From NCBI RefSeq assembly GCF_019649055.1, contig NW_026570227.1:496001-560000 (forward strand): a stretch of DNA of 64,000 bases. Direction: 5' to 3'. Position 1 is the stretch's first letter. Each line of letters starts with the position of its first letter. The DNA is from Paramacrobiotus metropolitanus. Taxonomy: Eukaryota > Tardigrada > Eutardigrada > Parachela > Macrobiotidae. The notes under the pieces are model-generated. The model was not told where the DNA came from. It did not search any database and saw nothing but the letters and a program-made list of their open reading frames with translations. This document shows, one piece after another, positions 1 through 64,000 of this stretch. A program made the position numbers and the translations under genes.

Positions 1-12
1 ACTCAACTCATT

Positions 13-150
13 GTAAGTAACGAAAGTCTGTGTAAGGTCGCGTAAGCACGTGTAAGCAATTGTTAGCTATAAGTCCATGTAAGTAACGTAAGTCTGCGTA
101 AGTTCACGTAAGTCTGTGTCAGTTACAGTTAGCTGTGAGTCCATGTAAGT
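13..150. repeat. 66-bp tandem repeat, two copies plus a stub
   Basis: Two adjacent 66-bp units (13-78 and 79-144) start with GTAAGTAACG and end with AGTCCAT, followed by the first bases of a third unit. Each unit is itself built of degenerate GTAAGTCTG-like words of 13-14 bases. The array runs to the edge of the window, so its full length is unknown. Confidence 0.75.
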
Positions 151-217
151 ATGAAAAGCACCCGTATAGGGTTGGCTGCCACCTGCCATTTAGGCCACCT
201 GATACTTGGGCACCATG

Positions 218-350
218 TACTTCGGTTTCTTAGACTATGGGTTTCCGAGGTTTCTTAGTACTCTTTGCTTTTCTTCGGCTTCTTAGGTTTTATACTTTTT
301 AATTCTCTTAGGTTTCTTTGATTTTTTTCGAATTCTTAGGTGGCCGAAAT
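218..350. repeat. Pyrimidine-rich TTTCTTAGG repeat tract
   Basis: The word TTCTTAGG or TTTCTTAG recurs about six times in a T-rich context. Similar tracts occur at 16780-16860 and 36460-36540, inside copies of a dispersed repeat, so this may be a fragment of that family. Confidence 0.5.
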
Positions 351-1550
351 GACACGTTCACGATCATTGGCAATTTCAAACACAAATCCAGATTAAGCAC
401 AGAAAACTGATATACATGTACTAGCGCGTATCACTACATATTGATAAACACAGTAGCCATTATTTGCTAATAAAATTTTATGCGCCGAGAATCCCTTGTG
501 GGGTCTTAATCAACGAAATGGGAGTTTTCATAAACTGTTAAGAAAAAATTCGTGATACTGATGCCAACTACAAAGTGCTGCGTTGATGGCGGCAGTGTAT
601 GCACTTGTTTGAAGTGTTTTCGTTGTTCTCGCATAGCTTCTCATCAATCGCATTCTTTGAGTTTCTTCTAACTTTCCAGCTATACGAAGTATTTGTTAAT
701 TCCTGCACTAGCAGATCGAGGCAAGATTAGACAAACCCTTTAGCTTTTGTGATTGTACTAGTCGAAGACGCTAAATAACTTGAAAGCTTAAGTAAAAATC
801 GCTACCTCCACGAAATCGAGTTCTGTTGTGGATGAACTAAAAACTGTTTAAATCTTATTGAATAATGGAGTATGATATACAAATGTACTGAAAGTTTAAT
901 TTATTGACCAATATATTGCGGAAGTTTTATAAAGGGGCTCAATAAGCCGCGCGCATATTCATCGAAAGCAGGTTCGTGATATGACATCCGGTTACCGGAA
1001 AACGAATAATAATCTGAAGCGATTGCGCAGTGACTACCTTGTAATTTAAACGATGCCGGTAAATCTAGCCATCCTACCATTTCTTGCTTTGACAGCTAAT
1101 TGCGGAAGTTAAAGTCCCCGGAATATATATACCCTGGACAAGTATTTCGCAAGTCTTGGCCGTGCAACTACCGGTAATGACAATATGAGAAGCCTCGTCG
1201 ATTGACTTATAATGCGACATAACGCCCCATTGAACTATACAGTCGTTAATTCTCAGCGTAAACGTCAATCACGTAGTGTTTTCTTCGTTATGTAAAAGCT
1301 TGCTTATCTGAGAGTTACAGCGTAAAACCTGTTTGAACGAAATGGTATTTACCGAATATGATGGTACGGAATATGGAATATGTTATATGGAAACCGAGAC
1401 AGCTTTTCCTCGTAATCGGTACAGCTTGTCAGCGCAGTCGAAAAAAGCGTGATTCTGTGTTATTTATGGTGCAAAATGACCAGCTCGTTCAAGGAATGTA
1501 GCGGCGTCTGCATCCCCAAGCATAATTAATTAATTGGCGGTATAGGTAAG
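351..1550. other. Intergenic stretch, no gene seen
   Basis: AT-rich sequence with only short open frames that do not resemble any protein. No splice-site-bounded exon, RNA gene or terminal inverted repeat could be supported. The last part is the upstream region of the peptide gene that starts at 1652. Confidence 0.5.
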
Positions 1551-1555
1551 GAAGA

Positions 1556-1580
1556 TATATATAAGCATCGAGTCAGTCAG
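1556..1580 (+). promoter_or_regulatory. Candidate TATA box and initiator of the peptide gene
   Basis: TATATATAAG at 1556-1565 is followed by TCAGTCAG at 1573-1580, which contains the TCAGT initiator word common in arthropod-like promoters. The TATA-to-initiator spacing is slightly short, so the exact start site is uncertain. The ATG of the next open frame lies about 75 bases downstream, giving a short 5' leader. Confidence 0.45.
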
Positions 1581-1651
1581 ACGACATATCACAAAACTGT
1601 TTACACTTTACAGTACAATTTTTTCCACAGTGCGTGCATTCCCTGTTTAAC

Positions 1652-2017
1652 ATGCGGAAATTAATCCACGGCACTTCGGTTTTGCTGCTGATCCTAGCCA
1701 CCACTCAAGCCAGCCCGGCCCAAGTGCGTTTCGGCAACGATGCAAAATCTGCAGGAAATTCCACACAATCCGTCGATAACGCAGTGGAGGAGGCTAACAA
1801 ACCGAGCTTAAATGGAATCCAGACGGTAATGGGAGCCAATAATGCCAACGGAACTGCGCCAGGCTTCCAAGAGCTTCAAACACGCCGAGCGAGTGTTCCG
1901 GGGTTTTTGTTGCGACCGCCGCCGGAATCTTCATTTCCACGTCAACAGCCTGCGAGCGACGGAAATAGGTTCACATATGACTCCGCAATGAACTGGATTA
2001 AGCGCAAAGCCCTGTAA
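1652..2017 (+). CDS. Small secreted protein, possible peptide precursor
   Basis: An unrecognised 121-residue protein. The frame is also open upstream to a GTG, but the ATG at 1652 fits a eukaryotic start and immediately begins a classical signal peptide: basic MRKLIHG, a hydrophobic run of Leu, Ile and Val, then a small-residue site near ATTQAS. The mature part is hydrophilic and rich in Asn, Ala and Pro. Two basic pairs (RR about residue 78 and KRK at the C-terminus) bracket a Pro-rich stretch beginning ASVPGFLL, as expected of a processed peptide precursor, but no amidation Gly is present and no known peptide is recognised. A TATA box lies just upstream. Right after the stop comes TACTAAC plus TTTTCAG (2032-2049), a branch point and acceptor-like pair, so a further splice form is possible. 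Confidence 0.55.
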   Translation: MRKLIHGTSVLLLILATTQASPAQVRFGNDAKSAGNSTQSVDNAVEEANKPSLNGIQTVMGANNANGTAPGFQELQTRRASVPGFLLRPPPESSFPRQQPASDGNRFTYDSAMNWIKRKAL

Positions 2018-3084
2018 TTTAATACATATACGTACTAACTACTTTTCAGCTGGGATAAATTATAATCGATTAACTGCAACCAACATTCTGTTGTTTATAA
2101 TATGACTTTTGACTAAATTTCATAAAACTCTTTAACAACTATCAAGGCCATGATTATCGTGCATTCCATACAAGTAATAACGTTTGACAATGTATTATTT
2201 GGATTCTGTAGCATACGAATTATGTGTTTCTGTGTAGTTGTGTTCAAAACTACATGCGGGTAGAATATTGCGGCGACATCGTTAGGGATTCGTCACCTTT
2301 GCTGCATATTGCAGATTCCCAAGAATAAAATATCGTAAAAATCGTAGAAGATGCGTCATGGTTATCAAGCTTTCCTGCTCCTAGCCATTCTGTGCAAGAA
2401 AAGCATTGGCTCGCCTTGCTCATTTTGTCAATCCAAATCAATATATCAATCAGCTCTCAGTCCATAAATTTGACATTTTAAGAAATAACACACAAAAGTT
2501 TTTCTGGTGTGTTTCATACAGTATTACTTTAACAAAACAAGACCACGGTCAGGCTAACAACACAATGAACAAAAGCGAAACAAATCGAGACATCACAATA
2601 GGCCGTTATGGAATCGCTTTTTATTCCACTGCAGCTTGTTTCGGTTCATATTCTCGAGGGTTTCTTGAAGGTGTAGAAAGGTAAATAGGATTCTTTCATT
2701 CCACGCAGTGCGAGGATCCGTGAATGACGCGATAGATCCGTCGGGACTTTTTAGCGGTCGCGTGCATGGTTAGAGCAGCGGCGCACCGCACAAAATCTAA
2801 AAACTTTCTCTGTTTTTTTTTAACATTTAAATCTGAATCAGTTTTAAACTGTTAGTCCAGGAAATGCATCTCCTGTTGTCTTAAGCGTTGCGCCTACCGT
2901 TGCCAAATAAAACGTTTTGCGCCGGTACCAGATTCAAAACAGATATGGCATATGACAAGAGCGGAAAGCGGATGAGAAACAACTTTTGCCGCGGTATTTC
3001 CCGCCGATTCTCCCGCGAATCTTCACTGGCATATATTCGAAATCGTGACTTCTTGCGCTACGTGCAAAACGTCATTGATACAGC
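2018..3084. other. Intergenic stretch, no gene seen
   Basis: AT-rich flank of the peptide gene, with a branch-point and acceptor-like sequence at 2032-2049. Open frames here are short and lack similarity or codon pattern. Frame 2888-3088 is open but starts with GTG and has no recognisable content. Confidence 0.45.
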
Positions 3085-3363
3085 ATGAAACCGCTTCCGG
3101 TTACCTCAATTTTTGGCACTAATGCAAGCACAAAAAAACCTAACATATTGTTGGATACAAAGAACAAGTTGTCGCCGCCTGATGGGCACTTGCACTTACT
3201 GTTTAATGACAGAACGCTGGGCATACATATCACGTGGAACCACTTGGTTTCCGGAGACACTAGCACAAGGTTCACGTTGTGGAGCGTGAACCTTTTGTCA
3301 ATGCCCACGGAAACATTGCCGGAGCCGCAGCGCTCGCGACGGGCAAACCGGCTGCGCAGCTGA
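3085..3363 (+). CDS. Open frame of unknown nature, possible exon
   Basis: A 92-codon frame from an ATG, not recognised. The middle part (about residues 10-70) has a protein-like composition with alternating hydrophobic residues; the end is Arg-rich. A hairpin with 10-bp arms (AAGGTTCACG at 3267-3276 and its complement at 3285-3294) sits inside the frame. No promoter or splice evidence; it may be chance. Confidence 0.15.
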   Translation: MKPLPVTSIFGTNASTKKPNILLDTKNKLSPPDGHLHLLFNDRTLGIHITWNHLVSGDTSTRFTLWSVNLLSMPTETLPEPQRSRRANRLRS

Positions 3364-3585
3364 CGAGACGCGGACCTCTGTTGGCCATCCTTCGAAACAC
3401 TTTAACCTAGATTGAAAATCAGTAAATATTACGCTTCTGTTCTGAACACTACACCGGCTGCATATCTCACCAATGTCCAGAAATCCACCTGGGAAAAATA
3501 TGCTTTTTAACGGCTTTTAATATAAGAAAACCTCCCGTATTCAACATTTGCAATATAACATTTGTCGATCTGCCATTCAATTTCG

Positions 3586-3846
3586 CTAGGCGTCCATTAA
3601 AGGACGAGGCTGAATTTTTGCAGCCTCATCACAGAATCTCCACAGCATTTTACAGGCTGGGGGATTGTATTCATTGCCGAAGCATCGACCGAACGACACA
3701 AAGTCGGCCTCGTGACCAGAATAATTGAAATCAACAAGGTAGTCATTCTCCGCGATTACAGCAATAACCAGGCCCTGGCGGAAGGAACCGTCGCCGTCTC
3801 GCAGATCAACCGCCCCGTAACACCAGGCACGGATGTTTTCAAACAT
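3586..3846 (-). CDS. Unknown protein family FEN, copy 1 (possibly C-terminally truncated)
   Basis: An 86-residue open frame starting at ATG 3846 (MFENIRAWCYGAVD). It is not a recognised family. It shares the pattern MFEN-x-WCYGA-x-D-x-RDGDGS, then GLVIAVI, then GHEADFVSF and FGNEYNPP with the copy at 7459-7886. The conservation between copies at the protein level, together with the short beta-strand-like hydrophobic segments, argues for a real small beta domain. After the NPP word the two copies diverge: this one runs about 20 more residues to a stop, while the other continues for about 85, so this copy is probably cut or altered at its end. It lies in a segmental duplication. Confidence 0.4.
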   Translation of the reverse strand: MFENIRAWCYGAVDLRDGDGSFRQGLVIAVIAENDYLVDFNYSGHEADFVSFGRCFGNEYNPPACKMLWRFCDEAAKIQPRPLMDA

Positions 3847-4841
3847 ATTTGAACTAGGTAGTTTGGCCCATACTAGGCAGCTTTGGACTAGACTGTTAGT
3901 GCTCCCATACTGTATCAGTAACATATTATGGTGGCTAAAGCCTTCTAAAAATTACTTGATAATGCAGGAACGTAAGATTGGGCAACATATATGCAGTAAA
4001 AAAGTAGTTTATGTGTTACAAGATCATTCAATCACCGGTTCCCCAACATCAGTTCATCGATAAAGGCACCATGAAAAATCGATACGAATTATCACGTTTA
4101 CGGATCCAGTCTGCGCTCAACAGCTGCGGAACTCGCACAGCGGCATGGTTGCGTGACTTGCGCCATTGATCGGAGGCCGATACCGGCAACCATGACGTAG
4201 ACTTGGTAAAAATGGTTTTAAAATACGGATCAAGGCGAAAACGGTTGCAATGTCGCCAAAGTAAGTGTTGCCATACTGTAACGGTAAAATCTTTATGAGG
4301 GTACATAATTCTCAACACGGCAGAACAATACGGGTTCTTTATGAACATTATTCTCAGCACGGCAGTGCGACGTACGACCAGTTATACAACTTAATTGCTA
4401 AAAATCGTTTTTCAAATGAAAATTAGCTGAGTTCATTTAACCTTTACCTGCGCAAACTCTTAATCCTATTTATTTCCTGTTTCTTACTGTGGTTGCACAC
4501 TTTTTTATTTTTACTTACTCTGCACGCAAAATTGTATATGTAGCTAATTTTTAATTTTAAGGGATCACTCACCAACTAATGGATTTACATGCATTCAATT
4601 TTATAGTACGAGTTATACATAGTTATTTATAGTACGAGTTTTTTATTTTATAGTTTCTCGTAATTCACTATTACATCACTAAAAGCGGGAGGAGAAATGC
4701 AACTATGAAGGAAGCCATATACCCTAAAGTTTCCTTGTCTACAGATTTTCCTCGCAGTTGCTTTAACAGCTGCGTGCGTGCATTAACAGACCGGAGCACA
4801 GCATCTCACGTGCTCGAGTAAACGCGGTTTTTACGAAGAAC
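3650..4841. repeat. Segmental duplication, copy 1
   Basis: This block matches 7700-9090 in the same order and orientation at roughly three quarters identity: the FEN-family frame, a shared stretch around the word CACGTTTACGGATCCAGTCTG, the run TAATCCTATTTATTTCCTG (copy 2 TAATCTTTCTTATTTCCTG), and GCATTAACAGACCGGAGCAC before the end. It resumes after the inserted element at 4842-5521 (CGGCATAAAAACA and GAAAATATTACGGT at 5530-5565). Confidence 0.75.
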
Positions 4842-5521
4842 TTAAGGGAAGTGGGCCGGTACATGGTGCCAAATTCGTGTAAATGCACGAAAACTTACAC
4901 TTCGCACTCCCAAACGCATTTTTGTTTCAGTTGACGTTTTGTAGCCAGAAGAATTGTAAACACTGGCGTGATAACCGTTTGTGGCGCAACATCCGGTTCG
5001 GGAGTTATGGCTGCTGCAAAATTCCAAAAAGTTTAAATGCGTTCAGGTGTACCAATAGTCTCATTATAGACCGATCTCTCTCAAATTTTGCACGTAAATG
5101 CGCATGTCCATGAAGATCGTTTCTACACCGATCCAGGCTTCCATGATTTTTTTCAAATTTTAAAATGAATTTTAAAATTTTTGAAATTCATTTTAAAATT
5201 TGAAAAACATGCTAGAACAGTGGATCGGTGTAAAAAAATTCTTCGTGGTTATATGCATTTACATGCAAAATTTGAGGGAGATCGGTCTATAATGAGACTT
5301 TTGGTACACCTGAATGCACTTAAACTTTTTGGAATTTTTTAACAGCCATAACTCCCGAACCGGATGTTGCGCGCGCAAACGGTTTTCACACCAGTGTATA
5401 CAAATCCTCTGGCTACAGAATGCCATAAACCGAAACAAAAATGTGTTTGGGAGTGCGCGAAAGTGTAAGTTTTCATGCATGTACACGAATTTGGCACCGT
5501 GTACCGGCCCACTTCCCTTAA
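4842..5521. mobile_element. Foldback MITE with about 300-bp inverted arms
   Basis: The two halves are inverted copies. The left end TTAAGGGAAGTGGGCCGGTA is mirrored at 5502-5521. The arms also share CTTACACTT, CCGGTTCGGGAGTTATGGC and AGACCGATCTC, and meet in an AT-rich palindrome near 5150-5210. The paralogous site at about 9085 lacks the element, so this is an insertion that came after the segmental duplication. No coding capacity. A clear target duplication is not visible. Confidence 0.85.
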
Positions 5522-6423
5522 CATTGCGTTGCCGGCATAAAAACACAATCTGTTGAAAATATTACGGTATAGGTACTGTATCTATCCTGCACAGAGCCAC
5601 AGACATACAGATTGTTCCGCTTTTAGTAAAAATTAACACTACGAAAATCCAAAATGCACATACAACTGAATTATAAAGCGAAATATAGTGGAAATGCCCA
5701 GTTAACAATATGGATAAAATTAGCTGAACGCGTTAATGCCGGGAGCGGGGAGTTACAAAATAGGGAATACTTTCGGAATGTCATTTGTACTCGTGTATTT
5801 GTGAACAGTAAATAGGCTGCCGTAAAAACGGTTTGTATTTACTTCTCCAGTAAAATAATCTTTATTCGCCAGTGCTCTCTTTAAAACGAAATCGCTGCCA
5901 CGCTATTGCAAACCATAAAACCGGCAATAACTTCTGAGCTGTTTTTGAAATCCCTGTGACAGCCTCGTTAAAAAAACGGTTAAATTTCATTATTCAGCCG
6001 CAGGCTAGCGCGTTAATGCCGAGATATCACTACATAAATGTTTTTTTCTTTGTTGTGTTAGTAAATATTAAATAATGAGAAGTGAACTTCCATTTATGTA
6101 CATTAGAAAGTGAATGACCTGTGATGCGCAGCAGTGTATAACTAAAACGATATACGCACATAAATTGTTAGATGGCCGAGCCGGTTGTTTGTAGGCTATC
6201 CCTTGTTCAGTAACGCGCCAGGATCGAGACGTGGCTTCGGACCATCCCCCGAACTGGGAGAGACGATCCGAAGCAATGTCTCGAATCGAAAAGCTGAATC
6301 GACAAGGATGCCCAGTGTATAGCAGTCGTTGGGAACGGAAGTGAAGATATTTTGTCGTGCAATTCAAACGAAAAGACGTTGTCAATCCTTCTATGATGTT
6401 GTTGAACCACTTCCCTGACCACG
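5522..6423. other. Intergenic stretch, no gene seen
   Basis: The first 110 bases continue the segmental duplication. The rest is AT-rich. A minus-strand frame near 6070-6560 is open for over 100 codons in two overlapping phases but has no recognisable domain, and its start is not an ATG. Confidence 0.4.
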
Positions 6424-7330
6424 ACAAAGTCAGTAGAGCACTCTAATCTCAACTTCTCATGTATTTCATGGAGACAGAAAGTCCTAGGATAGAAGATGAA
6501 GTAGGTTTGATGATGTGCGAAAATGGAAGACTGGAACCCGGAATCCCTGCTGAAAGACACGAAGGAGGAGTAGGAGGCGAAGAAGTTATACGTTACCTGT
6601 CCTACGCTAGATGGTAGCCGAAGCGTAGGAGGAATCCATCAACCTTGTACTAAAGGGCATGAAGATCGAAGAAGACGATGAGACCAAAGGTCACGGGATG
6701 CAAGTGGGAGCTAGTGGGTAACATGTTAAGCCACGAGCCTATCCGAGAATGATAATGCACGTCGACGAAGTAGAGGAAAACCCCTGACATAAGTGAAAGA
6801 TCACCAAGAGGTCAGTTAGCAAGAGTCCTCACTTGTGAAAGAGTATCCCAGGGCAAAGTCTGCAGTTAATCAGGTCGTGAACAAGTCACTACTTTTTGTT
6901 GGAAGAAAACTCTTTACATTTGTGTGGGCGACGAGCGCCTTATATAGTCTTGGGCACGCGCAGGTGCGACTCTACGTACGCGCAGGTACGGTTCTGAGAA
7001 CAATAGGGATTAAGAATCTAGCCAATACTCTACGATCACATACACGTGGACTAATCAAGGTCGCATTAACACAGCAAGAACTAATCAGAGAAAAGGGTCA
7101 GCTATTACAAGAGAACAATAGGTAAAGCTACGTCATGGACACGCGGTCACGTCGAAATGGCAAGTCGCGGTCAAAGTTCTCTGCTGGACATTTCCTAGAA
7201 GCGTCGACTCGGACTCGGGGTCATGACTCAAATAGTCGTTGAAGTAAGGTCTAAGCCTAAGCCTCGGGGTAAAAGTAGTAAAGTAGTAGTCCGATGTGTA
7301 CTTAGGGACGCCAGTACACGTCAATTTGTT
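6424..7330. other. Purine-rich unclassified block, possible retroelement remnant
   Basis: Composition differs from its surroundings, with many GAAG and GAGG words. A TATA-like CTTATATAGTC at about 6939 is followed by a doubled word (CACGCGCAGGTGCGACT and TACGCGCAGGTACGG), as in promoter regions of LTRs. I found no matching second LTR or coding domain, so the assignment is a guess. Confidence 0.2.
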
Positions 7331-7458
7331 GATAAACTAAAACAGCATACATGAGCGTCCGGTTTCCTCGATTTCAATCCTTGTTTTCGGACCTTGTGCC
7401 ATAAACCCGGCTCCACCACTGGAAATCCTCTTTACTCCGTGCTCCGTGTTTGAGCGAG

Positions 7459-7886
7459 TTAACGCAATACGAAATTCAGCCCAACCCTTTCCAGGCGATA
7501 CTTGCGCCAATCCAGAGCTGGTCTGTTCTCTGCCCGCTGCATGTCCCATTTTCTAACAACATCTCTGACTAAAACTCCATTTTGAAACATTTCCACCAAG
7601 GTAAAAGTGTAAAAAGATCCCGCAACACTTGTGGCGGCATACCAACGCCAAGCGCCTTTTTTTGAACCTCTCCCCGGAAGCACTACGCATTTTTAGCCGC
7701 TGGGTGGATTGTATTCATTGCCGAAGCATCGACTAAATGACACAAATCGGCTTCGTGACCAGGATATGAAATCAACAAGGAAGCCATTTCCGGGATTACA
7801 GCAATAACCAGGCCATGGCAGAGCGAACCGTCGCCGTCTCGCACGTCAGGTGCACCATAACACCAGACTTGACTGTTTTCAAACAT
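7459..7886 (-). pseudogene. Unknown protein family FEN, copy 2 (frameshifted)
   Basis: Paralogue of the frame at 3586-3846, starting MFENSQVWCYGAPDVRDGDG at ATG 7886. Small deletions relative to copy 1 shift the frame around VIPE and again after GHEAD. If the original frame is followed past GNEYNPPSG it meets one TAA and then stays open for about 70 codons to 7459, with a protein-like sequence including GAWRWYAATSVAG, FTLVEMFQNG and VRDVVRKWDM. The ancestral protein was therefore at least about 150 residues, with a second domain missing from copy 1. Function unknown. The later minus-strand frame at 7337-7549 overlaps in another phase and I do not count it. Confidence 0.5.
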
Positions 7887-9090
7887 AATTGAAATGGCAG
7901 TTTATTATCGTCGGTTAGAGCTAAATAAAAGCTGAATATTCGGGAAACACCACGTATAAAAGAACGGACGCGGGATCACTAAAAACCGCAAGCAAAACCA
8001 GGAAATAATGCTCATACTAACTAGTTTTGCTGTTGGCTTTTAGTGATCCCATAGTGAAGGGGCTTTAATCATCCCACACTTTTAGTCATCCCATATAATT
8101 TGGTGGCTGAAACATCCTGACAATTTGGCAATGCAGGTACTTAAAATAGTGTATCAAATATGCAGTTAAAAAGCAGTTTAAGTATCACAAGATCATGCGA
8201 CCGCTGCTTTTCCAGCACCAGGATACATCGATATAAAGACCAGGAAAAATCGATACAAGTAAACACGTTTACGGATCCAGTCTGCTCTCAACAGCTGCTG
8301 AACTCGCACAGCGGCATCGTTACATTGATTAGAGACTGATACCGGCAATTCTGACGCAGCCTTGGCACGATGATTATAAAAGAAGCTTAGCGACGACAAA
8401 CGCTAGTGTTACCGTTCGGGAACGGAATTTTGCCGCTACCTACAAAACTCGCGGTTGTACGGCAAGGAGCAGAAATGGGTATCCTAAACTTTATATAATA
8501 TTAATATATGTATACTGTATGTTAGTTATTTGCACCATAATTAGATCATAATAGATCATAATTATTAAAAAAAGAAACGTTATTTGCGCTGTTACCGAAG
8601 TAAGTATCGGTGAAAGGTATACTGTAACGGCAAAATCTTCGTGAGTGTACATAATCATATGGTGAAAATTATTTCCAGTACGGCAGTGCGACGTACGACC
8701 ATTTGTACAATTTAACTGTTACAAATCATTTAGCGAATGAATTAATGAATTGAATTGGGGCTGAACCTGCGCAAACTCTTAATCTTTCTTATTTCCTGTT
8801 TCTAACTGTGGCAGTGTGACTGCGCAGTGCACACTTATTTACTAAATTACTTTACTTAAGCTGCTGGACTCAGAATTGTATCTGTAGTCTGTACTTAACA
8901 TTGACTAAATTTTTAATTCTAATGGATCACCAACAGATACTAGCTGATGGATTTACATGGATTCAGTTTTGCAGTAATTTACAGTAGTAGTACATCACTA
9001 AAAGCTGGACGAGAAAATGCGTAGTGGCGTGCATTAACAGACCGGAGCACAGCAGCTTTTCACGTCCTCGAGTGAAATCGGTATGTACCA
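7700..9090. repeat. Segmental duplication, copy 2
   Basis: Counterpart of 3650-4841 plus 5522-5640, in direct orientation about 4 kb away. It lacks the foldback MITE, and so preserves the pre-insertion sequence (GGTATGTACCAGTGCGTTTC). Similarity continues through GAAAATATTACGG at about 9120 into the next repeated block. Confidence 0.75.
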
Positions 9091-9119
9091 GTGCGTTTCC
9101 GGTATAAAAACAGATTTCC

Positions 9120-10050
9120 TTGAAAATATTACGGTGTATCCTGCACAGACATATAGTTCCACTTTTCGTATAATATTGTCTCGATGCAGTAGAATACAGC
9201 TGGCAAGTACGGGTAAGCATGGATTTTTACACCGTGAAATCCACGAAAACCCATATATGGCAGATGATCCCTTCGTGAACTTCAGCAGTGCCTCCATTAT
9301 TTAAGGTAAACGAACATTTGACCAAGGTAAAAAGCAAAAAACCATATACTTTTATATCTCTGTTTCGGCATTACGGGAGACGGGAGCAAGAAGCGTATCG
9401 AGAGAGGTTGCAGAAAATCAAAAAACGTTCAGGTTGTTTTGCAGGGTTTGGAAAGATCAATCTGTACAGTACATATACGCTGTAACAACGTTTTGCTGTC
9501 GATCAGCAACACGAACAATCAACAGGGATTTCGCATACTGCAAACGCTATACAGAGCTATTTCCGAATTCCGGTTGACTGGCTATGCCGAAGAAGAACTG
9601 TAATAAACTAACAATCAACAATTTTTGACTGCACTCGCAACGTTTCGCAGGATATGGAGATACGGTACATAGTAAAGTATAGGTACAGCGGCAAGCAATG
9701 ATGATTATGCTCAACCTTTGACCGCTTAATGCGAGCTGTATACTAGGATTGTCATTAATTTTGTTGTTCAGTACGGTACTGTTATACTTCGACTTGCGGG
9801 TAACTGCATGATAAACAATTCCACCAGCTCGTAAACTGCCATATTTATTATGTTGCCCGCTCTCGTTCTTGAGCTTTAAACGCTTATCAGAGGTGCTAAC
9901 AACATTCAGTGCCAGTAACTGATAGAAACGTCGACTCAGTAACTGCTTTGGTAGACTTAGTACCGTCAACGTTATATCAGCATTCGCAATTTGCCGGTGT
10001 GTCGCAACTCACAAGGATATTAAGAAATTCATCAGCCCCGATCTTTTTAT
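9120..10050. repeat. Second duplicated block, copy 1
   Basis: Matches 11140-12020 in direct orientation. Shared words include ACAGCTGGCAAGTACGGGT, CCGTGAAATCCACGAAAACC, CAGTGCCTCCATTATTT, AACTAACAATCAACAATT and GCTTAATGCGAGCTGTATAC. A minus-strand frame of 140 codons at 9547-9969 is broken in the other copy and is probably not a gene. Confidence 0.75.
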
Positions 10051-10551
10051 TTTACTAAAACCGATCGCAGATTCTACGCGTGCGGGTCTTGCTTTTGTCT
10101 CGGTGCCCGGACAACCTGAAAACGTCTGACAACGCCTTCCGAGATTTTTTTCTTCATTGATCTTCATACCGCGACATATCAGTCTTGAGTCACATCACTA
10201 CGGCCGGCACTGCACAATCCAGAATTAAAAAAATCCACCCAAAATTACGAGTACTATTATCATCCTGGTAGAGTTTCTAACACCGCAACCGCAATGCCTT
10301 TAATAATTGCAAGGCTAATACGCTGTTTTATAAAAGCGCTGGATCTGCCTTCACCCGATTTCTCCTCAATTTCCCGTCCAAGAAAGCCGACCAGTTCAAA
10401 ATACAAAAATAAGTCTCTTTTGAAGTGCTAGGCTGTTTTTCAATTGAAACCGATTAGACCACGCATTCCATTTGTAAACAAATCGTATCGGGACAAATCT
10501 GGCAACTGGTTCTTTGTGAAATCGATCTCTACAGTGTTCCCATCTTTAACG
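10051..10551. other. Unassigned stretch between duplicated blocks
   Basis: No gene or repeat boundary seen. A 61-codon frame from 10444 runs into the short duplication listed next and has no recognisable content. Confidence 0.4.
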
Positions 10552-10787
10552 AGTCGTTTTTCAAGCACACCACTGGATATTTCGGCCACATCCAGAATTA
10601 TATTACCGAACAGAGGTCAGGACGTATAACGGACATTTGGAGCTCGCTCGAGATATCAGTTGTACGTCCTGGCCTCTATGTCGGTTTCAAGGAAACTTTT
10701 TTCAGCATTTCCCGTGACATATCCAGTCGTTTTTCAAGGACATCAATGAATATTTCGGCCACATCCAGAACTATCGCACCGGTAAAA
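10552..10787. repeat. Short direct repeat about 178 bp apart
   Basis: GTCGTTTTTCAAG, followed about 20 bases later by ATATTTCGGCCACATCCAGAA, occurs at 10551-10601 and again at 10727-10776. Between them the words CAGGACGTATA and TACGTCCTGG are inverted. Nature unknown. Confidence 0.55.
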
Positions 10788-11139
10788 TATCTCGATGCAG
10801 TATGTCCCAAGCTGAAGTGCCGCAGCTTTCGTATGGAAGTACCGTATGTCCCGTGGCAAGTTTTCGCGCGTCGGATTTGTCACAAGTGCTGATGCCCATT
10901 CTCTTTCAGACTGTGGTTTAAAACAAGAATTTAATTTGTACTAAAATTCTGCTATACCACATTTGCGCTTTTCTCTTCCAGCTGCCAAGCGTATAGCACT
11001 TTTGGCCGCGAAAGCCGGGTACTTTAACTCGGGTACTTTAACTTTATGCGTCGGAAAGCAAACATACTTATCAATAATCAAACAGTCTTATCACGAAAAT
11101 ATACAAAAAGATAACAGTGATTCTATACAGACCGTAACA
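10788..11139. other. Unassigned stretch
   Basis: No gene seen. The words GGGTACTTTAACT are doubled at about 11020-11045. It leads into the second copy of the duplicated block. Confidence 0.4.
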
Positions 11140-12020
11140 TGCTTGTTAAATTTTACTGTGCCAGCACAAGCTGTGATGTACAGTATTATTATACCGTTTA
11201 AATTCTGTAGAGTACAGCTGGCAAGTACGGGTTAGCATGGATTTTACACCGTGAAATCCACGAAAACCCCTACATGGCAGATGTTCCCTTCGTGCAGGTC
11301 AGCAGTGCCTCCATTATTTTAAGTAAACGAACACTTAGCCACCGTAAATGCCAGCAAGATGTGCGGCGGGAACCGTAGCGACACAGTTTCGAGAAAATAA
11401 AAGTAAGCCTAGGCTGTTTTTGCTGGTTTTTAGGAAGATCTATCAATGTACGCTTTAGCAGCTTTGGACTGGCCCCGCACACGAGTAACGGATAGGCATA
11501 TCTGTATACAGATAAAGCTACACAGAATTATTTCCGGTTGAAAGGCTACGCTGAAGAAAAACTGTAGCAAACTAACAATCAACAATTGTTAACTGTTCTC
11601 GCACCGTTTCAAGGGAACGGAGATAGTAAAAGTATGGATACAGCGGCAAGCGATGAAGATTACGCTCAGCCTTTGACTGCTTAATGCGAGCTGTATACCA
11701 GAATTGTTATTGGTTATTTACGGTCCTGTTGTTCCTCTTGCTGGTGTCTGATAAACAATTCCACCAGCTTGTAAATTGCCATATTTATTATGTTACGCGC
11801 TTTCGTTCTTGACTTTTGAGCCGCTTATCAGAGGTGCCAACATCATTCAATGCGGATAGCTGACAAGAGCGCTGACTCAGTAACTGCCTTGGTATACTAC
11901 TTACAATGTTAGTAGTAGTGCCGTCAACGTTACATCAGCACTCGCAATTTACCGGTGCGCCGACAGTAGGGATATTAGAAAATTCAGATGCAAATATCCT
12001 TCTTATTTCACTAGAACCGA
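11140..12020. repeat. Second duplicated block, copy 2
   Basis: Counterpart of 9120-10050 with many substitutions and small indels, ending near ATTCAGATGCAAATATCC. Neither copy keeps a shared long open frame, so the block is probably non-coding or long dead. Confidence 0.75.
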
Positions 12021-12959
12021 TCACCAATTCGGCATAAGCAAGGTTTTGTAATCTAGAAAGCAATCTTCAAAATTAAAAATGGACGGAAGAAATGTGGACT
12101 GCCCACACTTAGTTTGAGCGCTAATAACTGGGATATCCAAGTAAACTTCAGATTTGCATTCTGTACTTGAAGTATGCTTTTCCTACCTGAATCGATATCG
12201 CTTCATTCGCATATACTGTCAGAGAAATCGCTTGAACCAGGGGGGAAAATGTTTCATTATAAAAATTTTGCATCAAAACTTTACAACGCCAAACGTTTCT
12301 TCAGATGAAATGCAAAGCAGGGAACTTTTATCAGATCCGTTATTTTCATATACACAGTAGCACAGCGGTCAAAAAAATAATTGCAAGGAACGGCTTTCGG
12401 TGCTTCTTAGTGGATAATGTGCAATTAAAGAGAACTCTGACACATATGCCGCCGTGAGTTGCTGCAACGCCCCGGTTGCATAAGATAATAAACTGGGACT
12501 TTTGATCACCGCTGAAGTGAATTATGACTTGGTATTTTTACAGTATTTGGTTTTTAATGCAGTTTTGTTTGAATTTTGCATTTATAACTGTATTACACTG
12601 GTACAAGGACATTCCGAAAGTATGTTTCCCTATTTCGTATCTCCCAACACTAACGCATTCAGCTAATTTCATCCATATTATTATAAGTTTTCTTTATAAG
12701 CAAACTGTAGAGAAAACTAACTTTGTTTAGTTACAATCATCTGGGGAAGAAGTGCGGAAAAAATAATGAAAGGTTTCAAAGTTTTTCACGTGATTTTCCC
12801 GGACACTTTTAGCTATTTTTCGCAATCTTTCCGCTTACTTTCATTTATGCATAATAGCAAAACTGGCTACAAGTTTTACCTAAAGCTACGGTAATTTGGG
12901 CGCTCGTCTTGTAAGGCATCAATCAATGCATTCCCTTTGAAGAAGAAAGATACGAATTG
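12021..12959. other. Intergenic stretch, no gene seen
   Basis: AT-rich, with short frames only. It lies downstream of the minus-strand candidate exon ending at 12960. An AATAAT word near 12763 reads on the plus strand only, so it gives no support for that exon's 3' end. Confidence 0.4.
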
Positions 12960-13197
12960 TTAGAAAAGAAAATCCCGTAGTAATATGACATTATCCCGAT
13001 TAATAAATTGCTTTAATTCCATTATGGGCATTTCTGTTATTTGCACAACCTCACGCAGTAATCTCTGTATAACCATCCTGGCAAATACACAATATTCTAC
13101 AACGTCCGTGTTCTTCATATCGCAAATTCTCGCAAACTCTCGTGCTGGCCTCCAGTCGATTATTATGTTGAAAGTGACCGGTCCGTATAATTCTGAA
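12960..13197 (-). CDS. Candidate terminal exon of an unknown gene
   Basis: A minus-strand frame preceded by a good acceptor (TTCTTACAG ending at 13198) and running 78 codons to a TAA. The sequence looks like a folded protein rather than chance: VTFNIIIDW, REFARICDM, VEYCVFARMVIQRLLREV, and a Leu-rich end (NRDNVILLRDFLF). I do not recognise the family and could not place an upstream exon; upstream lies the TIR element at 13491-14237, which may have split the gene. It could be a gene fragment or a decayed transposon frame. Confidence 0.3.
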
Positions 13198-13490
13198 CTG
13201 TAAGAATACACGATTTTGTAAAATGGGCTTGGGACTGGATATCTCCAACGTACACAAAATCTCACATTCTCCTCAGTTTTTGTTGCATGACCTCTCAACA
13301 CATAAGCCGGCGAACGTCAGGCATGTTCTTCTAAAAATTATATCGCCTGTTATATGTTACGGTTTTATACTTTTTACTGTTACTTTTTTTGTTATAATTA
13401 TGTGATTATCCACGTTTGTCTGCCACTTCCGACCACTGCTGCTGTAATTAACCAAAATATGCCACAAATCGTATTTTCTACCATTATATA

Positions 13491-14237
13491 CAGCCCTGCT
13501 CCGCCATACGCGGGCAGTAATAAAATTCCCCTGACTTCGAATGTTGAAGTGTACCATTTAAACTTTATTTTTGCATGGTAGTCCTTGGTCTATAGTAACT
13601 TTCTAAAATATGTTTCTAATCAAGAAGTGAAAGAGCAGGGAATGAGAGCAAAAGTTTTACTTTAATTTTTTTCGAAAAAATCAGGTTGCTTATCAAGAAA
13701 TAACTGTGTCTGATCAATAATATTTTAAAAATCCTAGACGAATGAAAGCAAGCAAATGGCAACGTAGCTTTCTATTGGTCCCTTTCCAACTTCTGTTATA
13801 ATCCATAACATCATCTCTACAACTCTTAGTTCTCCTGGCATCCTCATTCTTCGGAAGGTACCGTTAACCATGCAAGTCTATGGGAGATAGATCTTGTTTT
13901 GGGGTAACCTCGAGCACGCGTAGGGCAAGGTACTTTTTTTAACCCGTAACAGATGCCCTTTGGGTGTGTCATTAATTTACAAAAGGTCAACCCAAAAAAA
14001 ATCGGTTGCTGAAACTGCTTTGGAGGCTAGTATAAGCATCTAAAAAATGACCGCTACCCCCTCCCCTTAAACACGGCTTGGCTCGCTACTGACACTTCGA
14101 AAGATCTCAATTTTAATATCTCCGAATCCGAAACAAAAAGTTACACCAGAAAAGTGCAAAGAAGACAACTAAACGGCGCACAGAATTATTTTTTCATTTA
14201 TTTTGTGCAACTGCCCGCGTCTGGCGGAGCAGGGCTG
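13491..14237. mobile_element. TIR element starting CAGCCCTGCTCCGCC
   Basis: Ends are inverted copies over about 27 bases: CAGCCCTGCTCCGCCATACG at the left, and on the right the reverse of CAGCCCTGCTCCGCCAGACG. The element is 747 bp with no transposase frame, so it is non-autonomous. The CAG...CTG ends with a GC-rich start resemble hAT or P-like elements, but the AT-rich flanks (CATTATATA left, TAATATATG right) do not give a clean target duplication. Confidence 0.75.
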
Positions 14238-14260
14238 TAATATATGTAAAGTCCTTACAC

Positions 14261-14425
14261 CGCTTTGACTGCTCATGTGTTGTTTGTTTTTTTTTCATGT
14301 GCTCAGCTAAGAAACCAAACATAAGCTAGATAAAACTTCTGCCAACACGGTATAATATTTTATAACATGCGAAAACAAGTACCGTAACCCCTATGCAAGA
14401 AGACAACTGAGAACGGAATAAAGCA
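14261..14425. repeat. Dispersed repeat, copy also at 61832-61985
   Basis: GCTAAGAAACCAA, CATAAGCTAGATAA, ACTTCTG, ACGGTATAATA and GAAGACAACTG occur in the same order here and at 61832-61985. The block leads directly into the repeat that contains the tandem duplication. It contains no open frame of note. Confidence 0.6.
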
Positions 14426-14464
14426 GTCAAAGTGCACCCGCCCGGACGAACTGCCCCTTTGTCA

Positions 14465-14540
14465 GAACCGCTGTTTTCTCATCGCAGGGCATGCACAACT
14501 TGATCGATCGTTGAGCGGTGAGCTGGTTCCGTTAACTGAA
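14465..14540. repeat. Start of dispersed repeat shared with 18505-18600 and 35860-36005
   Basis: GAACCGCTGTTTTCTCATCGC and TCGATCGTTGAGCGGT, then AGCTGGTTCCGTTA, recur near 18505 (direct) and, reversed, near 35900-36000. The following sequence at 14541-14900 also matches 18590-18900 at lower identity. Confidence 0.6.
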
Positions 14541-15879
14541 CTCTTTCTGATGCAACAAGGCGTGTCAGATCAGTTGCAAAGTAAACTTTGGGTAAAAGCT
14601 CCCTTATCGGTCTCTGCAGTAGTGCAGTGTCTAATTTCTCGTAAATGTTCTCTTGGGATGAACAATTTCGTACTTGCAGTACTTCCTACTCTAGTTCTGC
14701 ACCGCTCCACGGTTGATTTCACGCTGCTTTCTCTACGATATTCTGCCAAGCACCAACCTGCAGCGTGAGAGGTATTTCTACTCTTGTATTTGTACAAGCT
14801 TGCCAATTTCTATCGCATCAACACAGCGACAAATACAAATTCCTGGCTTACGGCAAATTCCATGCGACGACTCATTAATCGCATTCTCCATTGTGCCGGC
14901 CCCAATTGTCATCGATTGCGGTGTTTTTGGAGAATATACATTCGACACCTTTGCCGACATCCTCCTATTAGTTTATGGCTGATAATTTGAACCCCGCCCT
15001 TATGATTTACAGTCACTGTAAATCATCATGGTGGAGTCCAGAATCCTGTGCCGAAAAGTTGAAATTATGCTGTGTAATCTGGCGACGTCTTCTAACAACC
15101 GGCAAAAGCTTCGTCGTCTTTTCAATAAGACAACAACAGCGGCAATTATTGGATTAGTTTTTGCATGATAATGCGTGCAACGCGAGGTTCCCTGTCGTTA
15201 GTACTAACAACTCTTTCTGATGCAACAAGGCGTGTCAGATCAGTTGCAAAGTAAACTTTGGGTAAAAGCTCCTTATCGGTCTCTGCAGTAGTGCAGTGTC
15301 TAATTTCTCGTAAATGTTCTCTTGGGATGAACAATTTCGTACTTGCAGTACTTCCTACTCTAGTTCTGCACCGCTCCACGGTTGATTTCACGCTGCTTTC
15401 TCTACGATATTCTGCCAAGCACCAACCTGCAGCGTGAGAGGTATTTCTACTCTTGTATTTGTACAAGCTTGCCAATTTCTATCGCATCAACACAGCGACA
15501 AATACAAATTCCTGGCTTACGGCAAATTCCATGCGACGACTCATTAATCGCATTCTCCATTGTGCCGGCCCCAATTGTCATCGATTGCGGTGTTTTTGGA
15601 GAATATACATTCGACACCTTTGCCGACATCCTCCTATTAGTTTATGGCTGATAATTTGAACCCCGCCCTTATGATTTACAGTCACTGTAAATCATCATGG
15701 TGGAGTCCAGAATCCTGTGCCGAAAAGTTGAAATTATGCTGTGTAATCTGGCGACGTCTTCTAACAACCGGCAAAAGCTTCGTCGTCTTTTCAATAAGAC
15801 AACAACAGCGGCAATTATTGGATTAGTTTTTGCATGATAATGCGTGCAACGCGAGGTTCCCTGTCGTTAGTACTAACAA
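14541..15879. repeat. 670-bp near-perfect tandem duplication
   Basis: Unit 1 is 14541-15210 and unit 2 is 15211-15879. Both start CTCTTTCTGATGCAACAAGG and end GTTAGTACTAACAA. Reading the two in register, the only difference I found is one C (CTCCCTTAT versus CTCCTTAT near 14600). Each carries the same short frames on both strands, none recognisable. It is either a very recent duplication or an assembly artefact. The junction at 15210/15211 has no transposon ends. Confidence 0.95.
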
Positions 15880-16249
15880 CTGACATTTCTGCTTGTCAAG
15901 CCGCCACGATGGAACGAGGATATCCATAGTCGTTATATGTTTACCTGGCTCGGAACTGGCTGACATATGGTGATTATAAGCAAGCGCTTGTATCACGGAT
16001 TAATTCTTTCTACAACCGTGCGTTTTGGGCTTCTTGGCCAGAGATATGATTCAGGAAATCCGTTTGGCACGGAGGGAATCATTAACTGGAGCGTTAGACA
16101 AATACATGGCGCTGCGTCCGGACATTAAAGGGATAATTACATACTTATCTAATTTTAGCTTTCTGTTCACGTATCAGATATTTGCTATGTAGCACAAATC
16201 CTGGTATGTGAACAGGAAGCTGAGAGCATTGTGTTATCAGCATATAAAA
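15880..16249. other. Unassigned stretch
   Basis: No gene or repeat boundary seen. Confidence 0.35.
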
Positions 16250-16509
16250 ATTCGCTAACAGTCACGCACTCGATATCCCCAATTTCTGACGATGTTTAAC
16301 AGACGCAACAAGAAAAACAGAGATGTCGCCGATAATCGGAAGCTCTCTGATTAGCGAAGATATCCCTGTTTTTCTTGTATCTTCAGGATGGGATGCGTAG
16401 ATAGTGATGTAGATCAGAACAGTATATCGTATCCGGCTGAAATAATCTTCGCCTAAAGCGCAAATCGGCGAATAGTATGTAACGGGTGGGTTAGTTCGCG
16501 GGGTACTTG

Positions 16510-16570
16510 AAATACAAAATGATGTGGCCGCGCCAGTAGTTAACTGTTCGTCATAGATACCAGTAACATA
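16510..16570 (+). promoter_or_regulatory. Conserved promoter-like block of repeat RF
   Basis: GGCCGCGCCAGTAGTTAACT, then GTTCGTCATAGATAC, is repeated at 36207-36240 and 63520-63556, where the central word is TATTTAA. It is preceded in all three by GCGAATAGTATGT-ACGGGT or a close variant and TTCGCGGGG or a close variant. The spacing from TATTTAA to TCATAG is about 15 bases, short for a standard TATA-initiator pair, so the role is inferred. Confidence 0.35.
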
Positions 16571-17499
16571 TTGTACACATTAATTATTACGGATGATTGC
16601 AAAAGCAGGATGTATACACTCTACGTATTAAGTTTAAACTTTTCCAAGGTTACTTGCAAACTTTTAAAACTGCCGGCAAAGCCGATGATATTATTTCGAT
16701 GAACTGCCGTTTCGTCGACGGAAATTCATTTTTCCCCAATAAGACGAACAACGCGATGTCGAGCAAGCATTTTGCTAGTCTCTCTTAATTTTCTTAGGTT
16801 TCTTAATTTTTCTTATGCTTTCTTAGGTTTTTCTGGTTTTTTATGTTTTTGGGTTTACCTCCGGTATGTTCTTAGTCCTCGCCTCGGTGACCATCAACGT
16901 CGTGCGGTCGACTTTGTGCCTGTCGACAAAGTGTCAGTCAACATAATGTTGGTGAGGCGAATATTTGCACACCAGCCAGGATTTTTGTGTTGTACCGCGA
17001 AGTTCTATTTTGCAGCCGTCTGTCTTAATTCCGGCAAGACTTGGATCATTTTGTTAACTGTTCCTTTACACCGCCAAAGAACCTCTACAAAATTCAGTTT
17101 GCTTAGTGTGTGCGCTTCCTGTTCAATCGTACGTTTTCAAAGTTACTTGATAAATAGAGTTACCACAGAAAAGCGATTCACCCAATTCTGTAACCATGCA
17201 GCGGCACAACGAAACAGATAATCTGAGCTCGTAAATTTATTTTGATGAAGATAGATTTCGCTAATTTGATTACTTAATTGATCCCCGGGTAAAATTCAAA
17301 CTGGCAGTTAAAAGTAGTGAAACGGGGGCTGCTTTAGTGTTAATCGGGTTGCTGTTGCCTAATATTAGGTAACAGTAAATAAAACTTTTGCAGAGAGAGT
17401 GCTTGTGGTGCGTCACGACAGAATTGGACAGCTGTCGGTCACCACCGGTACTGAGTTTCTCTCAATAACTGCGGACGCGCAGCGGAAGCAGAATGCATC

Positions 17500-17640
17500 A
17501 GTTTACCAAAGTTACAGATCCCAAGCCTTTTCCCGTTATGAGACCGGTATTTACGCAATACCTTCGGTGTTCCGGGAATTTCAAACAGGATCTCCACTGT
17601 TTGTCTTTTTCCTCCTAGTTCATACAGCGTCTGCGACCGA
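17500..17640 (-). pseudogene. Conserved protein trace ILFEIPG, copy 1
   Basis: On the minus strand a frame reads ELGGKRQTVEILFEIPG, then LRKYRSHN and KRLG. The copy at 48885-48980 gives KLGEESQTGDILFEIPG, then LRKYRSHN and KRLG in an equally placed frame. Conservation of the protein word across divergent DNA suggests a once-coding segment. I do not recognise the family. The surrounding frames have no good start or splice context. Confidence 0.3.
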
Positions 17641-17650
17641 ACCTTGCTTA

Positions 17651-18489
17651 TAGTGCACACTGGAAAATCTGCCAAGCGGATAAGGGCTTCTCTGCGCGTC
17701 GCAGGGATTAGTGGGTATCGCGAATGCAGCCAACAGATACTGGCGCATCTTGATCCTGCAGGTGCGAACGTTTCGCTTTGTGTGCCCGGAATATCCCAGA
17801 TCGTTAACCTTGCCGCTGGATTGGAACTTTTCCCGGAAGTAATAACTCTGCAGTGAGTATTAGAAATCTTTTATTAGTGTTAAGACGCCCAGCTTTTGCG
17901 TGTGAAGAAGGTGAACGTTCCAACTACCCGAATGGTCAGCGGCAGGCCGGCAAAACATGTGCGCACAACTTATACGCAGAATCGGCCAGCCTGGAATAAC
18001 GCCAGCGAAAACGCCGTTGATAATTGGAATCTTCCGATGATCGACCTCGCCGTTTTATGCGGCAAAAGTTGTGGTGTTTTCATTGGCCGCGTTCACTGTC
18101 CTTGAGTGTATTGGGTCAATGCACTTCCATCCGCTTTAACAGCATTTAATGCCCAAGCGTTACATGAGGTCAACGGAGAGCGAGCGAGTTTTTCCTCCCG
18201 CGAGCAAGTAAATCATTTCCCGCGCAAGAAGAAAGCAGTTGTCCTGGCATTCATGAGCGGTAACAAGCGATCTAACAGCTTGCTCGACCAGCATTAAGTG
18301 GCATTATAGAAGACCTGCGTGTTGGATTCTTAAAATGCTAGGCAGCCCTTTAAGAAAATGTGCACGTGATATGTGCTTACGCGTAACATAGTAAAGGCTG
18401 TCATTTGTGAAGGTCATCAATTTTATATTTTCTTGTTTGTTCGTAGAATCCATCGGCCATAAATTTATGTTGTAAGATAAAACATTGGT
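17651..18489. other. GC-richer stretch, possible decayed exons
   Basis: Richer in GC than its neighbours, with frames open on both strands at 17644-17856 and 17896-18105, and a TTCTGCAG-like acceptor context nearby. None of the translations matches a known family and none has an ATG with good context. It could hold remnants of the RF repeat's coding part. Confidence 0.25.
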
Positions 18490-18504
18490 GCACACCCATT
18501 ATTC

Positions 18505-19060
18505 TGAACCGCTGTTTCCTCATCGCCGGGCATACACAAAGTTACAATATATCGATCGTTGAGCGGTTAGCTGGTTCCGTTACCTGAACTCTGTCTCTCA
18601 ACGTGTTAGGCCGGATCAGTTGCAAAGCACACTTTGGGGAACAGTCCCGGCAACAGTATCTGCAGTGTCTCCTTTCTGGCCAATGTTCTCCCTTTGGATT
18701 AAACAGTTTCGTACGTGTAAGATCTCCTGCTCTGCTCTTGCACCGAGCCACGGTTGATTTTACGCTGTTTGCATATGAAATTCACTTGCGGCGTCAGACG
18801 TACCTCAAACTGGTGTATTTGCACAAACTTGTCAAACCGTAATATTTATTGCTATCGCTTCAACCCAGCGATAAATACAAATTCATGCGTTACGCCAATT
18901 CCGTACGACGGCGTGCCGCGCCACCCCAGTTACGCTCTTCGTAAAATTCGAGTTCACGTTTTTACCCATGTCTTAATGCGAAGCGGCTTGGTTGTTTTTA
19001 GTTATGGCATTATTCACCAACATTTTTCGGAGCTGGATATTGGTGTTGTGTGGATTGGGA
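18505..19060. repeat. Divergent copy of the 14.47-14.99 kb repeat
   Basis: GAACCGCTGTTT-CTCATCGC, TCGATCGTTGAGCGGT, GATCAGTTGCAAAG, ACAGTTTCGTACGTG, CACGGTTGATTTTACGCTG and GCGATAAATACAAATTC occur in the same order as in 14470-14850, with many substitutions. Non-coding as far as I can see. Confidence 0.6.
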
Positions 19061-19739
19061 TAAAAAGAGCTCCACGGTACAAAGTCGGCTGTCTAGCTTA
19101 AATAAATTTGGTATACCAGTCCGGCTACCTTGCAACGCCAAATTCCACATCCACCAAAAATGTGTCGACAGCTTATTTGCAAATAACGCCACCCGTAATT
19201 GGATTTTACGCTTTTAATGAGGATAATATCGTTGAGTGTTCTACTGAACCTTGGTAACAGTTGCGCTGCTTTGATACAAAGAGCTTCCACAACTTCTTCA
19301 TTGAACGTAGAGTGTGAACTGTACTTGAAAAAGTTTAAACTGAATGCATTGGCATTTGGCTAGACGGTCTCATTTTGGGACAGTGGGCTGCTGGCGGAAA
19401 TTGACAATTTATACTCACTTTATGATCTGTGCAAAATACGGAATTGCGGTATTAAACGACCTAACTATCGTTGTTACGGTATATCGTAAAGGTCATAGGC
19501 GTATGTGCGGGCCTAACAGCAGAAATGGACAGAGCAGTCCCTGAACAGCAGCCGCTCTTGAAGTCCTGCGATCGGTAATCGCAACGACAGTTTAAATAAA
19601 CAGATGGTGAATAAAATAAATCTTGCCGACACAGAGTTAAGTAAGGGTGCAAATAGCTACTGGAGCGTCCAACAAGTGGATAGCTGGTACCTGGTATTAC
19701 AACGCTCTACTCGGAAGGAGTTCACAGAGTCCACGCGCG
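19061..19739. other. Unassigned stretch
   Basis: No gene, RNA or transposon boundary could be supported here. It leads into the membrane-family fragment. Confidence 0.35.
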
Positions 19740-19784
19740 CGCCCAGGCAGTCGCTCCGCGTGTGGCGGAGCGACTGCCTGGGCG
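19740..19784. repeat. Perfect 20-bp hairpin with 5-base loop
   Basis: CCCAGGCAGTCGCTCCGC (19742-19759), loop GTGTG, then its exact reverse complement (19765-19782), extended by two further pairs. The arm sequence is exon sequence of the membrane-protein family, so the hairpin arose by an inverted local duplication. Confidence 0.95.
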
Positions 19785-19860
19785 GGCACGTTTGCATTTG
19801 GCTCCATCGCAGCATTAAAGCGGACGGTGGCAAGTTTTATGTACATTGCAAAAATAAAAC
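19740..19860 (-). pseudogene. Membrane-protein family copy D, start fragment with snap-back
   Basis: The minus strand from 19807 reads MEPNANVPAQAVAPP, matching the first residues of copies A, B and C (MES or MEP, ANAP, AVAPR). The bases upstream of the ATG (TTTAATGCTGCGATGG) also match the family's leader. After AVAP the sequence turns back on itself: a 20-bp arm (19740-19759) and its exact complement (19765-19784) are separated by five bases. Only about 20 codons of the gene remain. It is a broken duplicate over 30 kb from the cluster at 50-61 kb. Confidence 0.6.
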
Positions 19861-20706
19861 TTAAAAATTCAAATTTAAATTTAAAAAGCAAAAGATATAA
19901 GTATTTGAGTACGGTTTTCAGTATGTGGATTTAAGTATCGTTATGATTATGATTATGAGAACCTCGAGCGTTGGCATGATTATAATTATGACATCAGTAT
20001 GAGTATGATAATGAATTTTATCGGTATGAGGAGAAATATGAGTATGGAACTCCTACCTTGCCCACGTTTCTTGAGCATTGCAGTGTGGTACAACTGAGAA
20101 GATACTTTACCGCTTACAGTGATCAGAGAATATGCGCTTATATTGGATAAATCCTCGTGTTTGGTATCATGTGGGTCGTAATATGTAATAATTTTACTGC
20201 ACGGATCCGTCGTATTCCGACGGGAATGCGATAAAATTAAGCATTCTATATAATACATAATCATATATTTTTGCCGGAAGTGGAGATTCGTTCAGTGTTC
20301 AAATTTGGGTTTGTACAGATTGTGCCGCCTAGCTTGAAAAAGTACCACGGTGTAATGGATCTTTCACAATATCAGTAAATTTAAATTTTCGGTCAATACG
20401 TACATAGGTAAGCTAGACCGAGTATTCAGTTTCCAATAATATATGGAAAGAGTTGCGCGAACTTCATAAGCCAGACTGTGAGCCAAAAAAACAAGGCAGG
20501 TACGTACTATTATATTAATTTCTGTAAAAAGTACGTTATGGTTGTGCTGGTACGCATTCCTCGTTTGACCAGCGTTCCTCGCTTACTGAAGATCAAGAAC
20601 ATTTGCACAAGTTCTCAGACTAAAACTCCATATTTCGGTCATCGGTGAAAGTTTTTCATGAACAACTCTTCAGTAGATCCACCGCTCCTGTAGTTGCAAA
20701 TGTGAC
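19861..20706. other. Intergenic stretch, no gene seen
   Basis: AT-rich with TATGATTATGA-like words at 19940-20020. A 92-codon minus-strand frame ends at 19986 without recognisable content. Confidence 0.4.
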
Positions 20707-20919
20707 ATGGCCATTTCGGTCTGCTTGAACGGCGCTCCCTGCCAATATCCAACAATTCAGCGCATTCGAGCGGTTACTATGAAGCAGCTAGATAATAAAT
20801 TATGGACATGTTACAGACAAACCGCGTTTGCTGCTAATGGACAGGTTTGTGGATTCGACGCTCAACGTTGTCCGCACAGTTCAGGTGCAGCATTGACTGC
20901 TGATGTAAATTTGCAATAA
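20707..20919 (+). CDS. Small Cys-containing open frame, uncertain
   Basis: A 70-codon ATG frame with five Cys residues, ending in a TAA that is part of AATAAA. The sequence (MAISVCLNGAPCQYP at the start, CGFDAQRCPHSSG near the end) is not a known family and has no signal peptide. It could be a small gene or the last exon of a larger one; there is no clear acceptor upstream. Confidence 0.2.
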   Translation: MAISVCLNGAPCQYPTIQRIRAVTMKQLDNKLWTCYRQTAFAANGQVCGFDAQRCPHSSGAALTADVNLQ

Positions 20920-21465
20920 AGGCTAATTTTTACGAACGAGGCAGCATATTTGTCTTTCAGGAAATTTAGCTAGAATCGTATTGTCACAACAGTATTGTGC
21001 ATCGCTACTGATTTGATCGTTATTGATCTGTGCTTGCTTGCTACTGTATGGTTTTGCCGGCAGAAGTATGAAATACTGTACTATGCACAACGGTGCATAA
21101 GCGAAAACCCAATTATCTTGCTATTTATCCATATGCCTCTAAATTCTTCTTCCTTTACGGTGAATCACCGAATTACTGCATCAAAAAATGTCCCTGCGAC
21201 GAGAAGCCAACTGGGTTTTATGTTGCCCTCCTATTCGGTAATTAATATTACAAATGCAAACTCGAATAAATTATTAGAAATTAACTGAATAATTGAATTA
21301 ACCATTTGAATTAATTAATAATATTCATGCAAACATTAGAATTCGACAAAGGAGCATGCTTCTTTATTATGTATCTGTATTAACAATAAGCAGGATTAAC
21401 ATAATTATAACTACATATTAAACATAAAATGCAGCTATGCGCGACTTTTGTAGAGTACTGTAGCC
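20920..21465. other. Intergenic stretch, no gene seen
   Basis: AT-rich; only a GTG-initiated hydrophobic frame at 20995-21288, which I do not consider a gene. Confidence 0.4.
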
Positions 21466-21596
21466 GCCCGCACAAGTTGCTCCACAGAGTGAGATGTACG
21501 GATATTTGCACTCGCATTGCTCGCTGTTTAGCGCAGCGTATGCATGGAGAAATAAACGGGCCGGATCTGCCAATGGAGCAACTTGTGGGGGCGCCT
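21466..21596. mobile_element. Small MITE with CCGCCCGCACAAGTTGCTCC ends
   Basis: The left end GCCGCCCGCACAAGTTGCTC is mirrored at the right by GAGCAACTTGTGGGGGCGCC. The element is about 130 bp and non-coding. The same terminal word, GTAGCCGCCCGCACAAGTT, opens the larger inverted-repeat element at about 62573, so the two are probably related. Confidence 0.6.
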
Positions 21597-22184
21597 TCAG
21601 TTCACTGATACCTATTGAGAGATTCTAGTATGGTTAATTTATGTCATTCCGGCGCCGTCTGGCCAGCCGGTTTGCCATCGGATGTACAGATTAGTTGGGA
21701 CGAGCTCAGCCAGAGATTTCCCAATAATCAAGAACGCACAAGCGCAACTGCCGACTGAAGAGAAATTTCAACGTGCACACTGATCAACTGTATATCGAGA
21801 TCGAATTTCGAAGCGCAGAATGGTGTTTGGCAGGGCACCAAGGAGAAAACCCAGAAATGGAAATGAAAAATTACCGATTCCTTGGAAACAGTATTAAGTT
21901 TTGTTCTATGCTTTTGCCGTGGAAACACTGAGAGCACCAGGAAAAACAGCTAAATGACGGTCAACATTTGCCAGCCTAAACTGGCCGCACTGCGGAAGCT
22001 TTACCACCGTCGAAGGAAAAATAATCGAATTCGCGTCGTTTTCATTGTTTAAAACTTTAATGGACTATGGTTATGTAGTTAAGTGAATGTTATATTCCGA
22101 AAGTTACAAGCGTAAGTGACATTATTTTGGATAATAGGGAACAGTAAGAGGAAAAATCGCATACAATGTAATGACTTCAGGCCA
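21597..22184. other. Intergenic stretch, no gene seen
   Basis: No supported exon. A 69-codon minus frame at 21728-21937 has no known content. Confidence 0.35.
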
Positions 22185-22192
22185 GCGGGATA

Positions 22193-22903
22193 GGGTCGGC
22201 CAAGTTTACCTTTGCCTTTTCTTTGCCTTTGCCTTTTTCAACATTGCCTTTACCTTTGCCTTTGCCGCCGCGAACACCTTACCGTCCTAATCAGCCGTCC
22301 CAAAAAGCCGTTTGAAATAACCTTTACCGTTGGCCTTAACCGTTGCATAGCAGACTGCCGTCAAACACTTTATTGTTTCTGGACTTTATTAGCATTGATA
22401 CAGCTTATTAAATAGTTTAGTTTCAGACTTGAATACTGTAAAACAAAAATTTGTGGTAGTTTTAGCATGGAACTACAGGTCACAGTTCTGTATGACTACC
22501 AAGTTGCGAACAGTTATTTCCATCGAACCAGGACTGTGTGCCAGCTAGTATTCGTCTTGTTAATTCTATTATAATGCTATGAGAAATTGATAACACATAC
22601 AATATAAAATGGTTGCCGTGTTTTCTTTTGGTGCCTCATGTATTACTGAAACAATATTTTCGTAAACATTCACGGTAAAGATACAACAGCGCTAAAAATC
22701 CGGAAAACGGTAAAGTATTTGGCGGCTTTCTGTTATGCAACGGTTAAAGGCAACGGTAAAGGTTATTTTGAACGGCATTTTTGTAAGGCTAAGTAGGACG
22801 GTAAGGTGTTCGCGGCGGCAAAGGCAAAGGTAAAGGTAATGTTGAGAAAGGCAAAGTGAAAAGGCAAAGGCAAAGAAAAGGCAAAGGTAAACTTGGCCGA
22901 CCT
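22193..22903. mobile_element. Foldback transposon FB, copy 1
   Basis: A 711-bp non-autonomous element with inverted arms of about 160 bp built of TTTGCC and TTTACC words (left 22193-22352, right 22735-22903). The outer end is GGGTCGGCC. It is flanked by an exact 8-bp target duplication GCGGGATA (22185-22192 and 22904-22911). The arms also share CCGCGAACACCTTACCGTCC. The centre has no transposase. Three more copies lie at 27326, 50570 and 55963. The 8-bp duplication is typical of hAT-, P- or Merlin-type transposases; which one is unknown. Confidence 0.9.
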
Positions 22904-23127
22904 GCGGGATACACCATTAATTTACATAGTATAGTCAACCCAGCAGCGTGATCCATGCAGTCCGGTATTGTATGAAATGATTGAAATTTCTGGGCTCCCT
23001 TAGCACAGATTTAGAATTGCAAAATTTCATTTAACAAGTAGTGCCCCTAAGCAACGAATGAATGGTGAAACATGTTGGAATATCAAATAATGAGGGCGAC
23101 GTTTAATAAAATGGAGATTCGCATTTT

Positions 23128-23312
23128 TTAACTTTCCGCTGATGGGTCCATAACGTGCCCGATAAACAAGACGGTGCCAGTTTTTTCGTGCCGCAGCAGG
23201 AACATAAAGGGTCGGTCGGCTGCAAATTCCACTCTAGTCTGGGGTGGTAGGCTGCAGTTTTTGAGTCTTACCAATGTTGTCGCAGACGCGACCGTTCCTC
23301 TCTCATTGACAT
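23128..23312 (-). CDS. Serpin gene, exon 3 (reactive loop and C-terminus)
   Basis: Last exon of the serpin whose other exons are 27161-26415 and 31997-31727. TTATTCAG precedes 23312. Joining the single G left by exon 2 restores KVYIDVNERGT, the typical strand before the reactive centre loop. Residues 343-359 form the hinge and loop: E-R-G-T-V-A-S-A-T-T fits the inhibitory hinge (Gly at P15, Thr at P14, small residues P12-P9). Counting 17 residues from the hinge Glu places P1 at Cys359 and P1' at Ser360, followed by LPP as in alpha-1-antitrypsin (SIPP). FAADRPFMFLL fits the PROSITE serpin signature. Stop TAA at 23128; ATTAAA lies about 21 bases downstream as a possible poly(A) signal. Too short and ATG-less to be found by simple frame searching. 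Confidence 0.9.
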
Positions 23313-23390
23313 CTGAATAAACATAATAAGCACATTAAAGTTAAACAAAATCAGAATATTCGACACTGTACTGTGTACACTTTACAGTAG

Positions 23391-24370
23391 GTACAGAGGG
23401 TGAGAGGGTGAGGGTACAGAGGGTACAGAGGGTGAGAGGGTGAGCCACCCACATTGGCACAGTGCACACACTGATTTTTTAAAACTTCCTTTCGTCTACA
23501 ACAACTTTTTCAAAAACATTACCCGATAACCTTGGGTATTCTATACTTGATAAATTTATCTGAGCTTAGTAAAGGATGCCTTTCAAAATCCAGGAAGAAA
23601 AACCTGGAGCGGGGTAGTAAAACAGTGCGTTTCAAAACTGGAACGCCTTTCGCAAAACAAATTCCTAAAAATTCCCCTTTACCGATCAGTACATATGAAT
23701 TGTATTAAATTGTTAAAGAATCAATTCTCTTTAAGACAAGTGTAATTTGGTTTTGATCAAAGCCACAGTTGAGTTTTTCTGGATGTCGGCTTTCAAAACT
23801 GACCGGAAGTCCAGAAAACATCTGCCGTTCTGTAACAAATTGTCCATTCGTCCTGAATTTCACAGAATATCTTCTACAAGCCTGTTTAAATAAATATTTG
23901 TTTATATCGAAGCGAAATCGGTATCGGCGGTTTTTTGCCACGAGTTTCCCACTGCAAAAGCCAGCCGCTTCATTGAAAGTGTAAATCCCCAATTTTTTAA
24001 ACCTTATGTTTTTTTCCCTCGGGATCCTGATTAAGGTTTTCACACAACAATGTACTTTTTCATATAGTACTTAAAATCTTATAAAATTAGAAACTGAATG
24101 TGACTAAAAAAATGCTTGCTTCATTTAATAATCATTTCAAAACAAAAATACGAAGTGAAACGTTTTGTGTGCGTTTTTTTCGCCGGTCGCGGACACTTGT
24201 GGTCACTTTATGTCACGTGTGCGCGAAATCTTCATGGAAAATTAGTTGCTTTCCGTTCACCGAGTGCTAAGGGAAAAACTTCATCAGCGGATTTGACCGG
24301 ACTTGAGTCCAGAAGTCACAAATAATTTCCTACCAAAAGTGTGCCAATGTGGGTGGCTCACCCTCTGTAC
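23391..24370. mobile_element. TIR element with GTACAGAGGGTGAG ends
   Basis: The right end TGTGCCAATGTGGGTGGCTC, then ACCCTCTGTAC, is the reverse complement of the left terminal GTACAGAGGGTGAG plus CCACCCACATTGGCACA. On the left, the GTACAGAGGGTGAG word is expanded into several tandem copies (23391-23444). Inside, a minus-strand frame at 23705-24043 (112 codons) is open but unrecognised. It sits in serpin intron 2. Confidence 0.75.
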
Positions 24371-24915
24371 TCTGCATGTATCTGAAGCTAAATTTTTCTG
24401 GCTGGTTAAACTTGATTAGGCATATGCATAGATAACTAAACCATGACGGTGATAACGAAAAAACGACGAAAAAAATAAAGGTGACAAGTGGAGGACCGAT
24501 ATTAATTCGTGTAAACGTGGAAGTCGTCGATCACGAGGATCAGCGTATGAAGCCGTTGTTAGTAAAACGGCTTGAACGGCTTCTTTGATAAACATTGGTG
24601 ATAGGAATTAACACGTTCTGCCTGGCAGTTAATCGAACCTGGCTGCTTGCTACCAATTTCGTACGCATGGTCTCCTCTAGCCGTTGTGGTAGCAAATAGC
24701 TCCACAGGATGAGTTCTCGCTGGCTAACTACTGCTGCGTAGTCAGACAGTCTGCTGCTACCTACTGTTGCCATGGGCGGATGCCGTCTAGTCGTAGCAAC
24801 TAGCAATCCGCTATGAACTGGCCTATGTCTTCCTGTCCGCTGGAAGGGTAGCAAGCTGGCGACGAGGTTATGCGAACAGACTAGCACTTGAGCCTCAGGA
24901 GAACGGAAAAGCGCG
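24371..24915. other. Intronic stretch, nothing recognised
   Basis: Part of serpin intron 2. A 115-codon minus-strand frame at 24540-24887 has no recognisable domain. Confidence 0.35.
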
Positions 24916-24917
24916 CA

Positions 24918-25112
24918 GCCACATACCGTATTTTATCGACTAGTAACCCAGCGTTACTGTTTTTTCGTAAGGGTTTTGGATGTGGTCTTTATTTCGGCGA
25001 AAACCTATTTTTGAAAGGTATTGTAAAAACGACTTTTCAGTGGGGTCTTTATTTCGGGGTGGGCCTCTAAAGCGGGGAGGTCACTAATTGATAAAATAAA
25101 ACAGCGATAGTT
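24918..25112. repeat. Degenerate inverted repeat, probable MITE remnant
   Basis: CCGTATTTTATCGACTAGTAACC at the left is mirrored imperfectly by GGTCACTAATTGATAAAATA at 25079-25098. The interior has GGTCTTTATTTCGG words and a GCGGGGAGG word, similar in style to the MITE at 38980-39385. About 190 bp; divergent. Confidence 0.45.
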
Positions 25113-25212
25113 GTAGCGACAGCGACAGGTAGTCGTAGCAACAGCGATAAACTGCCTCTAACTCTTAAGGGCTTAACTCATTTTATCCGCTAACGCCTTA
25201 CTGACAAAATTA

Positions 25213-25626
25213 ATGAAATGGAAAAAAAGTTCAGAGAGACAGAGAGGCTGCTGCATCACACCGTATTCAGCCAAAGTCATTAGAATATACAAACTCAACA
25301 AAGCCTGGAAGCAGGCATACAACACGGTCACGGCTTCAACCAAACTCCGCTGTTTTGAAGAGAATTCAGACCCGCCTTCTTTGACCGTTGGTCAAAATGA
25401 AGTCGTAGATAATTCATTTTGCAAGATAGGTAGAGAGATGCGCTTGCAGTACGAGGTGTACAAAACAGTGTGGCGAAACGGATGCTACCTTAAAAAAAAT
25501 TACAGTCGAACCAAGAAGGTAATGCAGGATAATTTGGAAAACGTTCTATTCATTCAGAACCTGGCGCGTTCACATTGTGATGAACAGAAATCCGTTTTGA
25601 AAATTATCGAAAAATTCATGGTTTAA
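25213..25626 (+). CDS. Unrecognised open frame inside serpin intron 2
   Basis: A 137-codon ATG frame, Lys- and Arg-rich, with helical, coiled-coil-like segments (for example NKAWKQAYNTV and SVLKIIEKF). The alternative phase at the start (TDKINEMEKKFRETERLL) is also coil-like, suggesting a frameshift. About 45 bases of its beginning (25268-25316) recur inverted at 25828-25880. It is on the strand opposite the serpin. It could be a decayed transposon frame or a nested gene; no family recognised. Confidence 0.25.
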   Translation: MKWKKSSERQRGCCITPYSAKVIRIYKLNKAWKQAYNTVTASTKLRCFEENSDPPSLTVGQNEVVDNSFCKIGREMRLQYEVYKTVWRNGCYLKKNYSRTKKVMQDNLENVLFIQNLARSHCDEQKSVLKIIEKFMV

Positions 25627-26414
25627 CAAAGCATACTTGGTCAATCCATCAAAAACTGGATAAAATTATCTTTCATGTGGCCACCGTGCTCGAAACCTGC
25701 GCATTTTTGATGGATGCGCTGAAGTACTGTATTTTGGATGACTGAAGTATTTTTAAACAGCCACTTCTGCCGTTTCTCCGTAGACTTGTGTGCTAACTCA
25801 GCGGAGCTCCGTTTAGCTGATAAGATCAGCTTCCAGGCTTTGTACGAGTATATTCTAATGGCTCTGATTCAGCATAAAATCTGCGCACTTATGTTTATGT
25901 AATCACAAAAGCCAAGTTACAGTTTCACAGCTAAACGCTTGAAAATTATTATGTTCGATAAACTAATAAGCATTGGAAAACACGAAGTTGGTTTGTGACT
26001 TAAGTTACAAAGAACGCAACGGAAGATTTTTTTTCGAAATACGGAACGCGTTTGATTTCACAACATTTCGGCTGACCTGGCAGCCGCCTATGATGCGATA
26101 CGCCGTTGAGGCAATGGACAGCTACTGGCTGCACATACAAAGTGGTGTAGTAACTACACCGCGGATTTGAAAGAACGAACATCGTTTGTACATTTACATA
26201 CAACTATACTAGTGAAGCGAGCGTTAGCAGTTAGCCGGCATGATTTATTGATTCATGCTGATGATTTGCGAGCACTACTGTACATACGATCAAAAAGCAA
26301 CCCGTAATGAAAATAAAGTTTCGTAGTTAGTTTTGTAGTTCGTGGCTTTTGTTCGCGGATTTTGCCGCGGCTCTTGATGCTGTACATCTGACGAGTACAT
26401 TTTTTCCTGCTTAC

Positions 26415-27161
26415 CGATGTAAACCTTTTGTTTAATCTTGTCAATGCGGAGGGAACGCGAAGATATACCAGAGAAATCCGCACTCCGCGAGAAAGCTGAC
26501 CGCATGCCCAGCTTCTGCAGCGTGCTTTCCATGTCGATGCTGTGTTCTATGCGAAATTTCGGCAACTGGATGGTTCCGTACGAGATCGGCTGGAGAGAAT
26601 CCAGCGCCTTATTCAGCAGCGCGGGTGTCAAGGCTCTCTGCAGATCCGACATCGCTGAACCGGGTGTCCACGTGGCCGAGCGGGCATTCTTTCCCGGGAG
26701 AATGAAACACGCGCTGGACAGTTCTTCGCCGTACCACAACTGCAGGAACCGTGCTCCTCCCAGTTCCTTACTTTCGTAATACCGGCACCGCGTCATCGCA
26801 TGCATGGTGTCCACCATCACCTGGCTGCCGTCGGCCAGGTTGAAGGGTTTCTTTACCGTGTGCTCCTCGAAAAATCGACAATCCCATTCCGCTTCGAAGT
26901 ACACGGAACTGATCAGTATGAATGCGGTATCTGCGTTTATGTCTGACGAAGTTAGTGTATCGCGAATTGTTCCGGATGTGTGATTCTCCACAAACTGATT
27001 GATGCGCTGTACAGCTTCACTAGGTTCGGTGCGGAAGTGAACAGGCTGACACACAGTGTTGAATAAAGTGCGGAGAGTATCGGTGTATTCGGCGTTCAGA
27101 GGGAGCTCTTCTTCAATAAATCCTGCTGTGGCTAGGAATAATTTGTAGTTTTCAACAGGAG
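26415..27161 (-). CDS. Serpin gene, exon 2 (core of the fold)
   Basis: This exon carries residues 91 to 339 plus one base of codon 340. CTTTTGCAG precedes 27161; the first two bases CT complete a Ser codon with exon 1. The translation starts PVENYKLFLATAGF and continues through the helix E-F region, then TAFILISSVYFEAEWDCRF, the serpin strand 3A and breach region (usually NAIYFKGxW-xxxF), then FILPGKN and the strand 2B/3B region ending KVYI. It ends at donor G|GTAAGC (26415/26414). A GTG inside the exon (27054) can look like a start but is not one. In-frame and undamaged throughout. Confidence 0.92.
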
Positions 27162-27325
27162 CTGCAAAAGCATGAAAGTAGAAAGTTGCAGCAGAAAGAA
27201 CAAAAACAAACAGCAGAACAGTAAGCTTTTAAAGCGAAGCACTTTAGCAAAAATGTCGGTAACGTAGGAAATAATTTCGTCGGCTAGGTGTAAATTATCC
27301 AATTTTGCTTTCAGCCCCGATGCGC

Positions 27326-28193
27326 GGGTCGGCCTACTTTACCTTCGCCCGCCCTTTGCCTTTACCTTTTCAGTTTGCCCTTGTCCACTTTACCTTTACC
27401 TTTGCCTTTACCGCCGTGATTACCTTCGCCGTCCAAAAATTACCGTTGATAAACAGTGCTTCAAAAGCGTCTTTCATTATTCAACCAACAGAAAAATAAC
27501 TATCACCGCCACTTTGCCGTTTCGAAAATGAGACTCTTTGTGATGACTGCTGATGCAGTAAATTTTAACATGCGTTTGTTTTGTAGTGGAATTATTGACA
27601 GGATGTGATAGTGATTAATATGTGTACATTCTCATACAAGGACAGAGAATGTACACATATTTATCACTATTTTTAACCCCATGAAAAGAGTTTAGGAACA
27701 TCAGATTTCTGCAAAAGTGTCTTATTCCAGCATATGCACCAAATTAACATTAAAAACATGGAAACACAAGATGCGGTGTACAGTGGAACATCCTAATCTT
27801 GAACACCCTCGGTACGGAATTTTTGTACAGGGTTCAGAAGTGTCCACGGCTCTGAGGTTACCGCCAATGTTATGTATTACGCCGGCACGAAAAGATCTGT
27901 TTAAGATTCAAGGTGTTGATCGTTCGTTCGAAGGAGATCAAACTCGGAGGTTTCTATGGCAAATGCTCTATATGTGTGTTTAGTGTGGTTTAATGTGTGA
28001 CTTTCGAAGCTGTGTTTATTAACGGTAATTTTTGGACGGTGAAGGTAATCACAGCGGTAAAGGCAAAGGTAAAGGTAAAGTGGACAAGGGCAGACTGAAA
28101 AGGTAAAGGCAAAGGGCGGGCAAAGGTAAAGTTAAAAAAGGCAAAGTGTAAAGGCAAAGGCAAAGGGCGGGCAAAGGTAAAGAAGGCCGATCC
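27326..28193. mobile_element. Foldback transposon FB, copy 2
   Basis: 868 bp. Outer ends are GGGTCGGCC and GGCCGATCC; inverted arms of TTTGCC/TTTACC words span 27326-27445 and 28030-28193, and share AAAAATTACCGTT(G/A)ATAAACA next to the arms. The flanks CGATGCGC (27318-27325) and CGATGTGC (28194-28201) form an 8-bp target duplication with one mismatch. Non-coding. Lies in serpin intron 1. Confidence 0.88.
27608..27670. repeat. 26-bp hairpin in the centre of FB copy 2
   Basis: Arms 27608-27633 and 27645-27670 are complementary with one mismatch (TGTGTACATTCTC pairs with GAGAATGTACACA), with an 11-base loop. If transcribed it would form a long stable stem, within the size range of small-RNA precursors, but nothing else supports that. 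Confidence 0.85.
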
Positions 28194-29375
28194 CGATGTG
28201 CTGTCGCAAGTTCGCAAATCGGGCGATATTTCCAAAACAATACACCTACATACATACTCGCACAGTCATACACCTGCCGATTTTCTAATTCCGACATTGC
28301 AGTTTAAGAAGAATTTTCTGAGCTCAGACCAGTTCTAAATTCTAATACAGAGTCCCGAGCGTCCTGGTTTTGGTTTGCAGCTTTTTAAAACGCAAAAGCA
28401 CCAATACTTGCGGCAACATAAGTTTCGATCGCGCTTTTAAGGTACCTTTGAAAAGGTTGGCAATGTCACTAACGCTCGTTAGATTCTTATCGCCACACAG
28501 GCGCGATATACGGTCCCGTATACGATACGGTGAGACACCGTTTCGTGACCGTACCTTTGATATGGTTGATTGATCGCAACGCCCAGACGGTACACGACTC
28601 GGTCCAATCCTGCCTCTGAGTTGAAGCATACTGCAGTTCAAAGTATTTTTAAGCTTTGGTATATGGGAACGATCGCTTAGCTGAAAACCCGATAAAAACC
28701 AAAATTCTAAATTATTTTTTGGTACCATCTTACCAAAATATCCAAATTTAACAGCCCATGAATCTTTCTGTGAACATCTGAATTATAACAAAGGCGCCTA
28801 TAGAGTTTAAATGAACAGCTCGCGCAGAGTACTCTAACGGCTCCTTAAGCTGCATGCTCAATTTAGAACACCGTGATGACGTGCAAGAGCCTACCGTATA
28901 TCGTGGGTCCATTTTGCGTTGCGATAAGAATCGCGAATCTGAATTTCGCGAAGGCGATCTGTGTAACGCGAAAATGTCCAGTTTCTCTCGTTCATTTTAT
29001 GTTCATCTCACTGAATCCTCAAATCCCTGCACGGGGCTGCAACTCCGTGGAGCTCACTGGCTTCGCCTCGCGGTGTGATTGGTTTCTTTACGGAGTTGCA
29101 ACTACGGTCTACGGCTTAGACAAGATAAATCGCTGGTGCAGCTTTCCCGTGGACTTAGTCACTTACGACCGAAGTCACCAAACAAACTTTTATTTTCACT
29201 TTTTGATGCCATTGACAAAAAAAATTTATTACTTGTATCCATCTCCTTAAGTCATAAATTTGATTTTACTTTCTCAGAAATTACCATTTTTATTTAACAG
29301 ATTTTAATGATTCCACTTTGGTTAGCGCTTGTATACTTTCGTGTTACTGTATGTTGTACAAAGCGTTAAAGTTGA
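28194..29375. other. Intronic stretch, nothing recognised
   Basis: Part of serpin intron 1. Open frames at 28854-29250 overlap in three phases and carry no known domain. Confidence 0.4.
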
Positions 29376-29520
29376 TTTATTAATAATTATTATTAATTTA
29401 TTATTAATTTTCATTATTAATATTATTATTAATTATTATTATTATTAATTATTAATTATTATTTATTATTAATTATTATCATTAGTTGATTTATTATTAA
29501 TTTATTTATTAATTTTTAAG
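29376..29520. repeat. AT-rich TTA/ATT microsatellite
   Basis: About 145 bases made almost only of TTATTAATTATTATT-like words. The phrase AAGCGTTAAAGTTGATTTATTA occurs on both sides (about 29360 and 29518), so the tract sits between direct repeats. Confidence 0.9.
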
Positions 29521-31140
29521 CGTTAAAGTTGATTTATTACGGTTATTAATTTACCCGTACTCTTTACCGCTGATCGAACGTTAACCGATCGTTCACAATA
29601 CAATACTGTACTAAAATAGTTCTGACTTTAATTTATCTCTAACCAGGGCTCGGTCACGGCTCCCCCCTCAGAAAAATTTCATTTTTTGTTTGAGGACAGA
29701 ACATGTATGGGAACACTTATAAAAATACTTTCATCTGCAATGGTTCAGTGGGCGTGGCCAAACACGAATTTAATGGTTAACATTATTGCATGTATTGCAG
29801 TATTGCCATTGACGTACTGCCGTATTGCTGTACATATTTTGCACCGAGCGCGAAGCGCGAGGTGCTGCAATAAGTCTTCGTCAAGAGCATCAAATTTGTC
29901 TGACGCCACGAAGAGCGTACGTCACGCTTTTCCAATTCCACAATCCCAATACCATTTCCCAGTGGTACTGGCGCTCGCGCTCGTGCAATAATGTGGTTCG
30001 CAACCACCGCTAGTATTATTGTATTACACCGATTTACACGTACAACTGTACATGGTATTGTCAGTGTAATACCATATATACAGCAATACGTTTTCATAAT
30101 TTTTTATCTCTCGCCCGCACAGATTTTAGTTATGTAAATTTATTATCTGAAAGCATTTTTCATCAACTATCATTTAATTCAGTTTTCGTTGACTGCAAAC
30201 TGATCTGCGAAACGCAGGAATTTAACAACTAAAACAGTGTCTAGCGGGGGTACGTAACAAATCGAAAAAAGACGGCACACCGTTTCGTCACAAAATTAAT
30301 TTTAAAATTGTGTTAATTTCCGAATCATGTTATGTGATTTTTAGAGTGCCAAGATTGCTGCTGCTCAGTCTGTTTTTAGCCAAGACTGTTGCTGTTCATT
30401 TCATATCCGATTCGGTGAGGTTCGAGCTACTGGTTCGTTGACTGTGTACACCCGAGGGGTGTCCAGAAGGAGAGTCACCTTTCTTTCTACCAAAGGTGTA
30501 GCCCAGAAGATCTTTCCGAAAAAATGGCTTGAGTATATCTGATCACTGATGTAAGGTTGCTAACGGTGACAAAAGTAAGGAGAAAAAAAGAAAAGTGTTG
30601 GGTTAATCCGGCAGTAGTGAATTTTGAAAAGAGGCGTCTCTCGCTCCAAGGTTTTTAGGTTTTCTTCCTTTTTTTCGGGTTTTTTCTCCTTTTGATGTTG
30701 TATCTCTTTTCTCTGAAATTCTTTGATGAGATATTCTTATGACTCATCGAACAAAATAACAACCTGTCAACTTCAAAGGCTCATAAATCTGGCAAATCGA
30801 AAAGCAGGTAAAAAAAATGTTACGCGCGTTACGGTACCTCGTTTAAACTTTGTTTTTAGAGCCAGTCTCTTTTTCAAACTTCTAACAAACGTTAAATGCT
30901 AAGACAGACTTCAGATTAAATATCGCAATAGGTTGCAAGCCATTACTCTTTGATGGAAAATTAATGTGAATTATTTTCGTTAGTGGCCGCACTTGGCGTG
31001 AACACCCTCTGTACTTGCACACATCACAAAACTCAATATAACCTGAACATACTACGTCGCTATTCCCGAATAGCAGTTCATCACTAACAACAAAGAGTTA
31101 AAATTTTTAAAACAGCTATTACTAAGTTTGTACTTTGAAA
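29521..31140. other. Intronic stretch with weak inverted repeats
   Basis: Part of serpin intron 1. CGTATTGCTGTACATAT (29820) and its imperfect inverse near 30080 could bound a small element (about 270 bp) whose interior has GCGC-rich palindromes. Pyrimidine-rich tract at about 30650-30700. No exon supported. Confidence 0.3.
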
Positions 31141-31167
31141 CGAAACAGCCGACATTCGGCTGTTTCG
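31141..31167. repeat. Perfect 12-bp hairpin with 3-base loop
   Basis: CGAAACAGCCGA, CAT, TCGGCTGTTTCG. Lies about 560 bases inside intron 1 from the serpin's exon 1 donor. Role unknown. Confidence 0.9.
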
Positions 31168-31726
31168 CTTCGGAGGGCAGCTACTCTATTTTAATTATCT
31201 TTGAACAGTTCCAGTGACTTTTACCTTGACTTGAGTTTTTAAAGCTATCTTTCAGATGTTGTATTTTTTCTCAAAACAGCCTTTGAGTGAGAAATATTTT
31301 ATGAACTCAAGGCTACTGAACAACGCATGGCCATACGGGTTCCATTTTATGTTAAGTAAGATTTAACGGAGTTGACAGAAACACTGTTTTTGGCTTTTAG
31401 CTGCTTTCGAACGCGGAGACAGTCAGACAGTGGTGGCGTGGTCGGGTTTACAATTGTGTTTTCTCCACTTTTCTCGTAGACCTGATATGTTGGCTTTTTG
31501 GAAATTTTCTTGCAAACCTCCGAATCTCCCCAGAAACTAACTTGTTTCTGCAAATCTACAAACTTTGAGCTTTCGAATGACATAAGGACATTTAGCGTTT
31601 CTTTTCTTGTGTCGCTCGAAAAAGGGAGGCACAAATGGAATTTTGTTAAGTCTTGTTTTATTAATATATAGGATATACGAGAAGATAGATAGATATACAA
31701 AGTAGATTACAAATTTTTGAACATAC

Positions 31727-31997
31727 ATTTGGTGGACGAGTGGTTTTTATCCTCGTTCTTCTTCATCTCAGTCAGCAACGCGCAAAAGTGCTCCACAGAG
31801 TAGTCTTTGTTGAGACCTAGCAAATCCGCCATTTGTTGTCGAGTCTCTCCCCTTGCACCAAGATAAGCCATGAGAACGGCGAGTTCTGCACATATCGGGG
31901 ACCACAGCGAGTTTATTTCGTACGATCGTTGCGCGCACAGGCTTTTGTAGACCGCCACACAAAAGTCTAAGCGGTAATTAGTACACATTTGTGCCAT
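31727..31997 (-). CDS. Serpin gene, exon 1 (N-terminus)
   Basis: First coding exon, 90 codons plus one base. ATG at 31997 begins MAQMCTNYRLDFCVAVYK, which is helix A of a serpin. NSLWSPICAELAVLMAYLGA and RGETRQQMADLLGL match the family's SPxSI...LGARGxT motif. There is no signal peptide, so the product is probably intracellular, like clade B serpins. It ends at T|GTATGT; T plus the CT of exon 2 gives Ser. The three exons together make 1203 coding bases (400 residues plus stop), the normal serpin length, with no stop or frameshift. TTCTAG a few bases upstream of the ATG could be the acceptor of a 5' untranslated exon. Confidence 0.9.
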
Positions 31998-33408
31998 GAT
32001 TCTCGTTCTAGAATAAGGAAAGAAGCAGTGTATCTGTGCTAAAAATTAAGCAAAATGTCAGTGTTAGAGTCTTTAATATTCTGTCGTTAAAAAATCGGTT
32101 TGTCCGACAATAACGTTTTATATCTCATGTCAAATACAAAAAATATTCCCAGTGCTGAATTTTCTTACACAAGATTCCAAAATAATCATGATCTTACAAG
32201 GAATGGCTGTGCATACGCAAAATGCAATGGAATGGATGTTAACCAGTGCCGCCTAGCCTATTCAGCTCGCATGACGATTTTAAGAGCATGAAGTGTGCCA
32301 CTGGAAAAATTTTCATCGACCGGTGTGTGTGGAATGTCCCCAATACACCGTACATTTGCTTGCTCCCTCTCAGACACTCTCACTCTCGCCGTGTCTCACG
32401 ATCATGTGGACAAAGTACTCGTACAGATAGCATTATGCGTAGCTCCGGCTGCTTACAAAATTCAATGATCGATTTTCTGCGCAGGGCGTAACTGGCACGG
32501 TGTGCACAGTGTGCACAGTTTTCAGTGTATGTTTTCTGTAACGATATAGTGGATGTTGTTACCATAGTGGATGCTGCATTATTGTACATATTTCGTGCTA
32601 GCTGTAGCAGTACACTGCAAACCGACACAGGACTCCGGACGGTGTGCAAATAGGAAGTCAAACTTCGGACATGGCTGCACTGGTACAGCCATGGCCCATG
32701 AGACACGGTTAATGATTATTAATTTTAAAATACATTGTATAAAGTTACTATAAACATATGAGGCTCTTCCAGCATAATGCTGTTATCTCCGATGCGACTG
32801 ATTCTGCACCGGACTGGAAAATCCGATCCAATCAATATTTTGGACTGAACGGATTTTACAGGTTTTGTTTGAAGCGGATTCGAATTATGTAGTTTTGATT
32901 TTTGAATACTAAAACTGAGAAACGGATTGAAGTTAAATTAAACAAAAATAACAAAAACTTAACATACGCATTGACCGTTCCTGTTAAGTTTTTGATGATA
33001 AATTGAAAGTAGTAGTATTATTAGTCAGCACTCAACAGTGCGCTTAATATTACTGCGTTGGTAGAGCGTCAAAAATTCAGAAAGATCATCAACATTTAAG
33101 TTCAGATCGCTGTTAGCCGGACACTTTGTTCTTTGTTTTTCAGCCATTTCGTGTCTTTGAATTTGAAATTCTTCCCATCAGTACTTCGCTTTTCCTCCAA
33201 ATATAATTCGGTCACTTTATTTATACAGTTTCATATTTCGGTCACCTGGTAACAGGAATTCTAAAGCGGGAGAGGCCCAAAAAACCGGCCTTTTACGTCT
33301 ACAATTTTTGACAAATAAAAATTAAATCAGTATTTGGCCGATTTCAACACTGTGAAAGGCAGTCGCACAGTGCGCCAAAATCTTAAGATGAAAATTAATA
33401 ATAATGCA
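31998..33408. other. Upstream of the serpin, no gene seen
   Basis: Probably holds the serpin promoter, but no convincing TATA box was placed. Short frames only. A GTGTGCACAGTGTGCACAG direct repeat sits at about 32500. Confidence 0.4.
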
Positions 33409-33520
33409 GCCGGTGCAGATCAGTGGTAAGACGGACGGTTACAGACACAGCTGGTACTGGACGGCTATAGACGCCGTAATCTGTCGATGACGGTTCGAGT
33501 CCCGTCATCGGCAGATTTTT
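33409..33520 (+). tRNA. tRNA-like Pol III unit, probable pseudogene
   Basis: GCCGGTG (33409-33415) pairs with CATCGGC (33506-33512), giving a 7-bp acceptor stem with one G-U pair, followed by an unpaired A. A box A-like ATCAGTGGTA follows, and box B GGTTCGAGTCC is a perfect consensus. GACGG and CTGTC can form the anticodon stem around a long insert (intron-like, about 30 bases). A TTTTT terminator follows at 33516. Against a working tRNA: the D stem does not pair, one G is missing from the T stem, and the anticodon cannot be fixed. It may also be the head of a tRNA-derived SINE. Confidence 0.45.
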
Positions 33521-33724
33521 ATTTCTTCTGTATCTTCGGTAAACTGAGAAATTCATATTTAAATTAAAATCCGCAGTGTTCTTCTGTCGCATGCGTCTGC
33601 CCTTCTTAGAACTGCAGCTTAAAAAAAGCAAGTTGTGCGATCAGCAGCTGTTCATGTAGTGCGCTACATGTGCGGGCGAACCTGTGAGTCTTTGACCGGT
33701 GACCAAAATTTGAAAACGTTTAAC

Positions 33725-33957
33725 TGTGAGTGAGCTAAAAACCGGTTGGACGGCGTGTTTTCTGTCTGATTTTAGGGGAACCGGTTGCCCCGCGGTTTTC
33801 TTCATATGAAATTTTTTTTCATAAATCTGGAATATCTGTTTCATAAAGATGAAATTGGCAGGTTTGGTGATATTTTTTTATCTGTGAGTGAGCTATAAAC
33901 CGGTTAGAGGGCGTTTTTTCTGTCTGATTTCTCCGGAATCCGTTGCCCCGCTGTTTT
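33725..33957. repeat. Direct repeat TGTGAGTGAGCTA...CCGGTT, two copies
   Basis: Units at about 33725-33803 and 33882-33957 share TGTGAGTGAGCTA, AAACCGGTT, GGCG, TTTTCTGTCTGATTT, GGAA-CCGTTGCCCCGC and GTTTT, about 157 bases apart. Unknown nature. Confidence 0.7.
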
Positions 33958-34410
33958 GTATAGGAAAACGTCCGTAGAAATTTCCATAATTTAGGCTTTA
34001 CATATTATTCAATTATCCATCCACTCAAAGTAATGCCATAATTAGGTGAAACGTAGCCCAACTTGTCCTTTCATGCAACTGCAGTTTATAGATTTTTGCG
34101 CCGTGTTCCCTTTCCGCCACGTACCCTGTCTTAGATAATACAGAGTAACTATTCGCCCGGACATCGGGTCCCGAAGCCAAATAACAACTCGCTAGAACAT
34201 CGAAGAATGAGAATGCGGATTACAGAAAGTAATAATAAATGCGGAATACAGAATAAATACGGAATGTAAAATTTTTTTATAACAGTATTAAAATGTCAAT
34301 ACAGATAGTTTATGCTCCTGTCTCTAAGATCGATATGATGCACCTTTACCCGGTGCATCCACCGTCTCTTTCTTTTCCTTTTCCGTCTGCTAAGTACATC
34401 TCAGAGTCTG
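33958..34410. other. Intergenic stretch, no gene seen
   Basis: No supported feature. GCGGATTACAGA and GCGGAATACAGAATAAATAC words are repeated near 34210-34260. Confidence 0.35.
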
Positions 34411-35087
34411 AGATGGCAACGGCTTAGCCGAGGCCGGCTAAGCCGCGGCTTAGCCGGCGATTGGCCAGCCGGCTGACGGTTTTGCAAGCCGTAGCCGACG
34501 TCAGGCCGGCTGCCTAAGCCGGCTGAGACTTCAACCAGCCGCGGCTTAGCCGGCGGCCGACTTGGCTGAAGCGGCTTGAACGGCGGCATCGTCGTGCAAT
34601 TTTTGGCGGTAAAGATGACGCCACCGAGTCACTTTGCGTCACATTTTCTTCGGCTTGCGCCTAATTTCTGTCGCTTTCGCTCGTGATATGGTTAAACTCG
34701 GCCGTCATGATGCCAATTCAGTAGCAATGACGCCATTAACTGTACAAAATTAGGGAATTTTAACTCATTCAGACTCGAAATTTCCGAATCACCGCTGTTT
34801 TTTTGCTTCAAAAGTTTTCGAAAATCGTTTTTTCACAAGATAAACGGAACAACTTCTAACTTTTGGTGATTCAACTGCACTTTGCAACGTTATTTTCAAA
34901 ATTTTGCGAATTTGTATTAAAGAGCGAATATAAACGGCTTAGCCGGCCGCCAGCCGGCTGAGCCGGCTGGAAAATTTGGTCAGCCGCTCTAGCCGGCTGA
35001 GACTTCCAGCCGCGTTGAGTTAGCCGGCTAAGGGCTTCAGCCGGCCGTCAGCCGAAAGGTCAGCCGTTTAGCCGGCCGTTGCCATCT
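34411..35087. mobile_element. Foldback element with AGCCGGCT-rich arms
   Basis: About 677 bp. The ends AGATGGCAACGGC and GCCGTTGCCATCT are inverted; both arms (34411-34590 and 34935-35087) are dense in AGCCGGCT, itself nearly palindromic. The interior is ordinary AT-rich sequence. No coding capacity; the open frames over the arms come from the repeat. No clear target duplication seen. Confidence 0.8.
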
Positions 35088-35859
35088 CTATGACAGACTC
35101 AGACTTGCCGATTTACTCTCTACCGCTTTTTTCCCAAAAGCGAAAACACCTTTTGGTTTCGAACAACTGCAACCATAATCGGTGTCGGCTTCTGTACCCT
35201 GACGCAACACATGTGCATTGAAAATAGCGATGGGAACAAATTAACAGCCGATGGCGAGTAGCCAGCCATAAGCTTGATTAAACCGTTTTGTATGTCCAGA
35301 GTATTTATAGCAGCGTTGAAGGGCGCAGTCAGTGATTCTGTGCTCAGAAAAATCTTTGGCGTCAGGTAGCCCTTTGATATCGTTGCTTTGAGTCAAAAAC
35401 TAACAAACCAGGTTTATCGGGTGATGACCCAAGCGAAACTCGGGTTTGCCATGACAGTTAAGGGTCTGTTGTCGGGATTTCCCGCACGAAAGGACTGAAT
35501 GTGCTAAACTGTGGATTATCAAAAACTGTGAGGAATTATTGCGATGCCGCTGTTGCACATCGAAAGCGCCGAAATCAATAAGCTAAGCACAACTGTGATT
35601 TATTGGACACGAGGAGCAGAAATACCCGTAACTAAAATCAGATGTGATTGCCATTCGCAGCTCTGGCTTCTCTGCAGTGCCATTACCGCGTTCTTGACTA
35701 AATGTCGTAGGCAAACAGCGTGAAATCAACCGCAGAGCGGTGCAAGACCAGAGTAGGAGATACCGCACGTACGAAGTTTATTTAATCCCCAAAAGAACCT
35801 TTACCAGAAAGGAGCCACTGCAGATACCGATATGGAAGCTTTTACCCAAAGTGCTTTGC
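35088..35859. other. Intergenic stretch, no gene seen
   Basis: Short frames only. A 61-codon minus frame at 35583-35768 is not recognisable. Confidence 0.35.
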
Positions 35860-36010
35860 AACTGATCCGGCACGCCAAGTTGCATCAGAGAGAGTACGGT
35901 TTACGGCACCAGCTCACCGCTCGCGGATCGATATGTAACTTGTGCAGGCGCGTCAATGATAAGACAGCGGCTTTGACAAAAGGTCATTTTGTCCGGGCGG
36001 GTGCATTTTA
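35860..36010 (-). repeat. Inverted copy of the 14.43-14.56 kb repeat
   Basis: Read on the minus strand it gives GCACCCGCCCGGACAAA, then GCTCACCGCTCGCGGATCGA-like sequence reversed, and ends near the TGATGCAACTTGGCGTG word, matching 14430-14580. Same family as 18505-19060. Confidence 0.6.
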
Positions 36011-36052
36011 ACTGCTTTACTCTTACAGAAATTCAATAAAATGACGAATGTC

Positions 36053-36085
36053 TTTGCCAGCAACTTGCCAGACGTTGCTGGCAAA
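36053..36085. repeat. 12-bp hairpin TTTGCCAGCAAC
   Basis: TTTGCCAGCAAC (36053-36064) and GTTGCTGGCAAA (36074-36085) are exact inverses with a 9-base loop. It lies just before the conserved promoter-like block of the RF repeat. Confidence 0.9.
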
Positions 36086-36099
36086 AACTAATTTTTGCG

Positions 36100-36920
36100 A
36101 GCATCTCTTCGACTAAACGCAAATTTGCGAATAGTATGTTACGGGTGGGTTAGGTTCGCGGGGCATGTAATAATATGTCATAAATAATAATATTATATCA
36201 TGATGCGGCCTTGCCAGTATTTAACTGTTCGCCACAAGCAGCATACTCATTATATTACAGATGATTGAGATGAATGCCTAAGCTTAAGCAAGGTGTATAC
36301 CAGGTACATGCAAACGTACACTTTTAGACATACCCGCATAGCTGATGATGATTTCGATGACCCGCCGTTTAGTCTACGGAAATTCGTTTACCGACACCAA
36401 GTCGAACAACACGATGTCGAACAAGCGTTTTGCAAGTCCGTCTTACAGATACAGTTAGTTTTCTTAAGTTTTTTAATTTTTCTTGTGCTTCCTTAGGTTT
36501 CTTATATTCTTAGGCTTTTGCTGTTTTTTAAGTTTTAATGTTTTATGTTTACCTCCAGTATGTTTTGTTATTCCTCGCCTCAGTAACCGTCAACGTCGTG
36601 CGGTCGACTTTGTGCCGGTCGACGAAGTGTTAGTCAACATAACGTCGGTGTGGCGAATATTTGCACACCAGCCAGGATTTTTCTGTTGCACCGCACAGTT
36701 TCCATGTGGCATCCGTCTAATTCCGGCGAAACTCCATTCATTTTTATATTCTGTTTTTCCATCTGTACGCGGCGAAAAACACACAATTCGGGTTTGTTTA
36801 GTGATAGCGCTTCCTTTTTAAGGTTGCTTGTAAATGGGATTAATACACGAAACTGATACACCCAATTCTGTCCCAAGTCAAAAAGTCGTATTCGTACTTG
36901 CAAAGTACACACAAAAGCTC
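36100..36920. repeat. Dispersed repeat RF, copy 2
   Basis: Matches 16440-17200. Includes the block AAATTTGCGAATAGTATGTT and TATTTAACTGTTCG, the words AACGCGATGTCGA / AACACGATGTCGA, the TTTCTTAGG tract, and GTGCGGTCGACTTTGTGCC followed by CACCAGCCAGGATTTTT. In both copies one plus-strand frame reads QRRAVDFVPVD and RIFAHQPGF, and a minus-strand frame reads KNPGWCANIR and STGTKSTARR. Both strands stay open, so I cannot say which, if either, was coding. Confidence 0.65.
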
Positions 36921-38977
36921 CATACGAGTTCGAATTGGGTGTCATTTTTTTCTGAATGTTAATAATCGTACCAGATTAGACCAAAGGTCTCAGCCAGTTC
37001 CAAGTTCCAACCGGAAGTTGCTGGTATCCTGGGAAATGAGTTTTTCAGATGAAAGATATTAGCCTGTGCTGAAGTGTACAGAATATGTGTTAAAAAATTG
37101 TAAAAAAATATTTTTTAAAAAATTGTACGCTTCACCTTATCGGACGCTCTGAGTCTTCCACTTCCTGTATCCATGCAACGATGCATTAAAAAATTGCCGT
37201 TAACAATGCACGGCGGCGACCTACTGCTACGGTTCCCAGCAATTCGTTGCCGAATAGCACTAAAGTAAAGTAAAGAAACAGACAAAGAGAAAGAAAGAGA
37301 AAGTTTGTTAAGAAAAAAGAGAAAGTGTCTTACTCAGAGAAAGTTTGTTGCCATTTGCAATTGATTTCAGAAAATCGACCGTAATTATCCGCCAGTTTTA
37401 TCGCCAGGTGCCACCCAGCCCAGAAACACTACCTAGTACCTATTTTACCCAGAAATAAATATAAATAATTTCGATTAGAACGAACTTAATTATTGAATTA
37501 TTAAACAATAAACCAAGGAATACTGAACAACAGGTACAGGCCACCGCTGGAAAGTTTAATACGATATATTCAGTAATTGACAACCGCACAATCAGGCGTG
37601 CCGAGGGTATACGAGGCGTAGCGTGCCTAGCCATTGTCATTTCAGATGAAACAGTATCGCGAGGCATATAGGACTTCTTAACAATCATATGCAAATCTCC
37701 ATTCCAAATCCGATCTAACAAGTTGCTTCGGCGTAATTTTTCTTTTAATATCCTTTATTATAACAATAGTTAATTACATAAAGTTATACTTGACACTGAC
37801 ATGGCGCAAATCTGTTTGGGAGTTCAGTTTTGAAAGTATATTATATCTGTACTCTGTAGTTGAGTGATGCTGTGCAGAATTTGAAAGTGAATATATTTTG
37901 TTTTTGAATTGTGCTAACGGTAAGCATATCTCAGTAAATGGTTTTAGATTATGAAATGATTCTGTCATCAAATGTGATTAATGACTGAGAATAACTGAGA
38001 TTATCTTAAAAGCGCGCTAAATAAAAGGTTTAGTTTGGATCTCATAGGGCGGGCATGCGGTGTCTGGGATATCTTCAGGATATATATGAAATTGGTGCTA
38101 GTAGTGCTAGTTACTGCTGTTAGTTATATTTACTATACTTTTTATAATTTAAACGGAACATCAAGCAGCGAAATCGCTGATATTACAGAGTACTTGTAGA
38201 TCGCAGCTTGAACATTTCCCATTATAATAATATTATTATTATAATATGAGCGGAAGTTTATACAAGCAAGTTACTGTTTTGCGAAACTCCAACGATCCGT
38301 TTAAACTTTTCTAAATTAGTTCATTTTTGTATAAAAGTTAAAAAATGGATACTAATAAACTGTAGAAAAGTGCTGATCTGTAAGTAATACATACTCTGTA
38401 AGTCGTTGCCAAAAACTTGTCATAAATCGTTTTTCACAATCGAGTAACAGCAAGTAAATGACGCTCACACTTCACAAGTTCTGTACAAGAGTAAATCGAA
38501 AGCCATGCAAGTACAGCGAAGTCGCCGCCCTGGTTACGTGTATATGGCAAGAGCTATAACTTGGGACATGATTTACTTTTGCATAAAACCGAGTGTGACA
38601 TTTTGTTGGTATAGCTAAAATTTTTAAAATTAGTTTAGTTTTGTGGTAATTCTTGTGGTGAATAACTTCTCTTTGATTGTTCTTAGAAAAAACAAGTAGA
38701 AGAGTGTATACACGTTGAAATGTGGACTGCACTGGTGTTTTTCCCATAAACGCATATGCTTAACCTCGCGAAGCGTCTCATCTCAAATGACACAATAGTG
38801 CCGAAATCACACCTCATTAGCGATTGTGCCGTTGTCAATTCATTGACTGGAAAAATAAATTCTCATTTTTTCTGCTTAGAGTTTTGAAAACTAAGTGCTT
38901 GTAGAAAAAATTACTGTACAAGTACGGAAGTTCATAGGAAAAAGTGTATGAAATAAATTAGGTACTAATTGTTAACG
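36921..38977. other. Long intergenic stretch, no gene seen
   Basis: AT-rich. A purine-rich GAAAGAGAAAGAAAG tract lies at 37260-37330. ATAATAATATTATTATTATAAT palindromic words are near 38225. No exon, RNA gene or transposon end could be supported. Confidence 0.4.
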
Positions 38978-38979
38978 TA

Positions 38980-39385
38980 CCGTAATTATCGAATTTGCAC
39001 CTCCCCTCATAATAAGGCCCCCCCTCTGTAGTAAGGCCCCTCCCCCGACCCGTTAGAAAAAACAGCGCATCCCCCCGAATTTACCGCCCAGGGGGGCGTT
39101 ATTAAATGTTAAGCGCCACAAAATGATAGACATACCGCAAACTGCTTCATAATAATTGTTATGATTTAATGGATGAACCAAAAATAGTGTGGTGCTAAGC
39201 TTCAGAATGCTCAATCCTGCTCGTCAGGTTGTGAAACTAGAAAAATCGGTATCTACTGCGTTCAGTTTCCATAGAACACGATGCACAGCGGTTTGAAAAA
39301 TAACGCCCCCTCCTCGAAATAAGCCCCCCTCTTTTGAAACGTTTGAACTTTTGCACCCCAGGGGTGCAAATTCGATAATTACGGT
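38980..39385. mobile_element. MITE, Tc1/mariner-like TA insertion
   Basis: 406 bp with terminal inverted repeats of about 22 bp beginning CCGTAATTATCGAATTTGCA, flanked on both sides by TA. The interior has TAAGGCCCC and GCGTTATT words in both orientations, a style seen in many invertebrate MITEs. Non-coding. TA flanks are what Tc1/mariner transposases produce. Confidence 0.85.
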
Positions 39386-39766
39386 AAGTATTTTCCATAC
39401 TGGGCAGCACGTCAGAAAAGCGAATAGTGCGCAGCGCCACCTGTACAGGATACCGCATATGCGCAGTTGCGCACCTAACTCACGCGAAGGAGCATCTCGT
39501 GCGCTGCGTCTTCACAACATTCTGTTTCCAACGGCATAAAATTTTACAACGTCGTCTCACTCTTCTGAGCTTAATAAATCTGAATTTTATTTTGCAAATA
39601 TGGCGTGAAAAACTAGAAATTGCCTTTACTTATCGTGAGTTACGAGTGTGATTACTAACAACTTCATTTAAAACTGGTCAGTAACCGTCAGTTTGAGGTC
39701 GTGGTTGTAGATTTCGTGTTTTCTACGGGTAATATTGAAGAGGACTGGTGAGCAACGGCCAGCTTG
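39386..39766. other. Stretch upstream of the exportin pseudogene
   Basis: No gene recognised. If the exportin copy once had its own promoter it would be here or in the next few bases; none is obvious. Confidence 0.35.
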
Positions 39767-39950
39767 AGATGGCTGCTTCAGCCTCGACTTTTCTTTAGAT
39801 GCCAGCAAGCTATACAACTTTTCCGAGCGCCTAGACGTTGCGTTGTTCGACAAGGTGGCGGACGTCACGTTTAGAGGCACCAAGTATGAACAGTCGAAGA
39901 CGCTGAAGGAGCTGAAGCAGCATCCCGACGAGGACGCCAAACCACGCTGT
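39767..39950 (+). pseudogene. XPO1: Exportin-1 pseudogene, N-terminal exon
   Basis: From 39799, after TTTCTTTAG, the frame reads DASKLYNFSERLDVALFDKV and later KELKQHPDEDA, matching the N-terminal DFSQKLDINLLDNVV...LKEHPDAW of animal exportin-1. An ATGGCTGCTTCAGCC just upstream may be the original start but runs into TAG. The exon is cut at 39950 by the LTR element. Exportin-1 carries NES cargo out of the nucleus with RanGTP; this copy cannot make it. Confidence 0.85.
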
Positions 39951-40166
39951 TGTCACGGTGTATACTGTAACCGCCCATGATGGTGATTAGCTATAGAAGT
40001 GCCCCTGTTAATGGATTTTCTACTGGAATATCAGTGTCTTTGATCTGAATTATCCATTTTTATGTATTTTCTCCCATTTATAAATAAAAGGTATTATTTA
40101 GGGACACCCCATGTTTCCCCATATTATAGATTTATAGGATATAGATAGGTAGCACTACACTTGACA
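39951..40166 (+). repeat. Left LTR
   Basis: 216 bp. Contains ATAAATAAAAGG, a poly(A) signal context. Differs from the right LTR by roughly six or seven substitutions and one 4-base GATA indel, that is about 3 percent, so the insertion is fairly young. Confidence 0.9.
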
Positions 40167-40484
40167 AATGGCGCTCCTGGTTTGAACAATGTACCAGCCT
40201 TTCGGTGGCTGCGGTCTTGCCCCAGCCCAATACCGATGGCGTTCCCTGCAGTTTCCCGGCCGATTCCGCCGCCACCAGCGGCATACAGTGGATATCCGAC
40301 ATCTGGATGTGCGAGCATGCTCTCCGCCTGCCCGACAGACCACATACCAATGGATTACGGACTGCCCGAAACGAACACCTTTCTATACGGAGCCCGTGCC
40401 GTTCCACACCATATCTCGGGCTATTCTAAGGGTTTTTCCAACCCTTCTCATTATGGATATCTTTGAGCAACGATTCCTGCCGCC

Positions 40485-41270
40485 ATGGAAAGCTGTACGG
40501 ATCCTGCTGTGCCCGACATAGTCCAGCAGGTAAGTCACCACGTTCCTTGCAGTGCTGGCAAAGTCAACAGCTTGGCACCCATTACCGTCTGCTGTCCAGC
40601 CCAGCAGCGGATCGCCCAGCTTGAAAAAGAGCTAGCAGCTCTTGGAAAAGAGAAAGAGTACTACAAGGCGGCCGCAACTCAGTTCGAGCGAGAACGGAAT
40701 TTTTATAAAGGGGTGGCAGAAAGAAGTCGAGCGCTTCTTCAGGAAAAGCAGACTCGTGCAACCTCTTCGAGTTCCGTTTCTAGTCATTGCGCTAAGCAAG
40801 TAACAACAGGGTATTTCCCTGTTACGCCGCAATATGCTCAGCGCACATCACTACCCCAGCCGTTCACGATCGTGACGATAATGGCATCAGATGCCATTAA
40901 GCATACAGCTTCACGATCGCAGTCCTGCCAAAAACGATCCAGATTGCATGCGGATCGCTGTTATCCGGGCTGTCGGTTCTTTCTGCCAGCAGGAATGGCG
41001 AAGACAGCCATTTCCACATCGCCCACGGCTGGCAGTGGTTCTGTCAGTGCAGATACGAACCACTTAATCCGTCTGCCTAATGGGAAAGTGGTGCACCGTC
41101 AGGGGCCGCTAACTGACTTCCGGACGGTGGACTTTGCGTCTGAACTCAGCCGCGTTGCAGCTTTAAGGCAGCGCCGAACCGTCCGAGCCACACCGTATGC
41201 ACGTCTGTGGCTAAACGCACGCAACACCGCAGCTTCCCGGCCACGTTCAAAAAACGGATTGCAACAGTAA
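40485..41270 (+). CDS. Internal protein of the LTR element, coiled coil, unknown
   Basis: A 261-codon frame from ATG 40485 in a strong Kozak context (GCCATGG). Residues about 40-90 form a coiled coil (AQLEKELAALGKEKEYYKAA and ERERNFYKGVAERSRALLQE). The rest is Ser/Thr-rich and ends with basic residues. It is not a recognisable Gag, protease or polymerase. A Pro/Tyr-rich frame lies upstream in another phase (40161-40466), and a perfect donor CAG|GTAAGT occurs at 40528-40535, so the interior may come from a captured spliced host gene. A third frame (41207-41542) overlaps the end. Confidence 0.5.
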   Translation: MESCTDPAVPDIVQQVSHHVPCSAGKVNSLAPITVCCPAQQRIAQLEKELAALGKEKEYYKAAATQFERERNFYKGVAERSRALLQEKQTRATSSSSVSSHCAKQVTTGYFPVTPQYAQRTSLPQPFTIVTIMASDAIKHTASRSQSCQKRSRLHADRCYPGCRFFLPAGMAKTAISTSPTAGSGSVSADTNHLIRLPNGKVVHRQGPLTDFRTVDFASELSRVAALRQRRTVRATPYARLWLNARNTAASRPRSKNGLQQ

Positions 41271-41666
41271 CACGGAGGTTTACTGCTGCGTACGGAACCC
41301 AAAGTCCTCCAATTTCGGAGGAGGCTAAGGCGGAGTGGAACCGCCTCCTCCTCGGAAGCTCGACCACGATGCAGAATATTCCTGCAACGCCCATGGCGGA
41401 CGTGGCAAATGTGCCTGCGCGGTGCAGGGTGTGGAAGGATCCGGATAAGGCGCCTTCTGTCGGCGGCACTGCAAAAGGGCCACAAGAAGCCCTTGACACC
41501 GTCCTGCTACCAGCCACCATCATCCTAGGAGGAAGCCAGTAGGACGCGGATACTTGCCCGAAAGAAGCTACAGCCTTTTGTTGATCAGTTTTGTTAAGAG
41601 CATGTGATATTCTTTGTTTTGTTTTCTCACGGGCTGAGGGCAGCCCTTGTTGGGAGCAGGGGCATG

Positions 41667-41878
41667 TGTCACGGTGTATACTGTGACCGCCCATGATGGT
41701 GATTAGCTATGGAAGTGCCCCTGTTAATGGATTTTCTACTGGAATATTAGTGTCTTTGATCTGAATTATCCATTTTTATGTATTTTCTCCCATTTATAAA
41801 TAAAAGGTATTATTTAGGGACACCCCATGTTTCCCCATATTGTAGATTTATAGGATATAGGTAGCACTACCCATGACA
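41667..41878 (+). repeat. Right LTR
   Basis: 212 bp counterpart of the left LTR, followed directly by the CTGT duplication and resumed exportin exon sequence. Confidence 0.9.
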
Positions 41879-41975
41879 CTGTACTGGAGTACTCGCAGAG
41901 CCCTGGGACCAAGTATTTTGTCCTGCAGATCCACGAGAATGACTTCAAGGCCGGTGGAAGGCACTGCAAGTAACG
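41879..41975 (+). pseudogene. XPO1: Exportin-1 pseudogene, exon part after the LTR element
   Basis: Reads TVLEYSQSPGTKYFVLQI, then a damaged EN..FKAGGRHCK, matching the TILEFSQNMNTKYYGLQILENVIKTRW region of exportin-1. Small indels break the frame. A GTAACG donor-like word follows. The next exons of a normal exportin-1 (roughly residues 90-300) are absent from the following 350 bases, so they have been deleted. Confidence 0.8.
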
Positions 41976-42328
41976 TTATTATGGATCTGTAGTGTGTGTA
42001 CTTGATTTCGTGGTGCACGGGCACGATGAAGTTGCCGTCAGAAGATTTTTTTTATACTGTACAATACTTCACTAGGTTTCAGCTCTTATTCTAGCACTTT
42101 TTACATATTTTGACATTTATTATTTTTATTAATTCTCTCATTGATTTGAATAATTCTGCTAGTGCAAACAAACTATTGTGGTACTAAGCCTGCACTTTTT
42201 GAAAACGAATTTTTGCTTATTACTTGCTGGTGAATTTTTTTGTATTTGACTAATTTGAGACATTTTTAATTTATTTTCTTTGCTTTGCTGGTGATATTGG
42301 TGGCAATAATTTTTTGGGGATTCTGCAG

Positions 42329-42857
42329 ATTCTTCCTCTGGAAACGGGCATCCGCGCCGCGTACGGCAAAGGAACGGACGGCGAGCAGAAGTTCATCCAG
42401 AATCTGGCGCTCTTCCTGACCACCTGCACCAAGGAGCACGGCCAACTGATCGAGAAGACGCCGCAGCTGCATCCACAGCTGCTGGAGACGCTGCGCTACG
42501 TGCTGCTCATCTCGCCGGTGGAGGAGATTGAGATCTTTAAGATCTGCCTGGAATTCTGGAACACCCTGGCCTCCGAGCTGTACCTGGAGCATGCCTTCAA
42601 CGCTTACTCCACCTCCCACGGCGCCATCTTCTTCCCGCCCTCGTTGATGAAGAGCGGCGGATTGGAATCTTAAGCGCAACCCACTCAGCGTAAATTCTAC
42701 GACGGGGTGCTCTCGGACGTCAGAGGCATTATGATCGCGCGGATGGCCAAGCCGGAGGAAGTCCTGGTGGTGGAGAACGAGCAGGGCGAGGTGGTGCGGG
42801 AGTTCATGAAGGACACTGACTCCATTAATTTGTACAAACGTTTGCGCGAGACGCTCG
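42329..42857 (+). pseudogene. XPO1: Exportin-1 pseudogene, exon from ILPLETGIRAAY
   Basis: After TTCTGCAG the frame reads ILPLETGIRAAYGKGTDGEQ, KFIQNLALFLTTCTKEHGQL and EIEIFKICLEFWNTLASELY, closely matching exportin-1 around human residue 300 onward. A TAA at 42671-42673 interrupts the frame, which then continues in phase with MAKPEEVLVVENEQGEVVRE and DSINLYKRLRETL to donor G|GTACGT. Strong GC bias at third positions, as in an expressed gene, shows the decay is recent. Confidence 0.92.
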
Positions 42858-43332
42858 GTACGTACAGCAACAATTTTTCCATTTAATTTTGATCTCATTT
42901 ATTTTGTTGTACATTTTTATTTTATTTTTTTAGCTGAATTGAATTATTATTTTTATTTGTGTATTTTGCTGAAAATGCCGTGATAATTATTGTTAAAATT
43001 AATGTATACGGAAGAAGTTGTTCATGAATTAATTTCCAGTTATTAGCAAGATAGAAATGTTATTTTTTGTGGGAATTAAGTTTCGTATTTTTTGGAAAAA
43101 ATTTTTCAGTATTGATATCGTACTGTGATCAGCAGTGTGATGTATCTTTTAACGGCTCTATAATGCGCATATGACAGAATATTTTGATATAATTGTAGAC
43201 AAATGACTCTACAGTGAATTCCCGTCTATAACGTTGTTATGGATATTTAATTGGATTTAAATTTTATAGCTGTATTTTTATGGGTCGTTAAATTAAAATT
43301 AAAGCGCTGTAAATTCTGGTTTGATTGTGCAG

Positions 43333-43513
43333 TATACCTGACGCATCTGGATCCGGTGGACACGGAACGGATCATGACGGAGAAGCTGCATCTGCAGGTG
43401 AACGGCTCGGAGTGGTCGTGGAAGAACCTGAACACGCTGCGCTGGGCATCGCCTCCATCAGCGGGGCCATGTACGAGGAGGACGAGATACGCTTCCTCGT
43501 CACCGTAATCAAG
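43333..43513 (+). pseudogene. XPO1: Exportin-1 pseudogene, exon [14 protein letters not shown]
   Basis: Flanked by GTGCAG and by AAG|GTTAGC. Reads [20 protein letters not shown] and [16 protein letters not shown]; one base is then missing, so [20 protein letters not shown] continues in the next phase. A second damaged copy of this exon lies at 45120-45235. Confidence 0.9.
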
Positions 43514-43618
43514 GTTAGCACACAATTCCCACAAATTATGCTGATATAATTAAATGCAAATTAATTCTGCAATAAATGACAGTTAATTAGCAAATAAATA
43601 TATCGAGTTGATGTTTAG

Positions 43619-43786
43619 GAGCTGTTAGGGCTGTGCGAGCAGAAGCGATGGAAGTATGTACAACAAGGCCGTCATCGCCTCCAACATCATGAACATTGTC
43701 GGCCAGTATACGCGCTTCCTGCGCGCCCACTGGAAGTTCTTGAACACCGTCATCAAAAAGCTCTTCGAGTTTATGCACACTGCACA
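43619..43786 (+). pseudogene. XPO1: Exportin-1 pseudogene, exon with LLGLCEQKR
   Basis: After ATGTTTAG, reads [10 protein letters not shown], then changes phase within a few codons and continues [20 protein letters not shown] and KLFEFMHT. The Cys in GLCEQK corresponds to human Cys528 in the NES-binding groove, the leptomycin B target, so the ancestral gene had the usual drug-sensitive residue. Confidence 0.88.
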
Positions 43787-43849
43787 GTGAGGAATCAGGC
43801 TGTGTATCTTTTGATGAAGACGACTAGATCGTTGTTGTGTGTTGATTAG

Positions 43850-44013
43850 ACACGCACGACGGCGTGCAGGACATGGCCTGTGATACGTTCATCAATACCG
43901 CGCAGAAATGCCGGCGCCACTTCGTGACGGTGCAGGTGGACGAGTCCATGCCCTTCATCGACGAGATCCTCCTCATTCTCCGCTCAATTATCTGTGATCT
44001 TGGCCACCAACAG
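43850..44013 (+). pseudogene. XPO1: Exportin-1 pseudogene, exon THDGVQDMACDTF
   Basis: Open and well conserved: THDGVQDMACDTFINTAQKC, RRHFVTVQVDESMPFIDEIL and IICDLGHQQ, ending at CAG|GTATGC. No lesion seen in this exon. Confidence 0.88.
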
Positions 44014-44442
44014 GTATGCCACTCAGCTAAGTTACCAGTCGAAAACCATTAGAAAAAAATTTGTCATTAATGTTAAAATAATTCCATAGCAATTTCTGAA
44101 AAAATCAAAATTATTTCCCATCAAATAAACCATTTGGAATAATTCAATACACGTACAGATAATTCGTAAAATGGTTTACAAATAATTTTTATAAAGAATA
44201 AATCCGTAAATTTATTTACATTCTCAAGTAATAGTTTTTCAAATAATTTGGAAAGAAATAAAAAGTTAATCGGCAAAATGTTGAATTGTTTTCTCAAGGA
44301 TTGGTAAAAAATAGGAATTAACCAATAGAAATGTTTCAAAGTTCACACGAATTCTTTGAGAGGCGAAAATAATTTTACATCAGTAGTCAATGTTACTCAG
44401 ACGACTCAGTGAATAATTGGCGGTATTTTGTACTGCGTTCAG

Positions 44443-44698
44443 ATGCGATGTGCAAACGTTCTACGAAGCGGTGGGCTACATGATCTCCTCGGAAGCGGAC
44501 GACAGCCAGCAGGCCTCGCTGACCGAGCGGCTCATGTCCATGCCGAACGCCATCTGGGACGAGGCCGTGCAGCAGGTCAAGGCCAACGCCGAGACGCTGA
44601 AGGACGTCGAGTGCCTCAAGCAGTTCGCCTTCTTATTATGCACCAACTACCGCGCCTGCACTTCCCGCGGCAACGCATACGTCACCAGGTACCGCCCT
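44443..44698 (+). pseudogene. XPO1: Exportin-1 pseudogene, exon TFYEAVGYMI
   Basis: After TGCGTTCAG, reads CDVQTFYEAVGYMISSEADD, then IWDEAVQQVKANAETLKDVE and FLLCTNYRACTSRGNAYVT, ending at AG|GTACCG. Intact itself. No later exportin exons (about the last 400 residues of the protein) follow; a copy of an earlier exon comes next instead. Confidence 0.88.
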
Positions 44699-45119
44699 CT
44701 TTTCACTCATTTCCTATCCGTTGAAGCTGCCATTTATTGAAGATTAATTGGAAATTAATTATCAATTTATTGGAGATTAATTAGAAATTAATTAACAATT
44801 TATTATAGATTAATTAGAATTATTTGGAAATTAGTTAACATTTTTTTGGAATTTCGGTGTTAAAGAATTGATTTATCTTATATTTCATTTGAGCTTTTGT
44901 TTATGTTATTTATTAAAATTATATATAAAATTTCCAAAAAAAATTATGCTGGTTGAACTTCTGTAAGATAAATATTTTATTATTTATTAATTTGTATAAG
45001 AATTAATATTGTTCCCTTACATCTTCAGTTCGTAGCATTATTTCAGAGATTTGGTTTAGAATTTTAAATGATCACACACTGAATATTCTTGAAAATTAAA
45101 GTGCATCTGCATTCTGCAG
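44699..45119. other. AT-rich intron-like spacer
   Basis: Made of repeated GATTAATTAGAAATTAATT-like words, as if slipped from intron sequence. No gene content. Confidence 0.5.
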
Positions 45120-45235
45120 CGTATCTGGCGCATCTGGACCCGAGGGCAGGGAGTCATCATGACGGAAAAGTATGTAACACATCTTACATCTTCAGGTGAA
45201 CGGCGCGGAGTGGTCGTGGAGAAATTTTTCGATTG
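45120..45235 (+). pseudogene. XPO1: Second, decayed copy of the YLTHLDP exportin exon
   Basis: After ATTCTGCAG, the bases encode YLAHLDP, then garbled DTERIMTEK, a 25-base insertion-like stretch, and VNGAEWSW before homology ends at GTGGAGAAA. This out-of-order exon shows that the exportin region was duplicated before or while it decayed. Confidence 0.8.
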
Positions 45236-45353
45236 TTTTGCCTTTTGTTTTTGCCATTTACTATACTGTATTATTTGTATATGGATGTATCTGTATTTTC
45301 TGTTACCCCTTGATATTTCGATGTTATTATTATTCTTTCATTGTTTCCATTTT

Positions 45354-45456
45354 CATTCATTCATTCATTCATTCATTCATTCATTCATTCATTCATTCAT
45401 TCATTCATTCATTCATTCATTCATTCATTCATTCATTCATTCATTCATTCATTCAT
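45354..45456. repeat. (ATTC)n microsatellite, about 26 units
   Basis: An uninterrupted tract of ATTC. On the minus strand it is (GAAT)n at the 3' end of the LINE that follows, the kind of tail many LINEs carry. Confidence 0.97.
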
Positions 45457-45535
45457 GTATCAGGAGCAGACAACCCGTTTAACAGGACTTCAATGTCTGG
45501 TTGGTAAAAAATGCAGCGAAAAATTACAGAAGAGA

Positions 45536-46195
45536 TTATTTAGGCAGATCAATAGTTTTCAGAGCGAACTTGAAAAAGCTAACACCGCTAACACTGAGTA
45601 TCTGCGAATTAACTTTTTGAATCCGCTCAAAAACGTTCTTTAACCGCATGGCCAGCGTGCTTTCTCCGATTTTCTTTTTCGCTCTGGCTTGGATTCGTTT
45701 CGGCTTCCTGAGATTGTACTGCGGTGACAGATCCTTGAAGTCGATCAGTTCAACCAGGTAGGGCGGAAGTTTGTACACTTCATGGTTGTAGATCTTATAC
45801 AACCAAACGGCTTCCGACTGCTTCCAACGGTCAAATACCGGCAGGATGCGCAATCGCTGATACAGCTCGGGGGTTATCCGCTCCTTGTAGTCAGTAATGG
45901 CCTGCAGTGCTTTCCGTTGGGCTCTGGTCAACTTGTCGCGCAGAGTCGAAGATGCTGGTGACCACGTATCCGACCCATAGTCGAAATGTGGTTGCACACA
46001 GGCATGGTAAAGACTCCTGCGCTGTGACATGTCCAGGCCTTCTTTCGCTGCGTTTATCATTGCGATGCCGTAGTTAACTTTCCGCAGTACATGGCTGAAA
46101 TGTTCCTCCCACTTCAAATTCTGATCGATGTAAATACCGAGGTATTTTACGCATGTTTCCGCTTCCAGCTGGTGACCGTTCATCTTCACTGTAGG
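45536..46195 (-). pseudogene. LINE C-terminal region after a second frameshift
   Basis: Reads CVKYLGIYIDQNLKWEEHFS, then HACVQPHFDYGSDTWSPASS, the usual region after the RT thumb in Jockey/CR1-type LINEs, and RAQRKALQAITDYKERI further on. With the break near 46310 and another near 46195, the copy cannot make a full protein. Stop at 45536, about 80 bases from the (GAAT)n tail. Confidence 0.85.
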
Positions 46196-46296
46196 CGCAG
46201 GCTGGTTTTTTTCTTGATTGCGGACAAATGTAAATAAGTTTACATTTCTTCTCGTTTACGCACAGGGTGTTCGCTGCAAACCAGGTGGTCGCCTTA

Positions 46297-47829
46297 TCAA
46301 CTTGAATGCCAGGATAAGGCTGCCTCCGCGTGTGTGGTGCCGACACTATACAGCACGGTGTCATCCGCAAAGCATTCGGCGTCGAGTCCGGGTAGCATGT
46401 CGCTTGTGTACAGCGTGTAGAGCACCGGAGCCAGACGTGTTCCCTGTGGCACACCCGATTGCACTGGCAGCCAGTCTGATACATTCCGGATCATCTTAAC
46501 GCGCTGTTTTCGGGAAGTCAGGTAGCTGTGAAACCATTTTAGCGCGCCACCACGGATGCCAATCGCGTGTAACTTTTCAATCATTTTCGCATGGGAAACA
46601 GAATCGAATGCCTTTTTAAGGTCAATTAGGCATAAAGCTGTAATTTTCCCAGCATCCATTGTTTTCCTCCACTTTTCGGACAGTTTCAACAGCAAGGTTT
46701 CGCACGAGTGTCCGTCCCAGAATCCGGATTGGTTCTCAGAAAGCACATTCCCGGTCTTTAAAACGGCTACAAGCTGGTTTTGTGCAACTTTCTCGAAAGC
46801 TTTCGATATGTTGCACACCAGTGAAATTGGTCTGAAATCATCCGGCTGTCGTGCATTGGTCTGCTTCGGGATGGCGACTACGTCAGCGCTTTTGAAAATC
46901 GTTGGGTACACTCCTGCTTTCAGGGATGCGTTAATCATGATCGTTAGCGGTTTAGCAAGATACTGGTTCACGCCTGCCAGGATTCTGCTAGGCATCCCGC
47001 AGGGACCAGCGCTCTTCTTCTGTTTTGCCATCCCTTTCAGCAAAAGTGCAACAACGTCAACTGATACATCGGTAAACCTGCAAAGCAATGGGTTAGTGTC
47101 ACCGCCCTCGGGGGGCATGCAAGGTACAGGGTGGTCGTTTCCGTGCAGTCCCTGTGCAACAAAATACGCATTCAACACGTTGGGATCCACTGATGGCTCT
47201 TCTTTTTCTTTGTATTTACGAAGCAGTCTGGCTAACTCCCGCCATGTTCTTTCGGTTTCTCCTCTGTTCTGAGCGAAGAATTTTCGCTTTTCATCCAGGA
47301 TCATCGAACACACGGCTTTCTTCATAGCCTTAAACTGCTTATCGTACTGTTCATATTCTGGCGAGTCACGGAACTGACATCTGAGGCGGTAAGCTTCATT
47401 CTTTCCCTTGATCAATGTTTTTAGGGGCACGCTCATCCAGGGGGGCTCTTTTTGACGGGTTCGTAACGGGAAACAATGATCGACAATATTGTTTAATTCC
47501 TGGATATAACTTGAGACAAAATCGTCAACTGGGACATATTCGTCGTAATCACTGTACTTTTCGGAAACTTCTCTGATTCTTCGGTGGAATTCTTCTGTGG
47601 TTGTATTCTTCCATAGGCGAAACGTAATGGTTTTGTGAACGGGAATTGCAGATTTGTACGACGCGACTGTTTTGCACAAACGATGGTCCGAAAAACTTAC
47701 GTCTTCTGGTGGCGCTGAGGTGTAACTTTCCGCTGGTGAACACAACATGATACCGATCTTCTTCGCACTATTCAACATTGCGCCGTCCTTTCTTCGGATT
47801 CGACATGCCACTCTCGTGAATCCACTCAC
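46297..47829 (-). pseudogene. LINE endonuclease end and reverse transcriptase
   Basis: A 510-codon frame. SFSDHRL near the start is the SDH motif of the apurinic-type endonuclease. RT motifs follow in order: DDFRPISLVCNISKAFEK, then CLIDLKKAFDSVSHAKM (motif A), QSGVPQGTRLAPVLYTLYTS (motif B) and CFADDTVLY (motif C, the two catalytic Asp). Just after motif C the frame is lost; the thumb region (DKATTWFAANTLCVNEKKCK) continues in a second phase at about 46200-46310. The start shown is the first ATG, not the original protein start. Confidence 0.92.
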
Positions 47830-47840
47830 CTTGTCTCACC

Positions 47841-48057
47841 TTGTTTCATGCTTTACTGGTTAAGGATGTTCGATGCGGCGCTGCGGTAACGTACCAAAAA
47901 GTTTCAAACAACATCTAGTATTGTTCCTCCGTTTGTTCGTTAAAACAGCCGAACAAGTACCCAAAGCGGTACGAAAAACACTGCCAATTTAGTAACTACA
48001 CGAGGTGCAAACTGGAAGTTCTAAGTACCAATTAGGTCTTTGAAACAGTGTCGAAAC
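47841..48057. other. Short unassigned stretch
   Basis: TCACCTTGTCTCACCTTG direct repeat at the LINE 5' junction; otherwise nothing recognised. Confidence 0.4.
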
Positions 48058-48094
48058 CGGTACGACTTTTTGACTTGGGTGTACCCATGAAGTT

Positions 48095-48990
48095 AAAAAG
48101 CGAAACAGATAATCTCAGCTCGACGGGTAGCTTTGTTATTCAGTTTATAGGCAGTAGCCACCCCATTAACAAGTCGGTTACGCGGAAGTCTGCTTTTAAA
48201 TCGATCACGCAGGTGAAACAAAAGTGGAGTACAACGCTGTAATATACAGCGTAATGCTGTAGTCACGCTATCAGCATGAAGATGCACCGATTGCAGATTT
48301 CAGTAAACATTAAGAATCCGAAAATGAATTAGAAAGTCTACGAGTAGAGAAAACAGTACACAATAGCAGAAACTTTTCACTGGTTCACTGATTGAGGATA
48401 GACACTGCTAACATTCCGTGCTTGCATTTCAAGCCAAAAACCGTTATGAATGAGAGCGCAATTACAAACCTCAATTAAGGTAGCCTGATTACTGTTAGCA
48501 ACGGTTTCGACTCCGTGTATTAGAGAGCGTTGCTGGTTGATTCTCGTTAATATGCAAATTTTTATTGAATGCAGTAAATTTATTCTAAGGAAGATAGATT
48601 TAGATCAGGGTACTTAATTGCTCCTCTGGTCAAATCCAGCAATTGTAAGTAGTGATATGGCGGCTGCATTAGTGTGAATAAGGGTGTGTTGACTGAAATT
48701 AGTCAATAGCTGATGGGACTTTTGCAGGATAAGTGCTTGAGGTGCGCCACGACAGAAGTGAACAGTCGTCTGCCTCCGCCGGGACTCACACTGAGTAGCC
48801 CTCAATAGTTTTTGACGCACAGCAGAAGCAGATTGCATCAGTTGACTCCGCTGACAGCACCCAAGTCGTTTCCTGTTATGAGATCGGTATTTACGTAATA
48901 TTTTCGGTGCTCCGGGAATTTCGAACAGGATGTCCCCTGTTTGACTTTCTTCTCCCAGTTTGCACAGCGTCTGTTATTGAACTTCGCTTA
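48095..48990. repeat. Dispersed repeat RF, copy 3 (second half)
   Basis: Matches 17195-17640, with about 420 extra bases near the start. Shared words: GAAACAGATAATCT, GAAGATAGATTT, GGGACTTTTGCAG / AAACTTTTGCAG, GTGCG-CACGACAGAA, CCTGTTATGAGA-CGGTATTTACG and GTGCTCCGGGAATTTC. Confidence 0.65.
48885..48980 (-). pseudogene. Conserved protein trace ILFEIPG, copy 2
   Basis: Minus-strand frame KLGEESQTGDILFEIPG, then LRKYRSHN and KRLG, paired with the copy at 17500-17640. Too short to identify. Confidence 0.3.
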
Positions 48991-49239
48991 CAGTTTACAT
49001 TCAGCAATTTGTCAAGCGACGGCGCTCCACCCGGAAGGGGTTCACAGAGGATTGCTGTTAAGAGGCCCACGATGCCAAAGCACAATTCTACGCTGGGTGG
49101 TATTGCTGAGGTATCAGGATACCAGAAAGGTCAAATGCACACTGTTGCGAGGCTCATTATTTATTATACCTTAACGAACGCATTCCCAAATTATCAGAGT
49201 GACTACTTTACCGCAGCTGTTGCGTCAAAATAGACTTTT
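48991..49239. other. Unassigned stretch
   Basis: A plus-strand frame stays open to 49233 but has no known content. Confidence 0.3.
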
Positions 49240-49413
49240 GCTATTTTGCCGCATTATATGCGGCCAGTTAGACTTTTTTGTGTAAAATAGGTAAGCACGC
49301 AACTTGGTGCTCGCACTGCGGCACACCTATGGCTAGTGAGCCGCAATCTCTGGCAAAACAGCCAGCGCATAAATAGTGCCACATACGTATTGCTCTTACT
49401 GCGGCAAAATAGC
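49240..49413. repeat. Small inverted repeat GCTATTTTGCCGCA
   Basis: GCTATTTTGCCGCA (49240-49253) and its exact inverse (49400-49413) bound 174 bases, possibly a MITE. GCGG words recur within. Confidence 0.5.
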
Positions 49414-49833
49414 TGTAGCCATTAATTAATTAACCCCCACATCACAAATTTAATTAAATTTAATCATCAGAAGTGTCCGCATTATTCCGGCACGCATCCA
49501 ATCAGCGCTGTGGTGAGCCAGTCCTAATTGCTCGGTTTTATTTTTGACCGAGCTTAAATAACATTATTGCCCTCTTTGCGTACAGCAGCATTTTTACCGC
49601 TAGTATGACCTTTGTTAACGAATAAACGCATTATAATTTGTTACAGACTGTAACATTACGACCTGGTTACGACTTTCAGTAAGAAGTATGAAATTATTCA
49701 TTTGTTTTGGTATAAGCACGATTGTGGGTATGAACGATGAAGCCACTTCTTATTGTTAGCTGCTTATGGGACCCCATGGTTTAAGTGAGCGGAGAGAGTG
49801 AGGATAGCAGGGTGCAGGAATGTTCGGCTAGGA
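49414..49833. other. Downstream flank of membrane-family copy A
   Basis: Nothing coding seen. It would contain the 3' untranslated region of copy A on the minus strand. Confidence 0.4.
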
Positions 49834-50159
49834 TTAGCTCAACAGGCCGTAAAAGATAGGCGCTACACGAGCGACAGCCGCTACTACATAGAAAAAGTTA
49901 ACAAGAGAATCTAACAAACCACAACCATACAATAACGTAAATAGTATCACAGGCAAAACTAATACACAACCGTCACAGCGCCTACTACAAAAGGAAATCT
50001 TGAGGAAGCCAAGCATGCCAAACATGCCAATCATTCCAACAACCTGAGCCAACACCATCCATAAACCCCAAACGGCGTTTGCATATGCTGATGTTCCCCA
50101 CAACCATCCTTTAACCTTTGATCGCGGGCAGGTGCATATGTATCTAACCGTATCGGAAT
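49834..50159 (-). CDS. Membrane-protein family copy A, exon 3
   Basis: Final exon, entered at TTTTCAG|AT (50160/50159) in the phase left by exon 2, 108 codons to a stop at 49834. Reads DSDTVRYICTCPRSKVKGWL, then two or three hydrophobic helices (AVWGLWMVLAQVVGMIGMFG and VLPVILFTLLYGCGLLDSLV), and ends VARVAPIFYGLLS. Exon 3 of copy C ends FARIAPIFLGLLS with GLW, AQ and VGM at the same places, so the C-terminal membrane part is the conserved core. Function unknown. Confidence 0.8.
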
Positions 50160-50226
50160 CTGAAAAGACGCGAGGATCAACATTTACATACTGTAAGTGA
50201 GCAGCAAAAACAATTTGGAACTGAAC

Positions 50227-50427
50227 CTAAATCAAGCCCGCAGTGAATCGTAAAGCACAACTTCCGCAAGGCAGTGTCCTTGGTGTCGTTAACAGATACA
50301 GCGTTCCAGTCGTATCTTGCCGAATCGTTGTTAGCAGCCCCGATCCACTGCTCTACGGAGAAATATTCTTTGGGGATTGCAACGGTTGCGTTGTTAAAGC
50401 TCAGACTTCCGCTTCCGTCTTCGTGAC
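50227..50427 (-). CDS. Membrane-protein family copy A, exon 2
   Basis: 201 bases, the same length as exon 2 of copy C. Acceptor GATTAAG|GTCAC, donor G|GTTCAG, both phase 1. Reads HEDGSGSLSFNNATV, VEQWIGAANNDSARYDWNAV and NDTKDTALRKLCF. Three N-glycosylation sequons (NAT, NDS, NDT) and two Cys are conserved with copy C, so this segment is probably the external loop between the first and second membrane helices. The 201-base match with copy C is the strongest evidence that the gene is real. Confidence 0.85.
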
Positions 50428-50569
50428 CTTAATCATCATCCAAACAATTAGAAAACAGTATAAGGCTAAATATTATACAGCCGGTGGAAAGCTTTGACTG
50501 AACTATGGCATTGATAACCTTCAGAACAACGTTTTTAGTATAAACAGAGAGAGACTGCTCCATGTCCTC

Positions 50570-51612
50570 GGGTCGGCCTACTTTACCTTTGCCGCCCTTT
50601 GCCTTTTCACTTTGCCTTTATCAACTTCGCCTTTGCCCGCCTTTTACCTTTGCCTTTTCGATTTGCCCTTTTCTACTTTACCTTTACCTTTGCCTTTGCC
50701 GCCGTGATTACCTTCACCGTCAGAAAATTATCATTAAAAACATTTTCAAAGGTGTATCTCTTTAATTAATCCTTTAAAAATAAATAATCGTCGCCATCAG
50801 CCGTTTCAAAAATGAGACATTTTTATGATAACTGATGCGTTGAAATTAAGCATGCATTTTTGTGCCGCCAGTCTGGATAAAGTTAATCCAGATTGAGGGC
50901 AAGAAAATCATAAATCTGCTAGAAAAGTAAACCATTCACAGATTATACGGCCCCAGCCGACAGCAGAAATAGGCGGCATAGTTGCCTTGTAGGATGCGTT
51001 GCACCGATACGGGTACTGTAACTGATTTATTACTTTGATTTTATTTTAACTTTCGATAACAAATTTTACGGAGTTTCTAAAACACCAGGAAGAGGAAATA
51101 CATTGTTAGTCAGCGAGTTCTTTTTATGCTATACAGCGTGTACAGTATTCGCACAAGTTACGATTTCACAATCAGCGATCCCAGGAATACTTGTAATGGT
51201 TTATTTTTTGTGCGTTTGTATATATGGGGGGGCAAAACTAGGCATCTTCCACCGTTCCCCTGTATTGCTGCCGTCACCCGCCTGGAGTTTGACGTTGTGG
51301 TTGAACATGGCGCTCACGTACCGCGCCAGATTTAGCCGTATGTATTGCCATAATTCACACTCCAGACGGATGACGGCAGCAGAACAGGGGAACGGTGGAA
51401 GACGCTTAGTTTTGCCCCTTATATGTACGCGCGACCTCGAAATCGCAAAACTGCCAGGGGGAAGGTAATCATGGCGGCAAAGGCGAAGGTAAAGGTAAAG
51501 TAGAAAAGGGCAACTGAAAAGGCAAAGGTAAAGGGCGGGCAAAGGCAAAGTTGAAAAAGGCAAAGTGGAAAGATAAAGGCAAAGGGCGGGCAAAGGTAAA
51601 GTAGGCCGACGC
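50570..51612. mobile_element. Foldback transposon FB, copy 3
   Basis: 1043 bp. Inverted TTTGCC/TTTACC arms at 50570-50725 and 51465-51612, outer ends GGGTCGGCC and GGCCGACGC, flanked by an exact 8-bp target duplication ATGTCCTC (50562-50569 and 51613-51620). The interior (51060-51200) matches FB copy 4 in reverse. A separate 193-bp MITE is nested in it at 51226-51418. Inserted in intron 1 of copy A. Confidence 0.9.
51226..51418. mobile_element. Nested MITE PT, copy 1
   Basis: Inverted ends of about 60 bases: GGGGGGGCAAAACTAGGCAT, CTTCCACCGTTCCCCTGT and GCTGCCGTCACCCGCCTGGA against the mirrored right end. FB copy 4 has the uninterrupted sequence (CTATATATGTACGGGCGACG) where this copy has the insertion, so both element and insertion point are certain; AT-rich flanks (TATATAT left, TTATATG right) make the duplication length ambiguous. 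Relatives at 52559-52722 and 61565-61735. Confidence 0.9.
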
Positions 51613-51672
51613 ATGTCCTCTTAGACTTAGCCAGTTAGCTTACAAAAGGTTCCGGCACACCGAGAGACTCAC

Positions 51673-52099
51673 AGGCAGTTGTTATCATGAGGAAAATCCA
51701 AGTGGCCAACGCGGCGTGAAGGATCATCCACCCGATGTATGGTGCGATGAATATAGCACGGTCACGACAGATTTTAGCATCATCTGACAACGGTCTACAG
51801 GAAAAACTCTTCCAATACCGACCAGGAAATGCAGGACATCGTCGACGGCAGCCTTTCACTGGCAGAATGACATCATTGCCAACGTAGCGCAGAGTTTCGT
51901 TGACGTCGGGCTTCTTGAGCAGCTCTCTGGTTCTGCCGTGCACGACGTCCAAGACACCGTTTCCGTACTGCTTCGCTATCTTACACAGCCGCCATGCTCG
52001 ACCTATAGAATGTGCTTCGCTGTCGCCATTGACAGCGATCTGGAAGGGTGCCACACGCGGAGCGACTGCCGAGGACGGCGCGTTAGCAGTTGACTCCAT
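51673..52099 (-). CDS. Membrane-protein family copy A, exon 1
   Basis: Starts at ATG 52099 (MESTANAPSSAVAPRVAPFQ), 142 codons plus one base, donor T|GTGAGT. The soluble N-terminal part contains GVLDVVHGRTRELLKKPDV and VILPVKGCRRRCP, and ends with a membrane helix (PYIGWMILHAALATWIFLMI). No signal peptide, so the N-terminus is probably cytosolic. With exons 2 and 3 the protein is 317 residues with no lesion. Copies B and C share this exon, including the bases before the ATG. No family recognised. Confidence 0.82.
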
Positions 52100-52558
52100 G
52101 GCAGCAATAGAGCGGAAGGTTACAATTTTAATATTATTATTTAAATTGCGATACCGCTTTGACAAGCCTAGAAAAAATCAAAAAAGTTATAGCTCTCGGT
52201 AATCATGCACTTGACTATTTCACAAACGTGAATCAGTTGCGCTTGGCTGTATCATGAAATTTGTTGACGGTTTGCATCAATTGCATGGTATGCTGTGCGA
52301 GCTCGTGTTTCGCCATTACACGTAGTAGTCAGACTAGCTCATCGCGGGCCGTGGATGGCTGCGGGCAAATTGCATTTTTTTTACACCACGTAGCAAACAC
52401 TGTACTACTTTGTACAAGCTCGTTTCAGAAGCCGTCGAACACTTTGAGCAAGCAGTAAATAGCAACCACGTGAAATATCGTATCTTGTGGATGGAAACGC
52501 TATGGTCACAGTACTATGTTATACCAGATGCAGCGAACACTTTGCCGCATAAAACTGT
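52100..52558. other. Upstream flank of copy A
   Basis: TTCCGCTCTATTGCTGCCATGG at the start codon is shared with copies B, C and D. The homology to the longer leader of B and C fades quickly. No promoter element assigned. Confidence 0.4.
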
Positions 52559-52722
52559 CGTACTGTACCCATACGTGATGTCAGTTGCGCTGCAGTTTCT
52601 GCCGTCAGCCGGCAGGTGTATGACGTTGCGGCAGTACATATGACTAAATCAGGCGAGGTACATAAACACCATGTATAGCCACAACTTGATACTTCCGCCG
52701 GCTGATGGCATCAAGTACAGGG
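52559..52722 (-). mobile_element. MITE PT, copy 2
   Basis: On the minus strand it reads GTACTTGATGCCATCAGCCG, then AAGTTGTGGCTATACAT and ATGTACCTCGCCTGATTTAG, and CCGGCTGACGGCAG, in the order of the copy at 61565-61735. CTGCCGTCAGCCGG and CCGGCTGATGGCA form its inverted arms. Confidence 0.65.
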
Positions 52723-54654
52723 AAGGCTGGCATGCGCTACTAACATCCACTCGTATATATTGTAGAGCTCACCGATTTTAGATACGAGAAGTTGTAGACG
52801 CAAGCTTGTCGACAGATGCATAACGCAGCCAGTGGGCGAACGTGCAACAGAGTCCGGTGTACAGCCAAAAGTTCCGCATTACTCGACGTTCTAACAATGC
52901 GTGCGGAGGCCAGCAAGCAGCAGCCAGCGATGGGACCTGACAGTGGTGCAAGTTTGTCTAGCGGCAACAAAAAGGAAAAAAAATACCTCGCAGGCTCATA
53001 GTAGGCCTTTTTACGGCACCGGTGAATATGGAGTACACCGCTCTAAGGAACCAATTACGAGACGCTAAATGTCTTCTTTCCGGCTGCTATGAAAAATACT
53101 CTGTTCGGTTAGATGGTTTTGGTGCCGTTAAAAACAGCGAAATTGTTTGCAGTAAATAGCTTCGACTCCCCCAAAATGGAACGTTTCGGTTTCAACGAAA
53201 ATGCTTGTCATCGATTTTCTGCCGTATTAGTAACACGAGCCTGTAAGGGCCTGTATGCGCTGGTCAAGGAAGATAAAAATAGAAAAACTATTGGAAAGCC
53301 TTGTAATAAATAATGCCCAGTGGTCCGGGAATTTTTCATAAGATGAGAGATTTACTGGCACCGCATTTGTGCTAAATTGCCAATGCACCAATCGATGCAT
53401 TTTCTTAGTAAACCAATAAATTCAATCGTATGCCAGCCGACATTTAATACGTCGTTGACCGTTAATTGCATGTATACTCGAAACAATTGGCGCTGTTGCT
53501 ACCAAACCACTATCTAACCGGCAGAATCGAACTGATTCTTCAACCAGCGCAGCTGTGCTGCAGATCCGCACAAAAAGCATAAAACGTGGGGCTGGAAAGT
53601 TTCAACAACCAGCGATTAGTCACTGTGTTGAGTCATCAATTACCGCGAGGCTGCCCTGCCTGTTTTTAAGCTTGTGCCACAGTATTAGTGCCGCTATCCT
53701 GGTATCATGGAAGCGATTTGCTGAAGAAACATGAGAAATCCGACACGGAACTCGCTTCGCTGAAAATAATGCAAATAAAAATTTCCGACGGATGCTATTC
53801 ATCAACGAGACCTTTTTATTGCCGTGTGTTCACTACTGTGTTGTTATCGTTTTTCGTGTATATGGCCATCAGAAAGTACTTAGTGGTTTATTTCGTGTGA
53901 TACAATAGAACATGCGCGCAGTACGACGGTTTTATGCGGCAATGTGCACACGTCATCCCCTACTGTAGGTATTACACTGCAGTCCAACTTACAGTAAACT
54001 GCGAAAAGGTGTTACACTTCTGTCACTACAAAAAAACGCGCAGGCAGGCACTTATCTGTACTCAAAGAGGCAAATTCGTGACTGGCCATCGGTCTGCTGG
54101 TATTAACACTTACACTTGCGCATTTCCCAACGAAAACCGTCGGCCGATATCTCGAACGAATGAGGAAAAAATTTCAAGAATTCTGATACCAAACAAGCTG
54201 TTCTTTATGCGATTTACTAGAATAGTGACGCTTCTAAAGTTTTTCGTACACATAGCAGTGAGTCGGCGAAAACAGGTGAGAAACAGAGTTCGATATAAAA
54301 TAGTACCATTAGCCACCGTTCATTCGGTTCGATCCATTTCCTACGTCAACTTCTACTTCATACCTATTTCCTCGACCCAGTAAAATAAGATTTGCATCCA
54401 CGGCTTGGTTTCGGTTTAAACACAGAAATCCCATGCATTGCTGCAACACACTAAAATCGCCGGATTTTCTCTTAGATTTCACAAAAGGTGACCTATTTGG
54501 TATGGAAATTCTTGAAATCTTTTTCTCATTCGTTTGAGATATCGGTTGATGGTTTTCGTTGGGAATTGCGCAATACAGTTTGTTGGTCTAGTGCATTTAT
54601 TTTGATTGGTCATTTGGTCACGGGCCGAATGTAACAGGTTTTTGCAGTCTGCTG
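52723..54654. other. Long intergenic stretch, no gene seen
   Basis: Plus-strand frame 53934-54383 (149 codons, no ATG) has no recognisable domain. Repeated CATTCGTTCGAGATATCGG-like words at 54150 and 54535 are inverted with GAAATTTCAAGAATT / AAATTCTTGAAATC nearby, suggesting a 400-bp inverted-repeat remnant. Nothing else supported. Confidence 0.35.
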
Positions 54655-54998
54655 TATACGCTATTTTACGCCGCCTCTCCGTTGCGCGCTTAAAGTGTTT
54701 ACCATCTGAGAGAAGAGCTTATACATTTTTACGGTATACAGTATGGTGCGAAAAAAAGCAACGCGCCCGCAGCGATTCACGGTGAACTAGTTTGTCAACT
54801 ACGTGTGACGACAAAACAAGAGCTCGCACATGATGCGAACTTGCAAGAAATTTCATCATACAGTCAAGCTCAACTGAATCCAATTTTGTAAAATAGTCCA
54901 GTGCATGTCTACCGAGAGACTAAAATTACTTTACCGGGGCTTTTCAGAGGGGTATCTCGAATTAAGTAAAAATTGTCACATTCTGCTCTATCGCAGCC
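54655..54998 (+). repeat. Leader shared by membrane-family copies B and C
   Basis: Matches 58500-58837: ATTTTACG-CGCCT, GCGCGCTTAAAG / GCACGCTTAAAG, GCCCGCAGC, ACTAGTTTG-CAACTACGTG, GAGCTCGCACATGATGCG and AATTTCATCAT-CAGTCA occur in order before each ATG. It probably contains the promoter; no clear TATA box, though TATACAGTATGG / TATAATTATGG occur at the same place. Confidence 0.75.
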
Positions 54999-55837
54999 AT
55001 GGAGCCAAGTGCGAACGCGCCCACTCAGGCAATAGCCTATTTCAGATTGCATACGGTAGAGGCTCCGTACATAGAATCGCACGGCGTCAGATAAGCAGTA
55101 CGTTGGCAGGATGAAAACTGCTTCAGATCTTTGTGCGGTTGCACTTTGGTCACGTACAGCAACGAAAAAATAAATCGAGTCGAGTGCGCGCGAGGACGTG
55201 ACCACCCTGCTAACGGTCGGCGGTCTGAGTGCTCAAAAAAGATCCACGGGCAGCATACGCTGGCCTGCCATTCACTCATGTGTCTAAGCCGTTGCAAGCA
55301 TCCGCGTAAGGCAGATAGATTTTACGCGTCACCGCACGACGCTAGGTTACAGCTGCTAACGTCGCGAACGGACGTAAAACAACCCGGAACCGAAGGTTCC
55401 ACATGGAACCGGAGCCGAAACTAACACAAAACGTGCAATCTGAAATAGGCTAATCACTCCGCGTGTGGCGGCCTTCCAGATCGCTGTCAACGACGATTGG
55501 GAAGCGTCTCCTCCAGGTCCAGCATCGCTGCTGTGTAAGCTGGCCACCCAGTACCGATGTGGCTTCTTGGACGTCGTGCTAGGGAAAACCAGATAGCAGC
55601 TAAAGATACCCGACGTCCAGGAAGAGCAGCAGCACGTTGGAAATGATGTCATTTCGCCAGCGGAAGGTAGCCGTCGACGATGTCCTGTATTTCGTTGCCC
55701 GTGTTGGCAGCGTGTTGACTGCAGACCGTTGTCTGGTGGTCAGAAATGCATTATCATCTTTGGTATATTACACATCTCGTTGGTAATCTCGCTGGGCACG
55801 CTGGCCACATTTTTCTCCTTATTGAAAGACACTGCAT
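54999..55837 (+). pseudogene. Membrane-protein family copy B, exon 1 only, MITE-interrupted
   Basis: Starts MEPSANAPTQA at 54999, is broken at 55034 by a 418-bp MITE, and resumes at 55455 with TPRVAAFQIAVNDDWEA. Otherwise the frame is that of copy C (LLCKLATQYRCGFLDVVLGK), with one TAG after GKTR at about 55590. It continues NDVISPAE, RRRCP, CRPLSGG, then the membrane helix, to donor T|GTAAGT (55837). Exons 2 and 3 were not found downstream; FB copy 4 follows instead. Conserved splice donor and few lesions point to recent loss. Confidence 0.85.
55034..55451. mobile_element. MITE in copy B, 18-bp TIR
   Basis: 418 bp. Perfect 18-bp inverted ends AGCCTATTTCAGATTGCA, flanked by AAT on both sides (55031-55033 and 55452-55454). 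Removing the element and one AAT restores the exon reading frame of the family (A-I-T-P-R), which confirms the boundaries. 3-bp duplications are produced by PIF/Harbinger-type transposases. Non-coding. Confidence 0.93.
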
Positions 55838-55962
55838 GTAAGTCTATCGGGCTGCCTTGATTTTTGCTGGTGCAACTGACAGAAATCCGTGATGTGCATG
55901 GCCTCCACCGTAACGGTTAATTGGGTGGTCAATCGCTTACAGGGATTTTGAAATGCGAAAGC

Positions 55963-56317
55963 GGGTCGGCCTACTTTACCTTTGCCCGCCCTTTGCCTTT
56001 GCCTTTCCACTTTGCCTTGTTCAACTTTGCCTTTTCAGTTTGCCCTTTTCTACTGTACCTTTACCTTTGCCTTTGCCGCCATGATTACCTTCTTCGTTTC
56101 AATTTTCCGATTTCGACGTCGCCCGTACATATATAGTACACACGTATAAAAAATAACCATTATGAGTAACTTATCCTGGGATAGCTGATTGTGAAATCGT
56201 AACTTGTCCGAATACTGTACACGCGGTACAGTTTAAAAGGAATTCGCTGACTAACAATATCTTTCCTCTTCCTGGTGTTTAAAAAACTCCGCAAAATTTG
56301 TTATCGAAAGTTAATTA
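55963..56317. mobile_element. Foldback transposon FB, copy 4, truncated
   Basis: Left arm from GGGTCGGCC at 55963 to about 56110, then interior sequence that is the reverse of 51060-51225 (ATTGTGAAATCGTAACTTGTC and CAATATCTTTCCTCTTCCTG). Homology stops near TTATCGAAAGTTAA at 56317 and no right arm follows. It lacks the MITE nested in copy 3. Confidence 0.85.
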
Positions 56318-58499
56318 CGAATAACTTGCACTGCACTGTATTACACATTGTGACAGCATGCAAACTTTTAATTGTTGTCTGGCCACGCCCCCTTGACGAT
56401 GGCAGCTAAGAATATTTTTTACTACAATAATACACTACCATTTTACAAAACCTGAGAATTTTTTGAATTTGGAGGCGGAAAATGTTCCCTGGTAAGTAAG
56501 TATTAACGCAAACGAGAGTGGGCCGGAATAGCGAACCGTAATTCTTATCTCCACTACAAAGGTCATGAAACACGTCCAAGTTGTACAGCTGTACGTGCAT
56601 GACGATTGTACGTCTTCGCAGTCCGCCATCGTCTTGAGCCCAGAGTGCTCTGGAAGCCAAGCAGCGTTCTTATTTATCACCACCGAAATGGTTAAGCATT
56701 TATACAAGGTCTGGAGAAGCGGGATTCTTGTCTCTTTAACCTGGTTGACTTTTGTGAGCTGTTTCCGTGGTTCAACCTGTAATATTGTAGCAAACGCTCT
56801 GAGTTGCGCTGATTGCTAGTAGTGTTTCATTAGGCATGCAAACAAAACATGGTCGCACATTGAAGTAACTGCGACTGGTTTTGAACTGCAGCACCTCCAC
56901 ATCAGCGCCTTCGTTCGGGATCGGTGAAGCAGTCGAATACCTTCCCGTACCGCTTTTTTGTGAAAAAGGCCTTCGGAATGTACTCTGTGAATAAATATCC
57001 TATTCCAGATTGCCCAGTCCAGGTTCGTACGGTTCTTCTTCCGCACGGAAGCTGAAGTTACGGGTTGTTTCCCCTTCCGTGCGCGACGTAAGTCGCTGTA
57101 ACCTAGCGTCTGAGGGGTGACCCGTAAAAACTTAATGGACGCCGTACTTTTGCATGTACACTACGGCGCCTCTAACTTATGCAATCTGAAAAACCCTTTT
57201 GTGTAGTACGACAAACCTGCGTACACTATGATGGTTTTAAGTGGCGCGTTGTACAAGGCCATTTCGTGTGTCACAGATCGACTGTTTGAAACAGAATTTT
57301 TATGTATGGACAGCACGCTATGATGTGATATGCATCTTCATAGAATACTCCACAGCTCTGGAGAGGGTTTGCAACGGAAGGAAGTGGCCAGATAATATTT
57401 GCCACTTATTGATGTGATAAGGTACTTCCATCTCTCACAAACAATCAAAAATGATGAGCAATGCTTGGTGTTCAGCTGATGGCGTATTCTCTTACCTTCC
57501 ATATCTCTGGATCAGAAATCACTGCTGAGTGCTTGAGAGAGAACTCTTTTTTAATGAATACCTGTCATCTTGAATTATAAGCAGCTCTGGAATATTTGAT
57601 CTTTGGAAGTTTTCTTTGGAATGTGGAAGTTTACATAAAGGTCGAGGTTAGCAGAACGATTTCATTAGCGGGATGTTTGCCTACCTCACCTCAGCCAACT
57701 CTCAAAAGCTTCTATGTTTTTCTAATATTACGCCGCTTTTCATGCCGTCTGAAAGAGCATTGAATCTCTAACATATACAAAACTGTTGGCTAAGGATGTT
57801 ACCTTTCAAACTTCAAGACTGCAAGTGCAAACAGTTGTTGCATAAATCGTCAATGACGCTTTAACATAGACGTTCTGTTCTGTCTGCTCCTTTTCAACCG
57901 AGATTCCTTCCAAAATCAAAATCAGACCTGGCCAACGGGTCCCGGTGTCACGACCTGGCGCATTTTTATTAGCAGCCAGGGAGCTGCTCAAACGCAGACT
58001 GATATCAGAATATCAACAATGACACAAACAAGCTAACCGGCTGTTGCCAGGACGCTACTCCCGGCTTGTATCTTTACTGTCTGTATGCAACACATAAAGC
58101 CCCTTGAGTACGGCGGTGATCCTTGCTTTCTATTTTTCCCGCAAGTTCAGAGCTTTTTGAAATGTGACGAGACTTTCAAACTATAATTTTTGCAAATTGT
58201 TTTAGTGAGTTCTTGGTTTTGTTCATGGAAACCAGTACAATCGTCTCCCTCCCTTCTTCCACTCTACAAATCAAATCATAGCACTCACATTACTGCACTC
58301 AGTCTTACACCACTGTTTTGTAATTTTTGTATTGCACAGCTGTCTTCATTTGTTTTTACATCCCATCACGCTGTTTTTGTTGCATATTTGCTGCACTATC
58401 CACTGCTGTAAGGGGACACTACCCTTGCACGAAGACATTAAATTTTCCATTATTATATTAACTCGCTGCTGTAGCCATGAAACTGCAGCACAGCTTATT
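56318..58499. other. Long intergenic stretch, no gene seen
   Basis: No exon supported. A frame at 56565-56819 and its minus-strand partners are open but unrecognised. It separates the broken copy B from the intact copy C. Confidence 0.4.
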
Positions 58500-58837
58500 T
58501 AATGTTTTACGTCGCCTATCTGCTGCACGCTTAAAGAGTTTGCCTCTGAGACGAGCTTCTACATTTTCTGCTATAATTATGGTGTGTGAAAAAGCAGCTC
58601 GCCCGCAGCCATCCACGGCGAGCTAGTTTGACAACTACGTGCGATGACAAAACACGAGCTCGCACATGATGCGGACCAGCAACAAATTTCATCATGCAGT
58701 CATGCTCAACTGAATTCTATTTCGTGAAATATCAAAGTGCATGGCTGCTCAGAGTTATACTCACTTTAACTTCATCGGGCTTTTCCCCAGGTATCTCGAT
58801 TTAAGTGGAAATTTTTACCTTTAGCTCTATTGCTGCC
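58500..58837 (+). promoter_or_regulatory. Leader and probable promoter of copy C
   Basis: Same sequence as 54655-54998 at about three quarters identity, directly before the ATG. Conservation in a region without a frame suggests shared control sequence, but it may simply reflect recent duplication. Confidence 0.4.
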
Positions 58838-59255
58838 ATGCAGTCGAAAGCCAACGCGGCCACCCTGCCAGTCACTCCGCGCATGGCCCCCTTCCAGATC
58901 GCTGTTAACGACGACAGCGAAGCGCATATTGTTGGTCCAGCATCGCTGTTATGTAAGCTGGCCACCCATTACGGATGTGGCTTCTTGGACGTCGTGCAAG
59001 GGAAAACCAGAGATTTAATGAAGAAACCCGAGGTCAACCAAGCGCAGCACCACGCTGAAAGCGATGTCATTTCGCCAGCGGAAGTCAGCTGTCGACGAGG
59101 TCCTGCGTTACGTCGCCTATGTTGTATGCGTGTTGGCTGCAGACCATCGTCAGGCTGTGAAAGATGTTTGATTATCTCTGGTGCAATATACATCTCGCTG
59201 GTGATCCTGCAAGGCGCGCTGGCTACCTTTACCATCCTATGTTTTTCCACTGCAT
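58838..59255 (+). CDS. Membrane-protein family copy C, exon 1
   Basis: Starts at ATG 58838 (MQSKANAATLPVTPRMAPFQ), 139 codons plus one base, donor T|GTAAGT. Residues 21-100 are soluble, with CGFLDVVQGKTRDLMKKPEV and a Cys/Arg-rich part (SCRRGPALRRLCCMRVGC). Residues about 111-137 are a membrane helix (SGAIYISLVILQGALATF). With exons 2 and 3 the protein is 310 residues and undamaged. Three to four membrane helices in total; no enzyme or channel motif is recognised. Confidence 0.83.
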
Positions 59256-59945
59256 GTAAGTAAGTCTTCGGGGGTGTCGTGACGTTTAGCAGGTGCGCCT
59301 TGGTGAAATCCGTGATGTGCAGCCGCGTGCCAAGCCAGACGTTAATTGTGCTGCGTGTTGAGATGGTAGAGCACGTTATTCCATGTTAGAATACTTAGTC
59401 TTAGCATTGATTACACGTATTTATAGCGTATCTGGTAAAGTCTTTATTAAAGATTTATGCGGGTCAGCTAATTAGAAAAATGACAATTTAGGAAAACAAA
59501 TTAGGAAAATTAGAAAAGGCTGTTTTACTGTTAGGATACGAGTACTTACCGTCCTCCATCAGTCATGCGGCTTCCCACCGCCACGTTTGCCGCTCCAGTG
59601 CAAGTAGCGATTGAAATGAAATATGGCACTGTCGCTAAATGCACGCCATGCCTATTAATTGAACGTTGAGGCTGCTGATTGAACATCAACCTTGAAGTGT
59701 TTTTGTTGTAACTTTGGAACTGATTTGAATGTCACGCTTCGTTTAGTTTTTTCAGGTTTATAAATTATTGAAGTTTCATTTAAAAAAAATAGGTTTATTG
59801 CTTTATGCATGGACTAATACGTTATGTACACTTGAAGTTATCAACGCTATAGTCGCTTTAGACATCACTATCGACCTTATAATTATTACTATCTTTGATT
59901 TTCGTTGGATATCTACTCATTTGGACTGATTTTGTGCTGGATCAG
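59256..59945 (+). other. Intron 1 of copy C
   Basis: 690 bases, GT...ATCAG, phase 1. No transposon recognised inside. Confidence 0.75.
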
Positions 59946-60146
59946 GTCACGAAGACGGAAGCGGGTTTCTGACCTTCAGGAATGCAACGGTTGAAATTCC
60001 AAAGCAACATTCTTGCGTGGAGCAGTGGATCGGGGCTGTTACCAACGATTCGGTAAAGTATGACTGGAATACGGTATCTACCAACGACACCAAGGACACT
60101 CTCTTGCGAAAGCTCTGCTTTTTCATTTACTGCGGCCCTGATTCAA
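59946..60146 (+). CDS. Membrane-protein family copy C, exon 2
   Basis: 201 bases, phase 1 at both ends, acceptor GGATCAG, donor A|GTACAG. Residues 140-207: C-HEDGSGFLTFRNATV, VEQWIGAVTNDSVKYDWNTV and NDTKDTLLRKLCF. Sequons at Asn152, Asn173 and Asn186 and Cys at 140, 163, 197 and 202; all sequons are kept in copy A. Probably a glycosylated external loop. Confidence 0.85.
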
Positions 60147-60583
60147 GTACAGTAAACTGTTTTCGTTTTCTGTGGTGTGCAAGTCTTTTTTTCTGTTGAA
60201 CGTAGATCCATGGTATTATAGCGTATATGACTAATGATGTACCAGTGTTGTATGAGTAAACTGTGTGAGTGTAATCTTAAATCAAAAAACCTATCCCATT
60301 TCATTTAGCCTTACCCAAACACTCATTGTTTATTCGCCTATAAAATGGCAGACTGTTACTGTTTACGAGAGGAGAGAAGAGATTAATTCTTACGACTTCT
60401 AACGAACGAACGATCGACCGAACGTTATTAAACTACTGCCGAAACCCGTTGTTCTTGCTTTCCCTTTATCCTTAATTCCTACACCATCATAACTTGACTA
60501 CAGTTAGATCAAGTTAGGCGACTGGGCCGCCGGAAAGGCAATCCAGTACGTAGCGTTTCAGCCTACGTTGTAGTATTTTACAG
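60147..60583 (+). other. Intron 2 of copy C
   Basis: 437 bases ending TATTTTACAG. Contains CGAACGAACGATCGACCGAACG. No other content. Confidence 0.7.
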
Positions 60584-60897
60584 AAGGCATCTGCCCTCTG
60601 TCACAAGTGGAAGGATGGAGGTCTAATTATGCAGGTTCATATCATTTCGACGCAGTAATGGGCTTATGGTTGGCGGTGGCTCAGTTTGTTGGGATGATGG
60701 TTTTTTTATCATGGTTTACCGAGCCGTGTGCAACATGTGCACAACAAAATGCACGTGAAGGCGGCGGCTTTATTGCCTGCTTTTGGATTATATCTTTAAT
60801 GATATGGATCACTTCATGCATGTCTCTCCTTTGGTTGTTCTTTTTGATAGTTGATTTTGCTCGTATTGCGCCTATCTTTCTTGGCTTGTTGAGCTGA
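60584..60897 (+). CDS. Membrane-protein family copy C, exon 3
   Basis: Acceptor TTTTACAG|AA; the phase joins exon 2 without a stop. Reads GICPLSQVEGWRSNYAG, then hydrophobic helices MGLWLAVAQFVGMMVFLSWF and FIACFWIISLMIWITSCMSL, and ends FARIAPIFLGLLS before TGA at 60897. The N-terminal few residues of the exon differ from copy A, so the exact junction is less certain than that of exon 2. Confidence 0.8.
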
Positions 60898-61514
60898 CTC
60901 CGGCCGGAATTATTCTGTATAATACTAACCTTAATCTCTCCAAGTCCATTCCCTTTAAAACTGGCGATTTTACTTTGTTGCAGAAACTACAGTAGTATGA
61001 TTCGCAGGAGTAATGAAGTTGTTTTGACTGCAGCAGCACAACGAACTTAGCCTACCTCAAGGCTCAAGCATATCCAGTTTTATATTTTTATCATCTCCTG
61101 TCTGGTAATGCGTTAGCAGTTTTTTCGGTTTATAATCCACAGAGATACATAGGCAGCACCCAACAACAGCATATTATACCGAGCGATGTTTGAATGGTAC
61201 TCTCACTCGTCACGTATCACCGGTAAATAAATTCCTATTGCGTGATGATCAGCATGAGTGGTACGGTAAGGCGTATCTGTAAAGTCACGAAGAGGAGAAG
61301 GACTAGCAGCAGAATGAATAATGCTTAAGAAATTCAGCAGGTTGAAACCATCTGATAATTTCGTACACAATTGTCGTTTTTAATTTTCTACAGAGATTTT
61401 ACGTTGCCAGCATGTATGTCATAAGAAGAAAAAAACATTGCGCGAGTAATTTTTTTTCATCACCAACTGTAAGGAAATAAACTGACTAGTAGTCTAATAC
61501 CAAGATTTATTTAG
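60898..61514. other. Downstream flank of copy C, no gene seen
   Basis: Probably includes the 3' untranslated region. No AATAAA in a convincing position was fixed. Confidence 0.4.
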
Positions 61515-61564
61515 GTACATACATCTGCGATTATATAGGGGAAATACAAGTCTAACCGAACCAT

Positions 61565-61735
61565 ACCCTTGTACTTCTGATGTCGACAGCAGGTGTTTTA
61601 CGTTGTGGCTATACATCGTGCTTAATCTTATGTACCGCGCCTGATATAACCGTATATTGTATTGCTGTAACGTCGCAATCCAGGCGGGTGACGGCAGCAG
61701 TACAGGGAAACGGGCTGAGTAAAGTTGTTTCTGGG
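61565..61735 (+). mobile_element. MITE PT, copy 3
   Basis: TTGTGGCTATACATCGTG, TGTACCGCGCCTGATATAAC and CCAGGCGGGTGACGGCAGCA, then GTACAGGGAAACGG, match the nested MITE at 51226-51418 and the copy at 52559-52722. Left arm is degenerate. Confidence 0.65.
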
Positions 61736-61831
61736 TGGGCAACTTACTCGATCGATTAAATCGGAGTGTCAAATTACCCGTTCGACTGCAGACATCCGGA
61801 TGGTCCATTCTTCTCCATCAGACGACTGTTT

Positions 61832-61985
61832 TAACTGCTCATTTGTTGTTGTTTTTTTCATGTAATCTGCTAAGAAACCAAGCATAAGCTAGATAAGACT
61901 TCTGTTCGCACGGTATAATACTTTATGACATACGAAAACGAGCACTGTAACACCCCTGCACGAAGACAACTGTGAACGAAACTGT
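61832..61985. repeat. Dispersed repeat, second copy of 14261-14425
   Basis: CTAAGAAACCAAGCATAAGC, TAGATAAGACTTCTG, ACGGTATAATACTTTATGACAT and GAAGACAACTGTGAACG are in the same order as at 14300-14420. Confidence 0.6.
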
Positions 61986-62570
61986 TGACTTTACAATAAC
62001 TTTTCAGCACTGTTCCTAAGGGAATCGTATCTGAAGTACTCTATTTGATCTCTTCTGCTTTCATGTCCACGACGTGTAGTTCGACCGTATCTGATAGAAG
62101 TAGACGTTATCCTGAAACAAGTACATGACACTTTTCGCATTCCGGACAGTTTCGTAACACAGATTTCCGCACCGGGCACTGAACATTTCTACGTGATAGT
62201 TTTTTATTATCTTGTGTATATGCTCGTTTGCGAATAATAACCTTGTATTCTACTGCAGTTTGCAAAGAGGTTTTTGTCATATGAAATAGCGAGGAGAACA
62301 CTCTGAAACAGCGCGGAATGTCTCTGTGTCTGGTAGGGGAATCCAAGAAACTTCCGTAAGGCAAAGATACACTTCTTTCTAAGCTGTAACGCTTATGGCG
62401 GAAACCGGCGCTGCTAATTTTAGACACAATGTCACGTATTTACTGAGCGGCAATACTTCCCCTTTGTTAGCAGCTCAGGCGATGCGGTTTGGCAGACTAA
62501 GCAACAACAATGCAACTACATACGCACATGTATTACGCTAGGAATACGAGGTACAACACTAAATACATAC
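61986..62570. other. Intergenic stretch, no gene seen
   Basis: A minus-strand frame at 62107-62427 is open for 106 codons from an ATG at its start but matches nothing I recognise. Confidence 0.35.
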
Positions 62571-62572
62571 TG

Positions 62573-63170
62573 TAGCCGCCCGCACAAGTTAGACCACAGA
62601 GTCGGTATTCGGGAAAAGAGCGCTGCCAATATACCTACTTCAACCGGGCAAAATGCACGGTTTTGTGACTACGTTCTCAGACGTTCTAATAATTTTTAAA
62701 TTCACAATTTGACTGAAGAGACTGTGTTTTCTAGCACAGTTTTAAGTTTTCTAGCACAGTTTTTCTAGCACAAACACAGAGACTGTGTTTTCTAGCACAG
62801 TTCTAAGTTTTAAGCTTTGAGCTTAAAACTTAAAGGAAGCAAAAACATTTAGAGCCTTGATCATTTGGTTGATAAACCTGATTTGCTGTGGTTTTTGGGA
62901 TGCCCCTGGCAGGGCAGGGGTGAGTTAGCGTTGCACCAAGGAGCGTTACTCTGGACGGGGATGATTCTTGCGAGATGCAGAGCGGAATAATTCAATAAAG
63001 AATAACGAAGAAGTCGTGATTTTAAATTCAGTCACTCAGTTTTCCAAGATAAAATAATCGCTGACAATCAAATGGTTGCTTGGTACGGCAGCTGTGCATT
63101 TTGCCCGGCTAGAGTAGTTATATTTGCTGCGCTTTTTTCCCGTATACCGAATCTGTGGTCTAACTACAAG
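62573..63170. mobile_element. Inverted-repeat element with 90-bp arms
   Basis: Left arm 62585-62665 and right arm 63085-63170 are inverted copies: ACAAGTTAGACCACAGAGTC against GATTCGGTATACGGG-like mirrored sequence, both ending at CGGGCAAAATGCAC. The outer word GTAGCCGCCCGCACAAGTT is shared with the small MITE at 21466. The interior includes a tandem and palindromic part at 62706-62835. Confidence 0.75.
62706..62835. repeat. GACTGTGTTTTCTAGCACAG repeats and palindrome
   Basis: The word AGAGACTGTGTTTTCTAGCA occurs twice, with extra TTTTCTAGCACAG between, then TAAGTTTTAAGCT and AGCTTAAAACTTA form a 13-bp hairpin with a 3-base loop. Confidence 0.85.
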
Positions 63171-63239
63171 CAATTGTGTTATCAACGTTTCTAGTTGGTC
63201 CGAAATCGGCTGCTGATCGCACACACAGTATCTCGCAAG

Positions 63240-63560
63240 TTTTAACGATGATTAACGAACTCAACAAGAAAAACAGTGATGTCGCCGATTATCGGATTCT
63301 GAAGCTCTCCGACTATCGGCGGTAACACCATTTTTATTGTGTCTTCACGATAGTAAATATATCAGTCTTGCAGAAATACGATAGGACAAGTAAATAGGGA
63401 TGTATATCAGAAAATAAATCGTAATCCGGCTGAAATTACCTTCGACTAAAGCGACAATTTGCGAATCGTATGTTACGGGTCGGTCAGGCTCGCTGGGCAC
63501 TTGAAACATACCATGATTTGGCCGCGCCAGTATTTAACTGTTCGTCATAGATACTTGTAG
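63240..63560. repeat. Dispersed repeat RF, copy 4 (first part)
   Basis: AACAAGAAAAACAG-GATGTCGCCGAT, ATCCGGCTGAAAT, TTTGCGAATCGTATGTTACGGGT and GCCAGTATTTAACTGTTCGT match 16300-16560 and 36110-36240 in order. Confidence 0.65.
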
Positions 63561-64000
63561 CATAAACATTAAGTACCACGGGTGACTGCAGGCACGGTGT
63601 ACTCACCAGGGCACATTTTACACCTCCAAATTCTAAAACTTCAAGGTTTTGTAAAATGGTAGTGACGCACTGCACTAAGGCGGACTTTATTCTTAATTTT
63701 TCAATATCGGGTTGTGCGACCTTGTGTCAGTAAACGAATTTCTGTCGACCAAACAGCGGGCCATCAAAATTGTTTAGAAACGAAGTATTGCGGCTGGACC
63801 GGTGATCAATTATACCGGCCATATTCCTGTAGTTACAAAGAACGAATCGCAAAATATTTATTATTATTATCTTTGTTACGATAGCTGATGGGTGTTTCGT
63901 AGGCTGTTTTGCTGTTGGGAAAAAGAAAATCAACGACAATTTCTACTCTCGTTTGCCTTGATTCAAACTTACTTTATTTTGTAATGCACCACATTAATTA
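63561..64000. other. End of window, with an inverted RF fragment
   Basis: GTAAACGAATTTCTGTCGACCAAAC at 63728-63752 is the reverse of the RF word near 36375-36400. A 70-codon minus frame (63727-63939) covers it but is not recognised. Confidence 0.35.

Follow-up and report, generated by a model that had tools for sequence, protein, structure and literature searches.

A large, apparently undescribed family of probable glycosylated membrane proteins with a three-exon gene plan in the tardigrade Paramacrobiotus metropolitanus

Described multi-pass families and the present one

Tetraspanins carry a CCG motif in their large outer loop, and in the claudin/PMP22 proteins (PF00822, PF13903) helices 1 and 2 are joined by an outer loop with cysteines, helices 2 and 3 by a short inner loop. 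The first outer loop of claudin/PMP22 proteins bears the signature W...GLW..C...C, and claudins have a four-stranded outer sheet fold. DUF4728 (PF15860) is a small multi-pass protein. In this study, we have analysed a 64,000-nucleotide stretch of the Paramacrobiotus metropolitanus genome (the window), in which two genes, A and C, belong to a membrane-protein family that is apparently undescribed, judging from Pfam, NCBIfam, PDB sequences and a literature search that found no description of it. PMC5531438 mentions a transmembrane family, OG004022, that has expanded in two other tardigrades, is deeply conserved and has yet to be characterised, and places DUF4728 among panarthropod families; OG004022 may be related to the family studied here.

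The family resembles tetraspanins in being multi-pass with a cysteine-bearing outer loop, and also, by eye, in the Q..G helix that follows Cys...W. This Cys...W...Q..G arrangement before helix 2 suggested a tetraspanin, a candidate dropped after a genome scan and hhalign comparisons. The tetraspanin model PF00335 has 38 genome places listed, none at a family locus, and is not among the Pfam matches of family members at E up to 10; hhalign of the family against three tetraspanins of the same genome gave a probability of at most 1.2, whereas two of these tetraspanins compared singly gave 94.6. The CCG motif, inspected by eye, is absent from the ectodomains of 16 gene models. With claudin/PMP22 proteins the family shares the order of three helices, outer loop and inner loop, but its ectodomain motif is LRKLC....C or FMRKWC....C, without GLW (by eye), it shows no clear fourth helix, and the window's own group has a long N-terminal tail. 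The claudin-2 model PF13903 has 13 genome places listed, none at a family locus, and claudin or PMP22 models are absent among the Pfam matches of members. The likeness to DUF4728 is that of a small multi-pass protein, but its model has 3 genome places listed, none at a family locus, and gives no profile match there.

The preliminary description had recognised no known family, and HMM searches of Pfam, NCBIfam and PDB sequences, all without a significant match, agree with it. The Pfam scan of A and C alone gave no significant match, and scans of 11 members, of one member of group M and of 8 core members (some members being scanned twice) gave best E values of 0.053, 0.2 and 0.022, which are at chance level, as is the best NCBIfam value among members (0.056). 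Profile searches of PDB sequences reached E values of 0.11 and 4.8 at best, and plain sequence searches of the same set also found nothing significant. With profile A2, viral contigs and genome contigs yielded 15 and 9 pattern matches, none of them relatives. A strong match to a known channel or tetraspan family, named beforehand as contrary evidence, was found neither in Pfam, nor in PDB sequences, nor in the genome scans.

Gene models and extent of the family

Gene A lies on the minus strand. Its exon 1 (51673..52099, ATG at 52099), homologous to the first exons of C, F and B, encodes the N-terminal region and the first predicted transmembrane helix; exon 2 (50227..50427, 201 b) encodes the ectodomain, with three sequons and the cysteine pair LRKLCF.I.C; and exon 3 (49834..50159) supplies the last ectodomain cysteine, two transmembrane helices and the stop, giving a spliced frame that is open throughout and a product of 317 aa. 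Gene C, on the plus strand, follows the same plan, with exon 1 at 58838..59255 (ATG at 58838, donor T/GTAAGT), an ectodomain exon 2 of 201 b at 59946..60146, and exon 3, with the last ectodomain cysteine, two transmembrane helices and the stop, at 60584..60897. The spliced C model is open to the stop and encodes 310 aa, or 309 aa if an alternative exon 3 acceptor three bases on, at 60587, is used. Both introns are of phase 1 in both genes. The two proteins are 51% identical, their exons 2 match with a tblastn E of 4e-31, and they have in common the sequons NAT, NDS and NDT and the C-terminus AR.APIF.GLLS. The splicing of A and C as undamaged three-exon paralogues, with the three sequons and the C-terminal motif first ascribed to them, was thus reproduced; comparison of paralogues argues for the splice junctions and, as far as sequence can tell, confirms A and C as real genes of a larger family than first described.

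By hand count, at least 31 exon 2 copies lie on 10 contigs (C7, 6; C69, 1; C201, 2; C21, 7; C273, 1; C53, 1; C98, 1; C36, 9; C241, 2; C138, 1), in four diverged groups that follow one three-exon plan. The count is a lower bound from searches that score best candidates only, and it leaves aside a decayed copy on C21 (1149743), a marginal one on C36 (732477, E 0.019) and a 27-residue match on C9. Copies occur both in tandem and dispersed, and their spread over at least 10 contigs overturns the original notion of a single cluster; a three-exon membrane-protein family with copy turnover is, on the other hand, consistent with all the tests run, and several copies (B, E, G) are broken or frame-shifted. 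The shift in E is of one base; a single-base misassembly is reported by PMC11191345 for the published P. metropolitanus assembly, which bears on the shifts in E and G. Among 16 assembled models, 12 are open from ATG through stop, and 15 have the first donor GT exactly at the expected phase 1 position. An exon 2 of exactly 201 bases, taken at first as a family trait, holds for A and C but not across the family, in which it measures 183-201 b in the 16 models with script boundaries, F having 210 b by hand. The model-building script accepted phase 1 splice sites only and took the nearest, checking the first donor at one fixed place and seeking the other three sites within 60-90 bases, so that phase 1 is partly assumed for these three; its models of C, F and I lie a few residues off the hand models or other possible sites.

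The relationship between groups is clear by profile. Group K against the A/C group gave an hhalign probability of 97.9 (E 3.6e-13), and group M against the remaining groups 98.0 (E 2e-13), with E values of at least 0.049 for 20 column-shuffled control profiles and 0.22 for a reversed one. Single sequences of different groups are only weakly linked (K1 matches C at E 0.005 and J1 matches M at E 0.016, for instance), and the unity of the family therefore rests on profiles of few sequences: the profile and tree set comprised 11 members, of which E and G were represented by their second and third exons, and was then joined by 4 members of group M, with L074 and L077 fetched but left out of the profile. 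This hand-made set differs from the script models by +1 residue at exon 2 in K5, N1 and N2 and by -3 at exon 3 in N3. The profile results point to homology of the four diverged groups, and illustrate how short-exon families can escape single-sequence searches. A and C belong to a large family, apparently without a name, whose members are dispersed in the tardigrade genome and are probably glycosylated membrane proteins.

The predicted ectodomain and its possible role

The shared core would consist of one helix, a four-cysteine ectodomain encoded mostly by exon 2, and two further helices. Four ectodomain cysteines are present in 8 of 8 members chosen from all groups, the first being split by intron 1 and the fourth opening exon 3, and A and C have the full plan of three exons, phases 1 and 1 and four ectodomain cysteines. 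A hydropathy listing, with overlapping segments merged by eye, shows three hydrophobic regions, the last of them long in A, F and C, and a structure model of exon 3 has two long helices (mean pLDDT 63), whereas the model of exon 2, with four strands, has a mean pLDDT of 42.7 and is not usable. Where the early reading had one helix, an outer loop and two or three helices, two is the likeliest number of helices after the loop. Basic residues precede helix 1 (by eye in the same listing) and the N-terminus is probably cytosolic; in the soluble cysteine-rich N-terminus proposed earlier, the cysteines distant from helix 1 are confined to the window's own group.

There are signs that, in this group, purifying selection is stronger on exon 2 than elsewhere. 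For the A/C group, six pairs give a dN/dS of 0.21-0.32 for exon 2 (gene A has 0.30 with C and 0.22 with F) and 0.40-0.93 for exon 3, the least constrained pairs being C/E (0.93) and A/F (0.85). In group K, exon 2 (0.21-0.56) is not throughout the most constrained part; over all 11 pairs, nine lie between 0.21 and 0.35 and two K-group pairs reach 0.55 and 0.56. All are pairwise NG86 estimates with no test of significance, and the copies compared include E and G, which are damaged.

We infer that the proteins may act at the cell surface through the ectodomain. In the explanation that we favour, tentatively and with a probability of roughly 0.4, A and C belong to a family of three-pass surface glycoproteins. 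Helix 1 would be a signal anchor that leaves the N-terminus in the cytosol, the ectodomain would hold two disulfides and N-glycans, and helices 2 and 3 would anchor it, while the short loop joining these two helices, which often contains cysteine, would lie inside and may be palmitoylated. A Gln in helix 2, invariant among all 11 members compared from three groups and not conserved in group M, might help subunits to pack in the groups other than M. The least certain step is that the protein forms an oligomer in the plasma membrane and works through its ectodomain where cells touch one another or the matrix, by analogy with claudins or tetraspanins; the helices would vary from copy to copy, and so perhaps would where or when a copy is expressed. 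The small constraint on exon 3 in C/E and A/F is odd for helices meant to pack.

The many tandem and dispersed copies with turnover and a probable surface ectodomain would also suit receptors or recognition proteins, each copy with a ligand of its own, as in immunity, chemosensation or gametes; this is unlikely, as the ectodomain exon appears to be under purifying rather than diversifying selection in the nine pairs given above and no known receptor domain is present. Multiple passes, outer-loop sequons, the helix 2 Gln and numerous paralogues are also what an ion-channel or transporter subunit could show, with three-pass oligomers lining a pore that the disulfide-bonded ectodomain gates or caps. 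Against such a subunit, which we hold to be rather unlikely, helices 2 and 3 of the A/C group evolve fast, opposite to the expectation for a pore, and Pfam and PDB sequences gave no significant channel match. A highly diverged branch of claudin/PMP22 proteins or tetraspanins, its last helix lost or shortened, seems still a little more doubtful: the order of the first three tetraspan helices fits, and one of 8 members has a weak Pfam match (E 0.071) to Atthog, a tetraspan family, but neither the 38 tetraspanin nor the 13 claudin-2 places fall at a family locus, the hhalign probabilities are far below that between two of the same tetraspanins, and the CCG and GLW..C motifs were not seen by eye in the ectodomains. 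That the open frames are merely decayed or derived from mobile elements is very improbable; B, E, G and a fragment, D, are damaged, and repeats or mobile elements lie inside or beside several copies, but 12 three-exon models are open and diverged copies show signs of purifying selection.

With the surface glycoprotein as the favoured reading, it is conceivable, at somewhat short of even odds, that the family forms a tardigrade-restricted three-pass surface superfamily of four groups and at least 30 loci, with an ectodomain of new fold on a symmetrical phase 1-1 exon and, in one group, a promoter element of its own. If the fold is indeed new, it would represent a new animal surface module. A core of three helices, four cysteines and a single phase 1-1 exon is enough to define this coherent family, which makes it possible to look for members in other tardigrades, to set them against available expression data and to examine them by RNA interference.

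Damaged copies, repeats and a shared upstream stretch

Gene B, described from the start as a broken copy, is indeed one: the rest of its exon 1 (55453..55839, plus strand) contains an in-frame TAG, and tblastn found no exon 2 or 3 of B within the window. Exon 1 of B is interrupted by an insertion of 418 bases (55034..55451), an element flanked by AAT whose 18-base terminal inverted repeats are perfect. Fragment D (19754..19807, minus strand) resembles the start of exon 1, but with only 18 residues and a tblastn E of 0.005 it is weak on its own. Intron 1 of A holds an inverted-repeat (fold-back) element (50572..51610), with arms at about 50572-50718 and 51458-51610, and intron 2 of C a dispersed repeat (60214..60577) with 23 further genome places listed, which is lacking in the 73-base intron 2 of paralogue E.

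Upstream of gene A, on the minus strand, a stretch at 52204..52379 is common to A, B, C, E, F and G. The plus-strand upstream region of C that contains it (58505..58837) is 79% identical to that of B (54664..54998, plus strand), and all six genome matches of a probe from it (58590-58790) lie 5' of the window-group genes A, B, C, E, F and G. A and C are identical at 183 of 243 positions in the upstream stretch; for exon 1 the figure is 285 of 418.

Gene structure, copies and homology of the groups

When rebuilt from the window, the two undamaged genes, A (minus strand, 52099-51673, 50427-50227 and 50159-49834) and C (plus strand, 58838-59255, 59946-60146 and 60584-60897), both read without interruption from ATG to stop; their introns are GT...AG, in phases 1 and 1, and their second exon is 201 bases long. 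They stand as the intact three-exon paralogues of the preliminary description, and are 51% identical. The copies described there as damaged were also recovered as such, B as a broken exon 1 and D as an 18-residue scrap. The genome (169.8 Mb, 533 contigs, the window being bases 496001-560000 of a contig of 2.89 Mb) is that of a eutardigrade: a stretch of CAHS, one of the families that PMC5531438 and PMC9145152 give as specific to tardigrades, matches it at 17 places, the best with 80% identity and E 3e-40. Protein searches of this genome with A, C, K1, J1, N3 and M1 each gave additional copies, and exon 2, counted by hand, occurs at least 31 times, on 10 contigs, which is to be read as a lower bound. 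The family is dispersed, and does not form the one cluster initially claimed.

The copies fall into four groups. The window's group comprises A, B, C and D, four further copies on the same contig (E at 576-580 kb, the orphan exon 2 H at 624 kb, F at 675-677 kb and G at 764-766 kb) and one, I, on contig C69. Group J is a pair on C201; group K consists of a tandem array (C21:1120-1150 kb) and single copies on C273, C53 and C98; group M forms a cluster on C36 (663-685 kb and 731-775 kb), and C241 and C138 hold further members of it. When 11 members from the groups other than M are placed in a tree, the branches splitting off the window's group and K are supported at 99/99 and 100/100. Although single sequences connect the groups only weakly (E 0.005 from K1 to C, 0.016 from J1 to M and 0.10 from M1 to J1), profiles of 4 to 11 sequences clearly point to one family: hhalign joins K to the window's group over 222 columns (probability 97.9, E 3.6e-13) and M to the other groups combined (probability 98.0, E 2e-13), with probabilities of at most 1.1 for 20 column-shuffled controls of the latter comparison and 0.3 for the reversed one.

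The splice plan is shared as well. The first donor GT lies at the expected phase-1 site in 15 of the 16 assembled models, the exception being E, whose donor is lost. All 16 models accommodate the three remaining sites in phase 1, as located by a script that searched 60-90 bases for that phase alone. Twelve models (A, C, F, I, J1, K1, K3, K5, N1, N2, N3 and M2) have an open frame all the way from ATG to stop; those of M1 and M4 do not include the exon 1 start. The first exons of E and G are frame-shifted, matching across two frames, in E by one base within a run of C. These shifts may be errors, as one misassembled base is reported for the published P. metropolitanus assembly (PMC11191345); both sequences were kept uncorrected in the analysis.

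Protein anatomy, relationships and possible role

Ahead of helix 1, the members carry a basic part of about 55-115 residues (estimated by eye), which, being basic, is most likely cytosolic. The distal cysteines of this part, which the preliminary description called Cys-rich, are not shared across the family. Intron 1 splits the codon of a cysteine after helix 1, and the larger part of the ectodomain comes from exon 2, which in most members carries RK[LWY]C[FY]...C close to its end. Exon 3 contributes, in order, an early fourth cysteine, usually GW, helix 2, a short loop (often with a cysteine), helix 3 and a tail. Eight representatives, chosen so as to cover every group, all have the four cysteines, one Asp and one Lys at invariant positions. 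Among the 11 members outside M, 12 columns are invariant, 11 of them in the ectodomain and one at Gln 240 of helix 2, which M does not keep. Hydropathy profiles contain three hydrophobic regions once overlapping segments are merged by eye, the last being long in A, F and C, and the predicted structure of exon 3 (mean pLDDT 63) has a short helix followed by long ones at residues 19-55 and 62-102; the exon 2 model (pLDDT 42.7) is too low in confidence to use. On these grounds we favour three passes, with the N-terminus in and the C-terminus out, and, of the two or three helices first proposed after the loop, two. Gene structure (by comparison), homology and constraint are shown by the sequences; helix count and topology are inferred, as are the probable glycosylation and disulfides.

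Within the window's group, pairwise dN/dS values (NG86, without a significance test, and with the damaged E and G among the pairs) are lowest in exon 2, at 0.21-0.32 (six pairs), against 0.43-0.56 in exon 1 (three pairs) and 0.40-0.93 in exon 3 (six pairs). By this measure constraint falls on the ectodomain exon in the window's group; the contrast is not clear in K, with 0.26-0.40 for whole genes and 0.21-0.56 for exon 2 (five pairs).

As first supposed, no known family is recognised: members have no significant match in Pfam, NCBIfam or PDB sequences, and the best weak ones (YgaP-like, 0.022; DUF4383, 0.029; Atthog, 0.071) were each given by a single member out of eight. In its proposed build the family resembles helices 1 to 3 of a tetraspan, and a diverged tetraspan is one rival reading. 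Models of tetraspanin, claudin-2 and DUF4728, applied genome-wide both as tests and as positive controls, match 38, 13 and 3 listed places, respectively, none of them at family loci, and the family is therefore not assigned to any of the three; M aligned to three tetraspanins of the same genome gives an hhalign probability of 0.1. The proteins might instead be channel subunits or recognition receptors. Our preferred reading, a guess to which we give a probability of about 0.4, is an oligomeric surface protein that would use its ectodomain in contact or in organising the membrane. Animals commonly have orphan multigene families; this one stands above the ordinary through its size, depth and clean definition. 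A description of it was not found in the open-licence papers searched, and our comparison covered Pfam, NCBIfam, PDB sequences and this genome. A possible relative is OG004022, a deeply conserved, uncharacterised transmembrane family mentioned for two further tardigrades, which have 5 and 9 members (PMC5531438).

Turnover and flanking sequence

Exon 1 of B is interrupted by a 418-base element whose inverted ends are 18 bases long; B also has an in-frame stop, and its exons 2 and 3 were not found within the window. E diverges from C shortly ahead of its first donor, and between its exons 1 and 2 there is a 335-aa frame that matches nothing in Pfam (stretch L010, 2459-3466, plus). Two neighbouring DUF3987-type frames adjoin H (stretch L011, 4372-6185, minus), one above and the other below the curated cut-off; they perhaps represent a mobile element. 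Intron 2 of C contains a dispersed repeat that is missing from the 73-base intron 2 of E. In exon 1, C and E agree at 410 of 416 DNA positions (99%), yet their exons 3 have strongly diverged (dS 0.34), which suggests gene conversion between the two copies.

A conserved stretch lies 5' of A, B, C, E, F and G. Between A and C it is identical at 183 of 243 bases, compared with 285 of 418 in exon 1, and the six genome matches listed for a 201-base probe from C each fall within about 300 bases 5' of one of these six copies; the same search did not find it at I, H or D. We read it as a putative promoter or 5' leader common to these copies.

At about 22.2, 22.8, 27.4, 28.1, 50.6, 51.5 and 56.0 kb, the window has repeated arms, in either orientation, of a fold-back element built from AAAGGCAAAGG-like units; one pair lies within intron 1 of A and another run comes after B. 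The window further contains a retroelement-like frame (46297-47835, minus) that matches a reverse transcriptase domain at E 1e-27, an exportin-1 (CRM1)-like frame (42254-42673, plus), whose best PDB match is exportin-1 residues 295-391, and two serpin open frames (26290-27228, minus, Pfam E 4e-55; 31707-32045, minus, Pfam E 1e-10), and hence two or more genes or exons of serpins.
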